A stretch of DNA of 64,000 nt. Source: Levilactobacillus fuyuanensis (GTDB lineage Bacteria; Bacillota; Bacilli; Lactobacillales; Lactobacillaceae). Below, in pieces: positions 1 through 64,000 of the stretch. A program made the position numbers and the translations under genes. Below the pieces are notes generated by a model that did no database searches, was not told the origin of the DNA, and worked only from the letters and a program-made list of their open reading frames with translations. The stretch is from positions 1-64,000 of the forward strand of contig NZ_RHNZ01000004.1 of assembly GCF_003946395.1 (NCBI RefSeq), read 5' to 3'. Positions within the stretch are counted from its first letter, which is position 1. Each line of letters begins with the position of its first letter.

Positions 1-76
1 ACCGCCGTATACGGAACCGTACGTACGGTGGTGTGAGAGGTCGGTAGCCAAACCAATTGGTTACCTCCTACTCGAT
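1..76 (+). mobile_element. Group II intron, 3' end (domains V and VI)
   Basis: Only the tail of the intron lies in the window. Positions 1-32 fold as domain V: a 10-bp lower stem, a two-base AC bulge at 21-22, a short upper stem and a four-base loop at 14-17. A CGC triad sits in the 5' arm at 3-5. Positions 41-76 look like domain VI, with a candidate branch-point A at 70, seven bases from the end. The intron would end in AT at 76. The bases just after it (77-94) form an inverted repeat, TGCACC and GGTGCA, that would be the 3' exon junction. The reverse transcriptase gene would lie to the left, outside the window. The rest of 77-230 shows no gene. Confidence 0.8.
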
Positions 77-230
77 TGCACCTAATATGGTGCAAACTAA
101 CTTAGTGAAAAAATGTTGTTGGAGAACTAAGAGTCGAAGGTAAAGGCATATACCGCGGATAGAATCTAAAGGAATCCCTAGGATAAGTACCATATTGAAT
201 ATACTAGAAATCAATATTTGGGAACGTATC

Positions 231-1085
231 TTAATTGGATTCGGTTCTTTCTTGAAACAATCGTCGATACTCACTGGGAGTGATACCAGTTTCTTTTTTG
301 AAGAGTCGATAAAAGTATTTTATATTGGTGAATCCAAAATATAATGCAACTTGCTTAACGGACATTGTGGTTCGAATTAATAAATCTTTAGCGCTAGATA
401 TTTTCAGAAAGTGAATATAGTGAATAGTTGATATATGCTCATTCTTTTGAAAAAGAGTCGTTAAATATTCAGGTGTAATTTTGAATTCTTGGGCAATATC
501 AGCAATTGAGAGTCTTTCATGGATATGATCGGCGATATAGCGTTCGATTTCTTCAAATTTGGAATTGGTTTGTGAGGTAAGAAGAGTCGGAGAATGTTGT
601 ATTTTATGAATAAATTGTTTGCTGATATTAATTAAAAGAAGATTGAAACCATAGTTTATTTCTTGTTGATATAGCCCTAGATTATCATTCACATTTTGAC
701 TTTGAAAACATTGGAGTAGAAGCTGAACATTGGTTCGGTGCGTGATTTCACCCGTAGAAGGTATCGTAAATCCATGAAATTTTGATCCAAATCTTTTTGG
801 AAAGATATGATTATCGATTGTAATTCCAGTTTGATTTGGCATAAAAATAAATAAGTTTAAAGGCCCATCAATCTGTAATTCAGTATCATATTTGGTGTAA
901 ATAATTTTCCATGATGATTCAGGAATAACACTGATACTATTATTAATAGTCAGTTCAGACTTGCTTGTTCCGGTGATCATTAGGCTGCAGGAATTAGCAG
1001 GTAAAGATGCTGACACCCTTTGAGAGTCAGTATGGGAATAAGCCTGTAGGTGAATTAAGTATGGTTCTTCGATATGAATAAACAT
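231..1085 (-). CDS. AraC-family transcriptional regulator
   Basis: The protein has 284 residues. The last 100 form the double helix-turn-helix of the AraC family, with 'LSIADIAQEFKITPEYLT' as the first and 'MSVKQVALYFGFTNIKYFYR' as the second recognition unit, ending in the usual 'TGITPSEYRR'. The N-terminal part is probably a cupin-like sugar-sensing domain. The ATG follows an AGAGG ribosome site. The gene is transcribed away from the GPH permease that starts the mannosidase cluster, with about 180 bp between them. By position it probably controls that cluster in response to a glycoside. The inducer is not known. Confidence 0.88.
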   Translation of the reverse strand: MFIHIEEPYLIHLQAYSHTDSQRVSASLPANSCSLMITGTSKSELTINNSISVIPESSWKIIYTKYDTELQIDGPLNLFIFMPNQTGITIDNHIFPKRFGSKFHGFTIPSTGEITHRTNVQLLLQCFQSQNVNDNLGLYQQEINYGFNLLLINISKQFIHKIQHSPTLLTSQTNSKFEEIERYIADHIHERLSIADIAQEFKITPEYLTTLFQKNEHISTIHYIHFLKISSAKDLLIRTTMSVKQVALYFGFTNIKYFYRLFKKETGITPSEYRRLFQERTESN

Positions 1086-1156
1086 TAGTTTTACCTCTTT
1101 TAATCAGATATTAGATTAGTGCACCTTATATCTTAAACAGTAGTTGGCACTATATA

Positions 1157-1170
1157 TGTAATCGCTTACA
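1157..1170 (+). promoter_or_regulatory. cre site (CcpA operator), perfect match
   Basis: TGTAATCGCTTACA fits the catabolite-response consensus TGWAANCGNTNWCA at every position. It lies in the divergent region between the AraC regulator and the GPH permease. This suggests that the cluster is repressed by CcpA when a preferred sugar is present. The same 14 bases recur at 57349-57362. Confidence 0.8.
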
Positions 1171-1266
1171 ATGAATTTGTGCATCGGGTTAGCTAACGTA
1201 TTTGATTTTACTACATTTGTGTCTAAGGTGTATGGCATTTAATACTTGTCTCAAGGAAAGAGGTAT

Positions 1267-2844
1267 ATGGCTTTGAAAAAAATTGGAGATTATATCAGCC
1301 ATCGTGTCTATCAAAAAAGGAAAGTTACTTTTTGGACATCAATTGGTTTTGGGGTTAGTGACATGGTTGGTGGCGGGGGCCAGACAATCATTGGTGCTTG
1401 GCTGCTCTTCTTTTACACGACATACTGTAATTTAAGTGCAACTCAAGGTGCTTTAATTGTGGCAATTGGGAAAATTATCTCGGGAACTTGTGGTATGTTG
1501 ATGGGGGGATGGACGGATAACTTCTATCGGACAAAGATTGGTCGTCGCTTCGGTCGCCGTCACTCCTTTATGTATTTTGGAGCGCCGCTACTATTAACCT
1601 TCACCTTGATGTGGGTTGGCGGAAGAAGCTTTTGGTACTATCTGATTATTTACTGTGTTTTTGATGCCGTCTCAACCATTTCAATTCCATACGAAACGCT
1701 ACCAACTGAAATGACTAAAAATTATGACGAGCGAACAAAAATCTCCACAGCACGGATGTTTTTCTCAGCTAGTGCCACATTCTTTGGGACATTCTTGCCA
1801 GGACAGCTTTTCCGAGTTATGGGGACTAAGTCACCCATGCCATTCTTCATCAACGGTTTAATTTTTGGTATTTTGTTTGTTGTTGCTTATTACATTTCCG
1901 CATTCAGTACCTGGGAACATCCGGTATCTGAAATTGCTGTTGGCGACATTAACGAAAAGAGAAGTATTGGTCAAGCTCTTGCACAAGATTTCAAAGCATA
2001 TATTTCAACGCTTAAGATCAAAAGCTTTAGACAGCATTTATATATTTACTTACTGTCGTTCACTGGGAAAGATGTTTATAACACAGTCTTTACCTACTTC
2101 TGTGTTTATGTACTAGGCGTTAGTGCAACATTAGCTGCTAATTTATTATCACTGTCTATCGTTGGGGTTGTGACAACCTTAATTGGGGGATGGTTGATGG
2201 TTAAATTTGGCCCTCGCTTCTTGTACATATTATCATATGGGCTAATGCTCTTGATGTATGGCGGTTACTTTACTGTGGTTCATAGTCAACCTTCAAATAT
2301 TGTGATGTGGTTGTTTATCATTTCCTTTGTCTATCAAATTGGTCGTTCATTATTGGAATTCACCCCTTGGAATGTTTATCCATTTATTCCAGACGTTGAT
2401 GAATTAGTTTCTGGCCATAATCGTGCAGGTGTTTTTGCTTCAGTTATTAGCTTGACTCGTAATTCTACGGCGGCTATCGCAACTGTTCTAGTCGGAATGT
2501 TTTTAGATGCTAATGGATTTGTTAAGAATGCAACTACTGAACCGATTCACGTTCAAAATGCGATCATGCAGGCGATCTTTGTTGGTGCAGGTGGCTTAGT
2601 CCTCTTAGCGTTGCTAGTGGCATTAACTTTCAAGTTGAATCGTCATACGCATAAAGTCATTATTGATGAAGTAAAACGACTTCGTGACGGTGGCTCAAAA
2701 CGTGATGCGACAGAAGAAACAAAGCGGATTACTAAGCAAATTACTGGTTATGACTACTCTAGAGTGTGGCCTGAGAGTCCAGATACGGTTAATCCACCAA
2801 TCGTTTTAAAGGTAGATCGTGATAAGGTTGCTAATAAAAAGTGA
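1267..2844 (+). CDS. GPH-family glycoside permease
   Basis: A membrane protein of 525 residues with about 12 hydrophobic segments. It is a glycoside-pentoside-hexuronide:cation symporter of the MFS superfamily. The N-terminal region has the family pattern 'GGWTDNFYRTKIGRRFGRR', a charged cytoplasmic loop between TM2 and TM3. The start at ATG 1267 is preferred because AAGGAAAGAGG lies just before it; a TTG at 1246 is also in frame. There is no C-terminal EIIA domain. As first gene of the cluster it probably imports the mannoside or galactoside that the downstream hydrolases cleave. Confidence 0.85.
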   Translation: MALKKIGDYISHRVYQKRKVTFWTSIGFGVSDMVGGGGQTIIGAWLLFFYTTYCNLSATQGALIVAIGKIISGTCGMLMGGWTDNFYRTKIGRRFGRRHSFMYFGAPLLLTFTLMWVGGRSFWYYLIIYCVFDAVSTISIPYETLPTEMTKNYDERTKISTARMFFSASATFFGTFLPGQLFRVMGTKSPMPFFINGLIFGILFVVAYYISAFSTWEHPVSEIAVGDINEKRSIGQALAQDFKAYISTLKIKSFRQHLYIYLLSFTGKDVYNTVFTYFCVYVLGVSATLAANLLSLSIVGVVTTLIGGWLMVKFGPRFLYILSYGLMLLMYGGYFTVVHSQPSNIVMWLFIISFVYQIGRSLLEFTPWNVYPFIPDVDELVSGHNRAGVFASVISLTRNSTAAIATVLVGMFLDANGFVKNATTEPIHVQNAIMQAIFVGAGGLVLLALLVALTFKLNRHTHKVIIDEVKRLRDGGSKRDATEETKRITKQITGYDYSRVWPESPDTVNPPIVLKVDRDKVANKK

Positions 2845-2881
2845 TGAGATTATACGTAGTTGAGAAAAGGAGTTAGTTAAA

Positions 2882-5800
2882 ATGGCGATGTTCTTTACTA
2901 GTGAAAAGATTCATGCAAGAGTTAGTGAGTTACAGGCATATCGGTATCAGAACAGGCGTGCCATTACGAATTGGCAAATGTCCCTAGATGATCTTCATGG
3001 AGAGTTGAAATATCCGGCCACTGATGCCAATTATGTAGATGTTGCACCAGGGTATAAATGGAAAGAACTTAACGAGTATGCATGGTTAAGAACACAAGTT
3101 CAATTACCAGATGAGAAGGAAATGGTGATGCTCTTTAATTTTGGGCTTCCCGGAAATCTACACCAAACTGGTTTTGAAGGAATGCTGTTCGTAAATGGAC
3201 ATCCATTACAGGGACTTGATTCGAATCATGAAGAAGTATTAGTTCCTGATAAATATCAGGGAAAAAAGGTTCAATTGGATATCAAATTATGGACTGGTAT
3301 GTATGGTCGTCATGGGGACCCTACAAAGCCAATTATCCATGAATTTAATTATGCAGACATTGCAAAGTTAGATCATTCAACAGACAGTTTATATCTATCA
3401 ATGAGAAATATGATAGATACGGTAGATATTTTGCCTGAGGATTCACCTAATCGATATGAAATGCAAAATGTTTTGGATCAAGCGACCAAACTCTTAGATT
3501 GGCAAGAACCGGGTTCAGTCGACTTTTACCGTTCAGTCGAGCAGGCGAATACTCTAGTTGAAGACTATTTGAAGCATGCTATTAAGAATACACCAGTTAC
3601 TGTTACGGCTTTAGGACACACGCATATTGATTTAGCTTGGCTATGGCAGATAAAGCATACTCGTGAGAAGGCGGCGCGATCTTTCTCAACAGTTCTGAAA
3701 ATGATGGATAAGTACCCAGAATATGTTTTCTTGCATACAACGCCGCAACTTTATGCCTATCTTAAAGAGGACTATCCAGAAATTTTTAAGGAGATTAAAA
3801 AGCGAGTTGCAGAAGGCCGTTGGGAAGTTGACGGTGCTATGTGGGTTGAGGCAGATTGCAATATTCCATCTGGAGAATCCCTAGTGCGTCAAATTATGTT
3901 CGGAACTCGGTTCATCGAAAAAGAGTTTAATAAGCGTCCTCACTATTTATGGTTACCAGATGTATTCGGTTATTCATGGGCGTTACCACAGATTTTACGT
4001 AAGTCTGGTCTTGATACATTCATGACTACAAAAATTAGCTGGAATGAATATAATAGAATGCCAAACGATACTTTTATGTGGAAAGGCATCGATGGAACTG
4101 AGATCTTGACGCACTTTATCACAACGCCGGATGCTGGGAAGATGAAGGATAATCCTGACTCTTGGTTTTATACCTATAATGGTGAAATGACACCAAGTTC
4201 AGTTAAAGGGCTCTATGATGCCTATAGCAATAAGTCCTTTAATAATAATTTATTATTGGCCTATGGCTATGGAGATGGTGGTGGCGGTGTTAACCGTGAC
4301 ATGCTTGAAAGTCGACGTGTTTTAGATAAACTTCCTGGATTACCACATGTTAAAACTGGCACAGGTAAAGAGTTCTTTGACCAGCTTCATGAGACAGTAA
4401 GTGCAGCCGAGAAGACACAGTATGTGCCAACTTGGGATGGTGAATTATATCTGGAATTTCATCGTGGTACCTACACTAGCCATGCTTATATGAAAAAGAT
4501 GAATCGTAAGCTCGAACTGATCTATCGAAGACTCGAATATGACGCTGTTTTGAATGAGATGGCTAATGGTACGCAATATCCACAAAAGACACTAAACGAT
4601 GGTTGGAAGATCTTGTTAAGAAACCAATTTCATGACATTATTCCAGGGTCGGCAATTCATGAGGTTTATGAGGACAGCCAAAAAGATTATAATAATGTCC
4701 TCTTATTGGCCGAACAAGTTGATAAAACTCTGAATGACCAGAAGACGGCAGATAGCTTTACTATAATTAATGATCAAGGATGGGCAAGACAGGAGTTAGT
4801 TAAAGTTCCAGTAAAGGATGAAGGTATTTTTACTGACAAGGATAACCTTCCTCTAAATGCCGAAAAGATTGATGGTGGTTATTTAGTTAACACACCAGTG
4901 ATTCCTGCTACTGAAAGTACAGTAATTACTTTCCATAAAGGACAGGCTGTCGAAGATACAGGTGATTTTAACGTTGCTGAAATCAATGAGCAGGGGTTAC
5001 AAACCTCGTTTTACGAAATTGACTGGAATAGTGATGGGCAATTAACTAGAATTTTTGATCGCCAGGCACAGCGGAATGTTTTAGCTCAAGATGAACTTGG
5101 TAATGCGTTGGAAGTCTATGAAGATAAGCCACGTGACTATGATGCATGGAATATTGATCTTTATTATTATCAAAAAAAGCATGCATTGAAGGCTGAGTCA
5201 ATTAAGGTAATTGAAAACAATGAACTGCGTGTGGTAGTTCAATTCAATTATAAGTATTTACACTCTGTAGTTTCCCAGAATATGATCCTGTATCGTGATT
5301 CACGACGCATTGATTTTAAGACGAGTCTTGATTGGCAAGATCACCAAAAGTTATTAAAATCAGAATTCACGACTGGCATTCGTTCCACAGAAGCACGTTA
5401 CCAGATTCAATTTGGTAATTTAAAGCGGACAAACACATGGAATAACAGTTGGGATTGGGCAAAATTTGAGACGGTTGGTCACCAATGGGCAGATCTTTCA
5501 GAACACAATTATGGCGTTTCGGTATTAAATGATTCTAAATATGGGTATGCAATTAAAGACAACCGAATGACAATTACGCTTTTAAAGAGTGCGATTAGTC
5601 CAGATCCTGAAGCGGATATTGGTCATCATGAATTTACGTACAGCCTATTACCGCATGAAGGAGACTTTGTTTCAGGGAAAGTTGAGGAGAATGCTTGGGC
5701 GTTAAATAGTCCGTTACAAGTATTGAAAGGTCAAAGACTTGCTAATCAATCTAATGTTTTTTCGATGCCAAGTAATCAGGTTCTAAATATTGATGCGGTT

Positions 5801-6010
5801 AAGCGAGCTGAAGATAGTGACAATATTATTGTTCGGTTTCATGATCATACGGGAGGACGTCGGGTAATTGAAATGAATCCAACGTTTGACTACTCTGGTT
5901 GGCGAGAAGTTAACTTACTTGAAGAGGCCAATGATAGTAGTTGGCAAACTGGTACAGTGAAGCTCGCTTTAGCACCATATGAAATTAAAACGCTCGAGTT
6001 TAAAAAGTAA
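2882..6010 (+). CDS. Alpha-mannosidase, glycoside hydrolase family 38
   Basis: A 1042-residue cytoplasmic enzyme with no signal peptide. It releases mannose from alpha-mannosides. The GH38 core is clear: 'GHTHIDLAWLW' supplies candidate zinc ligands His248 and Asp250, 'WLPDVFGYS' has the likely nucleophile Asp360, and 'NQFHDIIPGS' has the conserved His584. The C-terminal third is the beta-rich domain of the family. Length is normal. The start has AAGGAG at good distance. The next genes encode a ROK kinase and mannose-6-phosphate isomerase, so released mannose can go to fructose-6-phosphate. The exact substrate linkage cannot be read from sequence. Confidence 0.93.
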   Translation: MAMFFTSEKIHARVSELQAYRYQNRRAITNWQMSLDDLHGELKYPATDANYVDVAPGYKWKELNEYAWLRTQVQLPDEKEMVMLFNFGLPGNLHQTGFEGMLFVNGHPLQGLDSNHEEVLVPDKYQGKKVQLDIKLWTGMYGRHGDPTKPIIHEFNYADIAKLDHSTDSLYLSMRNMIDTVDILPEDSPNRYEMQNVLDQATKLLDWQEPGSVDFYRSVEQANTLVEDYLKHAIKNTPVTVTALGHTHIDLAWLWQIKHTREKAARSFSTVLKMMDKYPEYVFLHTTPQLYAYLKEDYPEIFKEIKKRVAEGRWEVDGAMWVEADCNIPSGESLVRQIMFGTRFIEKEFNKRPHYLWLPDVFGYSWALPQILRKSGLDTFMTTKISWNEYNRMPNDTFMWKGIDGTEILTHFITTPDAGKMKDNPDSWFYTYNGEMTPSSVKGLYDAYSNKSFNNNLLLAYGYGDGGGGVNRDMLESRRVLDKLPGLPHVKTGTGKEFFDQLHETVSAAEKTQYVPTWDGELYLEFHRGTYTSHAYMKKMNRKLELIYRRLEYDAVLNEMANGTQYPQKTLNDGWKILLRNQFHDIIPGSAIHEVYEDSQKDYNNVLLLAEQVDKTLNDQKTADSFTIINDQGWARQELVKVPVKDEGIFTDKDNLPLNAEKIDGGYLVNTPVIPATESTVITFHKGQAVEDTGDFNVAEINEQGLQTSFYEIDWNSDGQLTRIFDRQAQRNVLAQDELGNALEVYEDKPRDYDAWNIDLYYYQKKHALKAESIKVIENNELRVVVQFNYKYLHSVVSQNMILYRDSRRIDFKTSLDWQDHQKLLKSEFTTGIRSTEARYQIQFGNLKRTNTWNNSWDWAKFETVGHQWADLSEHNYGVSVLNDSKYGYAIKDNRMTITLLKSAISPDPEADIGHHEFTYSLLPHEGDFVSGKVEENAWALNSPLQVLKGQRLANQSNVFSMPSNQVLNIDAVKRAEDSDNIIVRFHDHTGGRRVIEMNPTFDYSGWREVNLLEEANDSSWQTGTVKLALAPYEIKTLEFKK

Positions 6011-6032
6011 AGTAATGTAAGGAAATGATGCT

Positions 6033-6908
6033 ATGTTAGTTGGAAGTATTGAGGCAGGTGGTACAAAGTTCGTTTGTGCGGTTGGAGATGAAGAATATAA
6101 CATTGTTGATAGTCATCATTTCCCAACAACAGATCCTGATACGACGCTGTCTAAGGTAATTGATTATTTTCAGCAGTTTAAGATAAGTGCACTAGGAGTT
6201 GCGAGTTTTGGTCCTCTGGATCTTGATAAGAAGAGTGCAAACTTTGGATCAATCATGGCTTCTCCAAAATTAGATTGGCGCAATATTCCAATTTATCAAA
6301 TATTAAAAGATCGGTTACACATCCCGATATTTTTGACAACAGACGTGAATGGGTCTGCATATGGTGAATATATTATTGGACGTTTGCGAGGGCAAAAGCT
6401 CAACTCGCTTGTGTACTATACGATAGGTACTGGTGTTGGGGCGGGTATTATCTATGATGGAAAATTTTTGGGCGATTTAGGTCATCCAGAAATGGGGCAT
6501 GTATTTGTAAAACGTCATCCAAATGATAAGGGCTTTGAAGGTATTTGTCATTATCATCATGATTGTCTTGAAGGATTGGTGTCAGGTCCCACATTTGAAG
6601 TACGTTTGGGTAAACGCGGCGAGGATGTTTCTTTGAACGATCCTGTTTGGGATGTGATGGCCTATTATATGGCTCAGGCTTTAATGCAATCGACAATGAC
6701 ATTGCGGCCAAGTAAATTTGTTTTGGGCGGTAGTGTGGTGAATGATACTTTTCTTAAAAAAGTTCGGCAACAATATAAGCTGTTAATTAACGATTATATT
6801 TCGCTACCTTCATTGGAAGATTATATTGTTCGACCATTGGTTGAAAATAATGGATCAGCAACAATTGGAAATTTTGCATTGGCAATTAAGCAGAGTCAGC
6901 AGGAATAA
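6033..6908 (+). CDS. ROK-family sugar kinase (fructokinase/mannokinase type)
   Basis: The protein has 291 residues. 'IEAGGTKFVCAVG' at the N-terminus is the ROK ATP-binding loop. 'GHPEMGH', followed by a His/Cys-rich stretch near residues 150-185, is the zinc-binding ROK signature of the fructokinase branch. It lies 22 bp after the mannosidase and 19 bp before manA, clearly in one operon. In that setting mannose is a likely substrate, although this family often phosphorylates fructose as well. The ScrK-type annotation would be fructokinase; I infer the mannokinase role from context only. Confidence 0.85.
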   Translation: MLVGSIEAGGTKFVCAVGDEEYNIVDSHHFPTTDPDTTLSKVIDYFQQFKISALGVASFGPLDLDKKSANFGSIMASPKLDWRNIPIYQILKDRLHIPIFLTTDVNGSAYGEYIIGRLRGQKLNSLVYYTIGTGVGAGIIYDGKFLGDLGHPEMGHVFVKRHPNDKGFEGICHYHHDCLEGLVSGPTFEVRLGKRGEDVSLNDPVWDVMAYYMAQALMQSTMTLRPSKFVLGGSVVNDTFLKKVRQQYKLLINDYISLPSLEDYIVRPLVENNGSATIGNFALAIKQSQQE

Positions 6909-6927
6909 TTTGTGAGAAGGTAATAAA

Positions 6928-7902
6928 ATGCAGGAACCACTTTTTTTGAAACCGATTTTTCATTCAAAACTATGGGGTGGACGGAAATTAGAAAATGATT
7001 TTGGATATACATTACCAGATGGAAATATTGGTGAATGTTGGGCAATTTCGGGCCATTCGCATGGACCTAACGAGGTGGCTAACGGAACCTATAAGGGGAA
7101 ACTGCTATCGGATTTGTATGTATCAGAGCCGAAGCTATTTGGCCAACCGCAGTCAAAACGTTTTCCATTATTGATTAAGATATTGGATGCTGAGGCGGCA
7201 TTGTCTGTTCAGGTTCATCCTGATGATGATTATGCTGAGGTGCACGAAAATGACAGTGGCAAGACCGAATGCTGGTATGTTATTAACGCTGAACCCGATG
7301 CTTACTTAATCTATGGGCATCGAGCAAAGAGCAAAGAGCAGTTGGCACAAATGATTGAAGACGGAGATTGGAATGAATTATTGAGAAAACAACCAGTTAA
7401 AGCAGGTGATTTTTTCTATGTTCCAAGTGGTACTGTTCACGCTTTAACCAAAGGAATAGAAGTACTGGAAACTCAGCAGAGTTCAGATGTGACTTATCGT
7501 ATGTATGATTGGGACCGTGTGGATAAGCACACTGGGAAGAAACGAAGCTTGCACGTTCAGCAATCTTTGGATGTCATTACGGTGCCATTTGAGATGCCTA
7601 AGATTACTTCTAAAGTATCGCATGAGGGAAGCTCAACAATCACAAAATTGGTGAGTCCACCAGACTCTAAGTATTTTTCAGTTTTTGAAAATAGGATCAA
7701 AGGCACAGTAGATTATCACCGTGGTAAGAATCCATTTATGTTGTACTCAGTGATTAGAGGTCAAGGAGTGCTTGAAATTGGTGACAAACAGTACACCATA
7801 GCAAAGGGGCAACATTTCATTATTCCCAACGATGTATTGAATTGGAGCATTAGCGGAGACTTGCTGTTAATCTCGTCCACCCCTAGCCCAGGAAATTATT
7901 AA
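6928..7902 (+). CDS. manA: Mannose-6-phosphate isomerase, class I
   Basis: A zinc-dependent cupin enzyme of 324 residues, the usual length of the short Firmicutes form. It interconverts mannose-6-phosphate and fructose-6-phosphate. 'SVQVHPDDDYA' and 'GKTECWYV' carry the metal ligands, and 'VPSGTVHAL' is the conserved second strand. It completes the route from alpha-mannoside to glycolysis begun by the two genes before it. A strong hairpin follows directly after the stop codon. Confidence 0.92.
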   Translation: MQEPLFLKPIFHSKLWGGRKLENDFGYTLPDGNIGECWAISGHSHGPNEVANGTYKGKLLSDLYVSEPKLFGQPQSKRFPLLIKILDAEAALSVQVHPDDDYAEVHENDSGKTECWYVINAEPDAYLIYGHRAKSKEQLAQMIEDGDWNELLRKQPVKAGDFFYVPSGTVHALTKGIEVLETQQSSDVTYRMYDWDRVDKHTGKKRSLHVQQSLDVITVPFEMPKITSKVSHEGSSTITKLVSPPDSKYFSVFENRIKGTVDYHRGKNPFMLYSVIRGQGVLEIGDKQYTIAKGQHFIIPNDVLNWSISGDLLLISSTPSPGNY

Positions 7903-7905
7903 GTT

Positions 7906-7950
7906 AAAAATGAGTAAATAAAGTCAACTAGGCTTTGTTTGCTCATTTTT
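7906..7950 (+). terminator. Hairpin between manA and lacL
   Basis: AAAAATGAGTAAA pairs with a matching arm ending in TTTGCTCATTTTT, with AAAG/CTTT extending the stem. It looks like a bidirectional intrinsic terminator. The ribosome site of lacL begins one base later, which leaves no room for a new promoter. lacL must therefore depend on read-through or processing. Confidence 0.7.
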
Positions 7951-7967
7951 AGAAAGGAAGAGACATC

Positions 7968-9863
7968 TTGGAAGCACAACTATCGTGGCTCGATGATCCT
8001 ATGGTTTATCGTGTTAATGCTTTAGAAGCGCATAGTGACCACTCATTTTATGCAAACGAGAAAGAGGGGGTTAACCATGACAGTAGCCTTAAGCATAATC
8101 TCAGTGGGGAATGGCTTTTCCATTACGCGGATAATCCAATGCAACGAATTAAAAAGTTTTATCAACCAGGTTTTAACTTAGCAAGCTTTGATAACATTTC
8201 AGTTCCTAGCCATATTGAATTGAACGGGTATGCACAAAATCAATACATTAATATACAATATCCGTGGTCTACAAAAGTACAACGGTCTTTCGATAAGAAG
8301 GAATCGTTAAAAAATTCCTTTTCTAAAGGTGAAGATAATTCTGTAGGTGAATATGCTAGATACTTTGACTTGCCACAGTCCTTTATCGGGAAGAGAACTC
8401 ACATTATTTTTGAAGGTGCGGAGCGTGCAATTTACTTGTGGTTGAATGGCCACTTCATTGGATATGCTGAGGATAGTTTTGCACCACACGAGTTTGATTT
8501 GACACCTTATTTGGAAGACAAGAATAATTACTTAGCGGTCGAAGTTTTTAAGTACAGTACGGCTGCATACTTAGAAGATCAAGACATGTTTAGCTTCTTT
8601 GGACTTTTTAGGAATGTAGAATTAGTGGCTTGGCCGGATACGCATCTGGTAGATCTCTTTTTGCATCCTAAGCTAAGTGTTTCGGAACAAGAAGGTCTAT
8701 TAACTTGTGACTTGAAACTTTCGGGTAACATTTCCAGGCAACTAAAATGTGAATTATATGATCCTGATAATCGATTGATTAATCGTCAGTCCTGTCTTAT
8801 TAAACAGAAACAAACTAGCGTTGACTTTGGACGAGTTTCAGCCGTTAAAGTCTGGGATAACCATCGCCCAAACCTTTATCGGGTTGTCTTTAAAGTTTAT
8901 GATTTGAATGGAACAACCGAAGAAGTTGTGCATTATGAGTTTGGGTTTCGAAAAATTAGAATCAATGAAGAAAATATTGTTCAATTGAATGGTCAACGAC
9001 TAATAATTAATGGCGTCAATCGGCACGAATGGAGCGCAAAGAAGGGCAGGGCAATCTCTTCAAAGGAAATGCGGGAGGATATTCAAACTTTTCGGGATAA
9101 TTATATTAACGCTGTTCGAACTTGTCATTATATGGATCAAGATTATTGGTATTTTCTTTGTGATCATTATGGAATTTACGTTATGGCGGAGAATAATCTG
9201 GAGACACACGGGACATGGGTTGGAGGACATCCAGAGGAAAACTTACCAGGATCCGGAGAGCTTTGGCGTGGAATGGCTTTAGATCGGGCCAAATCAAACT
9301 TTGAATGGCTCAAGAATCACTCTTCTATTCTGATGTGGTCTTTAGGAAACGAATCCTATGCAGGCGATAATCTTATGTTAATGGACCAGTTTTATCATAC
9401 ACATGATCCCGAACGTTTAGTCCATTATGAAGGTGTCAGTCGGAACCCTGCTTATCGTAGTCGAATTTCTGATTTTGAGAGTGGAATGTATATGCCACCA
9501 GAGAAAGCCTCAGAATACTTGCAACAGAAACCAGACAAACCTTTAATCTTTTGTGAATATATGCATTCAATGGGAAACTCAGTGGGTGGATTGGCTCAAT
9601 ATGTCAGTTTGATTCAGAAATATCCGCAAGATTGTGGTGGGTTTATTTGGGATTTCATTGATCAAGCGTTGTATGCACGGGACGAAATTAGTGGACGAAA
9701 AGTCTTAAAGTATGGTGGCGATTTTGATGATCGCCCTAATGACGGCGCGTTTTCTGGGGATGGACTCCTATTTGCCGATCGAATGCCCAAACCGGCCATG
9801 CAGGAAGTTCGTTATTATTATCAGAAATTAGATCAATTGAATTACAAGCACAAATTATCGTGA
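7968..9863 (+). CDS. lacL: Beta-galactosidase large subunit (LacL type), no LacM nearby
   Basis: The protein has 631 residues, the normal size of the large subunit of heterodimeric GH2 beta-galactosidases. It starts with TTG eight bases after AGAAAGGAAG, and the N-terminus 'WLDDPMVYRVNALEAHSDH' is typical. 'SLGNESYAG' holds the likely acid/base Glu462 and 'IFCEYMHSMGNS' the nucleophile Glu530. In known lactobacilli lacM overlaps or directly follows lacL. Here the following sequence shows no lacM and ends in a terminator. The enzyme may be inactive alone, may pair with a LacM encoded elsewhere, or may have been left behind by a deletion. Confidence 0.9.
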   Translation: MEAQLSWLDDPMVYRVNALEAHSDHSFYANEKEGVNHDSSLKHNLSGEWLFHYADNPMQRIKKFYQPGFNLASFDNISVPSHIELNGYAQNQYINIQYPWSTKVQRSFDKKESLKNSFSKGEDNSVGEYARYFDLPQSFIGKRTHIIFEGAERAIYLWLNGHFIGYAEDSFAPHEFDLTPYLEDKNNYLAVEVFKYSTAAYLEDQDMFSFFGLFRNVELVAWPDTHLVDLFLHPKLSVSEQEGLLTCDLKLSGNISRQLKCELYDPDNRLINRQSCLIKQKQTSVDFGRVSAVKVWDNHRPNLYRVVFKVYDLNGTTEEVVHYEFGFRKIRINEENIVQLNGQRLIINGVNRHEWSAKKGRAISSKEMREDIQTFRDNYINAVRTCHYMDQDYWYFLCDHYGIYVMAENNLETHGTWVGGHPEENLPGSGELWRGMALDRAKSNFEWLKNHSSILMWSLGNESYAGDNLMLMDQFYHTHDPERLVHYEGVSRNPAYRSRISDFESGMYMPPEKASEYLQQKPDKPLIFCEYMHSMGNSVGGLAQYVSLIQKYPQDCGGFIWDFIDQALYARDEISGRKVLKYGGDFDDRPNDGAFSGDGLLFADRMPKPAMQEVRYYYQKLDQLNYKHKLS

Positions 9864-10022
9864 TCAAAAATCATACTAGAAGCGGCTCAGTCAAGCTGAT
9901 GACTGGCTTACCGGATGTTCTGAGTCTCTAAAATATTTGTTTTCTTTTACTTCGACGAGATAGTATGCGTACAGACAATTGTGCGAATGCATCTTAGTAA
10001 ATATCTTCAATTAAAGTCTAGA

Positions 10023-10071
10023 AAATCCCCTTGAGTTGGCTGGCAAAATGTCATGAAACTCAAGGGGATTT
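10023..10071 (+). terminator. Intrinsic terminator after lacL
   Basis: AAATCCCCTTGAGTT and AACTCAAGGGGATTT form a perfect 15-bp stem, followed by a T-rich tract. The stretch from 9864 to here shows no gene and no lacM remnant that I can see. Confidence 0.9.
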
Positions 10072-10139
10072 GTTTGATTTTAGAATGAAAATTAATTGCG
10101 ATATGGTTAAACCCTGTGACTCAAAAGTTATAGTAGCCG

Positions 10140-10205
10140 AAGGAAGCCAGTTCTTTGGCTGCAGGCGGTCCCCACAGCGGCAGAATCCTTGGCAGCCGCA
10201 CGCGA
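10140..10205 (-). repeat. Partial copy of repeat family B
   Basis: Read on the minus strand it gives the left half of family B: GCGGCTGCCAAGGATT, then the core GCTGTGGGGACCG, then a small hairpin (AGCCAAAG with CTGGCT). It begins about 12 bases after the stop codon of the minus-strand methyltransferase gene. The right half of the element is missing. Confidence 0.7.
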
Positions 10206-10216
10206 TAACTTTTGGG

Positions 10217-10936
10217 TTAATAGGGCTTGTACCCAAAGTGCACGGCCGCCGCGCCCAAGTTGAACGCGGTATAACTCACGCGGGTCAGGCCAGCCGCCGT
10301 AAACATGGCGGCGAGTTGGTCGACCGACACGAAGTCATGGGTCGAACGCTGGAGGTAATTGTAAGCCTGGTAGTGGTGCGCCACCACACTGCCCATCAGG
10401 GGAACCAGGTGACCGAAGTAGACCTGCCAACCGGCGTGAATCACCGGATTCGTCGGTTGCGACGTTTCCAGACAGACGACCTGGCCGCCGGGTTTGACCA
10501 CGCGGGCCATTTCCCGTAGGACCTGGTTGGCGTCCGGCACGTTTCGCAGGCCAAAGCCAATCGTGACCACATTGAAACTATTGTCGGGGTAGGGCAGATG
10601 CATGGCATCCCCCTGCCGCAACGTGATGCGGTCGTTTAGCTTAGCGGTACGAACCTTCGCCGTGGCCTCTTGTAACATGACCGGGCTGAAGTCCAGTCCG
10701 ACCACCCGACCGGCGGGGCCGACCGCACGGGCCAAAGCCAACGTCCAATCGCCAGTCCCACAACACAGGTCCAACGCGAAGTCACCAGGACGGACGGCCA
10801 TCATGGTCATGACGCGTTTGCGCCAGACACGGTGGGTCCCCAGACTGATGACACTGTTCATCTGATCGTATTGCGGGGCAATCTTATCAAAGATAGCTTG
10901 AACGGATTGCTCCGGCGTGTGGTTGGTCAGTGCCAT
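10217..10936 (-). CDS. menG: Demethylmenaquinone methyltransferase (UbiE/MenG family)
   Basis: A 239-residue SAM-dependent class I methyltransferase. Motif I 'ALDLCCGTGDWTLALA' and the acidic strand end 'VVGLDFSP' bind SAM. 'GFGLRNVPD' and the 'VVKPGG' segment are typical of UbiE/COQ5. In the named pathway it methylates demethylmenaquinone in the last step of menaquinone synthesis. No other men genes are nearby, so the substrate depends on the rest of the genome. AGGAGG precedes the ATG. It follows map on the same strand with a 15-bp gap. Confidence 0.85.
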   Translation of the reverse strand: MALTNHTPEQSVQAIFDKIAPQYDQMNSVISLGTHRVWRKRVMTMMAVRPGDFALDLCCGTGDWTLALARAVGPAGRVVGLDFSPVMLQEATAKVRTAKLNDRITLRQGDAMHLPYPDNSFNVVTIGFGLRNVPDANQVLREMARVVKPGGQVVCLETSQPTNPVIHAGWQVYFGHLVPLMGSVVAHHYQAYNYLQRSTHDFVSVDQLAAMFTAAGLTRVSYTAFNLGAAAVHFGYKPY

Positions 10937-10951
10937 GGGTGGCCTCCTTTA

Positions 10952-11746
10952 CTAGAGCCGGTACTTTGCGTCGATATCGTCGTCTTGAGACGTTAAGATC
11001 TTAGGACCGTCATCGGTGATGACCAGGGTGTGTTCGTATTGGGCGGACAGGGAACCATCAGCCGTCACGTAGTATTCCCAAGACTTGTCATCAGTTTCAC
11101 GGGAAGCGATTTCCCAAGTCCCCAAGTTGATCATGGGTTCGATGGTAATCGTCATGCCGGCGCGTAACCGCAGGCCCTTGCCAGCTTCACCGTAGTTAGG
11201 CACGTTAGGTTGTTCGTGCATGGTTGGTTGAATCCCATGGCCGATCAGCTCACGGACATCACCCATGTGTTCTTCACCTTCCGTGTAGGCTTGGATGGCG
11301 TGACCAATGTCACCGATCCGGTTGCCCACAACGGCTTGATCGATTCCCAAGTAGAGGGACTTTTTGGTGACGTCCATCAAGTGTTGGGCTTCAGGACTAA
11401 TCTTACCGACGGCGTATGTCCAGCAAGAGTCACTTTCGAAACCGTCCAAGTTAACGGTCATGTCGACGGCCACGATGTCGCCTTCCTTTAACAGTAAGTC
11501 CTTGCGAGGAATGGCGTGGGCCACTTCGTCATTGACACTGACACAGGTAGCGTATTTGTAACCTTCAAAGCCCTTTTCGGAAGGGGTGGCACCGTGTTCC
11601 GCGATATATTTGTTGGCAAACCGTTCGATTTCCCAACTTGAAATTCCTGGCTTAATGATGTCGCGCAGGCCCTTGTGAACACCTGCAAGTACGGCACCGG
11701 ATTCGGCCATCTTTTTAATTTCACGATCTGATTTAATGGTTATCAA
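10952..11746 (-). CDS. map: Methionine aminopeptidase, type I
   Basis: The protein has 264 residues. It removes the initiator methionine from new proteins in the cytoplasm. The five metal ligands are visible in order: Asp in 'IVAVDMT', Asp in 'FESDSC', His in 'IGHGIQPTMH', Glu in 'TIEPM' and Glu in 'QYEHT'. It starts with TTG (TTG-ATA-ACC) eight bases after GAGGAGG. No ATG lies at the right place, so the TTG start is well supported. It is cotranscribed with the methyltransferase downstream. Confidence 0.95.
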   Translation of the reverse strand: MITIKSDREIKKMAESGAVLAGVHKGLRDIIKPGISSWEIERFANKYIAEHGATPSEKGFEGYKYATCVSVNDEVAHAIPRKDLLLKEGDIVAVDMTVNLDGFESDSCWTYAVGKISPEAQHLMDVTKKSLYLGIDQAVVGNRIGDIGHAIQAYTEGEEHMGDVRELIGHGIQPTMHEQPNVPNYGEAGKGLRLRAGMTITIEPMINLGTWEIASRETDDKSWEYYVTADGSLSAQYEHTLVITDDGPKILTSQDDDIDAKYRL

Positions 11747-11875
11747 CGTGTTACCTCCTCAAAATTTCGTTTGCGACCAGCCAATTATGGACAATCCCAA
11801 ACGTTTCCATACATTACTAATCTACACCTAAATTAAGATTTAGGCGAACCGACCACTTGAAAAAATCCGACCTCA

Positions 11876-12049
11876 TCAACGGGACGCATCCTTCTTGAAG
11901 AAATGGTTTTTGATAAAGCCGGCAACGGCTAAGGCCAGGATAACTAAGAGTGTTGTCTTGAAGTCCGTGACGAACCTGAAAATCAGAAAAGCAATCAGGC
12001 CGACCACGACCAGTAAAGTCAAACTCTCAACAATGATCCGTGTTTTCAT
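11876..12049 (-). CDS. Small membrane protein, 57 residues
   Basis: The gene reads ATG to TGA on the minus strand, with AGGAA seven bases before the ATG. The product begins MKTRIIVESLTLLVVVGL and has two hydrophobic stretches (about residues 9-25 and 32-47), then a basic tail with 'KKDASR'. It is probably a small integral membrane protein. I do not recognise the family. The gap to map, about 130 bp, holds no other gene. Confidence 0.7.
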   Translation of the reverse strand: MKTRIIVESLTLLVVVGLIAFLIFRFVTDFKTTLLVILALAVAGFIKNHFFKKDASR

Positions 12050-12103
12050 CAGACGTTCCTCCCCAGGTGACGAGTCCCTTTAAAATCACGTTTTCGGCAC
12101 AAA

Positions 12104-12131
12104 CGAGTCTGAGACATTTGTCCCAAACTCG
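12104..12131 (-). terminator. Imperfect hairpin between two small minus-strand genes
   Basis: CGAGTTTGGGACA and TGTCTCAGACTCG (minus-strand reading) pair with small mismatches, followed by TTTGTG. It may end the transcript of the upstream 58-residue gene. The tail is weak, so this is tentative. Confidence 0.4.
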
Positions 12132-12178
12132 CCGTCAGGTGGTGCTGTGCTGCTTTTTGTGGGCATTTGTTCCAATCG

Positions 12179-12355
12179 TTATTCGGCCTTCAGCCGGTTG
12201 ATTGTGCCGTTGTCGACTTGATCCAGAATCCGTTTTGCTTCAGTGATGCGGGCGTCACATAGAAAGTTCATTGCGTTATCTTTTTCCTCTTTAGCCCGGT
12301 TCATTTGTTCCGTTAAGAAGTTAATCTCGTCGTGTAAGTATGCCACTAAGTCCAT
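12179..12355 (-). CDS. Small soluble protein, 58 residues
   Basis: The gene starts with ATG after GAGGG and ends in TAA. The product begins MDLVAYLHDEINFLTEQ and is charged and mostly helical, with a possible short coiled coil over residues 8-50. It has no membrane segment and no known motif. Its codon use and ribosome site look genuine. I do not recognise the family. Confidence 0.65.
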   Translation of the reverse strand: MDLVAYLHDEINFLTEQMNRAKEEKDNAMNFLCDARITEAKRILDQVDNGTINRLKAE

Positions 12356-12557
12356 ATTTTACCCTCATTCCTTGCGTAGTCCGCGACGGCTGAGTTGCCT
12401 CAACCTTAATTAGTTTCATTGTACCAAAGATTAGCGGATAAGTAACTTTATTGCATAGTGGTCGCCGGGGCGCCTGAGTTTACAGGTCATCGGAAAAGGA
12501 CTAGGATAATAACCAGTTGATAATGCTTCTAAAGTGGGCATAGGGAGGAAGAATTAT

Positions 12558-13973
12558 ATGGAACAACCGATTGATTTACAGGGAAAACGCTACAATCACT
12601 TGGCGTTCATCTGGACGTTATTGGCCGGGACCTTTACGATGTCCATCAGCCAGTCATCGCTGTCGACGGCGTACCCAACGCTGATGCGCTATTTCGGGGT
12701 ACAGGCCTCGACAGTGCAGTGGCTGACGACCGGTTTCATGCTGGTGATGGTGGTCATGATGCCCGTGAGTCCCTGGCTCTTAAATAACATCCGCTTTCCG
12801 GTCTTATTCGTGAGTGTCTTAGCGTTATTCGACATTGGGACGTTTATTATCTACTTAGCACCAAGCTTCGGTCTGATGATGTTGGGGCGGGTGATGGAGG
12901 CCATGGCGGTCGGCATCATGTTCCCCTCATATCAGACCGTGATGTTGCGAATCACTCCGGAGAAACAACGGGGTGGCGTGATGGGGATGGCCGGCCTGGT
13001 CATGGGGTCGGCGTTAGCAGTCGGTCCCATTATCTCCGGGATCGTGCTACGCTACACGACCTGGCAGGGACTGTTCGTCGTCTTCATGGTCATCATCACC
13101 ATTGTCTTCTTGGTGGCATTGAAGACCATCAAGGACGTGATGCCACAGCACGAGTCACACCTGGACTACTGGTCCGTGATCAGTAGTGTTGGGTTCATTG
13201 GAATCCTGTACGTGGTCAACCAAATTGGCAAGACTGACGTCAACTGGGGTCTGATGGGCGGCTTGCTGGTGGTGAGCCTGCTCGCCGTGGCGTTCTTCGT
13301 GTGGCGGCAATTTCAGTCGACGGAACCCCTGTTGGACCTGCGTGTGTTGAAGACGTTTAACTTCGACTTGGCGGTCCTGTTGACCGGGACGTCGTACATT
13401 GCCTTGATCGTCGTAACGATCGTCTTTCCGTTGTATTATCAGGAAGTATTGGGTCTTTCACCATTTGCATCTGGGATGGCGCTGGTCCCCGGGGCGGTCG
13501 TGTTGAGCCTGTTGAATCCGTTGACCGGGAAATTGGCCGATCGTATTGGGTTCAAGGCAACCATGCTGACGGGGATGTCGATGATCGTGATTGGCTGGCT
13601 GTGGCTGGCAGTTGTTACGCGTCAACAGTCCTTGGTTGCCATGATTCTGATTGCGGCTCTGATTGAAGGTGGCAATGCCTTTGTCATGATGCCCGCGGTA
13701 ACATTGGGTGCCAACTCGTTACCCGACCAACTGATCTCACATGGGACAGCGGTCATTACGACCGTGCGGCAGATTCTCGGGTCGACCGGGGTTGCCGTCG
13801 CCACGCTGATCTTGGCCATGGTGACTGCGATTCACGTCAAAGTCACGTCGCATGCGGCGGCCACGTTGGCGGGTTACCATGCTGTCTTCGTGACGTTCTG
13901 CGTGGTGGCAGTTGTTGGCTGGATCTTTGCGGCGATGTTGCGGGATGGCCGGAAGCGTCAGACTACTAAATAA
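12558..13973 (+). CDS. MFS drug exporter, DHA2 (EmrB/QacA) family
   Basis: A 471-residue membrane protein with about 14 predicted hydrophobic segments, as expected for DHA2 proton antiporters. The motif region 'GRVMEAMAVGIMFPSYQT' is characteristic, and 'GKLADRIGFK' is the repeated motif A-like loop of the second half. ATG 12558 is the best start because AGGGAGGAAG lies just before it; an in-frame GTG at 12534 overlaps nothing useful. It stands alone between two terminators. The substrate is unknown; multidrug or organic compound export is the family role. Confidence 0.87.
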   Translation: MEQPIDLQGKRYNHLAFIWTLLAGTFTMSISQSSLSTAYPTLMRYFGVQASTVQWLTTGFMLVMVVMMPVSPWLLNNIRFPVLFVSVLALFDIGTFIIYLAPSFGLMMLGRVMEAMAVGIMFPSYQTVMLRITPEKQRGGVMGMAGLVMGSALAVGPIISGIVLRYTTWQGLFVVFMVIITIVFLVALKTIKDVMPQHESHLDYWSVISSVGFIGILYVVNQIGKTDVNWGLMGGLLVVSLLAVAFFVWRQFQSTEPLLDLRVLKTFNFDLAVLLTGTSYIALIVVTIVFPLYYQEVLGLSPFASGMALVPGAVVLSLLNPLTGKLADRIGFKATMLTGMSMIVIGWLWLAVVTRQQSLVAMILIAALIEGGNAFVMMPAVTLGANSLPDQLISHGTAVITTVRQILGSTGVAVATLILAMVTAIHVKVTSHAAATLAGYHAVFVTFCVVAVVGWIFAAMLRDGRKRQTTK

Positions 13974-13982
13974 ATGAGACAT

Positions 13983-14030
13983 AAAAGCTGCATCGAATCG
14001 GTCGTCATGGCTGGTTCGGTGCAGCTTTTT
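13983..14030 (+). terminator. Intrinsic terminator after the MFS gene
   Basis: AAAAGCTGCATCGAA pairs with TTCGGTGCAGCTTTTT. The convergent ASCH gene ends six bases further on, so it probably serves both strands. Confidence 0.88.
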
Positions 14031-14035
14031 CAGTG

Positions 14036-14479
14036 TCAATCCACGCGTTCAAAGACTTCGCAGAAGCAGGGAATCTGCTCGTTAAAGGTGCGGCCCATCT
14101 CGTGGTAGGCAGCGGTGAAGAAGGCGCGATGTTCCCGCCGCCACGTGGTCAGTGTGCGATCGTCTTCGCCTTCGTGATAGGCGTGCTCCTGGGTGACTTG
14201 GTCAAAGGGGACGACCTCGGTGACCTTGGTCTGCGTGATACAGACGGGTTGGTCATGGGCGTCTAAGATGACGTTGTACTCGCCCACAAAGGGGAGGGAC
14301 TCGTCGACTTCATAGAGGTCGAGTGCTGAGGTCGTCGCGGTCTTCTGGCCAATTTTGACCAGGTGTGCCAGCAGGTCAGCGGATTCATCGGTTGCGCCAA
14401 AGGCATAGGTATCGTGGTGTGTCGTGGTAATGTCGGGGTGAGTAGTTTTGAAGTGTTGCCAAAAAGTTTCAACGTCCAT
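14036..14479 (-). CDS. ASCH domain protein
   Basis: The protein has 147 residues. The region 'SLPFVGEYNVILDAHDQPV' and the following beta strands match the ASCH fold, which is related to PUA domains and thought to bind RNA. 'YHEGEDDRTLTTWRREH' is the conserved C-terminal block. It has a GGAGG site before the ATG. ASCH proteins in Firmicutes are often single genes without a known substrate, and that holds here. Confidence 0.82.
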   Translation of the reverse strand: MDVETFWQHFKTTHPDITTTHHDTYAFGATDESADLLAHLVKIGQKTATTSALDLYEVDESLPFVGEYNVILDAHDQPVCITQTKVTEVVPFDQVTQEHAYHEGEDDRTLTTWRREHRAFFTAAYHEMGRTFNEQIPCFCEVFERVD

Positions 14480-14761
14480 GGGAAGCCTCCTAAATAGGTA
14501 TTGGGATTACTGTACGCCATCTGGCTAAGTTAGTCTAGGCGGCCTTGGTTAACGATGACGGCAAACTATGGGATGGCCTAACCCAATCTTAAGGTGGCCA
14601 TCTTTGAAGTTAAGCTGACGACGTGGTGCTTCGCTAAATGGCTAAAGGCCGCTATCTCTTTGTCACAAAACTGTAATCAGCCAGGCGTATCTTTTGATTG
14701 CCTTTTGCCTAAAGTTTCTTTAGAATAGGTTCACAGCGAAAATTTTAGCGAGGTGATAGAT

Positions 14762-15070
14762 ATGGCATATGGATTATTGTTCGGTGGTATTTTTATGGAA
14801 GTTGTTGGAAGCTTTTTCTTGAAGCAAGCAAACGGGTTTCGAAATTTAATACCCTCGATCATGGTGTTGGTGGGGTACTTTAGTTCATTGATTTTGGTGA
14901 CACTCGCCATGCAAAAGCTTCCATTAGGGGTGACGTATGCCATGTGGGCAGGTCTCGGCACAGTGGCGACGGTTATTTTGGCCGTTGTGGTGTACCGGGA
15001 ACGGCTCAGTCTCAGCCGAATCAGTGGCTTATTGGCCATTGTTGTTGGCGTGATTCTATTAAATAGCTAA
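14762..15070 (+). CDS. SMR-family multidrug exporter subunit, first of a pair
   Basis: A 102-residue protein with four membrane helices. The essential Glu of SMR antiporters is Glu13 in 'FMEVVGS'. 'TYAMWAGLGTV' is the conserved helix 3 stretch. The ATG at 14762 is preferred over a GTG at 14753 that overlaps the ribosome site GCGAGGTG. It lies 15 bp before a second SMR gene, as in heterodimeric EbrAB/YkkCD-like pairs. About 280 bp before it hold no gene that I can support. Confidence 0.88.
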   Translation: MAYGLLFGGIFMEVVGSFFLKQANGFRNLIPSIMVLVGYFSSLILVTLAMQKLPLGVTYAMWAGLGTVATVILAVVVYRERLSLSRISGLLAIVVGVILLNS

Positions 15071-15085
15071 AAGGGGGTCTGCACG

Positions 15086-15469
15086 ATGCGGGCATGGTTA
15101 CAGTTGGTATTCGCAATCGGTGTCGAAATTGTCGGGACAAGCTTGTTGAAGTTCTCAGATGGGTTTACTCATCGGTGGATCGGGATTGCGGGGATGTTCC
15201 TCTACGGACTAGCAATCTTTAGTTTCTCGTTAGCCTTGCGGCAGCTCCACCTAAGCGTGGGTTATGCAGTCTGGGCCGGCGTCGGCACGGCCATTACTGG
15301 CCTGATCGGCGTCTGGGCTTTTGGTGAAATCTTGACGGGATTTAAAGTCGTGGGGTTTGTGGCTATTATCATTGGTGTGATTTTATTAAATCAACCCGTC
15401 AAGGCGAGCAGTCCGCGGCCAGCTAGTCCGTGGGTCCAACGCTTACGTTCACGGACCTCGAGTCACTAA
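15086..15469 (+). CDS. SMR-family multidrug exporter subunit, second of a pair
   Basis: The protein has 127 residues and four helices, with Glu14 in 'AIGVEIVGTSL' as the essential carboxylate. 'YAVWAGVGTAITGLIG' is the helix 3 motif. The C-terminus has a basic, Ser/Pro-rich extension of about 25 residues that the partner lacks. Such length asymmetry is common in paired SMR proteins and may set dual topology. A family A repeat begins 24 bases after the stop. Confidence 0.88.
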   Translation: MRAWLQLVFAIGVEIVGTSLLKFSDGFTHRWIGIAGMFLYGLAIFSFSLALRQLHLSVGYAVWAGVGTAITGLIGVWAFGEILTGFKVVGFVAIIIGVILLNQPVKASSPRPASPWVQRLRSRTSSH

Positions 15470-15493
15470 TCAATTAAATTAAAACAGAGAAGA

Positions 15494-15620
15494 GAGTGAG
15501 ACAAAAGGTGGTTAGCCGGCGAGCATTAAGGCTGATAACCGAATAATCCCGGTTTTGGATTGTTTGGTTATCAGTTTTAAGCGGAACCGGCTGCCTTTTG
15601 GCGCACGTTTCGACCATATA
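15494..15620 (+). repeat. Family A hairpin repeat, copy A1
   Basis: A long nested hairpin. Stems are GTG/CAC plus CAAAAGG/CCTTTTG (outer), AGCCGG/CCGGCT (middle) and CTGATAACC/GGTTATCAG (inner). The closed loop keeps AATCCCGG...TTTGGATT and the 3' edge keeps CACGTTTCG. Stem sequences differ from the other copies on both arms together. It lies between the second SMR gene and a terminator, in the same direction. Confidence 0.85.
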
Positions 15621-15632
15621 AGATGGCACAAT

Positions 15633-15664
15633 AAAAGGGCCTGGGGCTTTGTCCCAGGCCCTTT
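15633..15664 (+). terminator. Bidirectional terminator
   Basis: AAAAGGGCCTGGG pairs with CCCAGGCCCTTT. It separates the SMR pair from the convergent SDR gene and probably works on both strands. Confidence 0.88.
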
Positions 15665-15678
15665 AGTCTGGCTAAATA

Positions 15679-16500
15679 TTAATGGGTTTCCGCAAAGCCA
15701 CGGCGACCACCGGGCTTTGGAATCTGATTCTGCATCATGACGCTGAAGCCGCCATCAATGGCGAGGCCGGCAGCGTTGATATAGCTCGACCGGTCGCTAG
15801 CCAGGAACAGGATGGCATTGGCGATATCGTCGGTCGTCCCAATCCGCTTGCTGGCGGTCAGCTCTTTCCGGCCGTTTTCGACTTTCGGGTCCGCATAGAA
15901 GGCCGCAGACATCGGCGTCTTGACCAAGCAAGGTTCCAGGACATTACTGCGGATACCGAACATGCCCCATTCGGCCGCAACCTGTTTGGACAGCATGTTT
16001 ACGCCGGCCTTGCTGGTACTGTACGCGCCACTGTAGGTCTCGGGGATGTCACTGGCAACCGTCGAGATGTGTACGAAGGTCCCGTGCTGTTGTTTGATCA
16101 TCAGCTTACCAAATTCATGGGTAACCAAGTAGTAACCGTTCAAGTTCACATCGAGAACCTGCTTCCAGGTTACGTAGTCGAGATCTTCCAGTGGGTCAAA
16201 TTTCAAAATGCCGGCCGTATTGATGACAACGTCGACGCGGCCAAACTTAGCTTGGACCTGCTGAACCGCTGCCTTGACGCTGGCCTCGTCCGTGACGTTG
16301 GCGGCCACGGCGAGCGCTTCTGTTCCATAATCGGCGGCGAGTTTCGTTGCAAAGGCGGTCACGGCGTCCTGCTTCATATCCAACGCCACTACTTTGGCGC
16401 CTTGATCGGCGAGGGCTTCACAAATCTTGGTCCCCATCCCACCGATGGCACCCGTAACGACACAAACTTTATCCGTTAAACCTAACCATTTATCTGACAT
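15679..16500 (-). CDS. Short-chain dehydrogenase/reductase (SDR)
   Basis: A 273-residue Rossmann-fold NAD(P)-dependent oxidoreductase. The dinucleotide motif is 'TGAIGGMG', the structural motif is 'NTAG', and the catalytic Ser-Tyr-Lys lies in 'HISTVAS' and 'YSTSK'. The acidic 'ALDMK' at the end of strand 2 favours NAD. It follows the shikimate dehydrogenase-like gene after three bases, so both act in one operon, perhaps in quinate/shikimate or related alicyclic acid conversion. The exact substrate is unknown. Confidence 0.85.
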   Translation of the reverse strand: MSDKWLGLTDKVCVVTGAIGGMGTKICEALADQGAKVVALDMKQDAVTAFATKLAADYGTEALAVAANVTDEASVKAAVQQVQAKFGRVDVVINTAGILKFDPLEDLDYVTWKQVLDVNLNGYYLVTHEFGKLMIKQQHGTFVHISTVASDIPETYSGAYSTSKAGVNMLSKQVAAEWGMFGIRSNVLEPCLVKTPMSAAFYADPKVENGRKELTASKRIGTTDDIANAILFLASDRSSYINAAGLAIDGGFSVMMQNQIPKPGGRRGFAETH

Positions 16501-16503
16501 CAG

Positions 16504-17373
16504 TTAATCCTCCTTAAAAATTTCGTGACGGACAGCGGCGACCGGCATCTCGTGACCAGTCCAGAGCTTAAATGCCGCCACGCCCTGATTCAACAGCATA
16601 CCTTGACCATTGATAACGTGGGCCACCTTGGCTTGTTTGGCCACACGCATCAGCTTGGTCTCAGCTGGCGCATAGACGGTGTCGAAGACCGTCATGTTGG
16701 GGTGAAACCAAGTAGGGTCATCGACCAGCGTCTTGTCGATCAGTTTGCCCATTCCTAAGCCGGTCGCATCGGTGTACAAGTCGCTGGCGGCAATGGCTTT
16801 GCGGAACTGTTCACGATCCTCCAAGGGATAGAAGGTGGCGTGACAGTCAGTCTGCTCGTTGATGACCTGAACCACACGTTTGGCATTGGTGACGGATGAA
16901 TCGTTGATGTTAAAGACGTTCAGCGTCTTCAACCCGGACAAGGCCGACTGAATCGCAATCGGGGTGCCGGCACCGCCGACGCCCGCTAAGGTCATGGTCT
17001 GGCCAGCTAAGGCCACACCATCATCCTTCAAAGCGTTGACGAAGCCGATGCCATCGGTCGTGTACCCGGTCAGCTTACCGTTGTGATTGACGACCGTGTT
17101 GACCGCACCGATCATCTGAGCGGCGTCATCGAGGTGGTCGAGCAGAGGAATCACCTGCTGCTTAAAGGGCATCGAGACACTGACGCCGGGCATCTTAAAG
17201 GTCCGAACGGCGGCAATGGCTTGGGGGAGGTTCTCTGGTTCAACGTCGAGGGCCAAGAACCGGTCGTTCATGTGTTCGTGTTCAAAGGCAAAGTTGTACA
17301 TGGCTGGCGACTGGGAGTGTCCGGCTGGGTGGGCAATTAGAGCGATTAACTTGGTGTGACCATCAATTTCCAT
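16504..17373 (-). CDS. Shikimate/quinate 5-dehydrogenase (AroE family)
   Basis: The protein has 289 residues. Substrate contacts are visible: 'HSQSPAMYN', the catalytic Lys in 'MPFKQQV', 'AVNTVVN' and Asp in 'GYTTDGIGF'. The cofactor loop is 'GVGGAGTPIA'. The pairing with an SDR, rather than other aro genes, suggests a role in quinate or shikimate breakdown rather than in aromatic amino acid synthesis; this is an inference. AAGGAAG precedes the ATG. Confidence 0.87.
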   Translation of the reverse strand: MEIDGHTKLIALIAHPAGHSQSPAMYNFAFEHEHMNDRFLALDVEPENLPQAIAAVRTFKMPGVSVSMPFKQQVIPLLDHLDDAAQMIGAVNTVVNHNGKLTGYTTDGIGFVNALKDDGVALAGQTMTLAGVGGAGTPIAIQSALSGLKTLNVFNINDSSVTNAKRVVQVINEQTDCHATFYPLEDREQFRKAIAASDLYTDATGLGMGKLIDKTLVDDPTWFHPNMTVFDTVYAPAETKLMRVAKQAKVAHVINGQGMLLNQGVAAFKLWTGHEMPVAAVRHEIFKED

Positions 17374-17428
17374 GATTCAAGCTTCCTTTCAAAATCATTC
17401 AGTTGGGACTGAAACTGGTTGCGCCTTC

Positions 17429-17600
17429 GGGTCGGTGAAAATGGGCCGTGGCGCTGAGGGCGGACGCCTAAAGCCGAGAAGCGGTCTTTAGGCTTGGTGA
17501 CAAGCCGCTGGGAAACGCGTCTTGCCACCACCAATTCTCTAAGTGGCCTAACCCTTGCCACTAAGAGAATTCCCACAGCTGAGCCCATTTTCACCGACCC
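17429..17600 (+). repeat. Family C hairpin repeat, copy C1
   Basis: An 18-bp perfect outer stem, GGGTCGGTGAAAATGGGC with its complement at 17583-17600, closes a branched structure. Inside are GCCTAAAG/CTTTAGGC with the loop CCGAGAAGCGGT, and a CTCTTAG-type hairpin near 17535-17572. This copy lies in the divergent region before the PEPCK-like gene and does not follow a gene on its own strand. Confidence 0.85.
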
Positions 17601-17798
17601 TGCGGCTGACATAGTGTCAGTTCGTAACTGATTTGCGTATTCTTTACGCTGCCGAATTGACTGTCAAGTTGGTGTGAGTCGCAAGCTTATGTAAGTTGCA
17701 TATCGGCATTTTATGGCAGTCAGATTTAACTGAGTTCAATTCTCATGGCGTGCCTAATGACTAATAACCGGAGATACAGATCGACGCCAAACAAACAT

Positions 17799-17812
17799 TG
17801 GCAGCGCTTTAC
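17799..17812 (+). promoter_or_regulatory. cre-like site upstream of the PEPCK-like gene
   Basis: The minus-strand reading GTAAAGCGCTGCCA resembles a cre or LacI-family operator with a few mismatches. The surrounding stretch (17601-17930) holds no gene; it should contain the promoter of the PEPCK-like gene, but I cannot fix the -10 and -35 boxes with confidence. Confidence 0.35.
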
Positions 17813-17930
17813 ACCTTTTATGGTAAGACAGCTACGAGACGAATGCACTTAATATCTTGTAAAGTTGCTTCCCTCCGTCCAACTTTTAGGCTAGACTGAT
17901 GGTTAAGACATTTATGAAAGGGGCTTCACC

Positions 17931-19649
17931 ATGCAGACACCAGCATCAATTGATTTGGCTTCATTTTATGCAAATCCCGACCGCAATGTGGCGGTCTTGG
18001 ACTACAACACGCGCTTTATTACCAGCATTTTTGACCTCGTTAACAGTGACGAACTGGCCGATTTTGTGCGCTTGTTCCTCGACGAACAGCGCGAACACAC
18101 ACCCGAAGTTGCCGATCCAAGCACCACGTTCAATCTGGTCACGCCACAGGTTTATCTCGCAACAATCAAGGCGATTTTGACCGATCAACCGGACGCTTTC
18201 GCACAGTACCAAAAGTCAGAAATTCTGGCCAGCATCGAAGACCTCTATTCGTATTACCGGACGTACTTGCGGGTCGCAACGATGACCATCAAGCAAAATG
18301 ACGTGGTCGCCAGTGAATTTATGACCATCGACCAACGTTTCAACGACCTGGTGATTCGCTTGTACCGGACCATCGAAGAAAAGCTTCAAGGGCACGCCAA
18401 CCACGTTTACCGTCAAGTGAGCGCTGGTTCCAGCGCCTGCATGTTGTTACAACAACTCAAGTGGCCGATGCCCGCGGGTTACGAAAAGCTGCAGGACATT
18501 CGCTTCATTGACCGGTTAATGTTACGGCCACCAATGATGTTGCACACCAAGAGCAACAAGCGTAAAGGGACGTTTACGGCGACGAAGGTCAATCCGTTGA
18601 CGAATTTCAAAGGAACGGAAGACGACTACTACTGCTACCCAGCGATGATTGGCGAAAGTCTGGCCTACATCTACTTCCACCGCGACTACATGGCTTCAGG
18701 GTTGGCACTGGCCAACTTGTTCCAGCTGGCCGATGCGAAGCAGGTTGCCGGTCACAAGCCAGACCTCGTTCTGTTATTTGGGACGCCAGGCGTTGCGAGT
18801 GATGCCGACCCTGAAAACGGCCACTACTTCTACGATGCCGCCAACGACATCTACGTGGGTCAGGTGCCTTACAACGATCAGACCACGTACTTTGGCTACA
18901 TGAAGAAGATGTGCCTGACGCTGCACAACCTGCACATGATTGCGCAGAAACGCCTGCCAATTCACGGGTCAATGATGCGGATTACCTTTGCCAATGGGCA
19001 GACCAAGACCGTCGTCTTCTTCGGTGATTCCGGTGCCGGCAAGTCCGAATCCATCGAGGCCTTACAGCAGATTGCCGATGACAAGATTGTCAGCATGGAG
19101 ACCATTTTCGACGATATGGGCAGTTTCACGTTGCAGGGTAAGGAACTCTACGCGCAGGGAACGGAGACCGGGGCGTTTGTCCGGCTCGATGATCTGAGCA
19201 GTGAAGTGGCTTTCAACAACATGGACCGGGGGATCTACATGAACCCCGAGCAGAAGAACGCGCGGGTGATTATCCCAGCGAACACCTGGCCACGCGTGGT
19301 TGCGCACCACCACATCGATATGTGGGTCTATGCGAACAACTACGACGATGCCGTGGGCGTTCACCGTTTCGCCGACCAAGAGACGGCCAAGGCAACCTTC
19401 ATCGCCGGCAAACGGAAGGCGTTGGGCACCACCGATGAAGTGGGTATGAGCACGACGTTCTTTGCCAACCCATTCGGGCCGGTGCAGGAACAGGCAGCAA
19501 CGCAACCAATCATCGATGCCGTCTTCGATCGTCTGTTCACGGACAACGTCTACGTGGGTGAAATCTACACTCATCTGGGTAATGATAAGTCACAGGACAA
19601 GCTCAATGAGTCGGCGCGGCAATTGTTGGACGAACTGCTAAAATTGTAG
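17931..19649 (+). CDS. PEP carboxykinase-like protein with an HPr-kinase-like P-loop
   Basis: The protein has 572 residues. The C-terminal half has 'GDSGAGKSESIEAL' (Gly365 to Lys371), a Walker A of the PEPCK/HPr-kinase fold, and 'ETIFDDMGSF' about 30 residues on, a likely Walker B. ATP-type PEPCK normally has a GLSGTGKT-like loop, while HPr kinase has GDSG-GKSE, so this protein sits between them. The first 180 residues are helical and match nothing I know. The usual annotation would be ATP-dependent PEP carboxykinase; the true activity is uncertain. The ribosome site is AAAGGGG. Confidence 0.65.
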   Translation: MQTPASIDLASFYANPDRNVAVLDYNTRFITSIFDLVNSDELADFVRLFLDEQREHTPEVADPSTTFNLVTPQVYLATIKAILTDQPDAFAQYQKSEILASIEDLYSYYRTYLRVATMTIKQNDVVASEFMTIDQRFNDLVIRLYRTIEEKLQGHANHVYRQVSAGSSACMLLQQLKWPMPAGYEKLQDIRFIDRLMLRPPMMLHTKSNKRKGTFTATKVNPLTNFKGTEDDYYCYPAMIGESLAYIYFHRDYMASGLALANLFQLADAKQVAGHKPDLVLLFGTPGVASDADPENGHYFYDAANDIYVGQVPYNDQTTYFGYMKKMCLTLHNLHMIAQKRLPIHGSMMRITFANGQTKTVVFFGDSGAGKSESIEALQQIADDKIVSMETIFDDMGSFTLQGKELYAQGTETGAFVRLDDLSSEVAFNNMDRGIYMNPEQKNARVIIPANTWPRVVAHHHIDMWVYANNYDDAVGVHRFADQETAKATFIAGKRKALGTTDEVGMSTTFFANPFGPVQEQAATQPIIDAVFDRLFTDNVYVGEIYTHLGNDKSQDKLNESARQLLDELLKL

Positions 19650-19775
19650 AGTGCGGAAGCAGGCGGTTAGCCGGCAAGCATTAACGTCACACCGGTGAAA
19701 ATCCCGGGTTTGGATTTTGGCTGGGGTGGGGTTAAGCGCAACCGACTGCCTGCTGGAACACGTTTCAGCTATAGT
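19648..19775 (+). repeat. Family A hairpin repeat, copy A2
   Basis: It starts at the stop codon of the PEPCK-like gene. Stems are GTG/CAC and AGCAGGC/GCCTGCT (outer), AGCCGG/CCGACT (middle) and CACACCGG/CTGGGGTG (inner). GCATTAACGTCA, AATCCCGGGTTTGGATT and GGGGTTAAGCGCAAC are kept as in the other copies. The 3' edge is CACGTTTCAGCTATA. Confidence 0.85.
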
Positions 19776-19784
19776 CAATTTCAC

Positions 19785-19955
19785 CGCTTGCGGCTGCCAG
19801 AATTTCGCCTGCTGTGGGGACCGGTCCAAGCCTGAGAAGCGGTCTTGAACCTCGACTTGAAGCCGTCAAAGTTCGGACGTCTCCAAGCGCGTCCCATGAC
19901 CTAACCTGACAAAAGACGTCAGCTAAGGTCATCGTCACTGCCGGCTAAAGGTAGC
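19785..19955 (+). repeat. Family B hairpin repeat, copy B2
   Basis: It follows copy A2 almost directly. Core GCTGTGGGGACCG, hairpin GGTCCAAG/CTTGAACC with loop CCTGAGAAGCGGT, then a strong hairpin ATGACCT...TGAC with GTCA...AGGTCAT. The last hairpin has a quite different sequence from that in B3 and B4 but the same pairing and the same flanks, GTCCC and CATCG. Confidence 0.8.
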
Positions 19956-20122
19956 GCACAAAGTGACTATAGCTTGAAGGATGCGTGTTGCGAGGGTACG
20001 GACACAGCAGTTTCAAAGTGAGATGCTGGTTTAGAATTAGTCCTATACTTATTACTAATGTAAAAATTACAGAAATAGTCTCATGTTTTGCCAAAATAAT
20101 TTCAATTATTTTCCAGATTACG

Positions 20123-20175
20123 AAAAAGTCCCGGAACACCGACCACGTCAAATGGTTGATGTTCCGGGACTTTTG
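20123..20175 (+). terminator. Intrinsic terminator
   Basis: AAAGTCCCGGAACA pairs with TGTTCCGGGACTTTT over a long loop. The stretch 19956-20327 otherwise shows no gene that I can support; short open frames on both strands lack ribosome sites. Confidence 0.8.
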
Positions 20176-20327
20176 TTGTTTTTCGCAAGGTGAAATTGGT
20201 TTGAATAATGCGGAGGCACAACTAAAATTCACAAGTAGTGTTTTTTAGAGTCGGCCATGCTAGATTGGCGCAATTGTGATAGTGGTCCATGATTTGTTTA
20301 GTGCTGCCAATAAAATCAAACCTAAGC

Positions 20328-20530
20328 CGGAGGAGGCCAGGGATGCAGCCGGCCGTGACGGCGGTGTTAGGCCGGGCGGTTGTTTCTTCCCGGACTTACA
20401 GCGTGGGACGCGTTTGGAAACTCGCATGAACCTCGCGAGATTTCAAACCGAGCCGGAAGCCAGTACTTTGGCTGCAGGCGGTCCCCGCAGCAGGCGTAAT
20501 CCCTGGCAGCCGCAGGCGGCCTATCTCGGC
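20328..20530 (-). repeat. Family B hairpin repeat, copy B5
   Basis: Read on the minus strand it begins about 22 bases after the etfA stop. It shows GCCAGGGAT/ATCCCTGGC as closing stem, the core GCTGCGGGGACCG, a small AGCCAAAG hairpin, and a strong GTGTTAGGCCGGG-type hairpin. The closing stem pairs as well as in B4 although the bases differ. Confidence 0.8.
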
Positions 20531-20552
20531 AATCCCAGCACTAAACAAATCA

Positions 20553-21518
20553 CTAGACGAATTGCGCCAAGAGAGCGGACATGAACGCCGGTGCATCGCC
20601 AACGTAGCCGTAATCGGCCACATCGAAGATCGGCGCGTCCTTGTCAGAATTGACCGCAACAATCGTCTGGGAATCTTGCATCCCCACGAGGTATTGCACG
20701 GCTCCACTGATCCCAAAGTTCAGGATCAGTTCGGGATGAATCGTGTTCCCGCTTTGTCCAATCTGGTCGTCGTGCGTGAAGCGTTCCTGGTCGGTCAATG
20801 GCCGAGAGACGCCGATGCGGCCACCAAGTTTTTCAGCTAACTTGGTAGCGGTGTCGATGGTGGCTTCGCTAGCAGCACCACGTCCTAAGGCAACCACGCG
20901 ACTGGCATCACCGACTGTTGTTGCCGTGTTGACAACGGGGACAGCCGTCTTGACTTGCAGGCGGTCGACGGGGTGGAAGGTGATCGTATCGGTTGTGACT
21001 TCGGCAGCGCCATCCGCAGCTTCAGCCACGAAGGTGTTGGGCCGTACCGTTGCCATTTGTGGCCGGTGGTCGGGACAGATGATTTCACACATGATGTTGT
21101 CTCCATAGGATGGTTTGGTGGCGACTAACGTGTCGTCATCGAAACGCAGGTCCAGACAGTCGGCAGTCAGGCCGGTCTGTAGCTTGGCTTGGAGCCGTGG
21201 CGCAATTGAGCGGCCGGTGATGGTGGCGCCAAATAGAATGGAATTGGGTTGGTATTTCTTGACCAGCTGTTCCAGGGCGTCGGCGTGTTCGGCGTCAGTG
21301 GCGGTTGGGAAACGATCGTCGCGCACGACCCGAATTTCGTCGGGACCATAGGATTTTAATTCGTCTTCCAGGCGGTCGTTGGTGGCTTCAAACAGGATTG
21401 CCACGGTGTGAAATTGGTCGCCGGCAAGGTGCTTGGCCTTGGTAATCAGTTGTTGGGTCGTGAGTTCAATGTGGTCTAAGCGGCGTTCCGCGATGACCCA
21501 CAGTTCTGGTTTTGACAT
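20553..21518 (-). CDS. etfA: Electron transfer flavoprotein, alpha subunit
   Basis: A 321-residue subunit that binds FAD. The C-terminal FAD domain has 'GQSGNTIHPELILNFGISGA' and 'DKDAPIFDVADYGYVGD', which are the family signature. With EtfB it takes electrons from an acyl-CoA dehydrogenase. It is the third gene of the acd-etfB-etfA operon, 13 bp after etfB. GGAGG precedes the ATG. No quinone-linked ETF dehydrogenase is nearby, so the electron donor or acceptor is open. Confidence 0.93.
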   Translation of the reverse strand: MSKPELWVIAERRLDHIELTTQQLITKAKHLAGDQFHTVAILFEATNDRLEDELKSYGPDEIRVVRDDRFPTATDAEHADALEQLVKKYQPNSILFGATITGRSIAPRLQAKLQTGLTADCLDLRFDDDTLVATKPSYGDNIMCEIICPDHRPQMATVRPNTFVAEAADGAAEVTTDTITFHPVDRLQVKTAVPVVNTATTVGDASRVVALGRGAASEATIDTATKLAEKLGGRIGVSRPLTDQERFTHDDQIGQSGNTIHPELILNFGISGAVQYLVGMQDSQTIVAVNSDKDAPIFDVADYGYVGDAPAFMSALLAQFV

Positions 21519-21531
21519 AGCAGATTCCTCC

Positions 21532-22326
21532 TTAGATTAATTGACGGCCCTTTAAGGCCTTGATCAGTTGGCTGGCAGCTTCGCTCGGCGTTCCGGTCAG
21601 TGGCGTCAGTTCTCGTTTGACCGGCTTTGGTGCGTAGACTTTGGTCACAATCGTTGGTGAACCGGCTTGGCCCAGCCGAGAATCGTCCAGGTCGAGGTCG
21701 TCGTGGTGCCAAACGGTCAATGGTTTCTCAAAGCTGAGTTGAATGTTCCGGGGCGTTGGGTAACGTGGCGTGTTTAGCTCGCTACGGACACTGACAACGG
21801 CTGGAAGTTGCGCAACCAAGGTCTGCTTGGTGTCTTCCAGCAGGCGTTCAGCGGTGACTTCATTTTTACCGCTCAAACGTAAGCTGGCGGCATAGGTGAT
21901 CTGTGGTTGGTGGAGAAATTCAGCGACGATGGGGCCAACCTGACCGGTGTCAGCGTCGACGGCTTGCCGCCCAAAGAGGATGAGATCGGCGTCACCAATC
22001 TTCTTCAAGGCTTGCGCGATGACGTAACCGGTGGCCAAGGTATCGGCCCCGGCGAAGGCCCGGTCAGAGAGCAGGTAACCGGCGTCGGCACCCATGGCCA
22101 TCCCTTCACGCAGGGATTCGGCGTAGTCGTCCGGGCCCATGGTGAGCAGGGCAACTTGCACGTCGTCACTGGTGCTATCCTTTAAGTGCAAGGCCAGCTC
22201 GATGGCGTTCTTATCAAATGGATTCATGACGCCGGCCAGGCCACGGCGATCCAAGTTATGGGTGACCGGGTCGATGGTGACGTCGTTAGTTTCGGGAACT
22301 TGCTTGATACATACGACAATTTTCAT
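21532..22326 (-). CDS. etfB: Electron transfer flavoprotein, beta subunit
   Basis: The protein has 264 residues starting 'MKIVVCIKQVPETNDV', the standard EtfB N-terminus, with GGAGG eight bases before this ATG. A longer upstream reading exists but would overlap the previous gene and lacks a ribosome site. 'GRQAVDADTGQVGP' is the AMP/ADP-binding region. It lies ten bases after the acyl-CoA dehydrogenase. Confidence 0.94.
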   Translation of the reverse strand: MKIVVCIKQVPETNDVTIDPVTHNLDRRGLAGVMNPFDKNAIELALHLKDSTSDDVQVALLTMGPDDYAESLREGMAMGADAGYLLSDRAFAGADTLATGYVIAQALKKIGDADLILFGRQAVDADTGQVGPIVAEFLHQPQITYAASLRLSGKNEVTAERLLEDTKQTLVAQLPAVVSVRSELNTPRYPTPRNIQLSFEKPLTVWHHDDLDLDDSRLGQAGSPTIVTKVYAPKPVKRELTPLTGTPSEAASQLIKALKGRQLI

Positions 22327-22336
22327 GGGGAGCCTC

Positions 22337-23458
22337 CTATTTGTTGAATTCGGCGGTAGCAATGGCGGACCGCATCTTTTCAACGGTACCTTCGGCAATT
22401 TCCATTGCGCGGGCATCCCGAATCAGGTGCTCGACTGGGTATTCGCGGCTGTAACCGTAGCCAGCTAAAATTTGTAGGGTGTCGTCACCGGCGCTGACAG
22501 CGGCCCGTGAGCCGTGAGCCTTAGCCATAGCGGCTTCTTCACTGTACGGTTGACCGGCAGCCTTTAATTGGGCCGCGCGTTGGTACAGGAGCTTTGTGGT
22601 CTCCTTGCGCATGGCAATGTCAGCGACCTTACGATGGGTCACTTGCAGTTCGGTCAGGGGTTTGTCGCCGGCCTTACGTTCCTTGGCATAGTCGGTGGCA
22701 ATCTTCAACTCGTGCTCCATAATGCCGGTGAGGACGGCCCCCATTAAGATGCGGGCGTCATCGTGGGCGGAGTCGCCGATGATACCACCGTCGCCGAGCT
22801 TCCCCAGCAGGTGGTCGTCATCGACAACGATGTGGTCCATCACGATTTCACCGACTGGCGTGCCACGAAGACCAATGAAGTCTTCGCGTTTTCCAAATGA
22901 GAAACCAGGCATGTCCTGATCAACAACGAACACGGAGAGTTCCTTCGGCGCGGTCTTGACCAGCACACAGTAGACCTGAGCGAGGCCACCGTTCGTGATC
23001 ATGATCTTATCGCCGGTGATGACCCAGTGGTCACCTTCACGGGTGGCCGTTGAGCTGATCCCCATTGGGTTAGAGCCCCCGGAGGCTTCGGTCATAGAGA
23101 AGGCGAAGATCCGGTCATTAGCGGAGGATAACAGTTGTTTCTGCAGGGCCGGCGTCCCGAACTTAAGGATCTGATCGATGGTCTTGAAGTGGCCTTCGAG
23201 GGTAACGGCTGTGCTGGCGTTACCTCGGGCGATGTGGTTCAAGGCCGCAGCAGTGACTTCGGGGCCGAAGCCGGCACCGCCGAATTCTTGGGGTAGCATG
23301 ATGCCGAGAAAACCGGTATCCGTCAATTTTTGCATAAAGCCGGCTGGGAAGTCACCCGCGGCGTCCATGGGCATATCCTCAGGACTGATTTCCCGAGCGG
23401 TATAGTCGTCGACCATTTGGAGCAGCAGCTTTTCAGCGGCAGCAGTTGTAGCTGGCAT
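22337..23458 (-). CDS. Acyl-CoA dehydrogenase
   Basis: A 373-residue flavoenzyme of the short/medium-chain family. 'FAFSMTEASGGSNP' is the FAD and substrate loop, 'DHWVITGDKIMITNGG' is the middle strand region, and 'AMEIAEGTVEKMR' carries the probable catalytic Glu near the end. ATG 23458 has GGAGG eight bases before it; a TTG 21 bases upstream overlaps that site and is unlikely. Together with EtfAB it may reduce an enoyl-CoA or oxidise an acyl-CoA. Such an operon is uncommon in lactobacilli, which lack full beta-oxidation. Confidence 0.92.
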   Translation of the reverse strand: MPATTAAAEKLLLQMVDDYTAREISPEDMPMDAAGDFPAGFMQKLTDTGFLGIMLPQEFGGAGFGPEVTAAALNHIARGNASTAVTLEGHFKTIDQILKFGTPALQKQLLSSANDRIFAFSMTEASGGSNPMGISSTATREGDHWVITGDKIMITNGGLAQVYCVLVKTAPKELSVFVVDQDMPGFSFGKREDFIGLRGTPVGEIVMDHIVVDDDHLLGKLGDGGIIGDSAHDDARILMGAVLTGIMEHELKIATDYAKERKAGDKPLTELQVTHRKVADIAMRKETTKLLYQRAAQLKAAGQPYSEEAAMAKAHGSRAAVSAGDDTLQILAGYGYSREYPVEHLIRDARAMEIAEGTVEKMRSAIATAEFNK

Positions 23459-23610
23459 AGATAGTTCCTCCTTATTCAAGTAATATTTCTTGTGTAAAAG
23501 TGCACGATTCGAGGTAAGTATAGCGAATAATCAAATTATAAGTCCAGCAAAAGCGTGATTATTTTGCCAGTAAATGGTTGCGGGTAATTTCAAATTTTCC
23601 TCCAAATAAA

Positions 23611-23638
23611 TTGGTACTGACCAACCGGTTAGTATACA
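23611..23638 (+). promoter_or_regulatory. Promoter of galM
   Basis: TTGGTA and TATACA are 16 bases apart, in the divergent gap before galM. The -10 box continues as TATACAAT. The start codon lies 35 bases further on. Confidence 0.6.
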
Positions 23639-23672
23639 ATGAAACCGGATTCTAAATTGGAGGAAATAACTG

Positions 23673-24704
23673 ATGAATATTACACAAGAAGTTGCTGGCA
23701 CCATTGCGAACCAGACCGTGACCAAGTACCTGTTAACCAATAAACAAGGAACGCGGGTGGCCGTTTTAACTTGGGGCGCCACGCTTCAAGAATTTAGTGT
23801 GGTCGAAGGTGACCGCCGACAACAGTTGGTCGTTAGCGAGCCAGATATAGCCGCCTATGAGAAAAATGGATTCTGTTTATGTCAGGCCTTGGGCCGAGTC
23901 GCTGGCCGTATTGCTGGCGCACAATTTGATCTCGATGGGCAAAAAGTTCATTTGGAAGCCACTGAGGGCCACAACGCCATTCATGGGGGACCCCATGGCT
24001 TCAAGAATGTGAACTGGACGGGGACAACCAGCACCACCGATGAGTCTGCCAGTGTGGTATTGACGCACACATCGACGCCCGCCGATGACCGCTATCCCGG
24101 AACGTTGGACACGACCATCACGTATACACTGACGGCGGACAATCGCCTAGAAATCAGCTTTACGGGGACCAGTGACGCCGCAACGCTCTTCAACCCGACG
24201 ATTCACACCTACTTCAACGTGACTGATGATCAGCAGAGCATCGACAAGCAGTGGCTCCTGTTGAGTGGGGACCACCGGCTCGAGCTGAATGATGAGAAAA
24301 TTCCAACGGGTAAAAAACTCCCAACGGCCGGGACTGGATACGATTTCAGCCAACCACGGACGATTGCGGATGGTTTGACCCAGCTCAAGCAAGCGGGTAA
24401 AGTCGAATACGATGATGCCTTTGAAGTTGTGCCAAGTGCAACCACGCCAATCGCGGCTATTGGAGACGCCACGGGACATCGGCGGGTCGCCCTCTACTCC
24501 GACCGCAACGCCCTTGTCGTCTTCACGGCCAATCCAACAGATAAGAAGCGGGCAGCGGTGCGTGACTACAATGCGCTGGCACTAGAGGCGCAGGCACTAC
24601 CGGATGCGATTCACCACGCCGACTTCGGCGATATCGTGTTGCCAGCCAACCAAACTATCACCCACAAGATTGCGTACCAATACTTGGCTGGTGGCAAGGA
24701 GTAG
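23673..24704 (+). CDS. galM: Aldose 1-epimerase (mutarotase)
   Basis: A 343-residue beta-sandwich enzyme that interconverts the beta and alpha anomers of galactose, the first Leloir step. 'EGHNAIHGG' and 'NPTIHTYFN' carry the catalytic and binding histidines, and 'ALEAQALPDAIH' contains the catalytic Glu. TTGGAGG precedes the ATG. It stands apart from the main gal cluster, which begins about 0.7 kb downstream with pgm. Confidence 0.93.
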   Translation: MNITQEVAGTIANQTVTKYLLTNKQGTRVAVLTWGATLQEFSVVEGDRRQQLVVSEPDIAAYEKNGFCLCQALGRVAGRIAGAQFDLDGQKVHLEATEGHNAIHGGPHGFKNVNWTGTTSTTDESASVVLTHTSTPADDRYPGTLDTTITYTLTADNRLEISFTGTSDAATLFNPTIHTYFNVTDDQQSIDKQWLLLSGDHRLELNDEKIPTGKKLPTAGTGYDFSQPRTIADGLTQLKQAGKVEYDDAFEVVPSATTPIAAIGDATGHRRVALYSDRNALVVFTANPTDKKRAAVRDYNALALEAQALPDAIHHADFGDIVLPANQTITHKIAYQYLAGGKE

Positions 24705-24723
24705 TCAAAAAATACGGAGTGAT

Positions 24724-24905
24724 CGCTTGCGGCCGCTAGGGATTCCGCCGCTGTGGGGACCGGCCAAAGCCTGAGAAGCGGTCTTTGGCCTCGCCTTGAA
24801 ACCTCGCTTAAACCCGCGAGTTTCCAAGGTCGTCCCATGGCGTAAGAACGGGAAATTCTCCCGTCCTAACGCCATCGTCACGGCTGGCTCCATCCCCAGC
24901 TGCCT
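24724..24905 (+). repeat. Family B hairpin repeat, copy B3
   Basis: It begins 20 bases after galM on the same strand. Features: closing stem with GCTAGGGAT/ATCCCCAGC, core GCTGTGGGGACCG, hairpin GGCCAAAG/CTTTGGCC with loop CCTGAGAAGCGGT, hairpin GAAACCTCGC/GCGAGTTTCC, and a strong hairpin GGCGTAAGAACGGG with CCCGTCCTAACGCC. Confidence 0.85.
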
Positions 24906-25203
24906 CCAGCTGGCAGTATTGCTTTGACTGCCCTCAGGTCATAGCTGTTGGTCAACTTTGCTCATCATTCTTCCTTGGCGACCAGAGTTGACGATGTCGA
25001 AGCAAAAGGGCCGCAAGAACCCTAAAGAAAGCGCAAAGTTTACTTAGCAACCTAGTTAAACTTTTACCAGCAACGTGTCAAATCATAAGCGTTGCTGGTA
25101 TAGTAGTGTTATTGAATTTAAGTTAACCAGCACCGTCAGGGGAGAGGTAAAGGGATGGCGTGCGGGTTAACTATTGTCTGGGCGAGATCCGTGTCAGCCG
25201 TGA
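24906..25203. other. Intergenic stretch with one inverted repeat
   Basis: ACCAGCAACG and CGTTGCTGGT at 25066-25099 form a 10-bp hairpin without a T-tract. No gene is visible. The promoter of pgm may lie here or within the following repeat; I see no clear boxes. Confidence 0.4.
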
Positions 25204-25365
25204 GGGTGGTGCAAATCAGCTCAGCCGTGGGAATTACCTTAGCGGCTGGCCGCTAAGGTAATTGGTGAGTTTGAAACTCGGTCTATGAGGTTCGAACTCA
25301 AGTCTGGAGACCGCTCCTTGGCTCCAGACGTCCGCCCACAGCGTCACGGCTGATTTGCACCGCCC
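25204..25365 (-). repeat. Family C hairpin repeat, copy C2
   Basis: Outer stem GGGTGGTGCAAATCA with TGATTTGCACCGCCC (one G-T pair), inner stem AATTACCTTAGCGG with CCGCTAAGGTAATT, and GTCTGGAG/CTCCAGAC. The conserved core reads on the minus strand as GCTGTGGGCGGACG. It lies 70 bases before pgm, facing away from it, and is not behind a gene of its own strand. Confidence 0.85.
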
Positions 25366-25434
25366 GGCAAGGCGAAGTACACGAGATCGACCCCGGACAA
25401 AATGTTAAGTGATAATCGAAAAGGAGCGATTTAG

Positions 25435-27168
25435 ATGAGTTGGCAAGAAAACTATCAGGTTTGGCAACAACAGCCCACGATGATTCCAGCAATCAAGCAG
25501 GAATTAGATGCCATTGCGGATGATCCAGAGGCGCTGAAAGCAGCCTTTAGCGGTCCCATGAGCTTTGGGACTGCCGGTATGCGGGGTGTCATGGGACCCG
25601 GTATCGGTCAAATGAACATGTACACCGTGCGGCAAGCGACCGAGGGAGTTGCCCGTTACCTGGACACCTTGGATGACGCTACGAAGCAACGCGGGGTCGC
25701 CATCAGTTTTGACTCCCGTTATCATTCCACGGAATTCGCTCACGAAGCCGCTCACGTTTTGGGGGCGCACGGGATTCCTAGCTTCGTCTTCGATGATTTA
25801 CGGCCAACGCCAGAATTGTCGTTTGCGGTCCGCCATTTACATACGGCCATGGGGATCATGATCACGGCCAGTCACAACCCGAAGCAGTACAATGGCTACA
25901 AGATTTACGGGCCAGACGGTGGGCAAATGCCACCCAAGGCGTCCGACATGATCACCGATTTTGTGCGGTCTGCCAAGGATGTCTTTGCCATCAAGGTGGC
26001 CGACGAACAACAGTTACGCGCCGACAAGACGCTCCAGATCATTGGGGAAAATGTCGACCAACCTTACCTGAAAAACGTTGAGAGCGTCACGATTAACCAT
26101 GAACTGGTCAAGACAGTTGGGAAGACCATGAAGTTGATCTACACGCCATTACACGGGACCGGAAAAGTTATCGGTGAACGGGCCCTGCGTGGTGCTGGCT
26201 TTGAAAACTTCACCATGGTGCCGGAACAGGCCATTGCCGATCCAGAATTCCCAACGGTACCGTTCCCGAACCCTGAATTTGCACAGGCCTTCGATATGGC
26301 GATTGCGCTGGGGAAGAAGGAGGGCGCCGACCTGCTAGTCGCCACCGATCCGGATGCCGACCGGTTAGGGGCCGCCGTTCGTCAACCGAACGGGGATTAC
26401 CAACTGTTGACCGGGAACCAGATTGCCTCGATTTTACTGGCCTACATCCTAAAGGCCCGCAAGCAAGCCGGCCAACTGCCAGCCAACTCACGGGTCGTCA
26501 AGTCCATCGTTTCCACCGAGCTAGCTACCAAGATTGCGGCAGCTTACGGCGTGGAAATGAAGAACGTACTGACCGGCTTCAAGTTTATCGCCGAACAGAT
26601 TCACCAATACGAGACGACCAACGACCACACCTTCCTGTTTGGGTTTGAAGAAAGTTACGGCTACCTGATCAAGCCATTCGTACGGGACAAGGATGCCATC
26701 CAATCCACGGTGCTGTTGGCGGAAGTCGCTGCCGACTACAAACAACGCGGCATGACGCTCTACGACGGGATCGAAGAACTCTACGCGACCTACGGCTACT
26801 TTGCCGAGAAGACCACGTTTGAGGAATTCCCAGGCGTCAACGGTGCCGACCAAATGGCCCACCTGATGAGCGAATTCAGAGAAAACGCGCCGAAATCCTT
26901 TGGCGACAGTGCCATTGAGACGGTTGAAGACTTCTCGACGAGCGTTAAGACGGAGGCTGATGGGACGACCAGCAAGATTGATTTGCCACAGTCAAATGTC
27001 TTGAAGTACTGGCTGAGTGACGGGACTTGGATCTGCATTCGGCCTTCAGGGACCGAACCCAAGGTCAAGTTCTACATCGGGACGAGTGATCAGACCGATG
27101 CGGCCGCCCAAAAGCGGTTAGCGACCTACGAAGCGGCTTTGAAGCAATACGTTGATTCAGTGAAGTAG
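25435..27168 (+). CDS. pgm: Phosphoglucomutase (alpha-phosphohexomutase)
   Basis: The protein has 577 residues. It converts glucose-1-phosphate to glucose-6-phosphate, the exit of the Leloir pathway, and also feeds UDP-glucose and cell-wall synthesis. The phosphoserine loop is 'MITASHNPKQYNGYK', the magnesium loop 'DPDADRLG', the sugar loop 'GFEESYGY' and the phosphate site 'RPSGTEPKVKFY'. All four are intact. AAAGGAG precedes the ATG. A terminator follows. Confidence 0.95.
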   Translation: MSWQENYQVWQQQPTMIPAIKQELDAIADDPEALKAAFSGPMSFGTAGMRGVMGPGIGQMNMYTVRQATEGVARYLDTLDDATKQRGVAISFDSRYHSTEFAHEAAHVLGAHGIPSFVFDDLRPTPELSFAVRHLHTAMGIMITASHNPKQYNGYKIYGPDGGQMPPKASDMITDFVRSAKDVFAIKVADEQQLRADKTLQIIGENVDQPYLKNVESVTINHELVKTVGKTMKLIYTPLHGTGKVIGERALRGAGFENFTMVPEQAIADPEFPTVPFPNPEFAQAFDMAIALGKKEGADLLVATDPDADRLGAAVRQPNGDYQLLTGNQIASILLAYILKARKQAGQLPANSRVVKSIVSTELATKIAAAYGVEMKNVLTGFKFIAEQIHQYETTNDHTFLFGFEESYGYLIKPFVRDKDAIQSTVLLAEVAADYKQRGMTLYDGIEELYATYGYFAEKTTFEEFPGVNGADQMAHLMSEFRENAPKSFGDSAIETVEDFSTSVKTEADGTTSKIDLPQSNVLKYWLSDGTWICIRPSGTEPKVKFYIGTSDQTDAAAQKRLATYEAALKQYVDSVK

Positions 27169-27198
27169 GATTCAGCTTAATTAAAAAGTGTTTCAGTG

Positions 27199-27240
27199 CA
27201 GCTAGTCGATGCCCCTAGGGTGTCTACTAGCTGTTTTTTT
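27199..27240 (+). terminator. Intrinsic terminator after pgm
   Basis: CAGCTAGT and ACTAGCTG form the stem, followed by seven T. The following 350 bases to the next gene hold a LacI-type operator but no gene. Confidence 0.88.
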
Positions 27241-27506
27241 GTGGCTGCGGCGCATCAAACGGGACAAACGGTTGCCATGCCGGCTAATGTAGTGGTGACT
27301 TGCTTTCACTAAATTTATAGGTAATCGTGGGTTTTCAACAGGGCACGGGTCAAAACAGCCAGTTTACTGATAGCTTTACTAAAGTTTTCATGCTAAAAAG
27401 ACAACCGGTTGCAACTGACTACGACCAGTCGATACAGCAGGTTACCGAATATTTTTCACAATAAAAGTGGTTGCGTTTAAGCTGACAAAGCCCTAGAATA
27501 ATAGCC

Positions 27507-27520
27507 GTAAAGCGCTTACA
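27507..27520 (+). promoter_or_regulatory. cre or GalR-type operator
   Basis: GTAAAGCGCTTACA fits the cre consensus except at its first two bases. The core AAAGCGCTT also resembles the two sites upstream of galK. It lies about 75 bases before the small gene and 380 before the permease. It could bind CcpA, the GalR encoded further on, or both. Confidence 0.6.
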
Positions 27521-27595
27521 TTTTAGTTAAAAATATATTTATACTTTTACTTGGGGTGTAGGTATTCTATTTTGAGAAATCAGAGGTGTGTCAAA

Positions 27596-27838
27596 ATGGC
27601 TAAGAATGACAAGATTATGTTAGACCCCGCAAAGTTTGCGGCAGCTGTTTTGGGAGGAAACGCGCAGTATCCGGATGAGGAAAATAAGTTGTACATCAAG
27701 CGACAACTGACGCTCTACTTGGAAGCCACGTTACTTGCCCAGGACTTTAACAAGTTGGAAGAATCCCAATTTGATATGGCCAAGGCACAACAACGGGAGG
27801 ATGTTCTCTCCAAGATCATTGAACACCGGTATCACTAG
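27596..27838 (+). CDS. Small conserved-looking protein, 80 residues
   Basis: The product begins MAKNDKIMLDPAKFAAAV, is soluble, charged and largely helical. AGAGGTGTG precedes the ATG; an in-frame TTG 45 bases upstream has a poor site. It lies 59 bases before the galactose-type permease and behind the same operator, so the two are probably cotranscribed. I do not recognise the family. Confidence 0.72.
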   Translation: MAKNDKIMLDPAKFAAAVLGGNAQYPDEENKLYIKRQLTLYLEATLLAQDFNKLEESQFDMAKAQQREDVLSKIIEHRYH

Positions 27839-27897
27839 ACTAGTGATTATCGTTAAGAGTTAGAACGCAGTCGCTTGTTGAAAGGCGTGAAAGAACA

Positions 27898-29331
27898 ATG
27901 GTTAAGCAATATCTCTCATATGCTCTAGGGGCATTCGGACATGATGCCTTCTACGCAACACTTAATACTTATTTTGCAATCTTTGTCACCAGTGCCTTGT
28001 TCGTGGGGAAGGGTTCCGCCGCTGCAGCCGGAATCGTCACCACGATGGTCGTTGTTATTCGTTTAATTGAAATTGCTTTTGACCCAATGATTGGTGGGAT
28101 GGTTGATAACACCGATACCAAGATTGGGAAGTTCAAGCCATGGCTGTTAGCGGGGGCAATCGTCAGTTCAGTTGGACTGATTCTCATGTTCTCCAGTCTG
28201 TTTGGTTTGGCAGATTCCAACAAGTCCATTTACTTCTTGGTCTTTGGGATTGTCTTTGTTATTATGGATATTTTCTACTCGTTCAAAGACATTTCATTCT
28301 GGTCCATGTTACCAGCCTTGAGTGTGGATACCAAGGTTCGGAACCGGTTTGGGACAGTTGGTCGTTTCGGGTCTACCTTGGGTTCTCAAGGGGTCATCAT
28401 TGTCATTATGCCTTTGGTCATCTACTTCTCCCAAAAGTTCTCTGGGACCCATGGTTCTACGGAAACGCGTGCCGGCTGGTTAGGATTTGCCATCGTGATT
28501 GGGCTTGTTTCTCTGTTAGGGGCTTTGGCCACTTTCTTTGGAACGAAGGAAACTAAGAACTTAATTCGTGAAAATACGGAACGGACCCGTTTCCGCGACG
28601 TCTTCAAGGTTATTGGTGAAAATGACCAATTGATGTGGTTGGGTCTCTCTTATCTGTTATTTGCCCTGAGTTATGTTGTTACGAACTCTCTCCTGATTTA
28701 CTACTTCCAGTACGTTATTGGTAATGCGAAGGCCTACAGTGTGGTTGGGGGTGTTACGGCCATCTTAGGGATCATCTCAGTGCCACTGTTTCCAATCATT
28801 GTTTCCAAGATTACTCGGCGTGGGGTCTACGTCGGCGGTATCTGCATGATGTTAGTCGGCTACGTGCTCTTCAACTTTGCCGGTAGCAGTGCCATCATGA
28901 TGTATATCGCGGATGCCATCTTCTTCTTCCCATACCCAATGATCTTCCTGGCGGCCTTGATGACCATTACCGACAGTGTGGAATACGGGCAATGGAAGAA
29001 CGGTACGCGTAATGAATCCGTTACCTTGTCAGTCCGGCCTTTGATTGATAAATTAGCTGGGGCCTTCTCAACTGGGATCGTTGTTATTGCGGCTGTCCAC
29101 TCTGGGATGACGGGTAACGCCCAACCTAGTGACATTACGGCTCACGGAATGTTTATCTTCCACTCCTTCATTTTCTACATGCCAATGATCTTGTTAGTCA
29201 TCTCTGCTTTGATTTATGAATTCAAAGTCACTTTGTCTGAAAAGAAGCATGCCGAGATCGTTAAGAAATTGGAAAGCAAGTTACAAACTGAAAAGACTGA
29301 AAAAGACGCAAAGATTCAATCAGAAAATTAA
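27898..29331 (+). CDS. GPH-family galactose/galactoside permease
   Basis: A 477-residue protein with about 12 membrane helices. The 'DPMIGGMVDNTDTKIGKFKPW' region is the sugar:cation symporter signature of GPH proteins such as LacS, RafP and GalP. The C-terminus ends in a charged tail rich in Lys and Glu, with no EIIA domain, so direct HPr-dependent control is unlikely. Next to galK, galE and galT, galactose or a galactoside is the likely substrate. Confidence 0.88.
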   Translation: MVKQYLSYALGAFGHDAFYATLNTYFAIFVTSALFVGKGSAAAAGIVTTMVVVIRLIEIAFDPMIGGMVDNTDTKIGKFKPWLLAGAIVSSVGLILMFSSLFGLADSNKSIYFLVFGIVFVIMDIFYSFKDISFWSMLPALSVDTKVRNRFGTVGRFGSTLGSQGVIIVIMPLVIYFSQKFSGTHGSTETRAGWLGFAIVIGLVSLLGALATFFGTKETKNLIRENTERTRFRDVFKVIGENDQLMWLGLSYLLFALSYVVTNSLLIYYFQYVIGNAKAYSVVGGVTAILGIISVPLFPIIVSKITRRGVYVGGICMMLVGYVLFNFAGSSAIMMYIADAIFFFPYPMIFLAALMTITDSVEYGQWKNGTRNESVTLSVRPLIDKLAGAFSTGIVVIAAVHSGMTGNAQPSDITAHGMFIFHSFIFYMPMILLVISALIYEFKVTLSEKKHAEIVKKLESKLQTEKTEKDAKIQSEN

Positions 29332-29347
29332 TGAAGCGTTCATTGTG

Positions 29348-29377
29348 AAGAGCCTGGGTGACGATGCCCGGGCTCTT
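29348..29377 (+). terminator. Hairpin after the permease gene
   Basis: AAGAGCCTGGG and CCCGGGCTCTT pair over 11 bases with one G-T pair. No T-tract follows, so it may act as a weak terminator or stabilise the transcript end. Confidence 0.55.
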
Positions 29378-29455
29378 GGCATATCTAAACGACTGGAACC
29401 AACTGAGGGATAAATCCCACAGTCAACAGGAATCAAAAAGGATTGAGCCAGAAAA

Positions 29456-29508
29456 AGAAAGCGCTTTATAAATGAATTGACAATTGCTGCAAAAGCGTTT
29501 ATGATAAT
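29456..29508 (+). promoter_or_regulatory. galK promoter with two operator-like sites
   Basis: TTGACA (29477) and TATGAT (29500) are 17 bases apart. AGAAAGCGCTTTAT lies just before the -35 and AAAGCGTTTAT lies in the spacer. Both share AAAGCG-TTTAT, a LacI-family half-site pattern. GalR, encoded at the end of this cluster, is the natural candidate to bind; CcpA is also possible. Confidence 0.7.
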
Positions 29509-29551
29509 CGTAGTAAAAGTTTACTAAAAATTTATTAAGGAGTTAATCGCC

Positions 29552-30721
29552 ATGGACTTTGCCAGCTTAGCAACTGAATATCAAGAAAAGTTTGATGCTG
29601 CACCAGAACGGGTCTTCTTTTCTCCCGGTCGAATCAATTTGATTGGTGAATACACTGATTTTAACGGTGGCCACGTTTTTCCAGCTGCAATCAGCATGGG
29701 GACTTACGCCGCGTACACGAGCCGTGATGATCGGCAGTTTCGCGTCTATTCGGCCAACGTCCCGGATGCGGGCATGTTGACGTTCTCACTGGACGATTTG
29801 GCCTTTCATAAGGCTGACAACTGGGCCAATTACCTGAAGGGGATGTTGTTCGAGCTGGCGAAGCAAGACCTGACGATCGACCATGGTTTCGATCTCTTTG
29901 TTCACGGGAACTTGCCTGATGCCTCCGGATTGTCCTCATCCGCTTCTATGGAAATGTTGATGGGTGAAATCCTTCATGCCGCTTACGGTATGAAGTTGGA
30001 TGAGGTTGAAATGGTTAAGGTCGGCCAACAGGTCGAAAACGACTACTTTGGCTTGAATACCGGGATCATGGATCAATTTGCCATCGGCATGGGGAAGAAA
30101 GACCAGGCCATGCTGTTGGACACGAATACCATGGACTATGAGTATGCGCCCCTCAACTTGGACGATAACGTCGTAGTCATCATGAACACGAAAAAGCGGC
30201 GGGAACTGACCGATTCTAAGTACAACGAACGGCGGGCTCAATGTGAAGAAGCCTTGCGCCGGTTGCAGACCAAGCTGGATATCAAGACGTTAGGGGACTT
30301 GGACGAAGACCAATTCGACCAGAATGCCTACCTGATCAACGATGATACGCTGATCAAACGGGCACGGCACGCCGTCTTCGAAAATCAACGGACATTGAAG
30401 GCCTTCAAGGCGTTACAAGACAACGACCTCGAATCCTTTGGCCACTTGATTAACGCGTCCCATATTTCCTTGAACTACGACTTTGCCGTAACTGGGAAGG
30501 AACTAGACACGTTGGTTGAAACCGCTTGGCAACAACCTGGCGTCTTAGGTGCCCGGATGACCGGTGCCGGTTTCGGTGGCTGTGCCATTGCCATTGTTAA
30601 GAAGGCCAATGTAACCGACTTTGAAGCCAAGGTCGGTCAGGTTTACGAAGACACGATTGGCCACAAGGCAGAGTTCTACGTTGCAGAGATTGCGGACGGT
30701 CCTAAGGAATTGCAGAAATAG
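29552..30721 (+). CDS. galK: Galactokinase
   Basis: A 389-residue GHMP kinase that phosphorylates alpha-galactose at C1. 'SPGRINLIGEYTDFNGGHVFP' region carries the galactokinase signature, 'GLSSSASMEM' is the ATP loop and 'TGAGFGGCAI' is the third GHMP motif. AAGGAG precedes the ATG. It starts the galK-galE-galT-galR run. Confidence 0.96.
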   Translation: MDFASLATEYQEKFDAAPERVFFSPGRINLIGEYTDFNGGHVFPAAISMGTYAAYTSRDDRQFRVYSANVPDAGMLTFSLDDLAFHKADNWANYLKGMLFELAKQDLTIDHGFDLFVHGNLPDASGLSSSASMEMLMGEILHAAYGMKLDEVEMVKVGQQVENDYFGLNTGIMDQFAIGMGKKDQAMLLDTNTMDYEYAPLNLDDNVVVIMNTKKRRELTDSKYNERRAQCEEALRRLQTKLDIKTLGDLDEDQFDQNAYLINDDTLIKRARHAVFENQRTLKAFKALQDNDLESFGHLINASHISLNYDFAVTGKELDTLVETAWQQPGVLGARMTGAGFGGCAIAIVKKANVTDFEAKVGQVYEDTIGHKAEFYVAEIADGPKELQK

Positions 30722-30877
30722 TCTGGTTATTTTTGGTCAGGGTGAATGGCGTTCACGTCGCCTAGTCAACCCAATTTAACAGCTTAAAAAATTAGTTTTA
30801 AAATAAGATCAGTCAAAGAGCCCGCTGGTTAACGACTAGGTTAACCAAGGCGCGACATAATTGAGGAGGAATTGATG

Positions 30878-31882
30878 ATGACAGTTTTAGTTTTAGGTGG
30901 TGCTGGTTACATTGGCTCACATGCCGTTGATCGGTTAATTCAAAAGGGATACGACGTTGCGGTCGTCGACAGTTTAGTCACGGGGCACCGTGCCGCCGTT
31001 AATGATAAGGCTCGTTTCTACCAAGGGGACGTGCGCGACCAGGAATTCTTGAACGGCGTCTTTGACAAGGAAGACATCGAGGGTGTCATGCATTTCGCCG
31101 CCTTCTCTATCGTTCCAGAATCCATGGAAAAGCCACTGAAGTACTTTGACAACAATACGACCGGGATGGTTTCGCTGCTGGAAGTCATGAATAAGCACAA
31201 CGTGAAGCGCATCATCTTCTCATCAACGGCGGCCACCTATGGCGAACCTAAGCAGATTCCTATCAAGGAAACGGACCCACAGATTCCAACCAATCCATAC
31301 GGTGAAAGCAAGCTGATGATGGAAAAGATCATGCGGTGGGCCGACGAAGCTTACGGCATCAAGTTCATCGCGCTGCGGTACTTCAACGTGGCCGGGGCCA
31401 AGGAAGACGGGAGTATTGGTGAAGATCACCATCCCGAAACCCACTTGATTCCAATCATCTTGCAGGTCGCTGCGGGAGAACGTAAAGAACTCTCCATTTT
31501 TGGTGGCGACTACCCAACCAAGGATGGGACCAACGTCCGTGACTACGTCCAGGTTGTCGACCTGGTCGATGCCCACATCTTAGCGTTGGAATACCTGAAG
31601 GCTGGCCATGACAGCGATGCCTTTAACCTCGGCTCATCGACTGGTTTCTCCAACAAGGAAATGCTGGAAGCCGCTCGGAAGGTTACGGGCAAGGAAATCC
31701 CTGCCAAGATGGCCCCTCGCCGTGCCGGTGATCCTAGCACGCTGATTGCGGCTAGTGACAAGGCACGGAAGGTCTTGAACTGGCAACCACAGTTTGACAA
31801 CGTAGAAGATATCATTCGGACGGCCTGGAACTGGAAGCAAAAGAATCCAGCCGGCTACGATGACCAGGACGAGGCAAAATAA
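30878..31882 (+). CDS. galE: UDP-glucose 4-epimerase
   Basis: A 334-residue extended SDR that interconverts UDP-galactose and UDP-glucose. '[13 protein letters not shown]' binds NAD, and 'SSTAATYG' with 'YGESKLMME' holds the Ser and Tyr-x-x-x-Lys. TTG-ATG-ATG stand in a row after GAGGAGG; the second ATG has the best spacing. A small inverted repeat TGGTTAAC/GTTAACCA lies 30 bases upstream. galT follows without a gap. Confidence 0.95.
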
Positions 31883-33346
31883 ATGGCACAAGACACAATT
31901 CAAACGTTTATTGATCAAATCGTCCAATCTCCGGCACCTTACACGGAGCTGGATCGGCAGTATGTGACCAACCGGATCTTTGCGTTGATCGGCGATGGTG
32001 ACGCCCAGACGACTACCAGTGCCGATCCAATCGACCTGGTGGCGGCCATGGTTGAGACGGCCGTTGCCAATGGCAAGATCGAGAATGCGCCAAGTCCCCG
32101 TGAGATTCTGGAGTCCCAGTTAATGGACTTCATGACGCCGCTGCCATCCGCCGTCAACCGTGGCTTCTGGGACCGGTATCAACAGAGTCCCAGTGCCGCA
32201 ACCGACTGGTTCTACCAGTTAAGTAAGGCAAACAACTATATTAAGACTAGAAATATTGCACGCAACGTGGTCTTCCCAGCCCAGACACCGGCCGGCAAGT
32301 TGGAAATTACCATCAACCTGTCCAAACCGGAAAAGGACCCGAAGGCGATTGCGGCCGCCCAAACGCAGACGCAGGTCAGCTATCCATTGGACCAACTGTG
32401 CATGACTAACGAGGGCTATCTGGGGCGTCTCGGCTATCCCGCCCGTAGCAATCACCGGATTATTCGGATGATGCTGGGCGGCGAGACCTGGGGCTTCCAG
32501 TACTCGCCATACGCTTATTTCGCGGAACATGCCATCTTCTTGGCCAAGAAACACCGGCCAATGGTAATCAACCAGCATACCTTTACCAACCTGCTGGAAA
32601 TCGTCCGGCAACTACCAACCTACTTCGTCGGGAGCAATGCCGACCTGCCAATCGTGGGTGGTTCCATGTTGACGCACGATCATTATCAGGGGGGCAAGCA
32701 TACCTTCCCAATGATGTTGGCACCCGTAGACCGGGCCGTAGACCTGGGCGTCACGGGTGTTACCGCAGGAATCGTGCAGTGGCCGATGACCGATATTCGG
32801 CTACGCGGGACGCAACCAGAACCGCTGATTACGGCAGCGACGAAGGTTCTGAAGAGCTGGATCGACTATTCCGATGAGTCCGTGGACGTGCGTGCCTATA
32901 CCGATGGCACCCGTCACCACACGATTACGCCAATTGCCTACCGGGATGGGGCGGACTATGTGTTAGACTTAGTCTTACGGGATAACCAGACGTCGGCTCA
33001 GTATCCGGATGGCATCTTCCATCCGCACCAGGACGTTCAGCATATCAAACGGGAAAATATTGGCCTGATCGAAGTCATGGGTCGCGCCATTTTACCCGCA
33101 CGGCTGAAGGCCGAAATGGCCGAAGTCAGCAAGTATCTGTTGGACCAGCCCAACCAGATTGCGCCGATGCACCAAGCATGGGCCGATGGGTTGAAGCAGG
33201 CTAACACGATTACCGAGGCTAACGTGACGGCAGTCGTTCATGAGGCTATTGGGAATACCTTTGCCCGTGTATTGGCTGACGCTGGGGTCTTCAAACGAGA
33301 CGCCCAGGGTCAAGCCGCATTAGACAAGTTTATTGCACAGATTTAA
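31883..33346 (+). CDS. galT: Galactose-1-phosphate uridylyltransferase, Firmicutes type
   Basis: The protein has 487 residues, the larger class found in Gram-positives. It swaps UMP between UDP-glucose and galactose-1-phosphate. 'TNEGYLGRLGYP' and 'GGSMLTHDHYQGGKHTFPM' are signature regions; the His of 'HDHYQGG' are candidate active-site residues. Its ATG directly follows the galE stop (TAA-ATG), which points to translational coupling. Confidence 0.94.
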   Translation: MAQDTIQTFIDQIVQSPAPYTELDRQYVTNRIFALIGDGDAQTTTSADPIDLVAAMVETAVANGKIENAPSPREILESQLMDFMTPLPSAVNRGFWDRYQQSPSAATDWFYQLSKANNYIKTRNIARNVVFPAQTPAGKLEITINLSKPEKDPKAIAAAQTQTQVSYPLDQLCMTNEGYLGRLGYPARSNHRIIRMMLGGETWGFQYSPYAYFAEHAIFLAKKHRPMVINQHTFTNLLEIVRQLPTYFVGSNADLPIVGGSMLTHDHYQGGKHTFPMMLAPVDRAVDLGVTGVTAGIVQWPMTDIRLRGTQPEPLITAATKVLKSWIDYSDESVDVRAYTDGTRHHTITPIAYRDGADYVLDLVLRDNQTSAQYPDGIFHPHQDVQHIKRENIGLIEVMGRAILPARLKAEMAEVSKYLLDQPNQIAPMHQAWADGLKQANTITEANVTAVVHEAIGNTFARVLADAGVFKRDAQGQAALDKFIAQI

Positions 33347-33364
33347 TTCTGACAGGAGGTGATG

Positions 33365-34372
33365 GTGATCGCAGCCACCTTAAAAGATATTGCGAAGACA
33401 GTCGGGGTCTCACTAGCGACCGTGTCACGGGTCTTGAATTACGACCGGACATTGTCGGTCAGTGAGTCCACCAGAAAACAAATATTTGAGGTCGCCGAGG
33501 ACTTGAACTATACCAAGTCCAAGCGCCGGGCCAATGCCCCGGTCAAGCAACTGCGGGTCGCCATCGTTCAGTGGTATTCGAAGTCCAAGGAACTCGATGA
33601 CCTGTACTATATGGCGATTCGATTGGGCCTAGAGAAACGCTGTGAACAGCTCAATATGCTGGCCACTCGGACCTTTCAGAATAATCTGCAGGCCATTGAT
33701 CCAGACGTGGATGCCGTCATCGCTATTGGAAAATTCAGTGATGAGCAGGTTCAGACGTTATCGCAATTGACGGGTAACCTCGTCTTTGTCGATCAGGATC
33801 AGTTGGGTCACGGCTATGACAGCGTGGTCACTGACTTTGACGTCGCCGTGGACCAGGTCGTCGACTACTTCTGGCAACACGATCAGCATGAGATTGGCTT
33901 GATCTGTGGGAGCGAGTCGACGACGGATGGCAAGCTGGATGTGCTTGATCCGCGGTACACGGCATATTGTCGTGACTTGCAGGAGCGGGGCGCATTCGAC
34001 CCCAAGCTGGTCTTCACCGGGGATTACACCTCGGAGTCCGGTTACGAGCAGATGCAGGCCGCGGTGACGCGACTGGGGGCTAATTTACCCCACGCCTTCT
34101 TCGTGAGCAACGACCCGATGGCCGCTGGGGCATTGAAGGCGCTGCGTGAGAATGAAATTGCCGTGCCCGAACGCGTCAGTCTTTTCAGCTTCAATGACAC
34201 CACGATTGCCAAGTATGTCTTCCCCGAGTTAAGCAGTGTCCACGTGAACACGGAGATGCTGGGCGCGGAGGCCGCCGACCTGGTGGCTGACCGCTTGCAG
34301 ACGGGCCGACAGACGCCACAACGGGTGACGATTGGGACTGAGTTGGTTGTTCGCGAGAGCACGTTGAAGTAA
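33365..34372 (+). CDS. galR: LacI-family regulator of the gal genes
   Basis: The protein has about 335 residues. The N-terminal helix-turn-helix 'TLKDIAKTVGVSLATVSRVL' is classic LacI, followed by a periplasmic-binding-protein-like sugar domain. GTG 33365 has the best spacing from AGGAGG; an ATG three bases earlier is too close to that site. Being last in the gal operon, it is probably the galactose-responsive repressor of the galK promoter. Confidence 0.9.
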   Translation: MIAATLKDIAKTVGVSLATVSRVLNYDRTLSVSESTRKQIFEVAEDLNYTKSKRRANAPVKQLRVAIVQWYSKSKELDDLYYMAIRLGLEKRCEQLNMLATRTFQNNLQAIDPDVDAVIAIGKFSDEQVQTLSQLTGNLVFVDQDQLGHGYDSVVTDFDVAVDQVVDYFWQHDQHEIGLICGSESTTDGKLDVLDPRYTAYCRDLQERGAFDPKLVFTGDYTSESGYEQMQAAVTRLGANLPHAFFVSNDPMAAGALKALRENEIAVPERVSLFSFNDTTIAKYVFPELSSVHVNTEMLGAEAADLVADRLQTGRQTPQRVTIGTELVVRESTLK

Positions 34373-34462
34373 CAACGTGACTGCCTGGGTAAGCGGGGTA
34401 GTAGACGCTTACAACTTATGCCAGCTCTTAAACGTCAGCATTGGTTGAATGATGAAATAGAT

Positions 34463-34503
34463 AAAGCTCTGAATCCCATTAGATTAGGATTCAGAGCTTT
34501 TTT
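34463..34503 (+). terminator. Intrinsic terminator after galR
   Basis: AAAGCTCTGAATCC pairs with GGATTCAGAGCTTTTTT. It ends the gal operon. The flank GAAATAGATAAAGC recurs at the next terminator (35057-35070). Confidence 0.92.
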
Positions 34504-34634
34504 ACATAGGGAAGGTATGTTCTTAAAGGTTTTTTGAACGGTAGCTAGGGACAAATTTTGAGACAACTGTTAGAGATTAACCATACTTTTTGTATGTATT
34601 TCGGCGCGGTATAATTAAAAGAGGGGATGTTCTA

Positions 34635-34829
34635 GTGGAGAAACAAGGATACACAGCCGCTAAGGCCAAGGCTAATAAGAAGTGGAATGAAAAAAATAAG
34701 GATCGTATGCGTTACATTAATGCTCGGTCCGCTGCACGGAGCTTCATTCGAAACAAGTCTACTCTGGATGACCTGCAGGAGCTACAAGAACTGATTGACC
34801 AACGCAGAATTGACTTAAAGGAGCAATAG
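34635..34829 (+). CDS. Small basic protein, 64 residues
   Basis: It starts with GTG eight bases after AGAGGGG, behind a perfect TATAAT at 34610-34615. The product has a basic first half ('KAKANKKWNEKNKDRMRYIN') and 'SAARSFIRNKSTLDDLQEL' in the second. This resembles small conserved proteins of lactobacilli and enterococci of unknown function, often with a nucleic-acid-binding look. The stretch 34830-35066 behind it holds no gene that I can support. Confidence 0.72.
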   Translation: MEKQGYTAAKAKANKKWNEKNKDRMRYINARSAARSFIRNKSTLDDLQELQELIDQRRIDLKEQ

Positions 34830-35066
34830 GGGTCCTTTAGGCAATCTTGAGGTGGACTGTCAATCGTTTGGAAATGATTGTCAAAGTTGGAACGAAAAAT
34901 TTTTATGTAGATTTAGGTGATATTGCAGGGTCATACGTGAATAAGTTGCAAGGCGACTCTGATTCGTACGTCAATGTGACGGTGGCCCAGAAGTGTATTT
35001 AAGTACTGCAGTAGGGAGAAGCAGATTTAGTTTTCTATTTCGGATTAGCGTGTTGAGAAAATAGAT

Positions 35067-35099
35067 AAAGCCCCGGATCTTGGCGGATTCGGGGCTTTT
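35067..35099 (-). terminator. Terminator between small gene and MarR gene
   Basis: AAAGCCCCGGATC pairs with GGATTCGGGGCTTTT in a short-loop hairpin; T-rich sequence follows on the minus strand. It serves the MarR gene and perhaps the convergent small gene. Confidence 0.8.
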
Positions 35100-35108
35100 G
35101 GTGTATTT

Positions 35109-35543
35109 TTATTTCGACTGATCGAATTTCTTAGCCCGGTTACTCCAGGTTTCCAGCTCGGTGAAGACTGTCTCGATATCAGCTTCCGGAGTATCTTCGA
35201 GGACTTGATCCCAGAGGGACTGTTTGACCTGGCGAATCGTCTTACAGGCGGCTAGTCCCTGGGGAGTAATGCTGACCCAAGTGGTGCGGTGGTCGGTGTC
35301 GTCAGGGGTTCTAGTAGTGTAGCCGGCCTTTTCGAGTCGGGTCATTTCACGACTGACTAGTCCTTTATTGATGGCGAGTTCGGTCGTAATCTGCTTGGCC
35401 GTAACCCGGTCGTGTTCGCTGATGAAGAGTAGAAAGTTTGCATTGGTACCGTTGATGTCGGGCAGCGTGATCTCGCGGTTCATGGCTGTCTGAAAGCGAC
35501 GGTGGAGTGCTCCAATAAATTTTCCAATTCTAACGATGTCCAA
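35109..35543 (-). CDS. MarR-family transcriptional regulator
   Basis: A 144-residue winged-helix protein. The DNA-binding unit is 'VTAKQITTELAINKGLVSREM', and 'DDTDHRTTWVSITPQG' is the wing. It starts with TTG eight bases after GGAGG. It faces away from a DUF2798-like membrane gene with about 110 bp between them, so it probably represses that gene and itself. Confidence 0.88.
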   Translation of the reverse strand: MDIVRIGKFIGALHRRFQTAMNREITLPDINGTNANFLLFISEHDRVTAKQITTELAINKGLVSREMTRLEKAGYTTRTPDDTDHRTTWVSITPQGLAACKTIRQVKQSLWDQVLEDTPEADIETVFTELETWSNRAKKFDQSK

Positions 35544-35585
35544 GACAACGGCCTCCTTTTTTATTCAGTATAGCATAGAATATGG

Positions 35586-35614
35586 TTGACAAATAAACTA
35601 AATGCGACTATTCT
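35586..35614 (+). promoter_or_regulatory. Promoter of the DUF2798-like gene
   Basis: TTGACA and TATTCT are 17 bases apart. It lies in the gap shared with the MarR gene, where an operator is expected. Confidence 0.7.
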
Positions 35615-35651
35615 GTAATAGTTGCTTTATCAACTATATGGAGGATCTAAC

Positions 35652-36122
35652 ATGACTTTTAAACAGCGATTGCTTTTTACTTTATTACTATGTACCGGTA
35701 TGGCGGGCAGTATGAGCTGGTTGGGAATGGCAGTTAACGCCGGTATTAATCTTACGATGTGGCGGGTGTACTTGCTGTCGATCGTTCCCACGATTATCTT
35801 CGCCTTTATCTTCAATCTCTTGATTGCCAGTACTCTAAGTACTTTGCTGATTAAATGGTGGACACGGGGGATGGCCAATGCAGACGCGATTCACCTCAAA
35901 GCCGGGACGATTCGGAGTTGGACGATGCTACTGGTAATGTGTTTTACCATGAGCACGCGCGCTTTGATCATGAATGGCACGCTGGGTCACATGACGGCGG
36001 TGCAGTTCATTCTCGGCTTCTTTGAGACGCTGACCTCAGCTTACTTTATCCGGGAACTCTTCATCATGCCGGCAGTTCGACGAATTATGGCGCGCACCCA
36101 CGGCACACTTAAGCGTGGATAG
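35652..36122 (+). CDS. Membrane protein, DUF2798-like
   Basis: The protein has 156 residues with four hydrophobic segments, in two similar halves. Each half has a short run such as 'NAGINLTMWRVYLLSIVPTI' typical of DUF2798 proteins. GGAGG precedes ATG 35652; an earlier in-frame start lacks a ribosome site. Divergence from MarR suggests an envelope-stress or drug-related role, but no function is known. Confidence 0.7.
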   Translation: MTFKQRLLFTLLLCTGMAGSMSWLGMAVNAGINLTMWRVYLLSIVPTIIFAFIFNLLIASTLSTLLIKWWTRGMANADAIHLKAGTIRSWTMLLVMCFTMSTRALIMNGTLGHMTAVQFILGFFETLTSAYFIRELFIMPAVRRIMARTHGTLKRG

Positions 36123-36188
36123 TTGGCAACACTTCGGAGTAGAGTGTTTCGAAAACAATCAAATTATCAAAAGGTACATGTAATACCA

Positions 36189-36240
36189 AAAAGTCCTCAA
36201 GATTGACTAGTTTAGCCATTCTTGAGGATCTTTAGTTTTT
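36189..36240 (+). terminator. Terminator after the DUF2798-like gene
   Basis: AAAGTCCTCAAGA pairs with TCTTGAGGATCTTT; a T-run follows at 36235-36240. Confidence 0.8.
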
Positions 36241-36259
36241 AAAAATAATTTCAGAGCAA

Positions 36260-36297
36260 CAAAATAGGACCGCGACGGTTGTCGTGGTCCTATTTTG
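36260..36297. terminator. Bidirectional terminator before pepO end
   Basis: CAAAATAGGACCGCGAC and GTCGTGGTCCTATTTTG pair almost perfectly over a four-base loop. It probably ends the convergent pepO transcript. The 100 bases up to the pepO stop hold no gene. Confidence 0.85.
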
Positions 36298-36396
36298 CTG
36301 GTGCATCTTTCACCTTTACAGAGACTTTACACACGGCTATCACTAGCTATGCTATAGTGATTGGTACAGACCAAATGATTAATTTAATTTCAAGGC

Positions 36397-38346
36397 TTAC
36401 CAGATCTTTACCCGGTCGGCCGGTGCCAAGTACATGTCGTCACCTGGTTGAACGTCGAAGGTGCTGTAGAAGTCAGCGAGGTTCTTGAGTTGAACGTTAG
36501 CCCGCAACTTGGCTGGCGCGTGCACGTCGATCGATAACAGCAGTTGCATGTATTCGGTCGTGGCCTTCATCCGCCAAACGTTGCCCCAGTTGATAAAGAA
36601 GGCCCGCAGGTCAACGTCATCTTCCGACTTAGCGGCTTCGAGCGCACAGCTTAAACCACCGGCATCGGCAATGTTTTCGGAAACGGTCAGCTTCCCGTTG
36701 ACCTTCTGGCCGGCGAAGTCGATGCCGTCAAATTCGTTGATCATCGATTTAGCCAGGTCTTGGAAGTGACTGAGATCGGCATCCGTCCACCAGTTGTTCA
36801 GGTTCCCAAACTCGTCGAATTGGGCCCCGTTGTTATCAAAGGCGTGGGAGATTTCGTGAGCGATTACGGCCCCGATTCCCCCATAGTTGGCGCTGCTAGA
36901 TTGTTCCAGGCTGTAGAATGGCTTCTGCAGGATGGCAGCGGGGAAGACGATTTCGTTGTTGGTCGGTGAGTAGTAAGCGTTGACCGTGTTGGCACTCATT
37001 TCCCACTTGTCACGATCGACGGGCTTGCCCCAGTGAGCGAAGTGGTCGGCGAGGACAATTTCGCTGAATCCCTGCAAGTTATCGAAGAGGGACTTGTTGG
37101 TGTCGACCTTGAACTTGGCGTAGAGTGGGTCGATTTTGTCGGGGTAGCCGACCTTGATCGTTAATTTTTGCAGCTTAACGACGGCCTTTTCACGCGTTGA
37201 TTGGCTGAGCCAGTCGTTGGTCTTCAGCCGGTTCTGGTAAACACCAGCCATCTTGACGACCATGTCGTGGACGTCTTGCTTTGCGGCTTCACCGAAGTAT
37301 TTGTGACCGTAGTAGTCCCCAACAACTTGGGAGAAACTTCCCATGGCCAGGTAATAAGCGGCCTTTTCTTGAGAGCGAGCTTCCTTCTTACCGGAAAGGG
37401 CGCGGCTGTAAGTGCCACCGACTTGACGATACTCTTCGGTCAGGAGGCCGGTTGCGTCAAAGGCGGTGTTGACCAGCATCCAACTCTTAACGGCGTCAAA
37501 GTTTGCTGGCGTCAAGATGTCGTTAACGGCATCGAAGAACTTCGGTTGTGGCAAGATCACCGTTTCAGGTGTGTCGTGTAACAGGTCAGTGATGGCCGCG
37601 GTCAGGTCAAGGGCGTTGACCTTGGCATCGACATCGGCTAACTTACGTGGGTTGTAAATCTTCACGTAGTCGGCTGCTTCTTCGGAGGACTTCACGTGTG
37701 GTGCGATTTGGGCATCGAAAGCCTTGGCTTGTTCGACGATTTCGGCAGCCTTGTCGCTGTCGTAGCCGAGCATTTCCAGGAGCTTCGTCGCCGTTTGCGT
37801 GAAGATTGGCATCAACTGCTTGGCAGCTGGATTGTCCTTACTATAGTAGGTTTTGTCGGGCAAGAAGAGGTCCGGTGCGTCCACGTACAGGGCGTACTGG
37901 CTGGTGTCCTTCATGTCGGGTTCCACACCCACGCCAATTGGCACGGGTAAGCCTAGACGGTGCCATTCGGCTAAATGAGCGCTGAGGTCATCAAAGTCCT
38001 TGAGCGCTTCGATCTTGGCCAACCATGGCTTGAGTGGGGCGGTACCGGTGGCTTCACGTTGGGCAAAGTCGCTGGTCATGCCATAGAGCTTCTTGAACTC
38101 CGCCATTTCGGGATTAGCCGGCGTCAATTTGCCCGCTAAGAGGTCACTGAAGTCGTGCATCAGGGTGTGCTCGATGTTGTCAGCTAGGTCCATGAAACCC
38201 CCAGTCGACGCGTGGTCACCGGGGATGGTGGCCTGAGCGGCCCACTTACCGTTGACGGCGTCGTAGAAGTCCTTGGTCAATAAGGATTCGTCCACTGGAA
38301 AGTCATCAGCGGAAGGTGCATCAGAAGCAAAACGATTAATACGCAT
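36397..38346 (-). CDS. pepO: Endopeptidase O, M13 family
   Basis: A 649-residue cytoplasmic zinc peptidase without signal peptide or membrane anchor, as usual for lactobacilli. The zinc site is 'HEISH' (His497, His501) with Glu557 and Asp561 in 'ENIADAGGL'. 'VNAYYSPTNNEIVFPA' is the substrate strand. It cuts oligopeptides that come from casein or other imported proteins. GGAGG precedes the ATG. Confidence 0.96.
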   Translation of the reverse strand: MRINRFASDAPSADDFPVDESLLTKDFYDAVNGKWAAQATIPGDHASTGGFMDLADNIEHTLMHDFSDLLAGKLTPANPEMAEFKKLYGMTSDFAQREATGTAPLKPWLAKIEALKDFDDLSAHLAEWHRLGLPVPIGVGVEPDMKDTSQYALYVDAPDLFLPDKTYYSKDNPAAKQLMPIFTQTATKLLEMLGYDSDKAAEIVEQAKAFDAQIAPHVKSSEEAADYVKIYNPRKLADVDAKVNALDLTAAITDLLHDTPETVILPQPKFFDAVNDILTPANFDAVKSWMLVNTAFDATGLLTEEYRQVGGTYSRALSGKKEARSQEKAAYYLAMGSFSQVVGDYYGHKYFGEAAKQDVHDMVVKMAGVYQNRLKTNDWLSQSTREKAVVKLQKLTIKVGYPDKIDPLYAKFKVDTNKSLFDNLQGFSEIVLADHFAHWGKPVDRDKWEMSANTVNAYYSPTNNEIVFPAAILQKPFYSLEQSSSANYGGIGAVIAHEISHAFDNNGAQFDEFGNLNNWWTDADLSHFQDLAKSMINEFDGIDFAGQKVNGKLTVSENIADAGGLSCALEAAKSEDDVDLRAFFINWGNVWRMKATTEYMQLLLSIDVHAPAKLRANVQLKNLADFYSTFDVQPGDDMYLAPADRVKIW

Positions 38347-38452
38347 AGGAAATCCTCCTTAAAAATAGTCATTAGTGACAGGTTAACCCATTTGCAGATA
38401 AAAGGGAATTGATTTTATCATAAATCTCTCATAAAGCCGATAAAAGGCAATA

Positions 38453-38489
38453 ATAACGGGGTCGGAACCCGTGGCTCTGACCCCGTTAT
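38453..38489 (-). terminator. Terminator after the second MarR gene
   Basis: ATAACGGGGTC pairs with GACCCCGTTAT; on the minus strand the tail is TTATTG. It lies between the MarR stop and the pepO start. The rest of 38347-38622 shows no gene. Confidence 0.65.
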
Positions 38490-38622
38490 CCCCTATTCCG
38501 ATGACGGAAACTGTATGCTTGTGGTAGCTCAAAGACTGTGTGGGTCTTAACGTAGCGGGCCGCTTTCCCCAATTGGAGCAGGTGACCACCGCGTTAATCG
38601 AAAGGTGACAGTGGCGGTGAGG

Positions 38623-39126
38623 CTATTCACCGCCGAGCGCCTTACGCTTTGCGTGCAGAATTGGCCGCTGGAACTTTGGCCGAGTCCGATCCCAAACCGC
38701 AATGTTTTGTTGGTACTGGGTGAAGAAGTCGGTGATATCTGCCGCAGTCAGACTGGTTGGAATCTGATTCCATGTCTCAGCACTTTGCAGGAAAGCCTGG
38801 CGAATGTCATGCTCCACGGTGGTCCCCTTATCGGTCAACCGCAGATACTTCACGCGGCGATCGTCCATCTTAGCTTCCTGTTCAACGAATCCGTCCAGTA
38901 GCAGGGCCCGTAACTTACGTGCCGCCGCCGAACGGGTGGTGCGCGTGGAATCTGCCAATTCACTGAGCGTAATGTTGCGTTGCTCATGAATTTGTTTCAG
39001 CAACAGATACTGTTCAAAACTAACCGAGTACTGACCGGTAATTTGTTCCGCCGCATTGATCAACACCCGAAAAATTTCCCGATATTGCCGTAGAAAATTT
39101 TCAAATACTCTTTCTTCGTTTTGCAT
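38623..39126 (-). CDS. MarR-family transcriptional regulator
   Basis: The protein has 167 residues. The helix-turn-helix 'ITLSELADSTRTTRSAAARK' and the wing 'MDDRRVKYLRLTDKG' are clear. GGGGGAG precedes the ATG. There is no obvious target gene next to it; its upstream neighbour is a family B repeat, so it may only control itself or act at a distance. Confidence 0.87.
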   Translation of the reverse strand: MQNEERVFENFLRQYREIFRVLINAAEQITGQYSVSFEQYLLLKQIHEQRNITLSELADSTRTTRSAAARKLRALLLDGFVEQEAKMDDRRVKYLRLTDKGTTVEHDIRQAFLQSAETWNQIPTSLTAADITDFFTQYQQNIAVWDRTRPKFQRPILHAKRKALGGE

Positions 39127-39360
39127 AATAACTCCCCCTTGAAAACGAATCTAGCCGGTTTAGTAAATTTTGACGCGCAAAATCACCGCACCTATTCACT
39201 ACCTCAGCATACCGTTATTATGCCGCCTGATTGCTAGGGATAAAAATGATTGCGCTTAGGGAGAAAGGGTTAGGACAATTCAGTTTGTTATCTGGTTCAG
39301 GGTATGCGCTAACTAACTTTATCCTAGTAACTTGTACTCGTGATTCTTGTGGGCAACTGT

Positions 39361-39550
39361 CGCCTGCGGTAGCCAAGGATTCCACCTGCTGTGGGGACCG
39401 GTCCAAGCCAAAGGACGGTCTTGGACCTCGACTTGAAACCTCGCCAAGACCGCGAGTTTCCAAGCTCGTCCCATGGCGTAAGAACGGGAAGAAGCGAACA
39501 CCCGTCCTAACGCCATCGACACGGCCGGTTACATCCTTGGCTACCTCCGT
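39361..39550 (+). repeat. Family B hairpin repeat, copy B4
   Basis: The best-paired copy: GGTAGCCAAGGAT at 39368-39380 and ATCCTTGGCTACC at 39533-39545 form a perfect 13-bp closing stem. Inside are GGTCCAAG/CTTGGACC, a GAAACCTCGC-type hairpin and GGCGTAAGAACGGG with CCCGTCCTAACGCC. This copy lies in a gap between two minus-strand genes and is not behind a gene on its own strand. Confidence 0.85.
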
Positions 39551-39602
39551 CTAAACGCGTCGTTCACACGAATTATCGGGGAGTTACTAGGACGTGGTGT
39601 GG

Positions 39603-39665
39603 GTGGCTGGTGTTTGTTTGGCTGTAGGCGGTCCCCATGGCAGACGGACCCCGACAGCCACAGGA
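39603..39665 (-). repeat. Partial or degenerate copy of repeat family B
   Basis: It contains GGCTGT and ACAGCC as closing arms and a GGCGGTCCCC block that matches the family B core read on the minus strand. Inner hairpins are missing. It lies behind the lipoprotein gene and its terminator, on the same strand. Confidence 0.6.
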
Positions 39666-39675
39666 AAACTCGCGC

Positions 39676-39706
39676 AAAAAAACTCAGCGGCAATATCCGC
39701 TGAGCT
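39676..39706 (-). terminator. Intrinsic terminator after the lipoprotein gene
   Basis: CTCAGCGG pairs with CCGCTGAG, and on the minus strand seven T follow. Confidence 0.9.
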
Positions 39707-39716
39707 TCATCGATCG

Positions 39717-40601
39717 TTATTTCGTCATGTAGATGTAGAGGTGATCTGTTGAGAAGCCGGTGTTGAAGCGGATACCGTTGGATTCGATGGTCTTGGTCGT
39801 CGTGGAAGAACTGTTCTTCTTGGCGTCCTTTAAGACCTTTTCAAACTTGTTGATGACGTACTTGGGCTTGGCGTTCAACGTGGTTCCCAGCAGGGCGAAG
39901 GTGGTTCCAAACTTCTTCTGACCGGTCTTGGTCTTCATCTGTTTGGTTGGTGTAATCATAGCTAAGCCCATCAGCTTACCATCTTGGACGTTGGCCCGTA
40001 CCGTGGTGTACTTGGTGTCGACCAGGTTCTTCACGCCGTCCTTAGTCGTCGTTGGCAGGAGGCTGTCCTTGGCCTTCTTCTTGGCCGTAGCCATTTCGGT
40101 TTGTAACTGCTTAGCAGCGGCCTGTTGCTTCTGTGCAGCCGCCGCGGCGGCCATGGGGTCGGTCTTGGCTAAAACTGCCAATTTCTTCTTAGTGGCTGCT
40201 TGGTTTTTTTGCGCGGTTTGGAGTTGCTTTTGTACCTTGGTTGGTAAGTAAGTGCCAATGACCATCTGGTTGTACTTGGCGGCGAGCTTCTTGTAGTTGC
40301 CCAGAGCCTTGACCTTCTTGACGGTGATCGTCTTCTTGGCGCTACCCGCAGTGATTTTAACGGTTTGGTCCTTAGTTGCGGCGGGGACTTGGAAGAAATA
40401 AGCACCACCGTTAGTCTTGACCGTTTGCTTCTTGCCATTGTCAATTTGGTAGCTCACATGTTTGGCGCCAGCCGTTCCTTTAACGACGGCGGTCAGTGCG
40501 GTTGGGCGATAAGTGTTCTTCTTCGTGGTGACTTTATTATTCGAGCAGCCAGCCAGGGTTAATGCAAGTAACCCCAGGGCACCCAACAAAAACTTCTTCA
40601 T
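39717..40601 (-). CDS. Lipoprotein of unknown function
   Basis: The precursor has 294 residues. The signal peptide ends in the lipobox 'LTLAGC', so Cys19 or so should be lipid-anchored on the outside of the membrane. After it comes a beta-rich region, then a Lys/Gln/Ala-rich likely coiled coil (about residues 115-190), then a mixed alpha-beta C-terminal domain. An ATG 14 bases upstream is also possible; the ribosome site AAGGA lies between the two options. No family is recognised. Confidence 0.78.
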   Translation of the reverse strand: MKKFLLGALGLLALTLAGCSNNKVTTKKNTYRPTALTAVVKGTAGAKHVSYQIDNGKKQTVKTNGGAYFFQVPAATKDQTVKITAGSAKKTITVKKVKALGNYKKLAAKYNQMVIGTYLPTKVQKQLQTAQKNQAATKKKLAVLAKTDPMAAAAAAQKQQAAAKQLQTEMATAKKKAKDSLLPTTTKDGVKNLVDTKYTTVRANVQDGKLMGLAMITPTKQMKTKTGQKKFGTTFALLGTTLNAKPKYVINKFEKVLKDAKKNSSSTTTKTIESNGIRFNTGFSTDHLYIYMTK

Positions 40602-40820
40602 TATTTTGGAAACCATCCTTCTATTATTAAGTCGTTTGATTAATCTTACCACAAACCGTAAGGAATGCCAGAATGAGAATCACCTAAACATTTGCCCAGA
40701 ACCCTAAAATTCTCGTGAAAATTTGTGCATTTACCTTTCCACGAGGCGTAATTATTGCTATGATAAAGGTGTTGAAAGCGATACCACATTGATGGTTTAA
40801 TATGGAAAGGACGGGATATC

Positions 40821-41246
40821 ATGTATGAACGGATCTTAGTACCAATGGATGGGAGCAAGAATGCCCACAAAGCACTAGTGGAGGCGACCAAATTGGCGCA
40901 AAAGCTTGGATCGAAATTGTTCATCGTTTCCGTCGCTAGTGATCAGACCTATGCCCACTACGGCGCGGAATTCGGCAGTGAAATTGTGACCCACTTCAAG
41001 GAAGCAGCTTCCAAGTTCTTGGATACCGCTGTTGAAGAAGTGAAGCAGGCGGGTGTGCCCGTTGAAACACGGTTCAAGACGGGGCTCCCAAAGCCAACGA
41101 TTGCCGTAACCTTGCCGGAAGAATTGAACACGGATCTGACGGTCATCGGCCGTTCCGGCTCGCACGGTTTAGGGCGTGCCATCATGGGTTCCACCACGAG
41201 CTACGTGGTTCACAATTCTAAATCAAGTGTATTGGTTGTAAATTAA
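40821..41246 (+). CDS. Universal stress protein, UspA family
   Basis: The protein has 141 residues. The N-terminus 'ILVPMDGSKNAHKAL' and the C-terminal 'GRSGSHGLGRAIMGSTTSY' give the ATP-binding Asp and the G-2x-G-9x-G-S motif. It is an ATP-binding Usp of the UspFG/MJ0577 type and acts as a cytoplasmic dimer. AAAGGA precedes the ATG. It is a single gene with its own weak terminator. Confidence 0.92.
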   Translation: MYERILVPMDGSKNAHKALVEATKLAQKLGSKLFIVSVASDQTYAHYGAEFGSEIVTHFKEAASKFLDTAVEEVKQAGVPVETRFKTGLPKPTIAVTLPEELNTDLTVIGRSGSHGLGRAIMGSTTSYVVHNSKSSVLVVN

Positions 41247-41255
41247 TAACGTTTT

Positions 41256-41288
41256 AGGGATCTGGCGACTGCTGGGTCTCTTTTCTTT
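41256..41288 (+). terminator. Terminator after uspA
   Basis: AGGGATC and GGTCTCT pair with two G-T pairs, and TTTTCTTTT follows. Confidence 0.6.
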
Positions 41289-41406
41289 TGGGGTTAACTT
41301 TGTTGGAATTTTAAATGAAAGATGACATTGGAGATTACGCAAAGAAGGGCAGAGAACTAGCGACATAATTGTCGGTGCGTTTGTCCTAACACTATGTAAA
41401 GTCGCA

Positions 41407-41579
41407 GGGCTGGTGAAAACGGGCTCAGCTGTGGGAATTATCTTAGCGGCGAGGGTCATGCCGGTTAGATAATTGGGTGGGGGTAAGACGCGGTTCTAAG
41501 CAGCTTACTCCCAAGCCTAAAGACCGCCTTATGGCTTTAGGCGTCCGCCCTCAGCGTCCCGGCCCATTTTCATCAGCCC
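41407..41579 (-). repeat. Family C hairpin repeat, copy C3
   Basis: Outer stem GGGCTGGTGAAAA with TTTTCATCAGCCC, inner stem AATTATCTTA with TTAGATAATT, and GCCTAAAG/CTTTAGGC around the conserved GACCGC loop. All three stems differ in sequence from C2 and C4 but still pair. On its own strand it lies behind a 38-residue gene and that gene's terminator. Confidence 0.85.
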
Positions 41580-41608
41580 GGAGGCACTGTCAAAGACAAG
41601 ACAAAAAT

Positions 41609-41641
41609 AAAACGCACTGACAATAAATGTCAGTGCGTTTT
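41609..41641 (-). terminator. Intrinsic terminator after the 38-residue gene
   Basis: AAAACGCACTGACA and TGTCAGTGCGTTTT form a 14-bp perfect stem; on the minus strand TTTTATTTTT follows. Confidence 0.92.
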
Positions 41642-41658
41642 ACGGTAAGGCGTCAGAT

Positions 41659-41775
41659 TTACTTTTTGTTCTTTAACCAACGTTGTAAGTCTGAAATTTC
41701 GTCGCGTCGCTTCCGGTCCTTTTTACGGTTAACCTTCCGACGACCTTGAACGCCATTTGGATGTGCTTTTCTCAT
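41659..41775 (-). CDS. Very small basic protein, 38 residues
   Basis: The product begins MRKAHPNGVQGRRKVNRKK and ends in 'RWLKNKK'. Nearly half the residues are Lys or Arg, so it probably binds RNA or ribosomes. GAGGG precedes the ATG at normal distance and a strong terminator follows the stop, so the gene looks real. I do not recognise the family. Confidence 0.72.
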   Translation of the reverse strand: MRKAHPNGVQGRRKVNRKKDRKRRDEISDLQRWLKNKK

Positions 41776-41999
41776 TGTAAAAACCCTCGCTTAATTAAAA
41801 TAACAATCGGGTATCATTCTATCGTTAATCCACACAAATTGCAAGGGCTGCCTGGGATTCTCCAGTAATTCACCCCCTGGTAGGGTTGCTAGAGCAGCGA
41901 TTCATGTGATTTGGTTAAAATTTTCATGGGGCAAAAAGTAACCCCACGGAAAGTGGTATATTGGATGCAACGCGTCAAAGGTTGGAAGGGACAGGGAAT

Positions 42000-43118
42000 A
42001 TGCAAGGCTTACTTAAGAAAAGAAAGGTCACCCTTGGATTGTGGCTAGTGGTGCTGCTGATCGGCAGTTTACTGGTATGGGGAACGCAACACGATGCCAG
42101 TCTCTACCGCGATCCCATCATGCAGGTAACGAGCGTCCAGAAGGGGCAGGCAACCAAAGAGGAAGATGACTTTCACAACGTGGATTACCAGACCAAACAG
42201 AAGCTGTCTGGCCGCATCCTGAATGGCAAGTACCGCGGGCAAAAGCTAACGGTCACCAATACTTATTCGCTGTCTGGGGCGATGGATCAACATTATCGCA
42301 AGGGCAGTCAGCTTTTCATCGTTGTTCACCAACACCGACACGGCCAGCTGACGGCTACGGCCAAGGACGCCAAGCGGGATACGGCGCTGATCTTCATGCT
42401 GTGGCTGGTCGTGGGCCTGCTACTACTGATCATGCAGTTCAGTGGCTTCATGGCGTTTCTCAGCGTGGCGCTCAACGGGGTGTTGTTCCTGATGGCCATC
42501 ATTTTAAACGGTTCAACGCAGGGGGCCCGGGTGCTGTGGATCTTTGGCAGTCTTGCCGTGGTTTTCGCGGCCCTGACCCTGTGGCTGGTCATCGGTGCTA
42601 ATCGACAGATGTTGATTACGCTGGCGACTACGTTAGGGGGGACGGCGCTGTCGATTATCGTGGCGTTACTGGTCTTTCATTTCACCCACGAGAAGGGGAT
42701 GTACTACGAGTCCATGCAGTACGTGACCCAACTTCCACGCCCGTTGTTCTTGGCCGAAACGTTGTTGGGGTCATTGGGAGCTGTCATGGATGAGTCGACC
42801 GATATTATTTCGTCGTTATTCGCTTTAAAACGGGAACGGCCCGAACTGTCGGCCACTCAAGTCTTCAAGTCCGGCCGACAGATTGGGAGTACCATCATGG
42901 GGCCACTGATCAACGTGCTCTTCTTCATCTTCGTGGCGGACACCTTTCCAATGGCGATGCTCTACTTGAAGAACGGCAATAGTTGGGGCTACACCTTCTC
43001 GATGAACATGTCGATGGGGGTCGTGCAAAGCCTGATCAGTGGGATCGGTATTGTGCTGGCCGTGCCGTTAGCGAGCTATCTAGCGAGTCGCTTCATGGAA
43101 AAGAAGGTGCGCGCATGA
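42000..43118 (+). CDS. YibE/F-family membrane protein, first of a pair
   Basis: The protein has 372 residues. One N-terminal helix is followed by an extracellular domain of about 100 residues, then seven or so helices with 'LGAVMDESTDIISSL', the YibE/F signature. ATG 42000 follows GGAAGGGA; a TTG 39 bases upstream is less likely. It overlaps the next gene by four bases (ATGA). Function is not established; related proteins may move small solutes. Confidence 0.85.
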   Translation: MQGLLKKRKVTLGLWLVVLLIGSLLVWGTQHDASLYRDPIMQVTSVQKGQATKEEDDFHNVDYQTKQKLSGRILNGKYRGQKLTVTNTYSLSGAMDQHYRKGSQLFIVVHQHRHGQLTATAKDAKRDTALIFMLWLVVGLLLLIMQFSGFMAFLSVALNGVLFLMAIILNGSTQGARVLWIFGSLAVVFAALTLWLVIGANRQMLITLATTLGGTALSIIVALLVFHFTHEKGMYYESMQYVTQLPRPLFLAETLLGSLGAVMDESTDIISSLFALKRERPELSATQVFKSGRQIGSTIMGPLINVLFFIFVADTFPMAMLYLKNGNSWGYTFSMNMSMGVVQSLISGIGIVLAVPLASYLASRFMEKKVRA

Positions 43119-43897
43119 GTACGATTAACGTTTTAGGCTTGGTCTTATTAGCTCTGATGGTGCTCGTCGGCGGCAAGGCGGGGTTCCAATCGTTTCTGGC
43201 ACTCCTCCTGAACTTCGGTTTACTCTTTCTGGCCATTGTACTGGTGGCTTTTCACTTTCCACCACTGCCCGTCACGCTGGTTGTAGGGGTGCTAGTTCTC
43301 GCGCTGACCATCTTCATGAGTAGTGGCGACGATCTGTCGAGTACCGTGGCGTTTCTGGCCTCAGCGGCCGTGCTGGTCATTCTTGTCTTACTGATTGTGC
43401 CGGTCGAGCACTGGGCGTTGGTCCAGGGGTTCGGTCCGGAAGATAGTGAGGACTTGGAGGGATTGTCCGTGCTGGTTGGCATTAATTTTGTGCAAGTCAC
43501 GACCGCCACGGCCATCCTGAGCACGCTGGGGGCTATTGCGGAGGCCGCTATGGCCATTTCAGCGGGACTCAGTGAAATCCTCGAGCAACACCCTAAAGTG
43601 TCCACCAGGGCGCTTTTAGGGGATGGTATTGCCGTGGGTAAGCAGATTATCGGGACCACCTTCAACACGCTGTTCTTTGGTTTCTTCGGGGGTTTTCTGG
43701 CGTTGTTTATCTGGTTCACGGGAGTTCACTACTCGTTTGGCGAGATTTTCAACGATAAAATCTTCGTGTCGGAGATCCTGATGATTCTCTTCGCTATGGT
43801 CAGTGTGATCCTGACGGTACCGATTACGACTTGGGTGATGACCCGAGCGGTTGCTGGTCAGCGGAAACGCGCGGCGAAGCAGATGAATGAAAAATAA
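43115..43897 (+). CDS. YibE/F-family membrane protein, second of a pair
   Basis: A 260-residue membrane protein with about seven helices. 'LGAIAEAAMAISAGLSEIL' corresponds to the signature region of the first protein. It lacks the extracellular N-terminal domain. Translational coupling through the ATGA overlap suggests that the two make one complex. Confidence 0.85.
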   Translation: MSTINVLGLVLLALMVLVGGKAGFQSFLALLLNFGLLFLAIVLVAFHFPPLPVTLVVGVLVLALTIFMSSGDDLSSTVAFLASAAVLVILVLLIVPVEHWALVQGFGPEDSEDLEGLSVLVGINFVQVTTATAILSTLGAIAEAAMAISAGLSEILEQHPKVSTRALLGDGIAVGKQIIGTTFNTLFFGFFGGFLALFIWFTGVHYSFGEIFNDKIFVSEILMILFAMVSVILTVPITTWVMTRAVAGQRKRAAKQMNEK

Positions 43898-43911
43898 CTG
43901 TCATTAAAAAT

Positions 43912-43975
43912 AGAGCCGGTTCTCGAAGGCTAAGCAGGAGTGCTTAGTTGACGGGAGCTGGCTCTTTTATTTTAA
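43912..43975 (+). terminator. Terminator after the YibE/F pair
   Basis: AGAGCCGGTTCTCG pairs with CGGGAGCTGGCTCT, with an inner GCTAAGC/GCTTAGT hairpin and a TTTTATTTT tail. The 125 bases to the next stop codon hold no gene. Confidence 0.8.
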
Positions 43976-44100
43976 AATAATTGATTAGTTTTCGGCAGAT
44001 AGGGGTATTGTTACAGATCATCAGAAAGTATTTTTAAGTCAGATCTGGCATAAACTAGCTGAAATGTTTTCGAATTATCAATGATACTGAGGGAAACCTG

Positions 44101-45417
44101 TTATTCCAGCGAAGCCATCCCCGAACTCCACATCAGCGCGTGACCACGCCGATTGACGTAGATGGTGCCATAGGTATCCTCGGGGTCAGGGTCGCCATCT
44201 TGAATTGAGAAGAGGTAGCGCTTGGACTTGTGCTTCAGGTTAAAATCAACCACGCGGGCGTTGTCGTTGTCCCAATCCAGCGTGTGGACCTTGGGATGGG
44301 TCTCAATGACTTTCTTGAGGCCATGAACATTGTGGGCCTGCTGAATCAAGCGGTAATGGTGATCGTAGAATCTGACAGCCGTGATTTTATCACCGTGAAT
44401 GTCGAAGACGGTGGGGTAATAGAGATAGCTCATCGTCAAAGAGCGAATCCAGTGGTGATGTCGGTAGAGGTTGTAGACGCGCTGGGCATAATGGTAGCCA
44501 TGTTGGTTCTTCACCGGTTGAGTCTGCAAACGGACGGTATCCGTGGACTTGGCATGCAGGAGGGCTTTGGCGGGATTGACAAACTTGCCCCGAGTGAGTT
44601 GATGGCTCTTGCGAATCCAGCCCACGGGACCCGTGGCATTGTAAAGGTACAGGTAGGTCCGCCCCTGATTATTGGTGGCCTCCTTGGTCGCGTAGAGTTG
44701 CTGGTAGAGCAGGTGAGAGACGTCACCACCGGTCACGTTGGGCTTGGACCCGGGGATGACATTCCAGACGCGCATGGTCGTCATTTTATAGTCGTTTGGG
44801 CCGTGTTCACCGTCAAAGGTGTTGAGATAGTATGGCACGTGGTTGAGCCGGTGCTGAGAACGAATCGGTCGGACTTCCCGCAGGTCCTGGGGCCGAACAT
44901 AACCAGTCATCGCGGGCTCATCAAAGTCGTTGGTTTCAAGCTGATAAAATCCCGGTGCTCGCCAGGGTTTAAAAGTGTTGTAGAGGTCGTAAATTCTAAC
45001 GCCGACCAGCGTCTGCTTACTGCCGTAGTAGGTCCGGACTGCCATGAAGTTATAGCGCTCGTTATGGTTGTCGTAGGGGACATAGGCCGCATTATTCAGG
45101 GAACTAGTCTTTTCATGATCAATCAGTTCATCGTAAACTCGGGTGTGTTTCGTCAGGCGATAGGCGATGTGCCGGTCATTGGGAACCACTTTCTGCAGGG
45201 TTCCCAACTTGGCCTGCATGTTCTGTAGCTTGCGGTGCGTCCGGTACTGCAGCTTTTGCTGGGAGAGCAGTTGAGCCGGAATCGTCCGCTTGGCAGTGTT
45301 TGTAGCGACAGCGTGCTGTTGTTTAGTATATCGTTGATAAATGCTGTGACCCATCAGTCCTGCCAGTAGGACGAGCACCAGGCCAATCACCCAGCCATGC
45401 CATTGTCGCTTCCCCAT
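44101..45417 (-). CDS. Membrane-anchored extracellular protein, unknown
   Basis: The protein has 438 residues. One N-terminal helix (about residues 8-27) probably anchors it with the rest outside. Basic and Tyr/His-rich segments such as 'YLYLYNATGPVGWIRKSHQL' resemble the bacterial SH3/GW repeats that bind cell-wall polymers, in perhaps three poor repeats. No enzyme motif is seen. The next gene upstream on the same strand encodes a secreted amidase, which fits a cell-wall role. I do not recognise the family. Confidence 0.75.
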   Translation of the reverse strand: MGKRQWHGWVIGLVLVLLAGLMGHSIYQRYTKQQHAVATNTAKRTIPAQLLSQQKLQYRTHRKLQNMQAKLGTLQKVVPNDRHIAYRLTKHTRVYDELIDHEKTSSLNNAAYVPYDNHNERYNFMAVRTYYGSKQTLVGVRIYDLYNTFKPWRAPGFYQLETNDFDEPAMTGYVRPQDLREVRPIRSQHRLNHVPYYLNTFDGEHGPNDYKMTTMRVWNVIPGSKPNVTGGDVSHLLYQQLYATKEATNNQGRTYLYLYNATGPVGWIRKSHQLTRGKFVNPAKALLHAKSTDTVRLQTQPVKNQHGYHYAQRVYNLYRHHHWIRSLTMSYLYYPTVFDIHGDKITAVRFYDHHYRLIQQAHNVHGLKKVIETHPKVHTLDWDNDNARVVDFNLKHKSKRYLFSIQDGDPDPEDTYGTIYVNRRGHALMWSSGMASLE

Positions 45418-45536
45418 TAGTCTTTCCCCACAATCTGCGTTTTATCTATGCTTAATTATAGCGCGAAAAGGGTTGGGCAAGTTGTTCAGGTTAGTAAGCT
45501 TTAATTAAGCTGACAGCCGCAGACGGAAAATTAACG

Positions 45537-45573
45537 CAAAAAAACGAGGCCGGAATAATTTCCAACCTCGTTC
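45537..45573 (-). terminator. Intrinsic terminator after the amidase gene
   Basis: AACGAGG...GGAA pairs with TTCC..CCTCGTT, and on the minus strand seven T follow. Confidence 0.9.
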
Positions 45574-45586
45574 GTAATTATTAAAT

Positions 45587-46657
45587 TTAGTTGCTGCTAG
45601 AGCTCGAACTTACGCTAGAACTACTGACAGCTGAAGCGGAATCGGAACTTGCACTAGCACTCGTGGCCGTTGCCGTAGTTTCCGTTGGGACATCCTTCAC
45701 GCCGGTCAGATTGCCGGAGTAGACCCAGTAACGGGTCTTACTAGTCGTGTTCTTAGATGTCTTGATCCGGTACCAAGTGGTGCCAGAACTCTTCTTAGCC
45801 GTCATGTCAATATAGTAAGTCTTGCCAACCTTAGGGGAAATCCTTGACCAACTTTGACGCGTGGCGTTCTTGTTGGCACCCTTAACGTGGTTGTACAGGT
45901 AGTACTTGGTGTACTTACTGCTCAACTTGGCTTGCTTGTTGACGGACGTGTAATCAGCACTAACTAACTTGGTATGCTTAACGTTCATCGCGTTGTAGTA
46001 CTTCTTGACCATCTGATAGAAGGCGGCCATGGTGTATTTCTGACCGAAGTACTTTTTCCCAGTGGTGGAGTAGTAGCCAACTGGGTCGGTATGTGAAGAG
46101 CCACCCAGGTTCTTCGCAACGGAACCGTGAGACCAGACCGTTCCCTTACCGTCATAAGCGGCATCGTTAGGCTTCAGGTCGTATTGGTTTAACAGGTAGG
46201 CCGTGTACCAAGCCGCGTTAGAGATTTCGTGGGCAAAGGCGGACTTACTGTGAACTTCCACTTGTTCAAATTGAACGAAGCGCGCATTCCCAGGGAAGCC
46301 GACACCCCAAGCCAAGTAATCGGTATTGGCAATGTTGATGATCCGGGAACCATCGACGAAACTGTGCACGAAGGCGTTGTTGTAGTTACGCTTCATGTAA
46401 GCAATTTCGTTATAAATGGTTGAAGATGGATTGGCCGTTTCGTGAATGACGACACCTTCAGGCTTGGCCTTACCATGACGATACTTATTCTTTGGAAAAC
46501 CACTCCAAATGGACTTGGTCACCTTAGCAGGCTTAATATTTTTACTACTGATATAATCGTTCACCTTGGAGCTCGCGTTAGCCGTCGTGGTGTTGGTCAT
46601 TCCGAGAACGCCAACGACCCCTAAGGCGGCCAGTGCGGTCAATACTACTTTATGCAT
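45587..46657 (-). CDS. Secreted N-acetylmuramoyl-L-alanine amidase (Amidase_2) with wall-binding domain
   Basis: The precursor has 356 residues. A signal peptide with 'LTALAALGVVGVLGM' ends near 'TTANASS'. The Amidase_2 domain follows (about 55-215), with candidate zinc ligands His in 'GVVIHETA' and in 'SHTDPVGYY'. The region to about 310 contains an SH3/GW-like unit, 'SSGTTWYRIKTS', for wall binding. The last 35 residues are almost only Ser, Ala and Thr, an unusual low-complexity tail. The ATG chosen has AGGG at good distance; one further ATG lies 15 bases upstream. Confidence 0.88.
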   Translation of the reverse strand: MHKVVLTALAALGVVGVLGMTNTTTANASSKVNDYISSKNIKPAKVTKSIWSGFPKNKYRHGKAKPEGVVIHETANPSSTIYNEIAYMKRNYNNAFVHSFVDGSRIINIANTDYLAWGVGFPGNARFVQFEQVEVHSKSAFAHEISNAAWYTAYLLNQYDLKPNDAAYDGKGTVWSHGSVAKNLGGSSHTDPVGYYSTTGKKYFGQKYTMAAFYQMVKKYYNAMNVKHTKLVSADYTSVNKQAKLSSKYTKYYLYNHVKGANKNATRQSWSRISPKVGKTYYIDMTAKKSSGTTWYRIKTSKNTTSKTRYWVYSGNLTGVKDVPTETTATATSASASSDSASAVSSSSVSSSSSSN

Positions 46658-46884
46658 CTTCACCCTGATCATCCCTCAAATCTTTTTAGTATACTGCGGC
46701 TGTCACACCGCTCAGTCGATATTCTTCAGTTATCAACTATATACAATATCGGCTAGTGCGACAACCGCCGGGAGGAGTCGAAACTGTAATATTACGCGAT
46801 TAATATCGATACTGACGGGATTTGTTTAGGGTGTTTGCAAATACATTAAATGTTTACGACACCTGTAACGTGGCTGTAACATTG

Positions 46885-47388
46885 CTATGACAGCGGTTTC
46901 GAGCCGTTAGCGGCCCAATTTTTCCGACTGGGATCGATGTGGAGCTTCTGCTGGCATTCGGGGCACAGACCGTACACTTCGACGTGGTTGCTGGTAATCA
47001 TGTAGCCAGTTTGCGCCGCGGCTTCATCGTTGAGCCGCTGTTCAATCTGTGGAAAGTCAGGAGCGAAGACGTCCGTGATCTTGCCGCAGTTTTCACAAAT
47101 GACGTGGTAGTGGGGCCGACCGTAAAAGTCGTAACGCAGGCCACCGTTATCGTTGGGCAGTTCAATGACGACGCCCAGATCGACCAATAGATTCAGGGTA
47201 TTATAGACCGTAGCCATGCTCAGGTTGGGGAGCTGACTGGCCAACGCATTAAAAATCGTTTCCACCGAGGGATGATTGTGATGGGTGACGAGGTAAGTCA
47301 AAATAATTTGCCGTTGAGGCGTGACCCGGACATGATGGTCCTTCAGGGTCTGTAAGGCTTGAGTCAACAATTGTTGTTGCGTTGCCAT
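46885..47388 (-). CDS. Fur-family regulator (PerR/Fur/Zur type)
   Basis: A 167-residue metalloregulator. The winged helix is 'RVTPQRQIILTYLVTHHNHPS'; the dimer domain has 'RPHYHVICENCGKITDV' and 'LCPECQ', so the structural zinc site of four Cys is complete. The His-rich start of the second domain fits PerR or Fur; which metal it senses cannot be told here. AGGAGG precedes the ATG. A Fur/PerR-like palindrome lies about 200 bp away before the VIT genes. Confidence 0.9.
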   Translation of the reverse strand: MATQQQLLTQALQTLKDHHVRVTPQRQIILTYLVTHHNHPSVETIFNALASQLPNLSMATVYNTLNLLVDLGVVIELPNDNGGLRYDFYGRPHYHVICENCGKITDVFAPDFPQIEQRLNDEAAAQTGYMITSNHVEVYGLCPECQQKLHIDPSRKNWAANGSKPLS

Positions 47389-47577
47389 GATATTATCCCT
47401 CCTTAATTTTAAAGTTGCTAGTAAATTTCTTATTTATAATCACTCTAGTTTGCCTCTATTAAACCACACTTTGACAATACTTCCAGTTTTATGCCTCACC
47501 GTAGAATCCTAGACGGCTGAATTGAATAACTTTGATTTTTAGAGTTTACTTTTATAGGTAACCTGAGTACAATGTAT

Positions 47578-47613
47578 TTGTTAGCAGTTAATAATGATTC
47601 TAAATTAGAATCA
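47578..47613 (+). promoter_or_regulatory. Promoter with overlapping Fur/PerR-like palindrome
   Basis: TTGTTA and TAAATT are 17 bases apart. The near-perfect palindrome TGATTCTAAATTAGAATCA at 47595-47613 overlaps the -10 box. Its half-site resembles PerR/Fur boxes (TTAGAAT-type). The neighbouring Fur-family protein is the natural candidate to bind it and to control the VIT transporters. Confidence 0.6.
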
Positions 47614-47638
47614 AAAACCGCTATTTTCTGACCAGGTG

Positions 47639-47735
47639 GTCACAAACTATGATGATACCACAAGAGCCGGGGCTCGTGGCAAACCACTTAATAAAAGTTG
47701 GACCACAATTTAGTTTGTGACACCTAACTTTTATT
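47639..47735 (+). ncRNA. Structured leader RNA upstream of the VIT transporter genes
   Basis: GTCACAAACTA (47639-47649) and TAGTTTGTGAC (47711-47721) form a perfect 11-bp closing stem. Inside is a hairpin CCAC..GAGC/GCTC.GTGG at 47658-47679. A second pairing, AATAAAAGTT (47690-47699) with AACTTTTATT (47726-47735), crosses the first, so the leader can form a pseudoknot or switch between folds. It lacks the conserved bases of the yybP-ykoY manganese riboswitch as I know them. A metal-responsive RNA is possible but unproven. Confidence 0.5.
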
Positions 47736-47784
47736 TATAAGAGTGTTAAGATAATAGACGGATATTATTTGGGGGCGGATAGAT

Positions 47785-48471
47785 ATGAAGAAAGAGAAGA
47801 AAAAGGCAACATTGGCCCAACGGATCAACGTCCTACGGGCCAGTGTGATGGGGGCCAACGATGGCATCCTCTCCGTGGCTGGGATTGTTGTGGGGGTGGC
47901 TGGTGCTGCGACGAGTAGCTTCGCCATCTTTATTTCCGGGATTGCCGGCATGATCGCCGGGACCGTGTCGATGGCCATGGGAGAATACGTCTCGGTCAAC
48001 GCGGAAAAGGATGCGCAGCGCAAGGCGATTGAGACTCAGACCGTGGCGTTGGATAACGACTACGAAGGCGAATTTACTTTCGTCAGGGACAAATACTTAG
48101 CGAGTGGGATTCGCCCGGAACTGGCCGATCAAGCGGCACGGGAAATGATGAGTGAAGATCCCCTCAAGACCACCGTTCGGGAACGGTTTGGCTTTAACGT
48201 TGGGGAGTACACGAACCCTTATTCTGCGGCGATTGCATCGATGATTTCATTCCCAACAGGCTCAATTCTGCCGTTGGTTTCGATTACCTTGCTGCCAGAG
48301 CAGTGGCGAATCATTGGGACGTTTATTGCCGTGATCATTGCGCTATCGATCACCGGCTACACGGCTGCTATCTTGGGCAAGGCCAACCGGTGGAATGGCA
48401 CCAAACGGAACGTTATCGCTGGAATTTTAACGATGCTGGTGACTTACGGCATCGGTAGCTTATTTGCATAG
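47785..48471 (+). CDS. VIT1/CCC1-family metal transporter, first of a pair
   Basis: The protein has 228 residues and about five membrane helices. 'GANDGILSVAGIVVG' and 'GMIAGTVSMAMGEYVSV' are the two family signatures; the latter with its Met and Glu lines the metal path. Homologues export iron or manganese from the cytoplasm, or load vacuoles in eukaryotes. It is 15 bases before its paralogue. The ribosome site GGGGGCGG is weaker than usual. Confidence 0.88.
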   Translation: MKKEKKKATLAQRINVLRASVMGANDGILSVAGIVVGVAGAATSSFAIFISGIAGMIAGTVSMAMGEYVSVNAEKDAQRKAIETQTVALDNDYEGEFTFVRDKYLASGIRPELADQAAREMMSEDPLKTTVRERFGFNVGEYTNPYSAAIASMISFPTGSILPLVSITLLPEQWRIIGTFIAVIIALSITGYTAAILGKANRWNGTKRNVIAGILTMLVTYGIGSLFA

Positions 48472-48486
48472 AGGGGGGCTAATTCC

Positions 48487-49194
48487 ATGGCAGCAAATGA
48501 AGAAGTACGCGTCAAAAAGCAAAAAGAAAAACAAACGATGAGTGAAAAATTAAATACCTTGCGGGCCGGGGTGCTGGGGTCTAACGATGGGATTTTAACC
48601 GTTGTTGGGGTATTGTTCAGTGTCGCCGCAGCCACGAACAATCAATTTACGATTTTTATTGCCGGGCTCTCCGACCTGTTGGCCTGTGCCTTCTCGATGG
48701 CTTCGGGGGAATACGCCTCCGTCAGCACGCAGAAGGATACGGAAAAGTCAGCCGTCGCGCAGGAAGCGGCGCTGTTGAAGACCAACTATGCCGACCAGGA
48801 GGCCGCGGTTCAGAAGTTTTACGAGGAACGGGGCGTTTCCGCCGAGACCTCACTGGCCATCGCGCAGGACTTGATGCACAAGGATGCTTTGGCTACGGTC
48901 GTTAATGTGAAGGAAGATATCCAACTCGGCCACTACATGAATCCGTGGAACGCCGCCTTTTCTTCACTGATTGCGGCCTCACTGGGGGGCGCCTTTCCCC
49001 TGATTGCCATGAGCCTCTTTTCGACAGCCTGGCAATGGCCAGCAACCATTATTTCCGTGTTACTTTCAGTAACTTTAACCGGGTTTCTGAGTGCTAAATT
49101 AGGACATGGGTTAGTCCGGACGGCGATTATCAGAAACGTCATTGTCGGGATCATTACCATGTTTATTCACTATTACGTTGGGCAACTCTTCTAA
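48487..49194 (+). CDS. VIT1/CCC1-family metal transporter, second of a pair
   Basis: A 235-residue paralogue of the preceding protein with the same signatures, 'GSNDGILTVVGVLF' and 'FSMASGEYASVSTQ'. GAGGGGGG precedes the ATG. The two probably form a heterodimer or have related metals. The central soluble part, residues 80-140, is helical and acidic, as in the metal-binding loop of this family. Confidence 0.88.
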   Translation: MAANEEVRVKKQKEKQTMSEKLNTLRAGVLGSNDGILTVVGVLFSVAAATNNQFTIFIAGLSDLLACAFSMASGEYASVSTQKDTEKSAVAQEAALLKTNYADQEAAVQKFYEERGVSAETSLAIAQDLMHKDALATVVNVKEDIQLGHYMNPWNAAFSSLIAASLGGAFPLIAMSLFSTAWQWPATIISVLLSVTLTGFLSAKLGHGLVRTAIIRNVIVGIITMFIHYYVGQLF

Positions 49195-49278
49195 GTGAAA
49201 TATCGCTGCTTTCTTAGCGCATTGCCAGATTCCTAGTGTACAATGGGCCAATATCTTTTTTGAAAGTGAGGAATTTGG

Positions 49279-50871
49279 TTGAAGCGCAAGATGAGTTTAT
49301 TTTCATTAGTCATGCTAACGCTGAGTGCCATCATTGGTTCAGGTTGGTTGTTTGGGGCGGGAATGGCCGCTCAGATCGCCGGCCCAGCCGCTATCCTATC
49401 TTGGATTCTGGGGGCCGTGGTTATCGGCCTGATTGCATTGAATTATATTGAACTGGGAACCATGTTTCCGACGAGTGGGGGGATGAGCCAGTACGCGGCC
49501 TTCTCTCACGGGCCCTTGCTGGGGTTCGTCGCCGGTTGGTCCAACTGGCTGTCGTTATTGACGATTATTCCAATCGAAGCCGTTGCCGCCGTGCAGTACA
49601 TGAGTTCCTGGCCCTGGGCCTGGGCGAACTGGACTAGGGGATTCTTGAAGGATGGGAACATTACCAATCAAGGATTAATGGTCGTCTTCCTGTTTATTCT
49701 GGCCTTTACGTTATTGAACTTCTGGTCGGTGAAATTGCTGACGAGATTTACCAGTTTTATTGCTGTTTTCAAATTAGCAATTCCCACGTTGACCATTATC
49801 GTGTTGATTGCGACGGGGTTTGAGCCGAATAACTTTGGTCATACCGCGGGCTTCATGCCCGGTGGGAGTGCGGCCATCTTCTCGGCAACGACGGCTGCGG
49901 GCATTATCTTCTCGTACAACGCCTTTCAGACGACGATTAATATGGGGAATGAAATCGAGCACCCGGAGCGCAATATTCTCTGGGGCATCGTGATTGCTTT
50001 TGGAATCAGTACCGTGATCTATACGCTCCTGCAGGTTGCCTTTATTGGCTCCGTGCCGCCAGCAAATCTGGCTCACGGGTGGCAGGGTGTTAACTTCCAG
50101 TCGCCGTTTGCGGACATTGCCATCCTGTTAAATCTGGGTTGGCTGTCAACGCTACTGTACTTGGATGCCTTCGTCTCGCCATTCGGGACCGGGGTGTCCT
50201 TCGTGGCCACGACGAGTCGCGCCTTGGCTGCCATGACGGGGACCAAGCACGTGCCGACCCGGTTGGGGGAAATCAACCGGAAATACCAGACCCCACGGCG
50301 AGCCATGGTAGTCGACATGTTACTGGGAGTCCTACTGGTTGCCGGTTTCCGGAACTGGAGTGCGTTATCTAACGTGATCTCCACGTCGACACTGATTGCT
50401 TACCTGACGGGGCCAGTCACGGTGACTGCGCTCCGGCATCAGGGGAGCGACTTCGTCCGGCCGTTTCGGCTCCACGGCATTCACGTGTGGGCACCGGCCG
50501 CCTATGTGCTGGCCAGCTTGGCCATCTACTGGGCGAAGTGGCCGACCACGGTCGAGGTCTTTGGCGTCATTGCCTTAGGCTTAATCTGCTACATTTATTA
50601 CGAAGTCCGCCAGCCAGCGGGATGGCACGCGTTACGCGCGAGCCTCAAGGGAAGCCGCTGGTTATTGGCGGAAATGGTCTGGCTAACGCTAATGTCATAC
50701 GCCGGCAGTCACGAGTTCGGTGGGATCGGGCAGATTGCCTATCCCCTAGACTTCCTGATCGTCGCATTGGGTAGCTTGGCTTGTTATTATCTCGGGGTTC
50801 ATGATGCTTATCGGAGTGATTCTTTTGACATCGCACGCGAATTAAATCAGCGGGTGACGGAAGAGGATTAG
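49279..50871 (+). CDS. APC-superfamily amino acid permease
   Basis: A 530-residue protein with 12 or more helices. 'AIIGSGWLFGAG' is the TM1 substrate motif of APC transporters, and 'EIEHPERNI' is the conserved loop after TM6. It starts with TTG six bases after GTGAGGA. The substrate is unknown; the C-terminal tail is charged. It has its own terminator. Confidence 0.88.
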   Translation: MKRKMSLFSLVMLTLSAIIGSGWLFGAGMAAQIAGPAAILSWILGAVVIGLIALNYIELGTMFPTSGGMSQYAAFSHGPLLGFVAGWSNWLSLLTIIPIEAVAAVQYMSSWPWAWANWTRGFLKDGNITNQGLMVVFLFILAFTLLNFWSVKLLTRFTSFIAVFKLAIPTLTIIVLIATGFEPNNFGHTAGFMPGGSAAIFSATTAAGIIFSYNAFQTTINMGNEIEHPERNILWGIVIAFGISTVIYTLLQVAFIGSVPPANLAHGWQGVNFQSPFADIAILLNLGWLSTLLYLDAFVSPFGTGVSFVATTSRALAAMTGTKHVPTRLGEINRKYQTPRRAMVVDMLLGVLLVAGFRNWSALSNVISTSTLIAYLTGPVTVTALRHQGSDFVRPFRLHGIHVWAPAAYVLASLAIYWAKWPTTVEVFGVIALGLICYIYYEVRQPAGWHALRASLKGSRWLLAEMVWLTLMSYAGSHEFGGIGQIAYPLDFLIVALGSLACYYLGVHDAYRSDSFDIARELNQRVTEED

Positions 50872-50889
50872 GTTTTTAGGGAGAGTTTA

Positions 50890-50932
50890 AAAAAAGCTGC
50901 TAGGCCAATATGAGGTCTAACAGCTTCTTTTG
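50890..50932 (+). terminator. Terminator after the permease
   Basis: AAAAGCTGCTAGGCC pairs with GGTCTAACAGCTTCTTTT with small mismatches. The 100 bases that follow, up to repeat C4, show no gene. Confidence 0.75.
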
Positions 50933-51032
50933 TCGTTAATGTGTGATTTATCTATTTGGGTCGATACTGATAAAGACCGGTACTTAAGTGATCAAGTGGG
51001 GCTGACGTGGCTTAAAGCCATGTTAGCCGTGA

Positions 51033-51199
51033 GGGCGGTGCCAATCAACTCAGCCGTGGGAATTCTCTTAGTGGCGGTCTGTGCCGCTTAGAGAATTGGT
51101 GACTTTGAAACTCGGTCCTCAGAGGTTCAAAGCAAGCCTGGAGACCGCTCTGTGGCTCCAGGCGTCCTCCCACAGCGTCACGGCTGATTGGCACCGCCC
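51033..51199 (-). repeat. Family C hairpin repeat, copy C4
   Basis: Outer stem GGGCGGTGCCAATCA with TGATTGGCACCGCCC (15 bp), CAGCCGTG/CACGGCTG next to it, inner stem GAATTCTCTTAG with CTTAGAGAATT, and CCTGGAG/CTCCAGG. On the minus strand it starts about 18 bases after the GNAT stop codon. Confidence 0.85.
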
Positions 51200-51216
51200 G
51201 GTAAGGCGACCTACTT

Positions 51217-51672
51217 TTACCGATGTAAGCACCAGGTCCAATCGGCATCGGCAGTATTTGCCGTAAAGCCGGCCGCTGCCAGCACCGTTTCATCCAAGTT
51301 GACGGATGGTGTCAGCGTGAGCTCGGTCAGTTGTAATTCATCGCGGCCGAAATTAACTAGGCGGTCGACGATTTCCTGTTGCTCGTTAATTGGCAACCGT
51401 TTACCCTCTAAGCCAGCGTGGCCGGTGTGAGCAGGTAGATCCAACGTGAAAAAGCCGCCCCAGCCCACTAACTTGTGGGTCCGGCGCCGTTCAATCCCCC
51501 AGGTGAGGGTGGATTCCTTCATGGTGGAGCGCATAGTATTGTTGATCCAGTCGGCAGTTTCGGCGAGATCACGATTCGTGAGTGTGGCAACATTTTTTAA
51601 TTTGAAACGGGTAAGCCAGTCGAACCGAAAACTAGGTGTTAACAGCGGGTGGTAACCCTCAAAGCTAGACAT
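51217..51672 (-). CDS. GNAT-family acetyltransferase-like protein
   Basis: The protein has 151 residues. The middle 'LTWGIERRRTHKLVGWGGFF' and the late 'LAAAGF' match the GNAT fold, but the acetyl-CoA loop Q/R-x-x-G-x-G/A is not clear, so activity is uncertain. AAAGGA precedes the ATG. Its substrate is unknown. Confidence 0.72.
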   Translation of the reverse strand: MSSFEGYHPLLTPSFRFDWLTRFKLKNVATLTNRDLAETADWINNTMRSTMKESTLTWGIERRRTHKLVGWGGFFTLDLPAHTGHAGLEGKRLPINEQQEIVDRLVNFGRDELQLTELTLTPSVNLDETVLAAAGFTANTADADWTWCLHR

Positions 51673-51812
51673 TTACAGTGATTCCTTTCCTAAAGCCAAT
51701 TTACCCTATTGTACCGGTAAATCGACGAGGTTGCCAGTGACTTCGTCAGGTGTTGTTGGCTGAGCTGTGCTATACTTGAAATAGATATGGTAAGTTGAAA
51801 GGGGTAGCACAC

Positions 51813-52856
51813 ATGACGGAAGATTTTTATATTGGGACTTACACCAAGCGCATTAGTCGCGGGATTTACCGGGTGAGTCTGGACACGAAGACGCCTAAGC
51901 TGATGGATTGCGAATGGTTAGCGTCTGCTGGTAGTCCGACTTATATTGCGAAGGCCGCTGAAAAGCGCCTGTATGTCATCAACAAGAAGGAAACCGATGG
52001 CCAGACCCAGGGTGGTTTGATCATCTATGATGTTTCCGAAGAAAAGCCACGGGCGATTCAACAAGTGCTGGAACACGGCGCTTCGCCAGCTTACGTTGCG
52101 GTTGATGAAGCCCGGCAATTGGTCTACACGGCCAACTACCACAAGGGCTTGGTCGACGTCTATGCTATCGCTGACGACGGAACCTTGACGGAAACCGACG
52201 AAGTTCACGATGACGATCCAGTTGGACCAGCACCGGAACAGGCCGATGGGGCCCATCCTCATTTCACTAATTTGACGCCGGACAACCGGTTGGTCGTTTG
52301 TGACTTGGGAACGGACAAGGTCTACATTTACGACGTTTCTGACGCCGGAAAATTAACGGCAGTTAGTCACGTTGATCTGCCTGCTGGTTATGGTCCTCGG
52401 CACATCATCTTTGATGACAAGAAGGGTGTTGCTTACCTGGTCGGTGAATTGAGTAGCAACGTCGCTACCTTAGACTACGATGCCGCCGCTGGTAAATTAA
52501 CGGTTAAGCAAATTAGCCACACCATTCCTGATGACTGGACGGCCCACAACGGTTCAGCCGCCATTCGTTTGAGTAGCGATGGCCGGTTCGTGTACGTTTC
52601 CAACCGGGGTCACAACTCCATCACGGTCTTCGCGGCCGATGACGAAGGTAAGCTGACCACGGTACAACGGATCTCCACGGAAGGTGACTTCCCTCGCGAT
52701 TTCAACATGAATTCCGACGAAAGCTTAGTCATCGTTGTTAACCAAAACTCTGACAACGCGACGCTATACAAGCGGGACGCGGACAGCGGTAAGTTAACGA
52801 TGGTGCAGAAGGACTTCATGGTACCAGAAGGCGTTTGCGTGGTGCCGGTGAAATAA
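51813..52856 (+). CDS. Lactonase family protein (7-bladed propeller, 6-phosphogluconolactonase-like)
   Basis: A 347-residue cytoplasmic protein of the YkgB/Pgl type. Repeated strands with 'SRGIYRVSLDTKTP', 'ARQLVYTANYHKGLVDVYAI' and 'GRFVYVSNRGHNSITVF' form the blades. The role would be to open 6-phosphogluconolactone in the oxidative pentose phosphate route, which heterofermenters need. GAAAGGGG precedes ATG 51813. Two family A repeats follow at once. Confidence 0.88.
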   Translation: MTEDFYIGTYTKRISRGIYRVSLDTKTPKLMDCEWLASAGSPTYIAKAAEKRLYVINKKETDGQTQGGLIIYDVSEEKPRAIQQVLEHGASPAYVAVDEARQLVYTANYHKGLVDVYAIADDGTLTETDEVHDDDPVGPAPEQADGAHPHFTNLTPDNRLVVCDLGTDKVYIYDVSDAGKLTAVSHVDLPAGYGPRHIIFDDKKGVAYLVGELSSNVATLDYDAAAGKLTVKQISHTIPDDWTAHNGSAAIRLSSDGRFVYVSNRGHNSITVFAADDEGKLTTVQRISTEGDFPRDFNMNSDESLVIVVNQNSDNATLYKRDADSGKLTMVQKDFMVPEGVCVVPVK

Positions 52857-52984
52857 AGAGTGTGAGCTAAGGCGGTTAGCCAATGAGCATTAACGTCATA
52901 AGAAGAAAAATCCCGGGTTTGGATTATTCTTCTTATGGGGTTAAGCGCAGTTGGCTGCCTTGGGGAACACGTTTCGGCAACATA
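52857..52984 (+). repeat. Family A hairpin repeat, copy A3
   Basis: It begins on the base after the lactonase stop codon. Stems are GTGT/ACAC and AAGGC/GCCTT (outer), AGCCAA/TTGGCT (middle), GC-TTAAC/GTTAAGC, and CATAAGAAGAAA with TTCTTCTTATG (inner). The loop AATCCCGGGTTTGGATT and the edge CACGTTTCGGC are kept. Confidence 0.88.
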
Positions 52985-53112
52985 AAATTAGGGACGTTAT
53001 CAGTGAGCATTAACGTCAATAAGGAGAAAATCCCGGGTTTGGATTTTTCCTTATTGGGGTTAAGCGGAACTGGCTGCCCTTGCGAACACGTTTCGGCAAC
53101 AGAGAATTAGGG
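52985..53112 (+). repeat. Family A hairpin repeat, copy A4 (tandem with A3)
   Basis: Inner stem CAATAAGGA with TCCTTATTG; loop and TTAAC/GTTAAG stems as in A3. The outer 5' arm is reduced, so it may use only part of the stem. The 3' edge ends in CACGTTTCGGCAAC and ATTAGGG, the same junction as between A3 and A4. Confidence 0.8.
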
Positions 53113-53159
53113 CGTAATCACCAAACCAAAGTTGCCGTCATTAAATGCCAACAAAACTA

Positions 53160-53201
53160 AAAACGAGTAACCAGCATAAAAAGTCTGGTTACTCGTTTTT
53201 T
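53160..53201 (+). terminator. Intrinsic terminator after the lactonase/A-repeat unit
   Basis: AAAACGAGTAACCAG pairs with CTGGTTACTCGTTTTTT. It lies downstream of both A repeats, so the repeats are inside the transcript. Confidence 0.92.
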
Positions 53202-53260
53202 AATGTCTGTAAATAACGGTTGTCTCAACCCAAAGGTAGTGAGCACCCATCCAGCAAAGC

Positions 53261-54181
53261 CTAATTCAATGGAAACTGCTTCTTAAAGTACCCAGCCATT
53301 AGTTGCAGATGATGCTCTAAACTCAGTCGTTTAACCACACCCAATCCAGGGAAATGCTGTTGCTCATGGTAGGCGGCCAGTTGTTGCGCCGCGGGAGTTT
53401 GCGTGGCCGCTGATTGTTGTGGCAACCACTCGGCTAGCTTAGCCACGGCCTGAAAGAACTTTTCCTTGGGATGGCGGAAGTCGTCGCGGTCGGTGGAAAC
53501 GAAGCGATGGATGCGGAGTTGATTTCCCCGGAAATACGTGAGATGCAGGGTGACTGCTTTGGCGGGATAACCGTGCTCGCTGTAGTGGCCGCCACCAATC
53601 GTGTAGTCACTGAAACCGACGTAGTTATTGAAGTCAGCCAGTGTCCAATCATTGCTGAAGAAACCATCCTCGATATCGGCGTAGCTCCGTTCGTGTTCCG
53701 GGAACCAGGCGTGGTCAAAGAGGCTGACAGTCGGTCGGTCCAACAGCTGGCGAATACGCGCTTCCGGGGGCACCAGTAGATAGTTGGGTGCCGTCAACCA
53801 GCCGGCGTGTTGGGCCGCCTTGAGCTCGTCGTATTGCCGAGCAATCAGTAATGTGCGGTGTCCAGCCGGTGCTGTGAGACTATCCGGAATGAGGGTGGGG
53901 GTCAGCACGTGGCCAACAATGAGGTTGGGGTTATCCTGATACGGCCGCCAGTCGTGAAGCTTCTGCTGGGTCAACGCATAGTCACTCACCGTTGGATTGG
54001 CAATGACGGCTACGGGTTGCTCGTGGTCGACGAAGGCCGCCACCGTTTGTGGTAGGGCGCGGATGTCCCTGACCGGTTCGATGATGGGGATGATGTTCGC
54101 GGGCAGCACGTGTTGTTGGGCAATGTTTTTAAGTGCAAGCAGGTCGTACTGCCGGCCGCGAAAGTAAGGAAAATAGAGCAT
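53261..54181 (-). CDS. sce7725-like (beta protein family) protein
   Basis: The protein has 306 residues. The start 'MLYFPYFRGRQYDLLALKNI' and the 'IIPIIEPVRD' strand are typical of the family called sce7725 or beta protein in databases. These proteins often pair with sce7726 or phage and defence genes. No catalytic motif is known. It is the last gene of a three-gene run with a nuclease-like and a helicase gene, starting three bases after the former. GGGAGG precedes the ATG. Confidence 0.6.
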   Translation of the reverse strand: MLYFPYFRGRQYDLLALKNIAQQHVLPANIIPIIEPVRDIRALPQTVAAFVDHEQPVAVIANPTVSDYALTQQKLHDWRPYQDNPNLIVGHVLTPTLIPDSLTAPAGHRTLLIARQYDELKAAQHAGWLTAPNYLLVPPEARIRQLLDRPTVSLFDHAWFPEHERSYADIEDGFFSNDWTLADFNNYVGFSDYTIGGGHYSEHGYPAKAVTLHLTYFRGNQLRIHRFVSTDRDDFRHPKEKFFQAVAKLAEWLPQQSAATQTPAAQQLAAYHEQQHFPGLGVVKRLSLEHHLQLMAGYFKKQFPLN

Positions 54182-54184
54182 GTG

Positions 54185-54871
54185 TCAGTCCTCCCTCAAT
54201 CGTTGCTGCAGGTCGTGAAGCTCCAGATTCAGGGCGTCCACTTCGGTTTGGAGCGCAGTGACGGCGGCCGACTGGGTATCTTCGATGAATTGGTCGTAGA
54301 AGTTGGCCTCGGGATCGTAGATATCGTAGTGTTGGTGGCGCTTCTTCAGTTCCTGATAGAGGTGATCGGTGCCATACTGCTTCAAGCCAGTTTCCATCTG
54401 TTTGGCCTTGTTGACCTCACGGGCCTGAGACGCAATGAAGCGGGTGGTCAGCTGACTAGCCGGCACCTGTAATTCTTGACGGCGTGGTGGTCGCGCTACG
54501 GTCAAATAGCCCGGTGTTACGGGGGCTTCGGTGGCCGTCGCCAGCATGTCCTTATCGAAGGGGCGATAGATCAATACGCCAATACCGGTGGGAATTTCGT
54601 CTGCAACTTCCTGATAAAGGTTCAGCGGGAGAACGAAATAGTTGTAGTGACCCACGAAGGACAGTTTGGCCTTGGAATGGAAGTCAGACTTGGTGACCTT
54701 CAGTTCGTAGCAACGCCATTCAATCGACAGATCCGGCATTTCCTGATAGCTGAGGGTGTCGACGATGCCGGCGTCATCGGGCATCGTGACTTCTTCGACG
54801 GGGAAGGCACCGGCTTCACGACAGTAATAATAGAGTGTTTTTTCTAAAGCAAGGGTAAGCTTGGTTTTCAT
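54185..54871 (-). CDS. PD-(D/E)XK nuclease-like protein (MmcB-like)
   Basis: The protein has 228 residues. 'DAGIVDTLSYQE' followed by 'WRCYELKVTKSDF' gives the Asp and Glu-x-Lys pattern of a PD-(D/E)XK core, close to MmcB-like DNA repair and phage proteins. The C-terminus is a likely coiled coil ('TEVDALNLELHDLQQRL'). The ATG overlaps the helicase stop codon (ATGA) and lies behind GGAGG. A longer upstream reading lacks support. The biological partner is probably the helicase. Confidence 0.6.
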   Translation of the reverse strand: MKTKLTLALEKTLYYYCREAGAFPVEEVTMPDDAGIVDTLSYQEMPDLSIEWRCYELKVTKSDFHSKAKLSFVGHYNYFVLPLNLYQEVADEIPTGIGVLIYRPFDKDMLATATEAPVTPGYLTVARPPRRQELQVPASQLTTRFIASQAREVNKAKQMETGLKQYGTDHLYQELKKRHQHYDIYDPEANFYDQFIEDTQSAAVTALQTEVDALNLELHDLQQRLRED

Positions 54872-57231
54872 GAGGAGACCTCCTGGTGCCAGAAATTTTG
54901 CACGGCAGTCGTCAGTTGTTCGGGACGGTAGAGGCGACGGAAGTGCTGCCAATGTTGCGGATACAGATTGGTGTAGCGCGGGCTGGAGAAACGTTGGTCC
55001 ATCAGTAGAATAATCCCCACGTCCTTGGAACCACGAATCAAGCGACCAGCCGCCTGGAAAACGTTGTTCAAGCCGGGCAGCTGATAGGCAAATGCGAAGC
55101 CCTGTTGGGACTGTTCATCGAAGTAGTCGCGAATCAAATCGGTTTCCGGATTGATGCCAGGGAGGCCAACACTGACGACGCCCACACCGATTAGACGGTC
55201 CGCTTTGAGGTCGATGCCCTCGGCAAAGATCCCGCCGAGAAGGGCAAAGCCGACCAATGTTTCCTGAGGATCGGCCACGAAGTTTGCGAGAAAGGCAGTG
55301 CGGTCGGCTTCAGCCATTTTAGACTGTTGAACAACGGTTTTAATGTGTGGGTAAGCCATTTGAAAGGCCTGAGTGACGTCGAGCAGATAGCTGTAGGACG
55401 GTAGGAAAATCAGGTAGTTACCGGTCTTCCCGTCCACCAGCGTCTTAATTGCCAGCAAGATGTTGGCGAGATTGGCGTTACGTTGTTTATAGGTTGTCTG
55501 AATGTAATTGGTGACCAGAATCGCTTGGTGCTGCGGTTCGAAAGGTGAGTTGAGCTGATAGGCCAGGCTTTCGGTATCGCCACCCAGGACCGTTTGATAG
55601 TAGTCCATTGGGGAAAGGGTTGCCGAGAACAGGACGGCGCCGTGGCCCAGGGCAAGGCTGTCGGCGAGAAAGGCGCTGGGGTCCAGACAGAGCTGCTTGA
55701 TGGTGATGTTGCCGTCCGCCACGGCTAGACGCATGCGATAGGTGTCGTCGTAATACTCACCGATTCGTTGGTAGCTGATGGCGGCGAAGTAGTAGTCGAG
55801 AATGCTTTGGGTGAAGGGTGTCTGGGGCTGGTCGACCAGCCAATCGTGAATAGCTTCGACCAGTCGTGACAGGTCGTGGTTGAAGTCCTCTGGTGGTGTG
55901 AGAAAGGTAGTATCGGTCTTGCCATCCTGAAGGAGTGGGGCCACGATATCGTCGAAGGTGGCGCGTAGATCCTGCAGACGACGCCGGAGTTTTGGCGTGG
56001 CCTGCTTGAGGTCGCGACTCTGCTCGACTAGGCGATCCAACGGCCGACTGGTGAGTTCGGCGGAATACATTTCCCGTGAGCGGCTGACCAGGTTGTGGGC
56101 TTCATCGATCAGGAAGAAGTTGTCCGGGTCCTCGGCGGTAAAGAACCGTTGGAGGTGGACTTGAGGATCGAAGAGGTAGTTGTAGTCGCCGATGACGATA
56201 TCACAAAAGAGACTCGCGTCCAGTTGAAATTCAAACGGATCGAGCGTGTGTTTGCGGGCGTATTTTTCGATGACGGGTCGTGTGAGCTGGTCGTTGTGGT
56301 CGATGAGATCGAGCAGGGCTGGTTTCAGCCGATCGTAGTAGCCTAGCATGTAGGGATTCTCATCCGGTTGTAGGTCGGCCTCCTCCGGAAATTGAATCTT
56401 TTCCTTGGCCGTGAGCGTGATGCTCTTGAGCTTGAGACCCTGGCTTGCCATGAGGCTGATGGCCTCTTCAGCTACGGTCCGGGTGCTCTGTTTGGCCGTC
56501 AGGTAGAAGATGCGTTGGATGACGCCTTCGCCGATGGCCTTGATGGTCGGAAAGAGGGTCGAAATTGTCTTTCCGGTACCGGTTGGGGCTTCGGCGAAGA
56601 GCCGCTTGTTGGTGAGAATCGTCTTGTAGACGGCAACGGCGAGCTCGCGTTGACCTGGGCGGTAGTGGCCGAAGGGAAAGGTGAGCTGCTGAATCGTCGG
56701 GTCGCGGCGTTCTCGCAGATCGGACCGGAACTTCAGCCAGGTGACGTACTCGGCAATGACCTTGTCGAAGAAGTCTTTAGCGGCTTGACGGCTGATGACT
56801 TGGTCCGTCTGAGTCGTCGTCTCGGTGTTGGTTTGAAAATAGGTTAGGGTTAGGGTAACGTCGTCGAGGTCGGGCTCCTTTTGCATCAGCAGGTAGGCAT
56901 AGAGCTTGACCTGGCCCCAATAGAGGGTCAGGGTGTTCTCACTGAGTTGGTCAAAGACGGTCTCAGATGTCTTGATCTCTTCGATACTGGCGCCGTCATC
57001 GGTCAACGTCACGCCGTCCGCCCGGCCGTGAAGCAGGTAGTCGGCGCCGTTTAAAGTCAGGTTCAAATCAAGATAGTATTCTTTTTGATAATTTTCTCCG
57101 CGCTGTTTTTGCAGGCGACGGTGGATGCGCGCACCCAGGAGCGCCGTATTTTGGCTATTGCTGGTGCTACCCAGATCCCCGGTTCGCAAGGTGAATTCCA
57201 CTAATTCACGAACCCCTAGTTTAATTGGCAT
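54868..57231 (-). CDS. DinG/XPD-like helicase with N-terminal Cas4/RecB-like nuclease domain
   Basis: The protein has 787 residues. The first 115 carry the RecB/Cas4 nuclease motifs: His37 in 'GARIHRR', Asp72 in 'GRADGV', Glu85-x-Lys87 in 'EEIKT' and Gln107-x-x-x-Tyr111. The SF2 helicase follows: Walker A 'EAPTGTGKT' near 215 and 'DEAH' at 376-379. Between them XPD-type proteins have four Cys for a 4Fe-4S cluster. Here those positions read 'KIQFPEEADLQPDENPY' and 'HTLDPFEF', with no Cys. The enzyme probably works without the cluster. It heads a three-gene operon. GGAGG lies nine bases before ATG 57231. Confidence 0.85.
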   Translation of the reverse strand: MPIKLGVRELVEFTLRTGDLGSTSNSQNTALLGARIHRRLQKQRGENYQKEYYLDLNLTLNGADYLLHGRADGVTLTDDGASIEEIKTSETVFDQLSENTLTLYWGQVKLYAYLLMQKEPDLDDVTLTLTYFQTNTETTTQTDQVISRQAAKDFFDKVIAEYVTWLKFRSDLRERRDPTIQQLTFPFGHYRPGQRELAVAVYKTILTNKRLFAEAPTGTGKTISTLFPTIKAIGEGVIQRIFYLTAKQSTRTVAEEAISLMASQGLKLKSITLTAKEKIQFPEEADLQPDENPYMLGYYDRLKPALLDLIDHNDQLTRPVIEKYARKHTLDPFEFQLDASLFCDIVIGDYNYLFDPQVHLQRFFTAEDPDNFFLIDEAHNLVSRSREMYSAELTSRPLDRLVEQSRDLKQATPKLRRRLQDLRATFDDIVAPLLQDGKTDTTFLTPPEDFNHDLSRLVEAIHDWLVDQPQTPFTQSILDYYFAAISYQRIGEYYDDTYRMRLAVADGNITIKQLCLDPSAFLADSLALGHGAVLFSATLSPMDYYQTVLGGDTESLAYQLNSPFEPQHQAILVTNYIQTTYKQRNANLANILLAIKTLVDGKTGNYLIFLPSYSYLLDVTQAFQMAYPHIKTVVQQSKMAEADRTAFLANFVADPQETLVGFALLGGIFAEGIDLKADRLIGVGVVSVGLPGINPETDLIRDYFDEQSQQGFAFAYQLPGLNNVFQAAGRLIRGSKDVGIILLMDQRFSSPRYTNLYPQHWQHFRRLYRPEQLTTAVQNFWHQEVSS

Positions 57232-57348
57232 GCGCTCATCGCCTCCATTTCTGGCAATAATCATACCATACTTTGGGCTGACTTTGAACGCGTGTTCGTG
57301 GGATAGTTTACCCTTGTGAAATAATATGAAAAGTCTTGGCTTTCAATA

Positions 57349-57362
57349 TGTAATCGCTTACA
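57349..57362 (+). promoter_or_regulatory. cre site (CcpA operator), perfect match
   Basis: TGTAATCGCTTACA, the same bases as at 1157-1170, with even longer identity in the flanks (ATATGTAATCGCTTACAAT). It lies about 20 bases before the HPr-like gene, so CcpA should repress that gene. Confidence 0.8.
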
Positions 57363-57384
57363 ATAGAAGCAAGAGGTGATCATG

Positions 57385-57648
57385 ATGAAGACAATTGGAT
57401 TCCCATTATTTGAAGAGATGCCAACCGTTGATGAAGCCCCCGCATTACAGAAGATTTGCCAGAGACATGATAGTAAGGCCAAGATCAAGGTGCGTGACTT
57501 GGAAATTGACCCGAGCCAACACGAAGAGGTCGCTGGGCTGACGGACTACGCGGGCCATTACGTTCGCATCGTTGCGGAAGGTCCAGACGAGGCCCAGCTG
57601 GCTGGCGCAATCCATCAGCAATTGGCCGCAGATAAGTATTGTTACTAG
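57385..57648 (+). CDS. HPr-like protein with Asp in place of the phospho-His
   Basis: An 87-residue protein, the size of HPr. The C-terminal 'VRIVAEGPDEAQLAGAIHQQ' aligns with the end of HPr ('AEGADEADA'). The active-site loop of HPr, G-I-H-A-R-P-A, reads 'TVDEAPAL' here, with Asp16 where His15 should be. Ser44 falls near the regulatory Ser46. If the alignment holds, the protein cannot pass PTS phosphate but might still bind CcpA, as Crh does. AAGAGGTG precedes ATG 57385, and a perfect cre lies before it. An alternative is an unrelated small protein. Confidence 0.5.
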   Translation: MKTIGFPLFEEMPTVDEAPALQKICQRHDSKAKIKVRDLEIDPSQHEEVAGLTDYAGHYVRIVAEGPDEAQLAGAIHQQLAADKYCY

Positions 57649-57713
57649 CCGCTTGACGGCGGTCACCAGATTCGCTAAGCTCAGGTTAAACAGAAATTCA
57701 AGGAGACTTAGCG

Positions 57714-57917
57714 GTGAGTGAAGAACAGATAGCACGACTATGTGAAATTGCCCCCAAGTATGGCTTACATCTGGAACATGAGGGCTTGGTCATCACCAAG
57801 GTAAACGACCAACCCACGGAGCTAGACACAACCAAGTACATGCCGGACCAGTTCATTGATTTGCTGACACAGATTATTGGGACGAATATGAAGGCCGATT
57901 TGTGGGATTGGAAATAG
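57714..57917 (+). CDS. Small acidic protein, 67 residues
   Basis: It starts with GTG eight bases after AAGGAG, 65 bases after the HPr-like gene. The product begins MSEEQIARLCEIAPKYGLHL and ends in 'LWDWK'. It is soluble and has no known motif. It may be cotranscribed with the HPr-like gene. A family A repeat follows the stop at once. Confidence 0.65.
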   Translation: MSEEQIARLCEIAPKYGLHLEHEGLVITKVNDQPTELDTTKYMPDQFIDLLTQIIGTNMKADLWDWK

Positions 57918-57921
57918 GAAA

Positions 57922-58056
57922 AGAGTGCGCCAAGGAGCGGTTAGACAGCGAGCATTAACGTCAATAAGCAAAAAATCCTGGGTTTGGATTATTTGCTTAT
58001 TGGGGTTAAGCGCAACTGTCTGCTCCTTGGCGCACGTTTCGGCTATATGAGATTAG
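57922..58056 (+). repeat. Family A hairpin repeat, copy A5
   Basis: The best-paired copy. Outer stem GTGCGCCAAGGAGC (57925-57938) with GCTCCTTGGCGCAC (58022-58035), 14 bp perfect. Middle AGACAG/CTGTCT. Inner CAATAAGCAAA with TTTGCTTATTG. The loop reads AATCCTGGGTTTGGATT. It begins about five bases after a stop codon. Confidence 0.9.
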
Positions 58057-58177
58057 GAAACAACTCAGAGCATTAACGTCATAAGGAGAAAAATCCCGGG
58101 TTTGGATTATTCTTCTTATGGGGTTAAGCGCAGCTAGCTGCCTGTTGTCCCACGTTTCGGCTATATGAAGTTAGAAA
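58057..58177 (+). repeat. Family A hairpin repeat, copy A6 (tandem with A5)
   Basis: Inner stem CATAAGGAGAA with TTCTTCTTATG, with small mismatches; outer stem shortened to ACAAC/GTTGT. Loop and 3' edge CACGTTTCGGCTATAT as in A5. It borders the IS200/IS605 element. Confidence 0.8.
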
Positions 58178-58239
58178 TCAGATTTTTCCAAAGCGGTATC
58201 CATAGCTTCAAGACAAACAGTCCGCAACGATCAATTATA

Positions 58240-58397
58240 TGTCAACCACGTCCGTTTAAAAACGGACGCTTGCGAGAACCACACCCCACGGCATGGTGAC
58301 CACAGTTTGCTTAGATACAGCGCTAGCCTATGAATAGGACTTATCCGCTAATTACCAAAGCCTTTTAGGTCCGCAGGTTGCCAGACGGACTCATTTC
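58240..58397 (-). ncRNA. Candidate omega RNA region downstream of tnpB
   Basis: In IS200/IS605 elements the guide RNA of TnpB comes from the end of tnpB and the element's right end. Here that is this stretch on the minus strand, which contains a hairpin ACGTCCGTTT-type end and TAGGCTAGC-type short stems. The guide would come from flanking DNA past the element end. The assignment rests on position only. Confidence 0.4.
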
Positions 58398-59651
58398 TTA
58401 CAAGAGTTCTAAACCCTTAGCTAAAATATTTTTAGCCGCGTTATGATCACGCACATGGAATACCCCACAATTAGGACACGTCCACTTGCGATCAGCTAAC
58501 GTCAACTTGTTCTTACCAGTCAAGACGTGACCACAATCACTACAAGTTTGCGTTGTATTTCGGGGATTGATAGTCAAAAATTTCCGACCGTACAACTCAG
58601 CTTTGTAGGCTAGCATGTTTAATAGTGTTCGCCAACCAACGTCCGAGATACTCATTGCCAAAGCATGGTTCCGCAACATGTTTTTACTCCGCAGTTCTTC
58701 AGCTACGACTAAATCGTGGTTTTTGATCAAGGCCGTAGAGACGTGGTGTAAAAAGTTCTTACGTTGATTGGCAACTTTAAGTTGTAACTTAGCTACTAGT
58801 AACCGTTGCTTTTGATAATTTTTGGACCCTGATAAGCGTCGTTGGCTCTTTTTAGCTCGTCTAGCCCGCCGTGACAGCTTTCGTTGAGCTTTAGCCAGTC
58901 TTCCCTTAATCGTCCGGTAATAACGTGGATTAGCAATCACCTGTCCATTGGAATCCGTCAGAAAATTATCAAGGTTTAGATCAATCCCGATTTTAGATTT
59001 CGTAACTCTTTGCTTGGCAACGAAAGGGTATGCCGATCCAAGCTGCAGGGACACAAAATAATGGCCGACAGTATCCATTGAGACCGTTGTCGTACCAACC
59101 CTGACATCATCGGCACGTGATAAAAGTTTTGATGGAAATCCCTTGAAACGGAGACGCCCAAGCTTGGGTAGTTGTAGGTGGTGGGTATCATTTAGTCTTA
59201 CGCTTCCATTGCTCATGGTTGGCACTGTCACCTTGGCACTGTAAAGACACGACGTTTGATAAGTCTGAGTATAACTACGTTTATGAAATTTGGGAGTCCC
59301 CGTCTGATGGACCTGGTGGAATAGTTTCCAAGCAGTCTTGTAATTCTTGATAGCATTGGCTTTCATCAGACTGTCAAAGTCCGGATGATTGAGCCAACCA
59401 TGACTATTGGAGATAGCAGTTGATGGTCTTTTTAGACGTTCAGTCAAATCAGCGATTCGATCCAAGACAATTGTAATCGGAATCTTCACTTGCTTTAACC
59501 AGAATAGGTCATTGTTCATGCCATTCATCTGATTATAAATAAACCGACTCGCGTCACTGTTACGCTTAATCAGTCGTTTTTGTTCAGTTGAAGGAAAGAC
59601 TCTAATCTTAACGCCATAATGATAAGGTAATTGGGACATTGTTTTCGCCAT
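58398..59651 (-). CDS. tnpB: TnpB, RNA-guided nuclease of IS200/IS605
   Basis: The protein has 417 residues. RuvC residues are present: Asp224 in 'KIGIDLNLDNF', Glu318 in 'VVAEELRSKNM' and Asp402 in 'VRDHNAAKNI'. The zinc finger Cys370/373 and Cys392/395 ('TCSDCGH', 'TCPNCG') is complete. The nuclease therefore looks active. It uses a transposon-encoded RNA to cut the empty donor site. AGGAGG precedes ATG 59651; a longer frame upstream has no ribosome site. Confidence 0.93.
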   Translation of the reverse strand: MAKTMSQLPYHYGVKIRVFPSTEQKRLIKRNSDASRFIYNQMNGMNNDLFWLKQVKIPITIVLDRIADLTERLKRPSTAISNSHGWLNHPDFDSLMKANAIKNYKTAWKLFHQVHQTGTPKFHKRSYTQTYQTSCLYSAKVTVPTMSNGSVRLNDTHHLQLPKLGRLRFKGFPSKLLSRADDVRVGTTTVSMDTVGHYFVSLQLGSAYPFVAKQRVTKSKIGIDLNLDNFLTDSNGQVIANPRYYRTIKGRLAKAQRKLSRRARRAKKSQRRLSGSKNYQKQRLLVAKLQLKVANQRKNFLHHVSTALIKNHDLVVAEELRSKNMLRNHALAMSISDVGWRTLLNMLAYKAELYGRKFLTINPRNTTQTCSDCGHVLTGKNKLTLADRKWTCPNCGVFHVRDHNAAKNILAKGLELL

Positions 59652-59746
59652 AAATTGCCACCTCCTTTTGCTTGATAGTAGCATATCATATGAGTATACT
59701 GTATCCATAGCAAAACGACTTATAATAATATTTATGGAGGAATCAT

Positions 59747-60166
59747 ATGAGCAAAGACACTAGCGGAGCAATTCACGAACGAGGTTATGTTTACAACTTT
59801 CATTTTCACTTGGTCTGGGTCACTAAATACCGGCATGAAGCATTTACAACGCCAAAGTTAGTCGCTGAAATGACCGATATTCTAACGAAAATAGCCCGAC
59901 TGAACGAAGTGACCATTGAACAAATGGAAGTAATGCCTGACCATATCCACTTATTACTGAGCTTTAAACCCAAGTATGCACCCACCAATATTGTCAAAGC
60001 CTTCAAGGGCGGTTCGGCTCGCCTGTTCTTTGAACTACATCCAGAGATAAAGGCTCAGAAGTTTTGGGGTGGGCATCTCTGGGCTCCAAGTTACTTCATG
60101 AGTACCCTTGGTGATATGAGCAAGAAAACTGTAGAAAACTACATTGCCAGTCAACGAAAGAGATAA
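59747..60166 (+). CDS. tnpA: TnpA, Y1 (HUH) transposase of IS200/IS605
   Basis: A 139-residue single-strand transposase. 'PDHIHLLLSF' is the HUH motif and Tyr in 'KKTVENYIASQ' is the nucleophile. It cuts and joins the top strand at the hairpin ends. ATGGAGG precedes the ATG. It diverges from tnpB, with 95 bases between the two starts. Confidence 0.95.
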   Translation: MSKDTSGAIHERGYVYNFHFHLVWVTKYRHEAFTTPKLVAEMTDILTKIARLNEVTIEQMEVMPDHIHLLLSFKPKYAPTNIVKAFKGGSARLFFELHPEIKAQKFWGGHLWAPSYFMSTLGDMSKKTVENYIASQRKR

Positions 60167-60257
60167 CGGCATTCATCCCTTGTTTGAAAGCAAGGGAATT
60201 CTGCCTAGCTTCTATTAAAACTTCTCATATATAAACTCAGTCAGACAAATACAACGA

Positions 60258-60309
60258 AAAAATACCGTTAGCCCGGTGACTTTAAAAGTCAATCGGACTA
60301 ACGGTATTT
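60258..60309 (-). terminator. Terminator after the 116-residue gene
   Basis: AAATACCGTTAG..CCG pairs with CGG.CTAACGGTATTT, and on the minus strand a T-run follows. Confidence 0.88.
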
Positions 60310-60313
60310 GCGT

Positions 60314-60664
60314 TTAAGCTTCTTCCCAACGGTTAAATTCTTGGGGATGGCTACTCAGGTAGTCGATGGCCTCTTGGCCCAACGCCTTGGTTGCGGCATC
60401 GAAGTCACTTGGTGCGTCAGCTTTATCGGCGTCTGCTTCGTCCCGTAGGAAACCGGAGGCGAGGTCCAAGTACTTGGTCCGCCGACCGACGCCATTGTCC
60501 TTGAACAAGTCGTCCAGACCGGTCAAATCACTCTTACCGGCGGCAGCGACTTGCTGTGCTAAATCTGATTTTTCACCCAATTTTGATGCGGCATAATCCA
60601 TTAAGAAATCGTTCATATCAACGATCATGGCGTGTCGTGCTTTACGTTCACTTTTATTTGCCAC
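60314..60664 (-). CDS. Small conserved-looking cytoplasmic protein, 116 residues
   Basis: It starts with GTG seven bases after GAGGTG. The product begins basic ('MANKSERKARHAMIVDMN') and continues acidic and helical to 'PQEFNRWEEA'. It has no membrane segment and no motif that I know. It has its own terminator. The long gap behind its start (60665-60943) holds the pst promoter region. Confidence 0.75.
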   Translation of the reverse strand: MANKSERKARHAMIVDMNDFLMDYAASKLGEKSDLAQQVAAAGKSDLTGLDDLFKDNGVGRRTKYLDLASGFLRDEADADKADAPSDFDAATKALGQEAIDYLSSHPQEFNRWEEA

Positions 60665-60797
60665 TTCTGGTCACCTCTTACTCTAATTCTAGCCATTTTG
60701 CCGACGAGACGCAATTAACGACCCACATTTACGCAATTAATCGTGTTTGGGGCTTAACTACCGAAATATAAAGGAATTTATGGAGAATTTGGCAACA

Positions 60798-60814
60798 TTT
60801 ACCGAAAATTTACA
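60798..60814 (+). promoter_or_regulatory. Possible Pho box upstream of pstS
   Basis: TTTACC and TTTACA are spaced 11 bases apart, one helical turn, as expected for direct repeats bound by PhoP. Further down lies an AT-rich stretch with a possible TATATT -10. A role in phosphate limitation is inferred from the pst genes behind it. Confidence 0.5.
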
Positions 60815-60943
60815 CGATTGCTACGAATAATATATATTCATCGCTTAGAATCAGGGTTGTAAGTTATGGGGAGGCATTTTGAGAAGAGCATCGTGTGATT
60901 CTTGAAATGGTTCTACTACTTTAAATGACATGGAGTGACAGAG

Positions 60944-61834
60944 ATGAATAAGGGATCAAAGTTAGCAATGGGGATTGCAGCACTTAGCATATTATTAGTC
61001 GGTTGTGGGAAAGCCACCAGCTCAACTAGTAGTAAGGGAAGTAGCGAAGCACTTTCTGGTAAAGTAACTGCCGTGGGGTCAACTGCATTACAACCACTGG
61101 CAGCTAAGGCAGGCGCCAACTTCACCGCTAAGAACAGCAAGGTTAATTTGACCGTCCAAGGTGGGGGTTCCGGGACTGGGTTAAGTCAAGTTCAAGCCGG
61201 AGCAGTTTCAATTGGTGACTCCGATATTTTTGCCGAAGAGAAGGATGGTATCAAGGCTGACAAGTTGACCGATCACAAGGTAGCCGTCGTGGGGATGGCA
61301 CCAGTTGTCAACAAGGATGCCGGCATCAAGAACTTGAAGATGGCTCAAGTGAAGAAGATCTTTACTGGGAAAATTACCAACTGGAAAGAAGTCGGTGGTA
61401 AGGACCAAAAGATCGTCATCATCAACCGGGCACAAGGTAGTGGGACTCGGGCAACGTTTGAAAACGCCGTATTGAAGGGCGCAACTGCCATTAAGTCACA
61501 AGAACAAGACTCTAACGGTGCCGTTCAAAAGATTGTTTCCACGACGCCAGGGGCCATCAGTTACTTGGCCTTCTCCTACTTCACGAACAAGTTACAAGCC
61601 GTTTCTATCGACAACGTAACGCCAACGGATAACAACGTGCAAACGAACAAGTGGAAGATCTGGTCCTACGAACACATGTACACCAAGGGTACGCCTGACA
61701 AGGCAACCGCTGCTTTCCTGAAGTACATGGACTCTAAGGCCGTTCAAAACAGCTTGGTTAAGGACATGGGTTACATCAGTATTCATGACATGAAGGTTAC
61801 CAAGGATGCTAAGGGTGTCGTTACCCAGAACTAG
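60944..61834 (+). CDS. pstS: Phosphate-binding lipoprotein PstS
   Basis: A 296-residue precursor. The signal peptide ends in the lipobox 'LLVGCG'. Phosphate contacts match: 'AVGSTALQPLA', 'GGGSGTGLSQV' and 'NRAQGSGTRATFE'. It captures phosphate for PstCAB. ATG 60944 has GGAGTGA before it; an in-frame GTG nine bases upstream overlaps that site. Confidence 0.94.
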   Translation: MNKGSKLAMGIAALSILLVGCGKATSSTSSKGSSEALSGKVTAVGSTALQPLAAKAGANFTAKNSKVNLTVQGGGSGTGLSQVQAGAVSIGDSDIFAEEKDGIKADKLTDHKVAVVGMAPVVNKDAGIKNLKMAQVKKIFTGKITNWKEVGGKDQKIVIINRAQGSGTRATFENAVLKGATAIKSQEQDSNGAVQKIVSTTPGAISYLAFSYFTNKLQAVSIDNVTPTDNNVQTNKWKIWSYEHMYTKGTPDKATAAFLKYMDSKAVQNSLVKDMGYISIHDMKVTKDAKGVVTQN

Positions 61835-61866
61835 CACCGAAAATCTTTGTCAGTAGTCGTCACAGG

Positions 61867-61900
61867 GTGGAGGTGCGGTCGTAGCACCTTCACTTTTTTT
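61867..61900 (+). terminator. Attenuator between pstS and pstC
   Basis: GTGGAGGTGC pairs with GCACCTTCAC, then seven T follow. Lying within the operon, it would let more pstS than pstCAB mRNA be made. Confidence 0.75.
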
Positions 61901-61916
61901 AAGGGGGAGTCATTCA

Positions 61917-62870
61917 ATGGAACAAACTAATTCACAGCTAAAAAACCAAGACACCAAATCACATGAGTGGGATACACGGTTGCATCACGCAACTAAGGCC
62001 ACCCATGAAGATTGGATCGGTCGCGGGATCAGCTACTTCTGTATCGGTATTATCATTCTCGTGGTCGCGTCGATGCTGTGGTTCATCACCTCGAAAGGGA
62101 TTGCCACGTTTACGCAAAATCACGTGAGCCTCTGGAAATTTCTATCGGGTACTAACTGGGCACCCGACCAAGGTCAAATAGGGGCATTACCAATGATCTT
62201 AGGGTCATTCGCCGTTACCTTTGCCGCCGCAATCGTTGCAACCCCGTTTGCGTTGGGCACAGCCATCTTTATGACCGAAATCTCGCCGAACCGGGGCCGG
62301 AAATTCTTACAACCAGTTATTGAGTTGCTGGTCGGGATTCCATCCGTGGTCTACGGGTTCATTGGTCTAGCCGTCATCGTACCGTTTATGCGGCACGTGG
62401 TCGGTGGCTCCGGTTTCGGGATCATCTCGGCAACTTTTGTCCTGTTCGTCATGGTCTTACCAACGATTACGTCGATGACCGTCGACAGCTTACGAGCCGT
62501 TCCACGCTTCTACAAGGAAGCGTCACTGGCATTGGGGGCAACACGTTGGCAGACGGTGTCACGGGTTATTCTTCGCTCAGCGACTTCCGGAATCTTAACC
62601 GCAATCATTTTTGGGATGGCCCGGGCCTTTGGGGAAGCCTTAGCCGTACAAATGGTGATTGGGAATGCCGCAATCATGCCGAAGAACTTGATCTCACCAG
62701 CTTCAACGTTGACCAGTCAATTAACGACGGGAATTGGGGACACCATCGATGGCACGTTACCGAACAACGCCCTGTGGTCATTAGCCCTAATTCTGTTATT
62801 AATGTCACTATTCTTTAACGCGCTGGTGCGTTTCATTGCTAAGAGGGGGCAACTCAAACATGAACGCTAA
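61917..62870 (+). CDS. pstC: Phosphate ABC permease PstC
   Basis: The protein has 317 residues, with a soluble N-terminal stretch of about 35 residues, then six helices. The coupling EAA loop is 'EASLALGATRWQTVSRVI'. GGGGGAG precedes the ATG. It overlaps pstA by 11 bases. Confidence 0.95.
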   Translation: MEQTNSQLKNQDTKSHEWDTRLHHATKATHEDWIGRGISYFCIGIIILVVASMLWFITSKGIATFTQNHVSLWKFLSGTNWAPDQGQIGALPMILGSFAVTFAAAIVATPFALGTAIFMTEISPNRGRKFLQPVIELLVGIPSVVYGFIGLAVIVPFMRHVVGGSGFGIISATFVLFVMVLPTITSMTVDSLRAVPRFYKEASLALGATRWQTVSRVILRSATSGILTAIIFGMARAFGEALAVQMVIGNAAIMPKNLISPASTLTSQLTTGIGDTIDGTLPNNALWSLALILLLMSLFFNALVRFIAKRGQLKHER

Positions 62871-63747
62871 ACGGACTGATTTCATCGCAACGGTCGTGAT
62901 TGACTTGATCGTTGCCTCCGTCGTGGGAATTCTTTTCTTCCTGCTCGCTTATATTTTAACTGCCGGACTGCCTCACGTGAGCTGGTCATTCCTGACGGGT
63001 GCAACCGATGCCTTTAGCGGTGCCGGTGGTATCGGCGTTCAACTGTTCAATTCCTTCTATCTGTTGGTCTTGACGATGTTGATTTCCGTACCCATTTCCT
63101 TGGGTGCCGGGATTTATCTAGCCGAATATGCAAAAGACAACTGGCGGACTAGTCTGATTCGTTCCGCGATTGAAGTGCTGAGCTCCTTGCCATCCGTAGT
63201 GGTGGGGCTGTTTGGTTTCTTACTCTTCGTGGTGAAGTTCAAGATTGGATTCTCCGTTATTTCTGGGTCGATTGCCCTGACCTTCTTCAACTTACCGTTA
63301 TTGACGCGGAACATTGAAGAATCACTCAGCGCGGTTTCACGGAGTCAACGTGAAGCCGGCCTGTCACTGGGCTTGTCCAAATGGAAGACGGAACTGGGCA
63401 TCATCTTACCGGTAGCCTTACCGGGAATTGTGACCGGGATTGTCCTCAGTGCTGGGCGGGTCTTCGGTGAAGCCGCTGCCTTGATTTACACGGCCGGGCA
63501 GAGTGCACCCGTGACCAACTTCGCGGATTGGAACCCAATGGATCCAGCGAGTCCGCTGAACCCATTCCGGCCAGCCGAAACGTTGGCGGTGCACATTTGG
63601 AAAGTGAACACGGAAGGACTGGCCAGCAACGCGGCAGCCTTATCCGCTGCGGCTTCGGCCGTCCTGATCATTGCGGTTCTCCTCTTCAACCTGGGCGCAC
63701 GGTTATTAGGAAATTACCTGTATCGGCGCGTCACGGCTAGCAAGTAG
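62860..63747 (+). CDS. pstA: Phosphate ABC permease PstA
   Basis: The protein has 295 residues and six helices. '[18 protein letters not shown]' is the EAA loop that contacts PstB. ATG 62860 lies behind GAGGGGG inside the end of pstC, which suggests translational coupling. It pairs with PstC in the membrane. Confidence 0.95.
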
Positions 63748-63758
63748 GGGGTGCAGTC

Positions 63759-64000
63759 ATGTTAAAACAATATTCATTCGAAGAAACTGCGGTACAAACG
63801 TTTGACGATAAGACATCGTTAGCGATGCGGACCGAAGATATGCAAGTCTTCTATGGCAGTAACCATGCCATGTTTGATGCGAACTTAGCTTTTCCCAAGA
63901 ACCAGATTACGGCGCTGATCGGTGCTTCTGGTTCTGGGAAGTCAACGTACCTGCGTTCACTGAACCGGATGAACGATGGGATTGCCACGGTAACCGGAAA
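63759..64000 (+). CDS. pstB: Phosphate ABC ATPase PstB, cut by the window edge
   Basis: The first 80 residues are visible. After an N-terminal extension of about 25 residues comes '[16 protein letters not shown]' and the Walker A '[19 protein letters not shown]', typical of PstB. GGGGGTG precedes the ATG, 11 bases after pstA. The rest lies to the right of the window. Confidence 0.93.

Follow-up and report, generated by a model that had tools for sequence, protein, structure and literature searches.

Introduction

REP sequences are extragenic hairpins of 20-40 bp with GTAG or CGTC tags and are thought to move as single strands, and the bacterial MITEs include EFAR of the enterococci, according to the available portion of PMC3733652. 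The available portion of a stem-loop survey (PMC2267715) describes Efa-1 of E. faecalis as an intergenic stem-loop family of 163 nt and 65 copies built as a pair of adjacent hairpins, presents BOX and RUP of Streptococcus pneumoniae as high-copy intergenic stem-loop repeats, and has a single species of the Lactobacillaceae, Lactobacillus johnsonii, with one stem-loop family, located in coding regions. We infer that Efa-1 and EFAR are the same repeat. EFAR targets stem-loops and replaces most of them, BOX is modular, and RUP has terminal inverted repeats. Candidate structured RNAs of the Lactobacillales include Lacto-usp, Lacto-rpoB and the L17 downstream element (PMC2864571, available portion), where Lacto-int is tabulated without an Rfam number and so falls outside our Rfam comparison.

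Here we describe a hairpin repeat that occurs six times in the window, that is, in the whole 64-kb stretch of Levilactobacillus fuyuanensis DNA that was analysed. An initial annotation, made from the letters alone, had recognised no named family in this repeat, and that judgement holds: none of 4227 Rfam families matches the element at gathering score, either in the window or in 16 loci of other genera. With a loose cut-off the 57922 region gave three matches, all far below their thresholds. A search of titles and abstracts, whose coverage leaves out most subscription papers, found no description of the element in Lactobacillaceae. The repeat is an abundant and widespread structured element of well-studied food and gut bacteria that lacks an Rfam match. 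We propose, with a probability of about 55%, that it is a miniature non-coding mobile element of the Lactobacillaceae, spreading in the form of a folded single strand.

Six copies in the window

The six copies lie at 15493, 19648, 52857, 52985, 57922 and 58057, as initially annotated, and the stems quoted for them were found in the window copies. The annotation rightly saw a recurring hairpin unit; its size of ~125 nt resolves into a unit of ~118 nt plus a less conserved tail. Likewise, the sequence blocks that had been called fixed are shared by the copies but not without departures. The 15493 copy deviates from all four blocks (GCATTAAGGCTG, AATCCCGGTTTTGGATT, AGTTTTAAGCG, CACGTTTCGA), the 57922 copy differs by one base in the loop block, and the 19648 copy departs from the last block (CACGTTTCAG). 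Four of the six copies are complete units. The remaining two, at 52985 and 58057, are the second units of tandem pairs and have no left outer and middle arms.

All six copies are on the + strand. The complete unit at 57922-58039 (AGAGTG...CACGTTT; 148.1 bits) starts 4 nt past a same-strand TAG at 57915-57917. The left arm of its outer stem, GTGCGCCAAGGAGC (57925-57938), is followed by a GGTT bulge (57939-57942) that precedes the left middle arm AGACAG (57943-57948), the conserved box GCATTAAC with the unpaired A (57952-57959), and the left inner arm CAATAAGCAAA (57962-57972). The 3' half consists of the right inner arm TTTGCTTATTG (57992-58002), the conserved box GTTAAGC (58005-58011), the right middle arm CTGTCT (58016-58021), and the right outer arm GCTCCTTGGCGCAC (58022-58035), then GTTT. 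The tandem second unit, lacking the left outer and middle arms, spans 58046-58157 (82.6 bits). At 52857-52974 a complete unit (148.8 bits) stands immediately 3' of the TAA stop of a 353-aa ORF (51795-52856), and its tandem partner without a left arm occupies 52985-53093. The first two bases of the complete unit at 19648-19765 (133.6 bits) finish the TAG stop of ORF 17931-19649. Finally, the complete unit at 15493-15610 (142.8 bits) is of a subtype with a CTGATAACC inner stem, and a terminator-like hairpin lies 3' of it at 15634-15664.

Each copy was folded alongside 200 dinucleotide shuffles. The folding z values ranged from -9.2 to -2.9. For four of the six copies no shuffle folded better; one did for 58057 and four for 19648, and every copy beat at least 196 of 200.

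Several other features of the window were seen. The 57922 pair is adjoined by a 436-aa ORF (58398-59708, - strand), which we take to be possibly TnpB-like, and by a Y1_Tnp gene (59747-60166, + strand); the two probably form an IS200/IS605 element. DNA related to the 58398-60166 region is also close to copies at two sites in the sister species G007. Other high-copy repeats of ~160-200 nt, at 51013-51210, 17419-17612, 19785-19947 and 20325-20500, have many matches in this and sister genomes and are distinct from the hairpin family. Positions 1-76, at the contig edge, are the end of a group II intron (RF00029).

Anatomy, fold and covariation

Both ends of the unit, AGAGYG...CRCGTTT, were recognised in 188 of 231 matches (43 were dropped), and 172 of these 188 units measure 115-122 nt. 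The consensus of the 5' half is AGA-GYG-outer stem-G-NTT bulge-middle stem-YGA-GC-A-TTAAC-inner stem-variable loop, and that of the 3' half is inner stem-GTTAA-GC-G.AR-middle stem-outer stem-CRC-GTTT. GYG and CRC pair close to the very ends of the unit, within a longer stem. Conservation is highest at both ends, at one G preceding the bulge, at the GA and the unpaired A, in the TTA/TTA boxes, and at one A ahead of the right middle arm.

Two alignments were used for covariation. The first, A1, holds 37 full copies from the L. fuyuanensis genome and was not fitted to the fold; the covariance model, R1, was built after A1 had been aligned. The second, A2, holds 147 distinct sequences from 16 other genera, taken from the best 150 of 161 matches and aligned by the model; four genera supply 115 of the 150 rows, and its counts lean towards the fold because best-scoring matches were aligned to the model. 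Pairing was found in 97.3% of A1 cells, against 80.8% when shuffled and 31-48% when slid, and in 95.9% of A2 cells, against 64.3% and 35-41%. With pairing kept, 25 of the 41 pairs showed double changes in A1, and 40 of 41 were changed on both sides in A2. In both alignments the covariation went beyond all 500 shuffles and all slid versions, as it should for a structured RNA or single-strand family. Further, G-U cells outnumbered A-C cells, 110 to 12 in A1 and 325 to 58 in A2, and given this excess it is the given strand that folds, as RNA or single-stranded DNA. One strand of the unit forms a single long hairpin of stacked stems, in which the unpaired landmarks and the termini (AGAGYG, the G before the bulge, GA, GC-A-TTA, TTA-GC and CRCGTTT) are well conserved while the stems change together.

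Abundance and range

A covariance-model search, proposed with the initial annotation, found the family genome-wide and in other Lactobacillaceae. In the L. fuyuanensis genome there were 117 model matches at E<=0.1, antisense shadows included. Forty score at least 129 bits, and 30 further same-strand matches score 62-102 bits; the remainder are lower-scoring pieces and antisense shadows. Some of the 62-102-bit matches are truncated second units, and most belong to a second class that has the common skeleton with other stems. BLAST with the 57922 region gave 45 matches in the same genome. The second-class copies (L047, L048, L050-L053, L058) often occur in twos, one copy of each of two types, and a right half-copy sometimes separates the two; they look as if dimers had spread as units. 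Three short copies (L042, L060, L061) have no inner hairpin and are joined at TTAGC or TTATC, junctions as expected of slippage between repeats. Among nine partial matches the 5' side was lost in six, and the other three were one full copy that had been misparsed, one chance hit and one copy with an inner deletion; a trend to 5'-side loss was set aside, since the matches had been anchored on the 3' end.

Of 251 Lactobacillaceae genomes from 40 genera, the model detected the repeat in 132, which represent 24 genera, with up to 13 candidates scored per genome. A fuller search of 16 genomes of 16 genera gave 3 to 102 matches each, shadows included. Within Levilactobacillus, all 24 genomes (that of L. 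fuyuanensis included) have at least one match, and the number per genome runs from 1 to at least 83, shadows included. A single match was found in three of them: G005 (72% completeness), G015 and G021. G015, which is 99% complete, has no intact copy, only 3 weak matches of 26-31 bits, of which the one examined is a deletion remnant. A strict pattern was found in at least 115 stretches; all 80 matches listed belong to lactobacilli or pediococci. Outside the family but within the order, 2 of 16 genomes gave weak matches of at most 52 bits, with a similar build.

Mobile replicons were also searched. The strict pattern had no match in 2.9 million viral contigs, and positions 57915-58180 as query had none among phage and plasmid records. 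A copy from a genome of another family (G033) likewise matched no plasmid or phage, and a copy from genus g17 matched one plasmid, of Latilactobacillus curvatus. In another genome (G099), two loci, L235 on contig C1 and L236 on contig C2, have equal unit scores and spacing on a chromosome-size and an 18-kb contig.

Placement at gene ends

For 64 of 78 same-strand matches in the L. fuyuanensis genome the nearest upstream ORF is on the same strand, as judged by a simple ORF caller that picks spurious ORFs and misses short ones, such as the 67-aa frame before 57922. A set of 153 first copies, with no CGTTT in the preceding 30 nt and with distinct 60-nt flanks, was then assembled; because the loci of other genera were drawn from the best-scoring matches listed, the counts that follow lean to intact copies. 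A same-strand stop codon (frames of at least 60 codons) lies within 14 nt of the unit start in 79 of the 153, and the antisense control, taken on the other strand at the 3' end, gave 6. There is a peak at -2 (28 of the 79); here the unit supplies the last two letters of a TAG. In another 21 of the 153 a T-run closely precedes the unit, at a distance of 4-7 nt in 17 cases. Nine, all from genus g29, are nested in a hairpin, and 44 have none of these placements. In g29, four different hairpin flanks carry a unit at their tip, as judged by eye, and one of the four also exists without a unit. Also by eye, arrays of 3-5 units in head-to-tail order were counted in four genera other than Levilactobacillus. 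On the Latilactobacillus curvatus plasmid, which was independently annotated, the copy begins 9 nt past the stop of a CDS. Since dozens of genes in some genomes have this strong hairpin right after their stop codon, the element may shape message ends widely.

The 106 host proteins gave 7 cross-group pairs, 3 of them representing one gene. In three genera a copy (L087, L106, L244) lies 3-10 nt after the stop of that one gene, presumably peptidase-like. Conserved host genes were rejected as a sign of function, with so few of the 106 shared between genera.

Turnover between sister species

The sister species G007 was compared with L. fuyuanensis (G000) by means of the 30 best-scoring of its ~49 same-strand copies. 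Twenty-seven of the 30 are at sites also occupied in L. fuyuanensis, and new sites therefore rarely arise on the time scale that separates the two; the other three have no counterpart among the L. fuyuanensis loci compared. A positional counterpart was assigned to 26 copies, with flanks 87-99% identical. For 12 of the 26, an L. fuyuanensis copy elsewhere is closer than the positional counterpart by more than 3 points, for example 94.3% versus 77.2%. Tandem sites, at which one of the two units inevitably has no counterpart, account for five of these 12 exchanged copies. For L145 the comparison was with the unit of the other type at that site; L139, 3.6 points closer to the second unit of its own site, was not scored as exchanged.

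Of 117 paired double changes, 92 were at the 12 exchanged sites and 25 at the 14 other sites; per changed pair, these are 92 of 132 and 25 of 75. Single-sided changes numbered 33 at the exchanged sites and 47 at the others, and of the latter 21 break a pair and 26 keep pairing. Twenty of the 25 double changes outside the exchanged sites are in L118, L130 and L139, for which the counterpart is not clearly the closest copy. Because most double changes are at exchanged sites, the covariation that separates these two species is mostly accounted for by wholesale replacement rather than by slow in-place compensation. Older covariation must have arisen in lineages that spread. It had been proposed at the outset that the fold is kept and not the sequence. 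That the fold is under selection stands, but the level needs amending: in this one species pair the fold is kept mainly in what is copied and spread, and more weakly at each site. Covariation alone cannot separate selection on the fold in a spreading lineage from selection per site; site-by-site turnover can.

Individual sites were then compared. At the gene end upstream of 52857, where L. fuyuanensis has its tandem pair, G007 has a single unit, the units of G014 and G001 differ greatly in their stems, and that of G009 is truncated; the other genomes compared by eye have no unit there. At site 15493, G007 has a different terminator-like hairpin where L. fuyuanensis has both unit and terminator. 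One site can hold different members of the family in sister species. Two sites near L023 that seem empty in G007 contain deletion remnants, i.e., they are losses. No target duplication or clean empty site was seen at three G007 sites or at the g29 tips.

These observations bear on the main rival to a mobile hairpin, namely that the element is a 3' UTR RNA of use to the host, which shields the end of the message, adjusts decay or the termination of translation, or serves as a binding site for an RNA-binding protein, and which has spread by its usefulness. It is favoured by the same-strand fold, the start at stop codons with a peak at -2 (28 of 79), the very stable folds, the 27 of 30 G007 copies at sites shared with L. 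fuyuanensis, the single gene carrying a copy in three genera, and the 26 of 47 single-sided changes that keep a pair at non-exchanged sites. However, the other 21 of those 47 changes break a pair, host genes overlap little (7 cross-group pairs among 106 proteins), the number of matches per Levilactobacillus genome varies from 1 to at least 83 with none intact in G015, and some copies stand behind a T-run, perhaps past the terminator. Drift at non-exchanged sites, the near-absence from G015 and the T-run copies oppose usefulness to the host as the only cause, and we regard this reading as unlikely.

Possible routes of spread

If the hairpin moves, a partner gene might accompany it. Y1_Tnp was matched in 47 of 132 bearing and 28 of 119 other genomes, a weak association (p = 0.04, kinship not corrected), and RVT_1 in 34 of 132 and 29 of 119, which is no association (p = 0.88, kinship not corrected). 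Neither was matched in 64 of the 132 bearing genomes, several of the most copy-rich included, so that Y1 transposase and reverse transcriptase are unsupported as partners. A search of 83 loci and four window stretches for a gene that recurs next to copies yielded, as judged by eye, ordinary families such as transporter-like ones, along with ORFs of no specific kind.

One candidate is a REP-type element whose single-stranded hairpins would be mobilised by an IS200/IS605-like (Y1, RAYT) transposase. This would fit the hairpin, its head-to-tail arrays, the weak positive Y1_Tnp association, and the Y1_Tnp gene and probable TnpB-like ORF beside the 57922 copies. Against this, Y1_Tnp has no match in 85 of the 132 bearing genomes, and G080, G099, G119, G120 and G223 are without it yet have 62-102 matches each, shadows included. 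Further, the unit ends have no conserved GTAG or CGTC tag, and no transposase gene recurs beside the copies. We consider this route doubtful. A more speculative route, and one we hold no less doubtful, is that the element inserts at places where RNA ends or is cut, such as stop codons, the ends of terminator T-runs and hairpin tips. Insertion there might use an intermediate that is RNA or single-stranded, need no dedicated transposase of a known kind, and keep displacing older copies at the same gene ends. If true, bacteria would have a mobile RNA or DNA of a new, 3'-end-directed kind.

The covariation might instead be a by-product of mutation, with template switching in an imperfect palindrome matching one arm to the other. 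Long near-palindromes invite such arm correction, and slippage is evident in the tandem and deleted forms. But template switching would erase mismatches and bulges, several of which rank among the best-conserved positions, and it would produce no strand bias such as the ninefold excess of G-U over A-C in A1; we think it very improbable. Least credible is spread driven by a reverse transcriptase, in the manner of a bacterial SINE, which suits the same-strand fold and the location at message ends but meets no RVT_1 match in 98 of the 132 bearing genomes, the L. fuyuanensis assembly included, and neither tail nor target duplication was seen. That assembly has no RVT_1 match despite the group II intron end at 1-76, whose gene may have been lost at contig breaks.

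Discussion

We favor a miniature mobile hairpin. The folded strand would be recognised by its landmarks, through a protein or a host process, and that protein or process would copy it. The new copy would be placed at a gene end, beside a terminator or at the tip of another hairpin; at gene ends it might do least harm, and transcription would be possible. Each copy would then drift, break, or give way to a fresh, well-folded member. Under this proposal the stems covary across copies because the fold is selected at each round of spread: spread would depend on the fold and recognition on the landmarks, and a position at gene ends would keep the element harmless. Messages are likely to be affected at their 3' ends as a by-product, which the proposal does not require. 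We count against the mobile-hairpin reading the ordinary neighbours and the weak or missing association with Y1_Tnp and RVT_1, the remnants at seemingly empty sites, the failure to find a precise empty site with a target duplication, the 27 of 30 G007 copies at shared sites, the negative searches of phage records and viral contigs, and the 44 of 153 copies without a recognised placement, and the replacement at a site could be gene conversion instead. Identifying the moving factor would be new.

How does the element compare with known systems? Integron attC sites lie in arrays in which gene cassettes separate them, unlike the arrays of the hairpin, whose units follow one another with hardly any spacer and with no intervening genes. 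Lacto-usp, Lacto-rpoB and the L17 downstream element come from the same order as the hairpin repeat, and it gave no Rfam match. BOX and RUP, compared by description only, are many-copy intergenic stem-loops, modular in the case of BOX and with terminal inverted repeats in the case of RUP. With REPs and their RAYT transposases the element has in common an extragenic hairpin, thought in the case of REPs to move single-stranded; it differs in its length of ~118 nt, in having no conserved tag at its ends or flanks, and in that no linked RAYT gene was seen. Set beside EFAR by description only, it is alike in being a non-coding hairpin repeat of many copies in a related group of bacteria. Efa-1 consists of two adjacent hairpins, in contrast to the one hairpin of ~118 nt and nearly fixed length described here. 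The replacement of stem-loops by EFAR, again compared by description only, has possible parallels at site 15493 and at the g29 hairpin tips, which suggest similar targeting; 19648 gave no clear sign of it. In sum, the hairpin repeat of the Lactobacillaceae appears by its kind to be akin to the REP, MITE and EFAR repeats.
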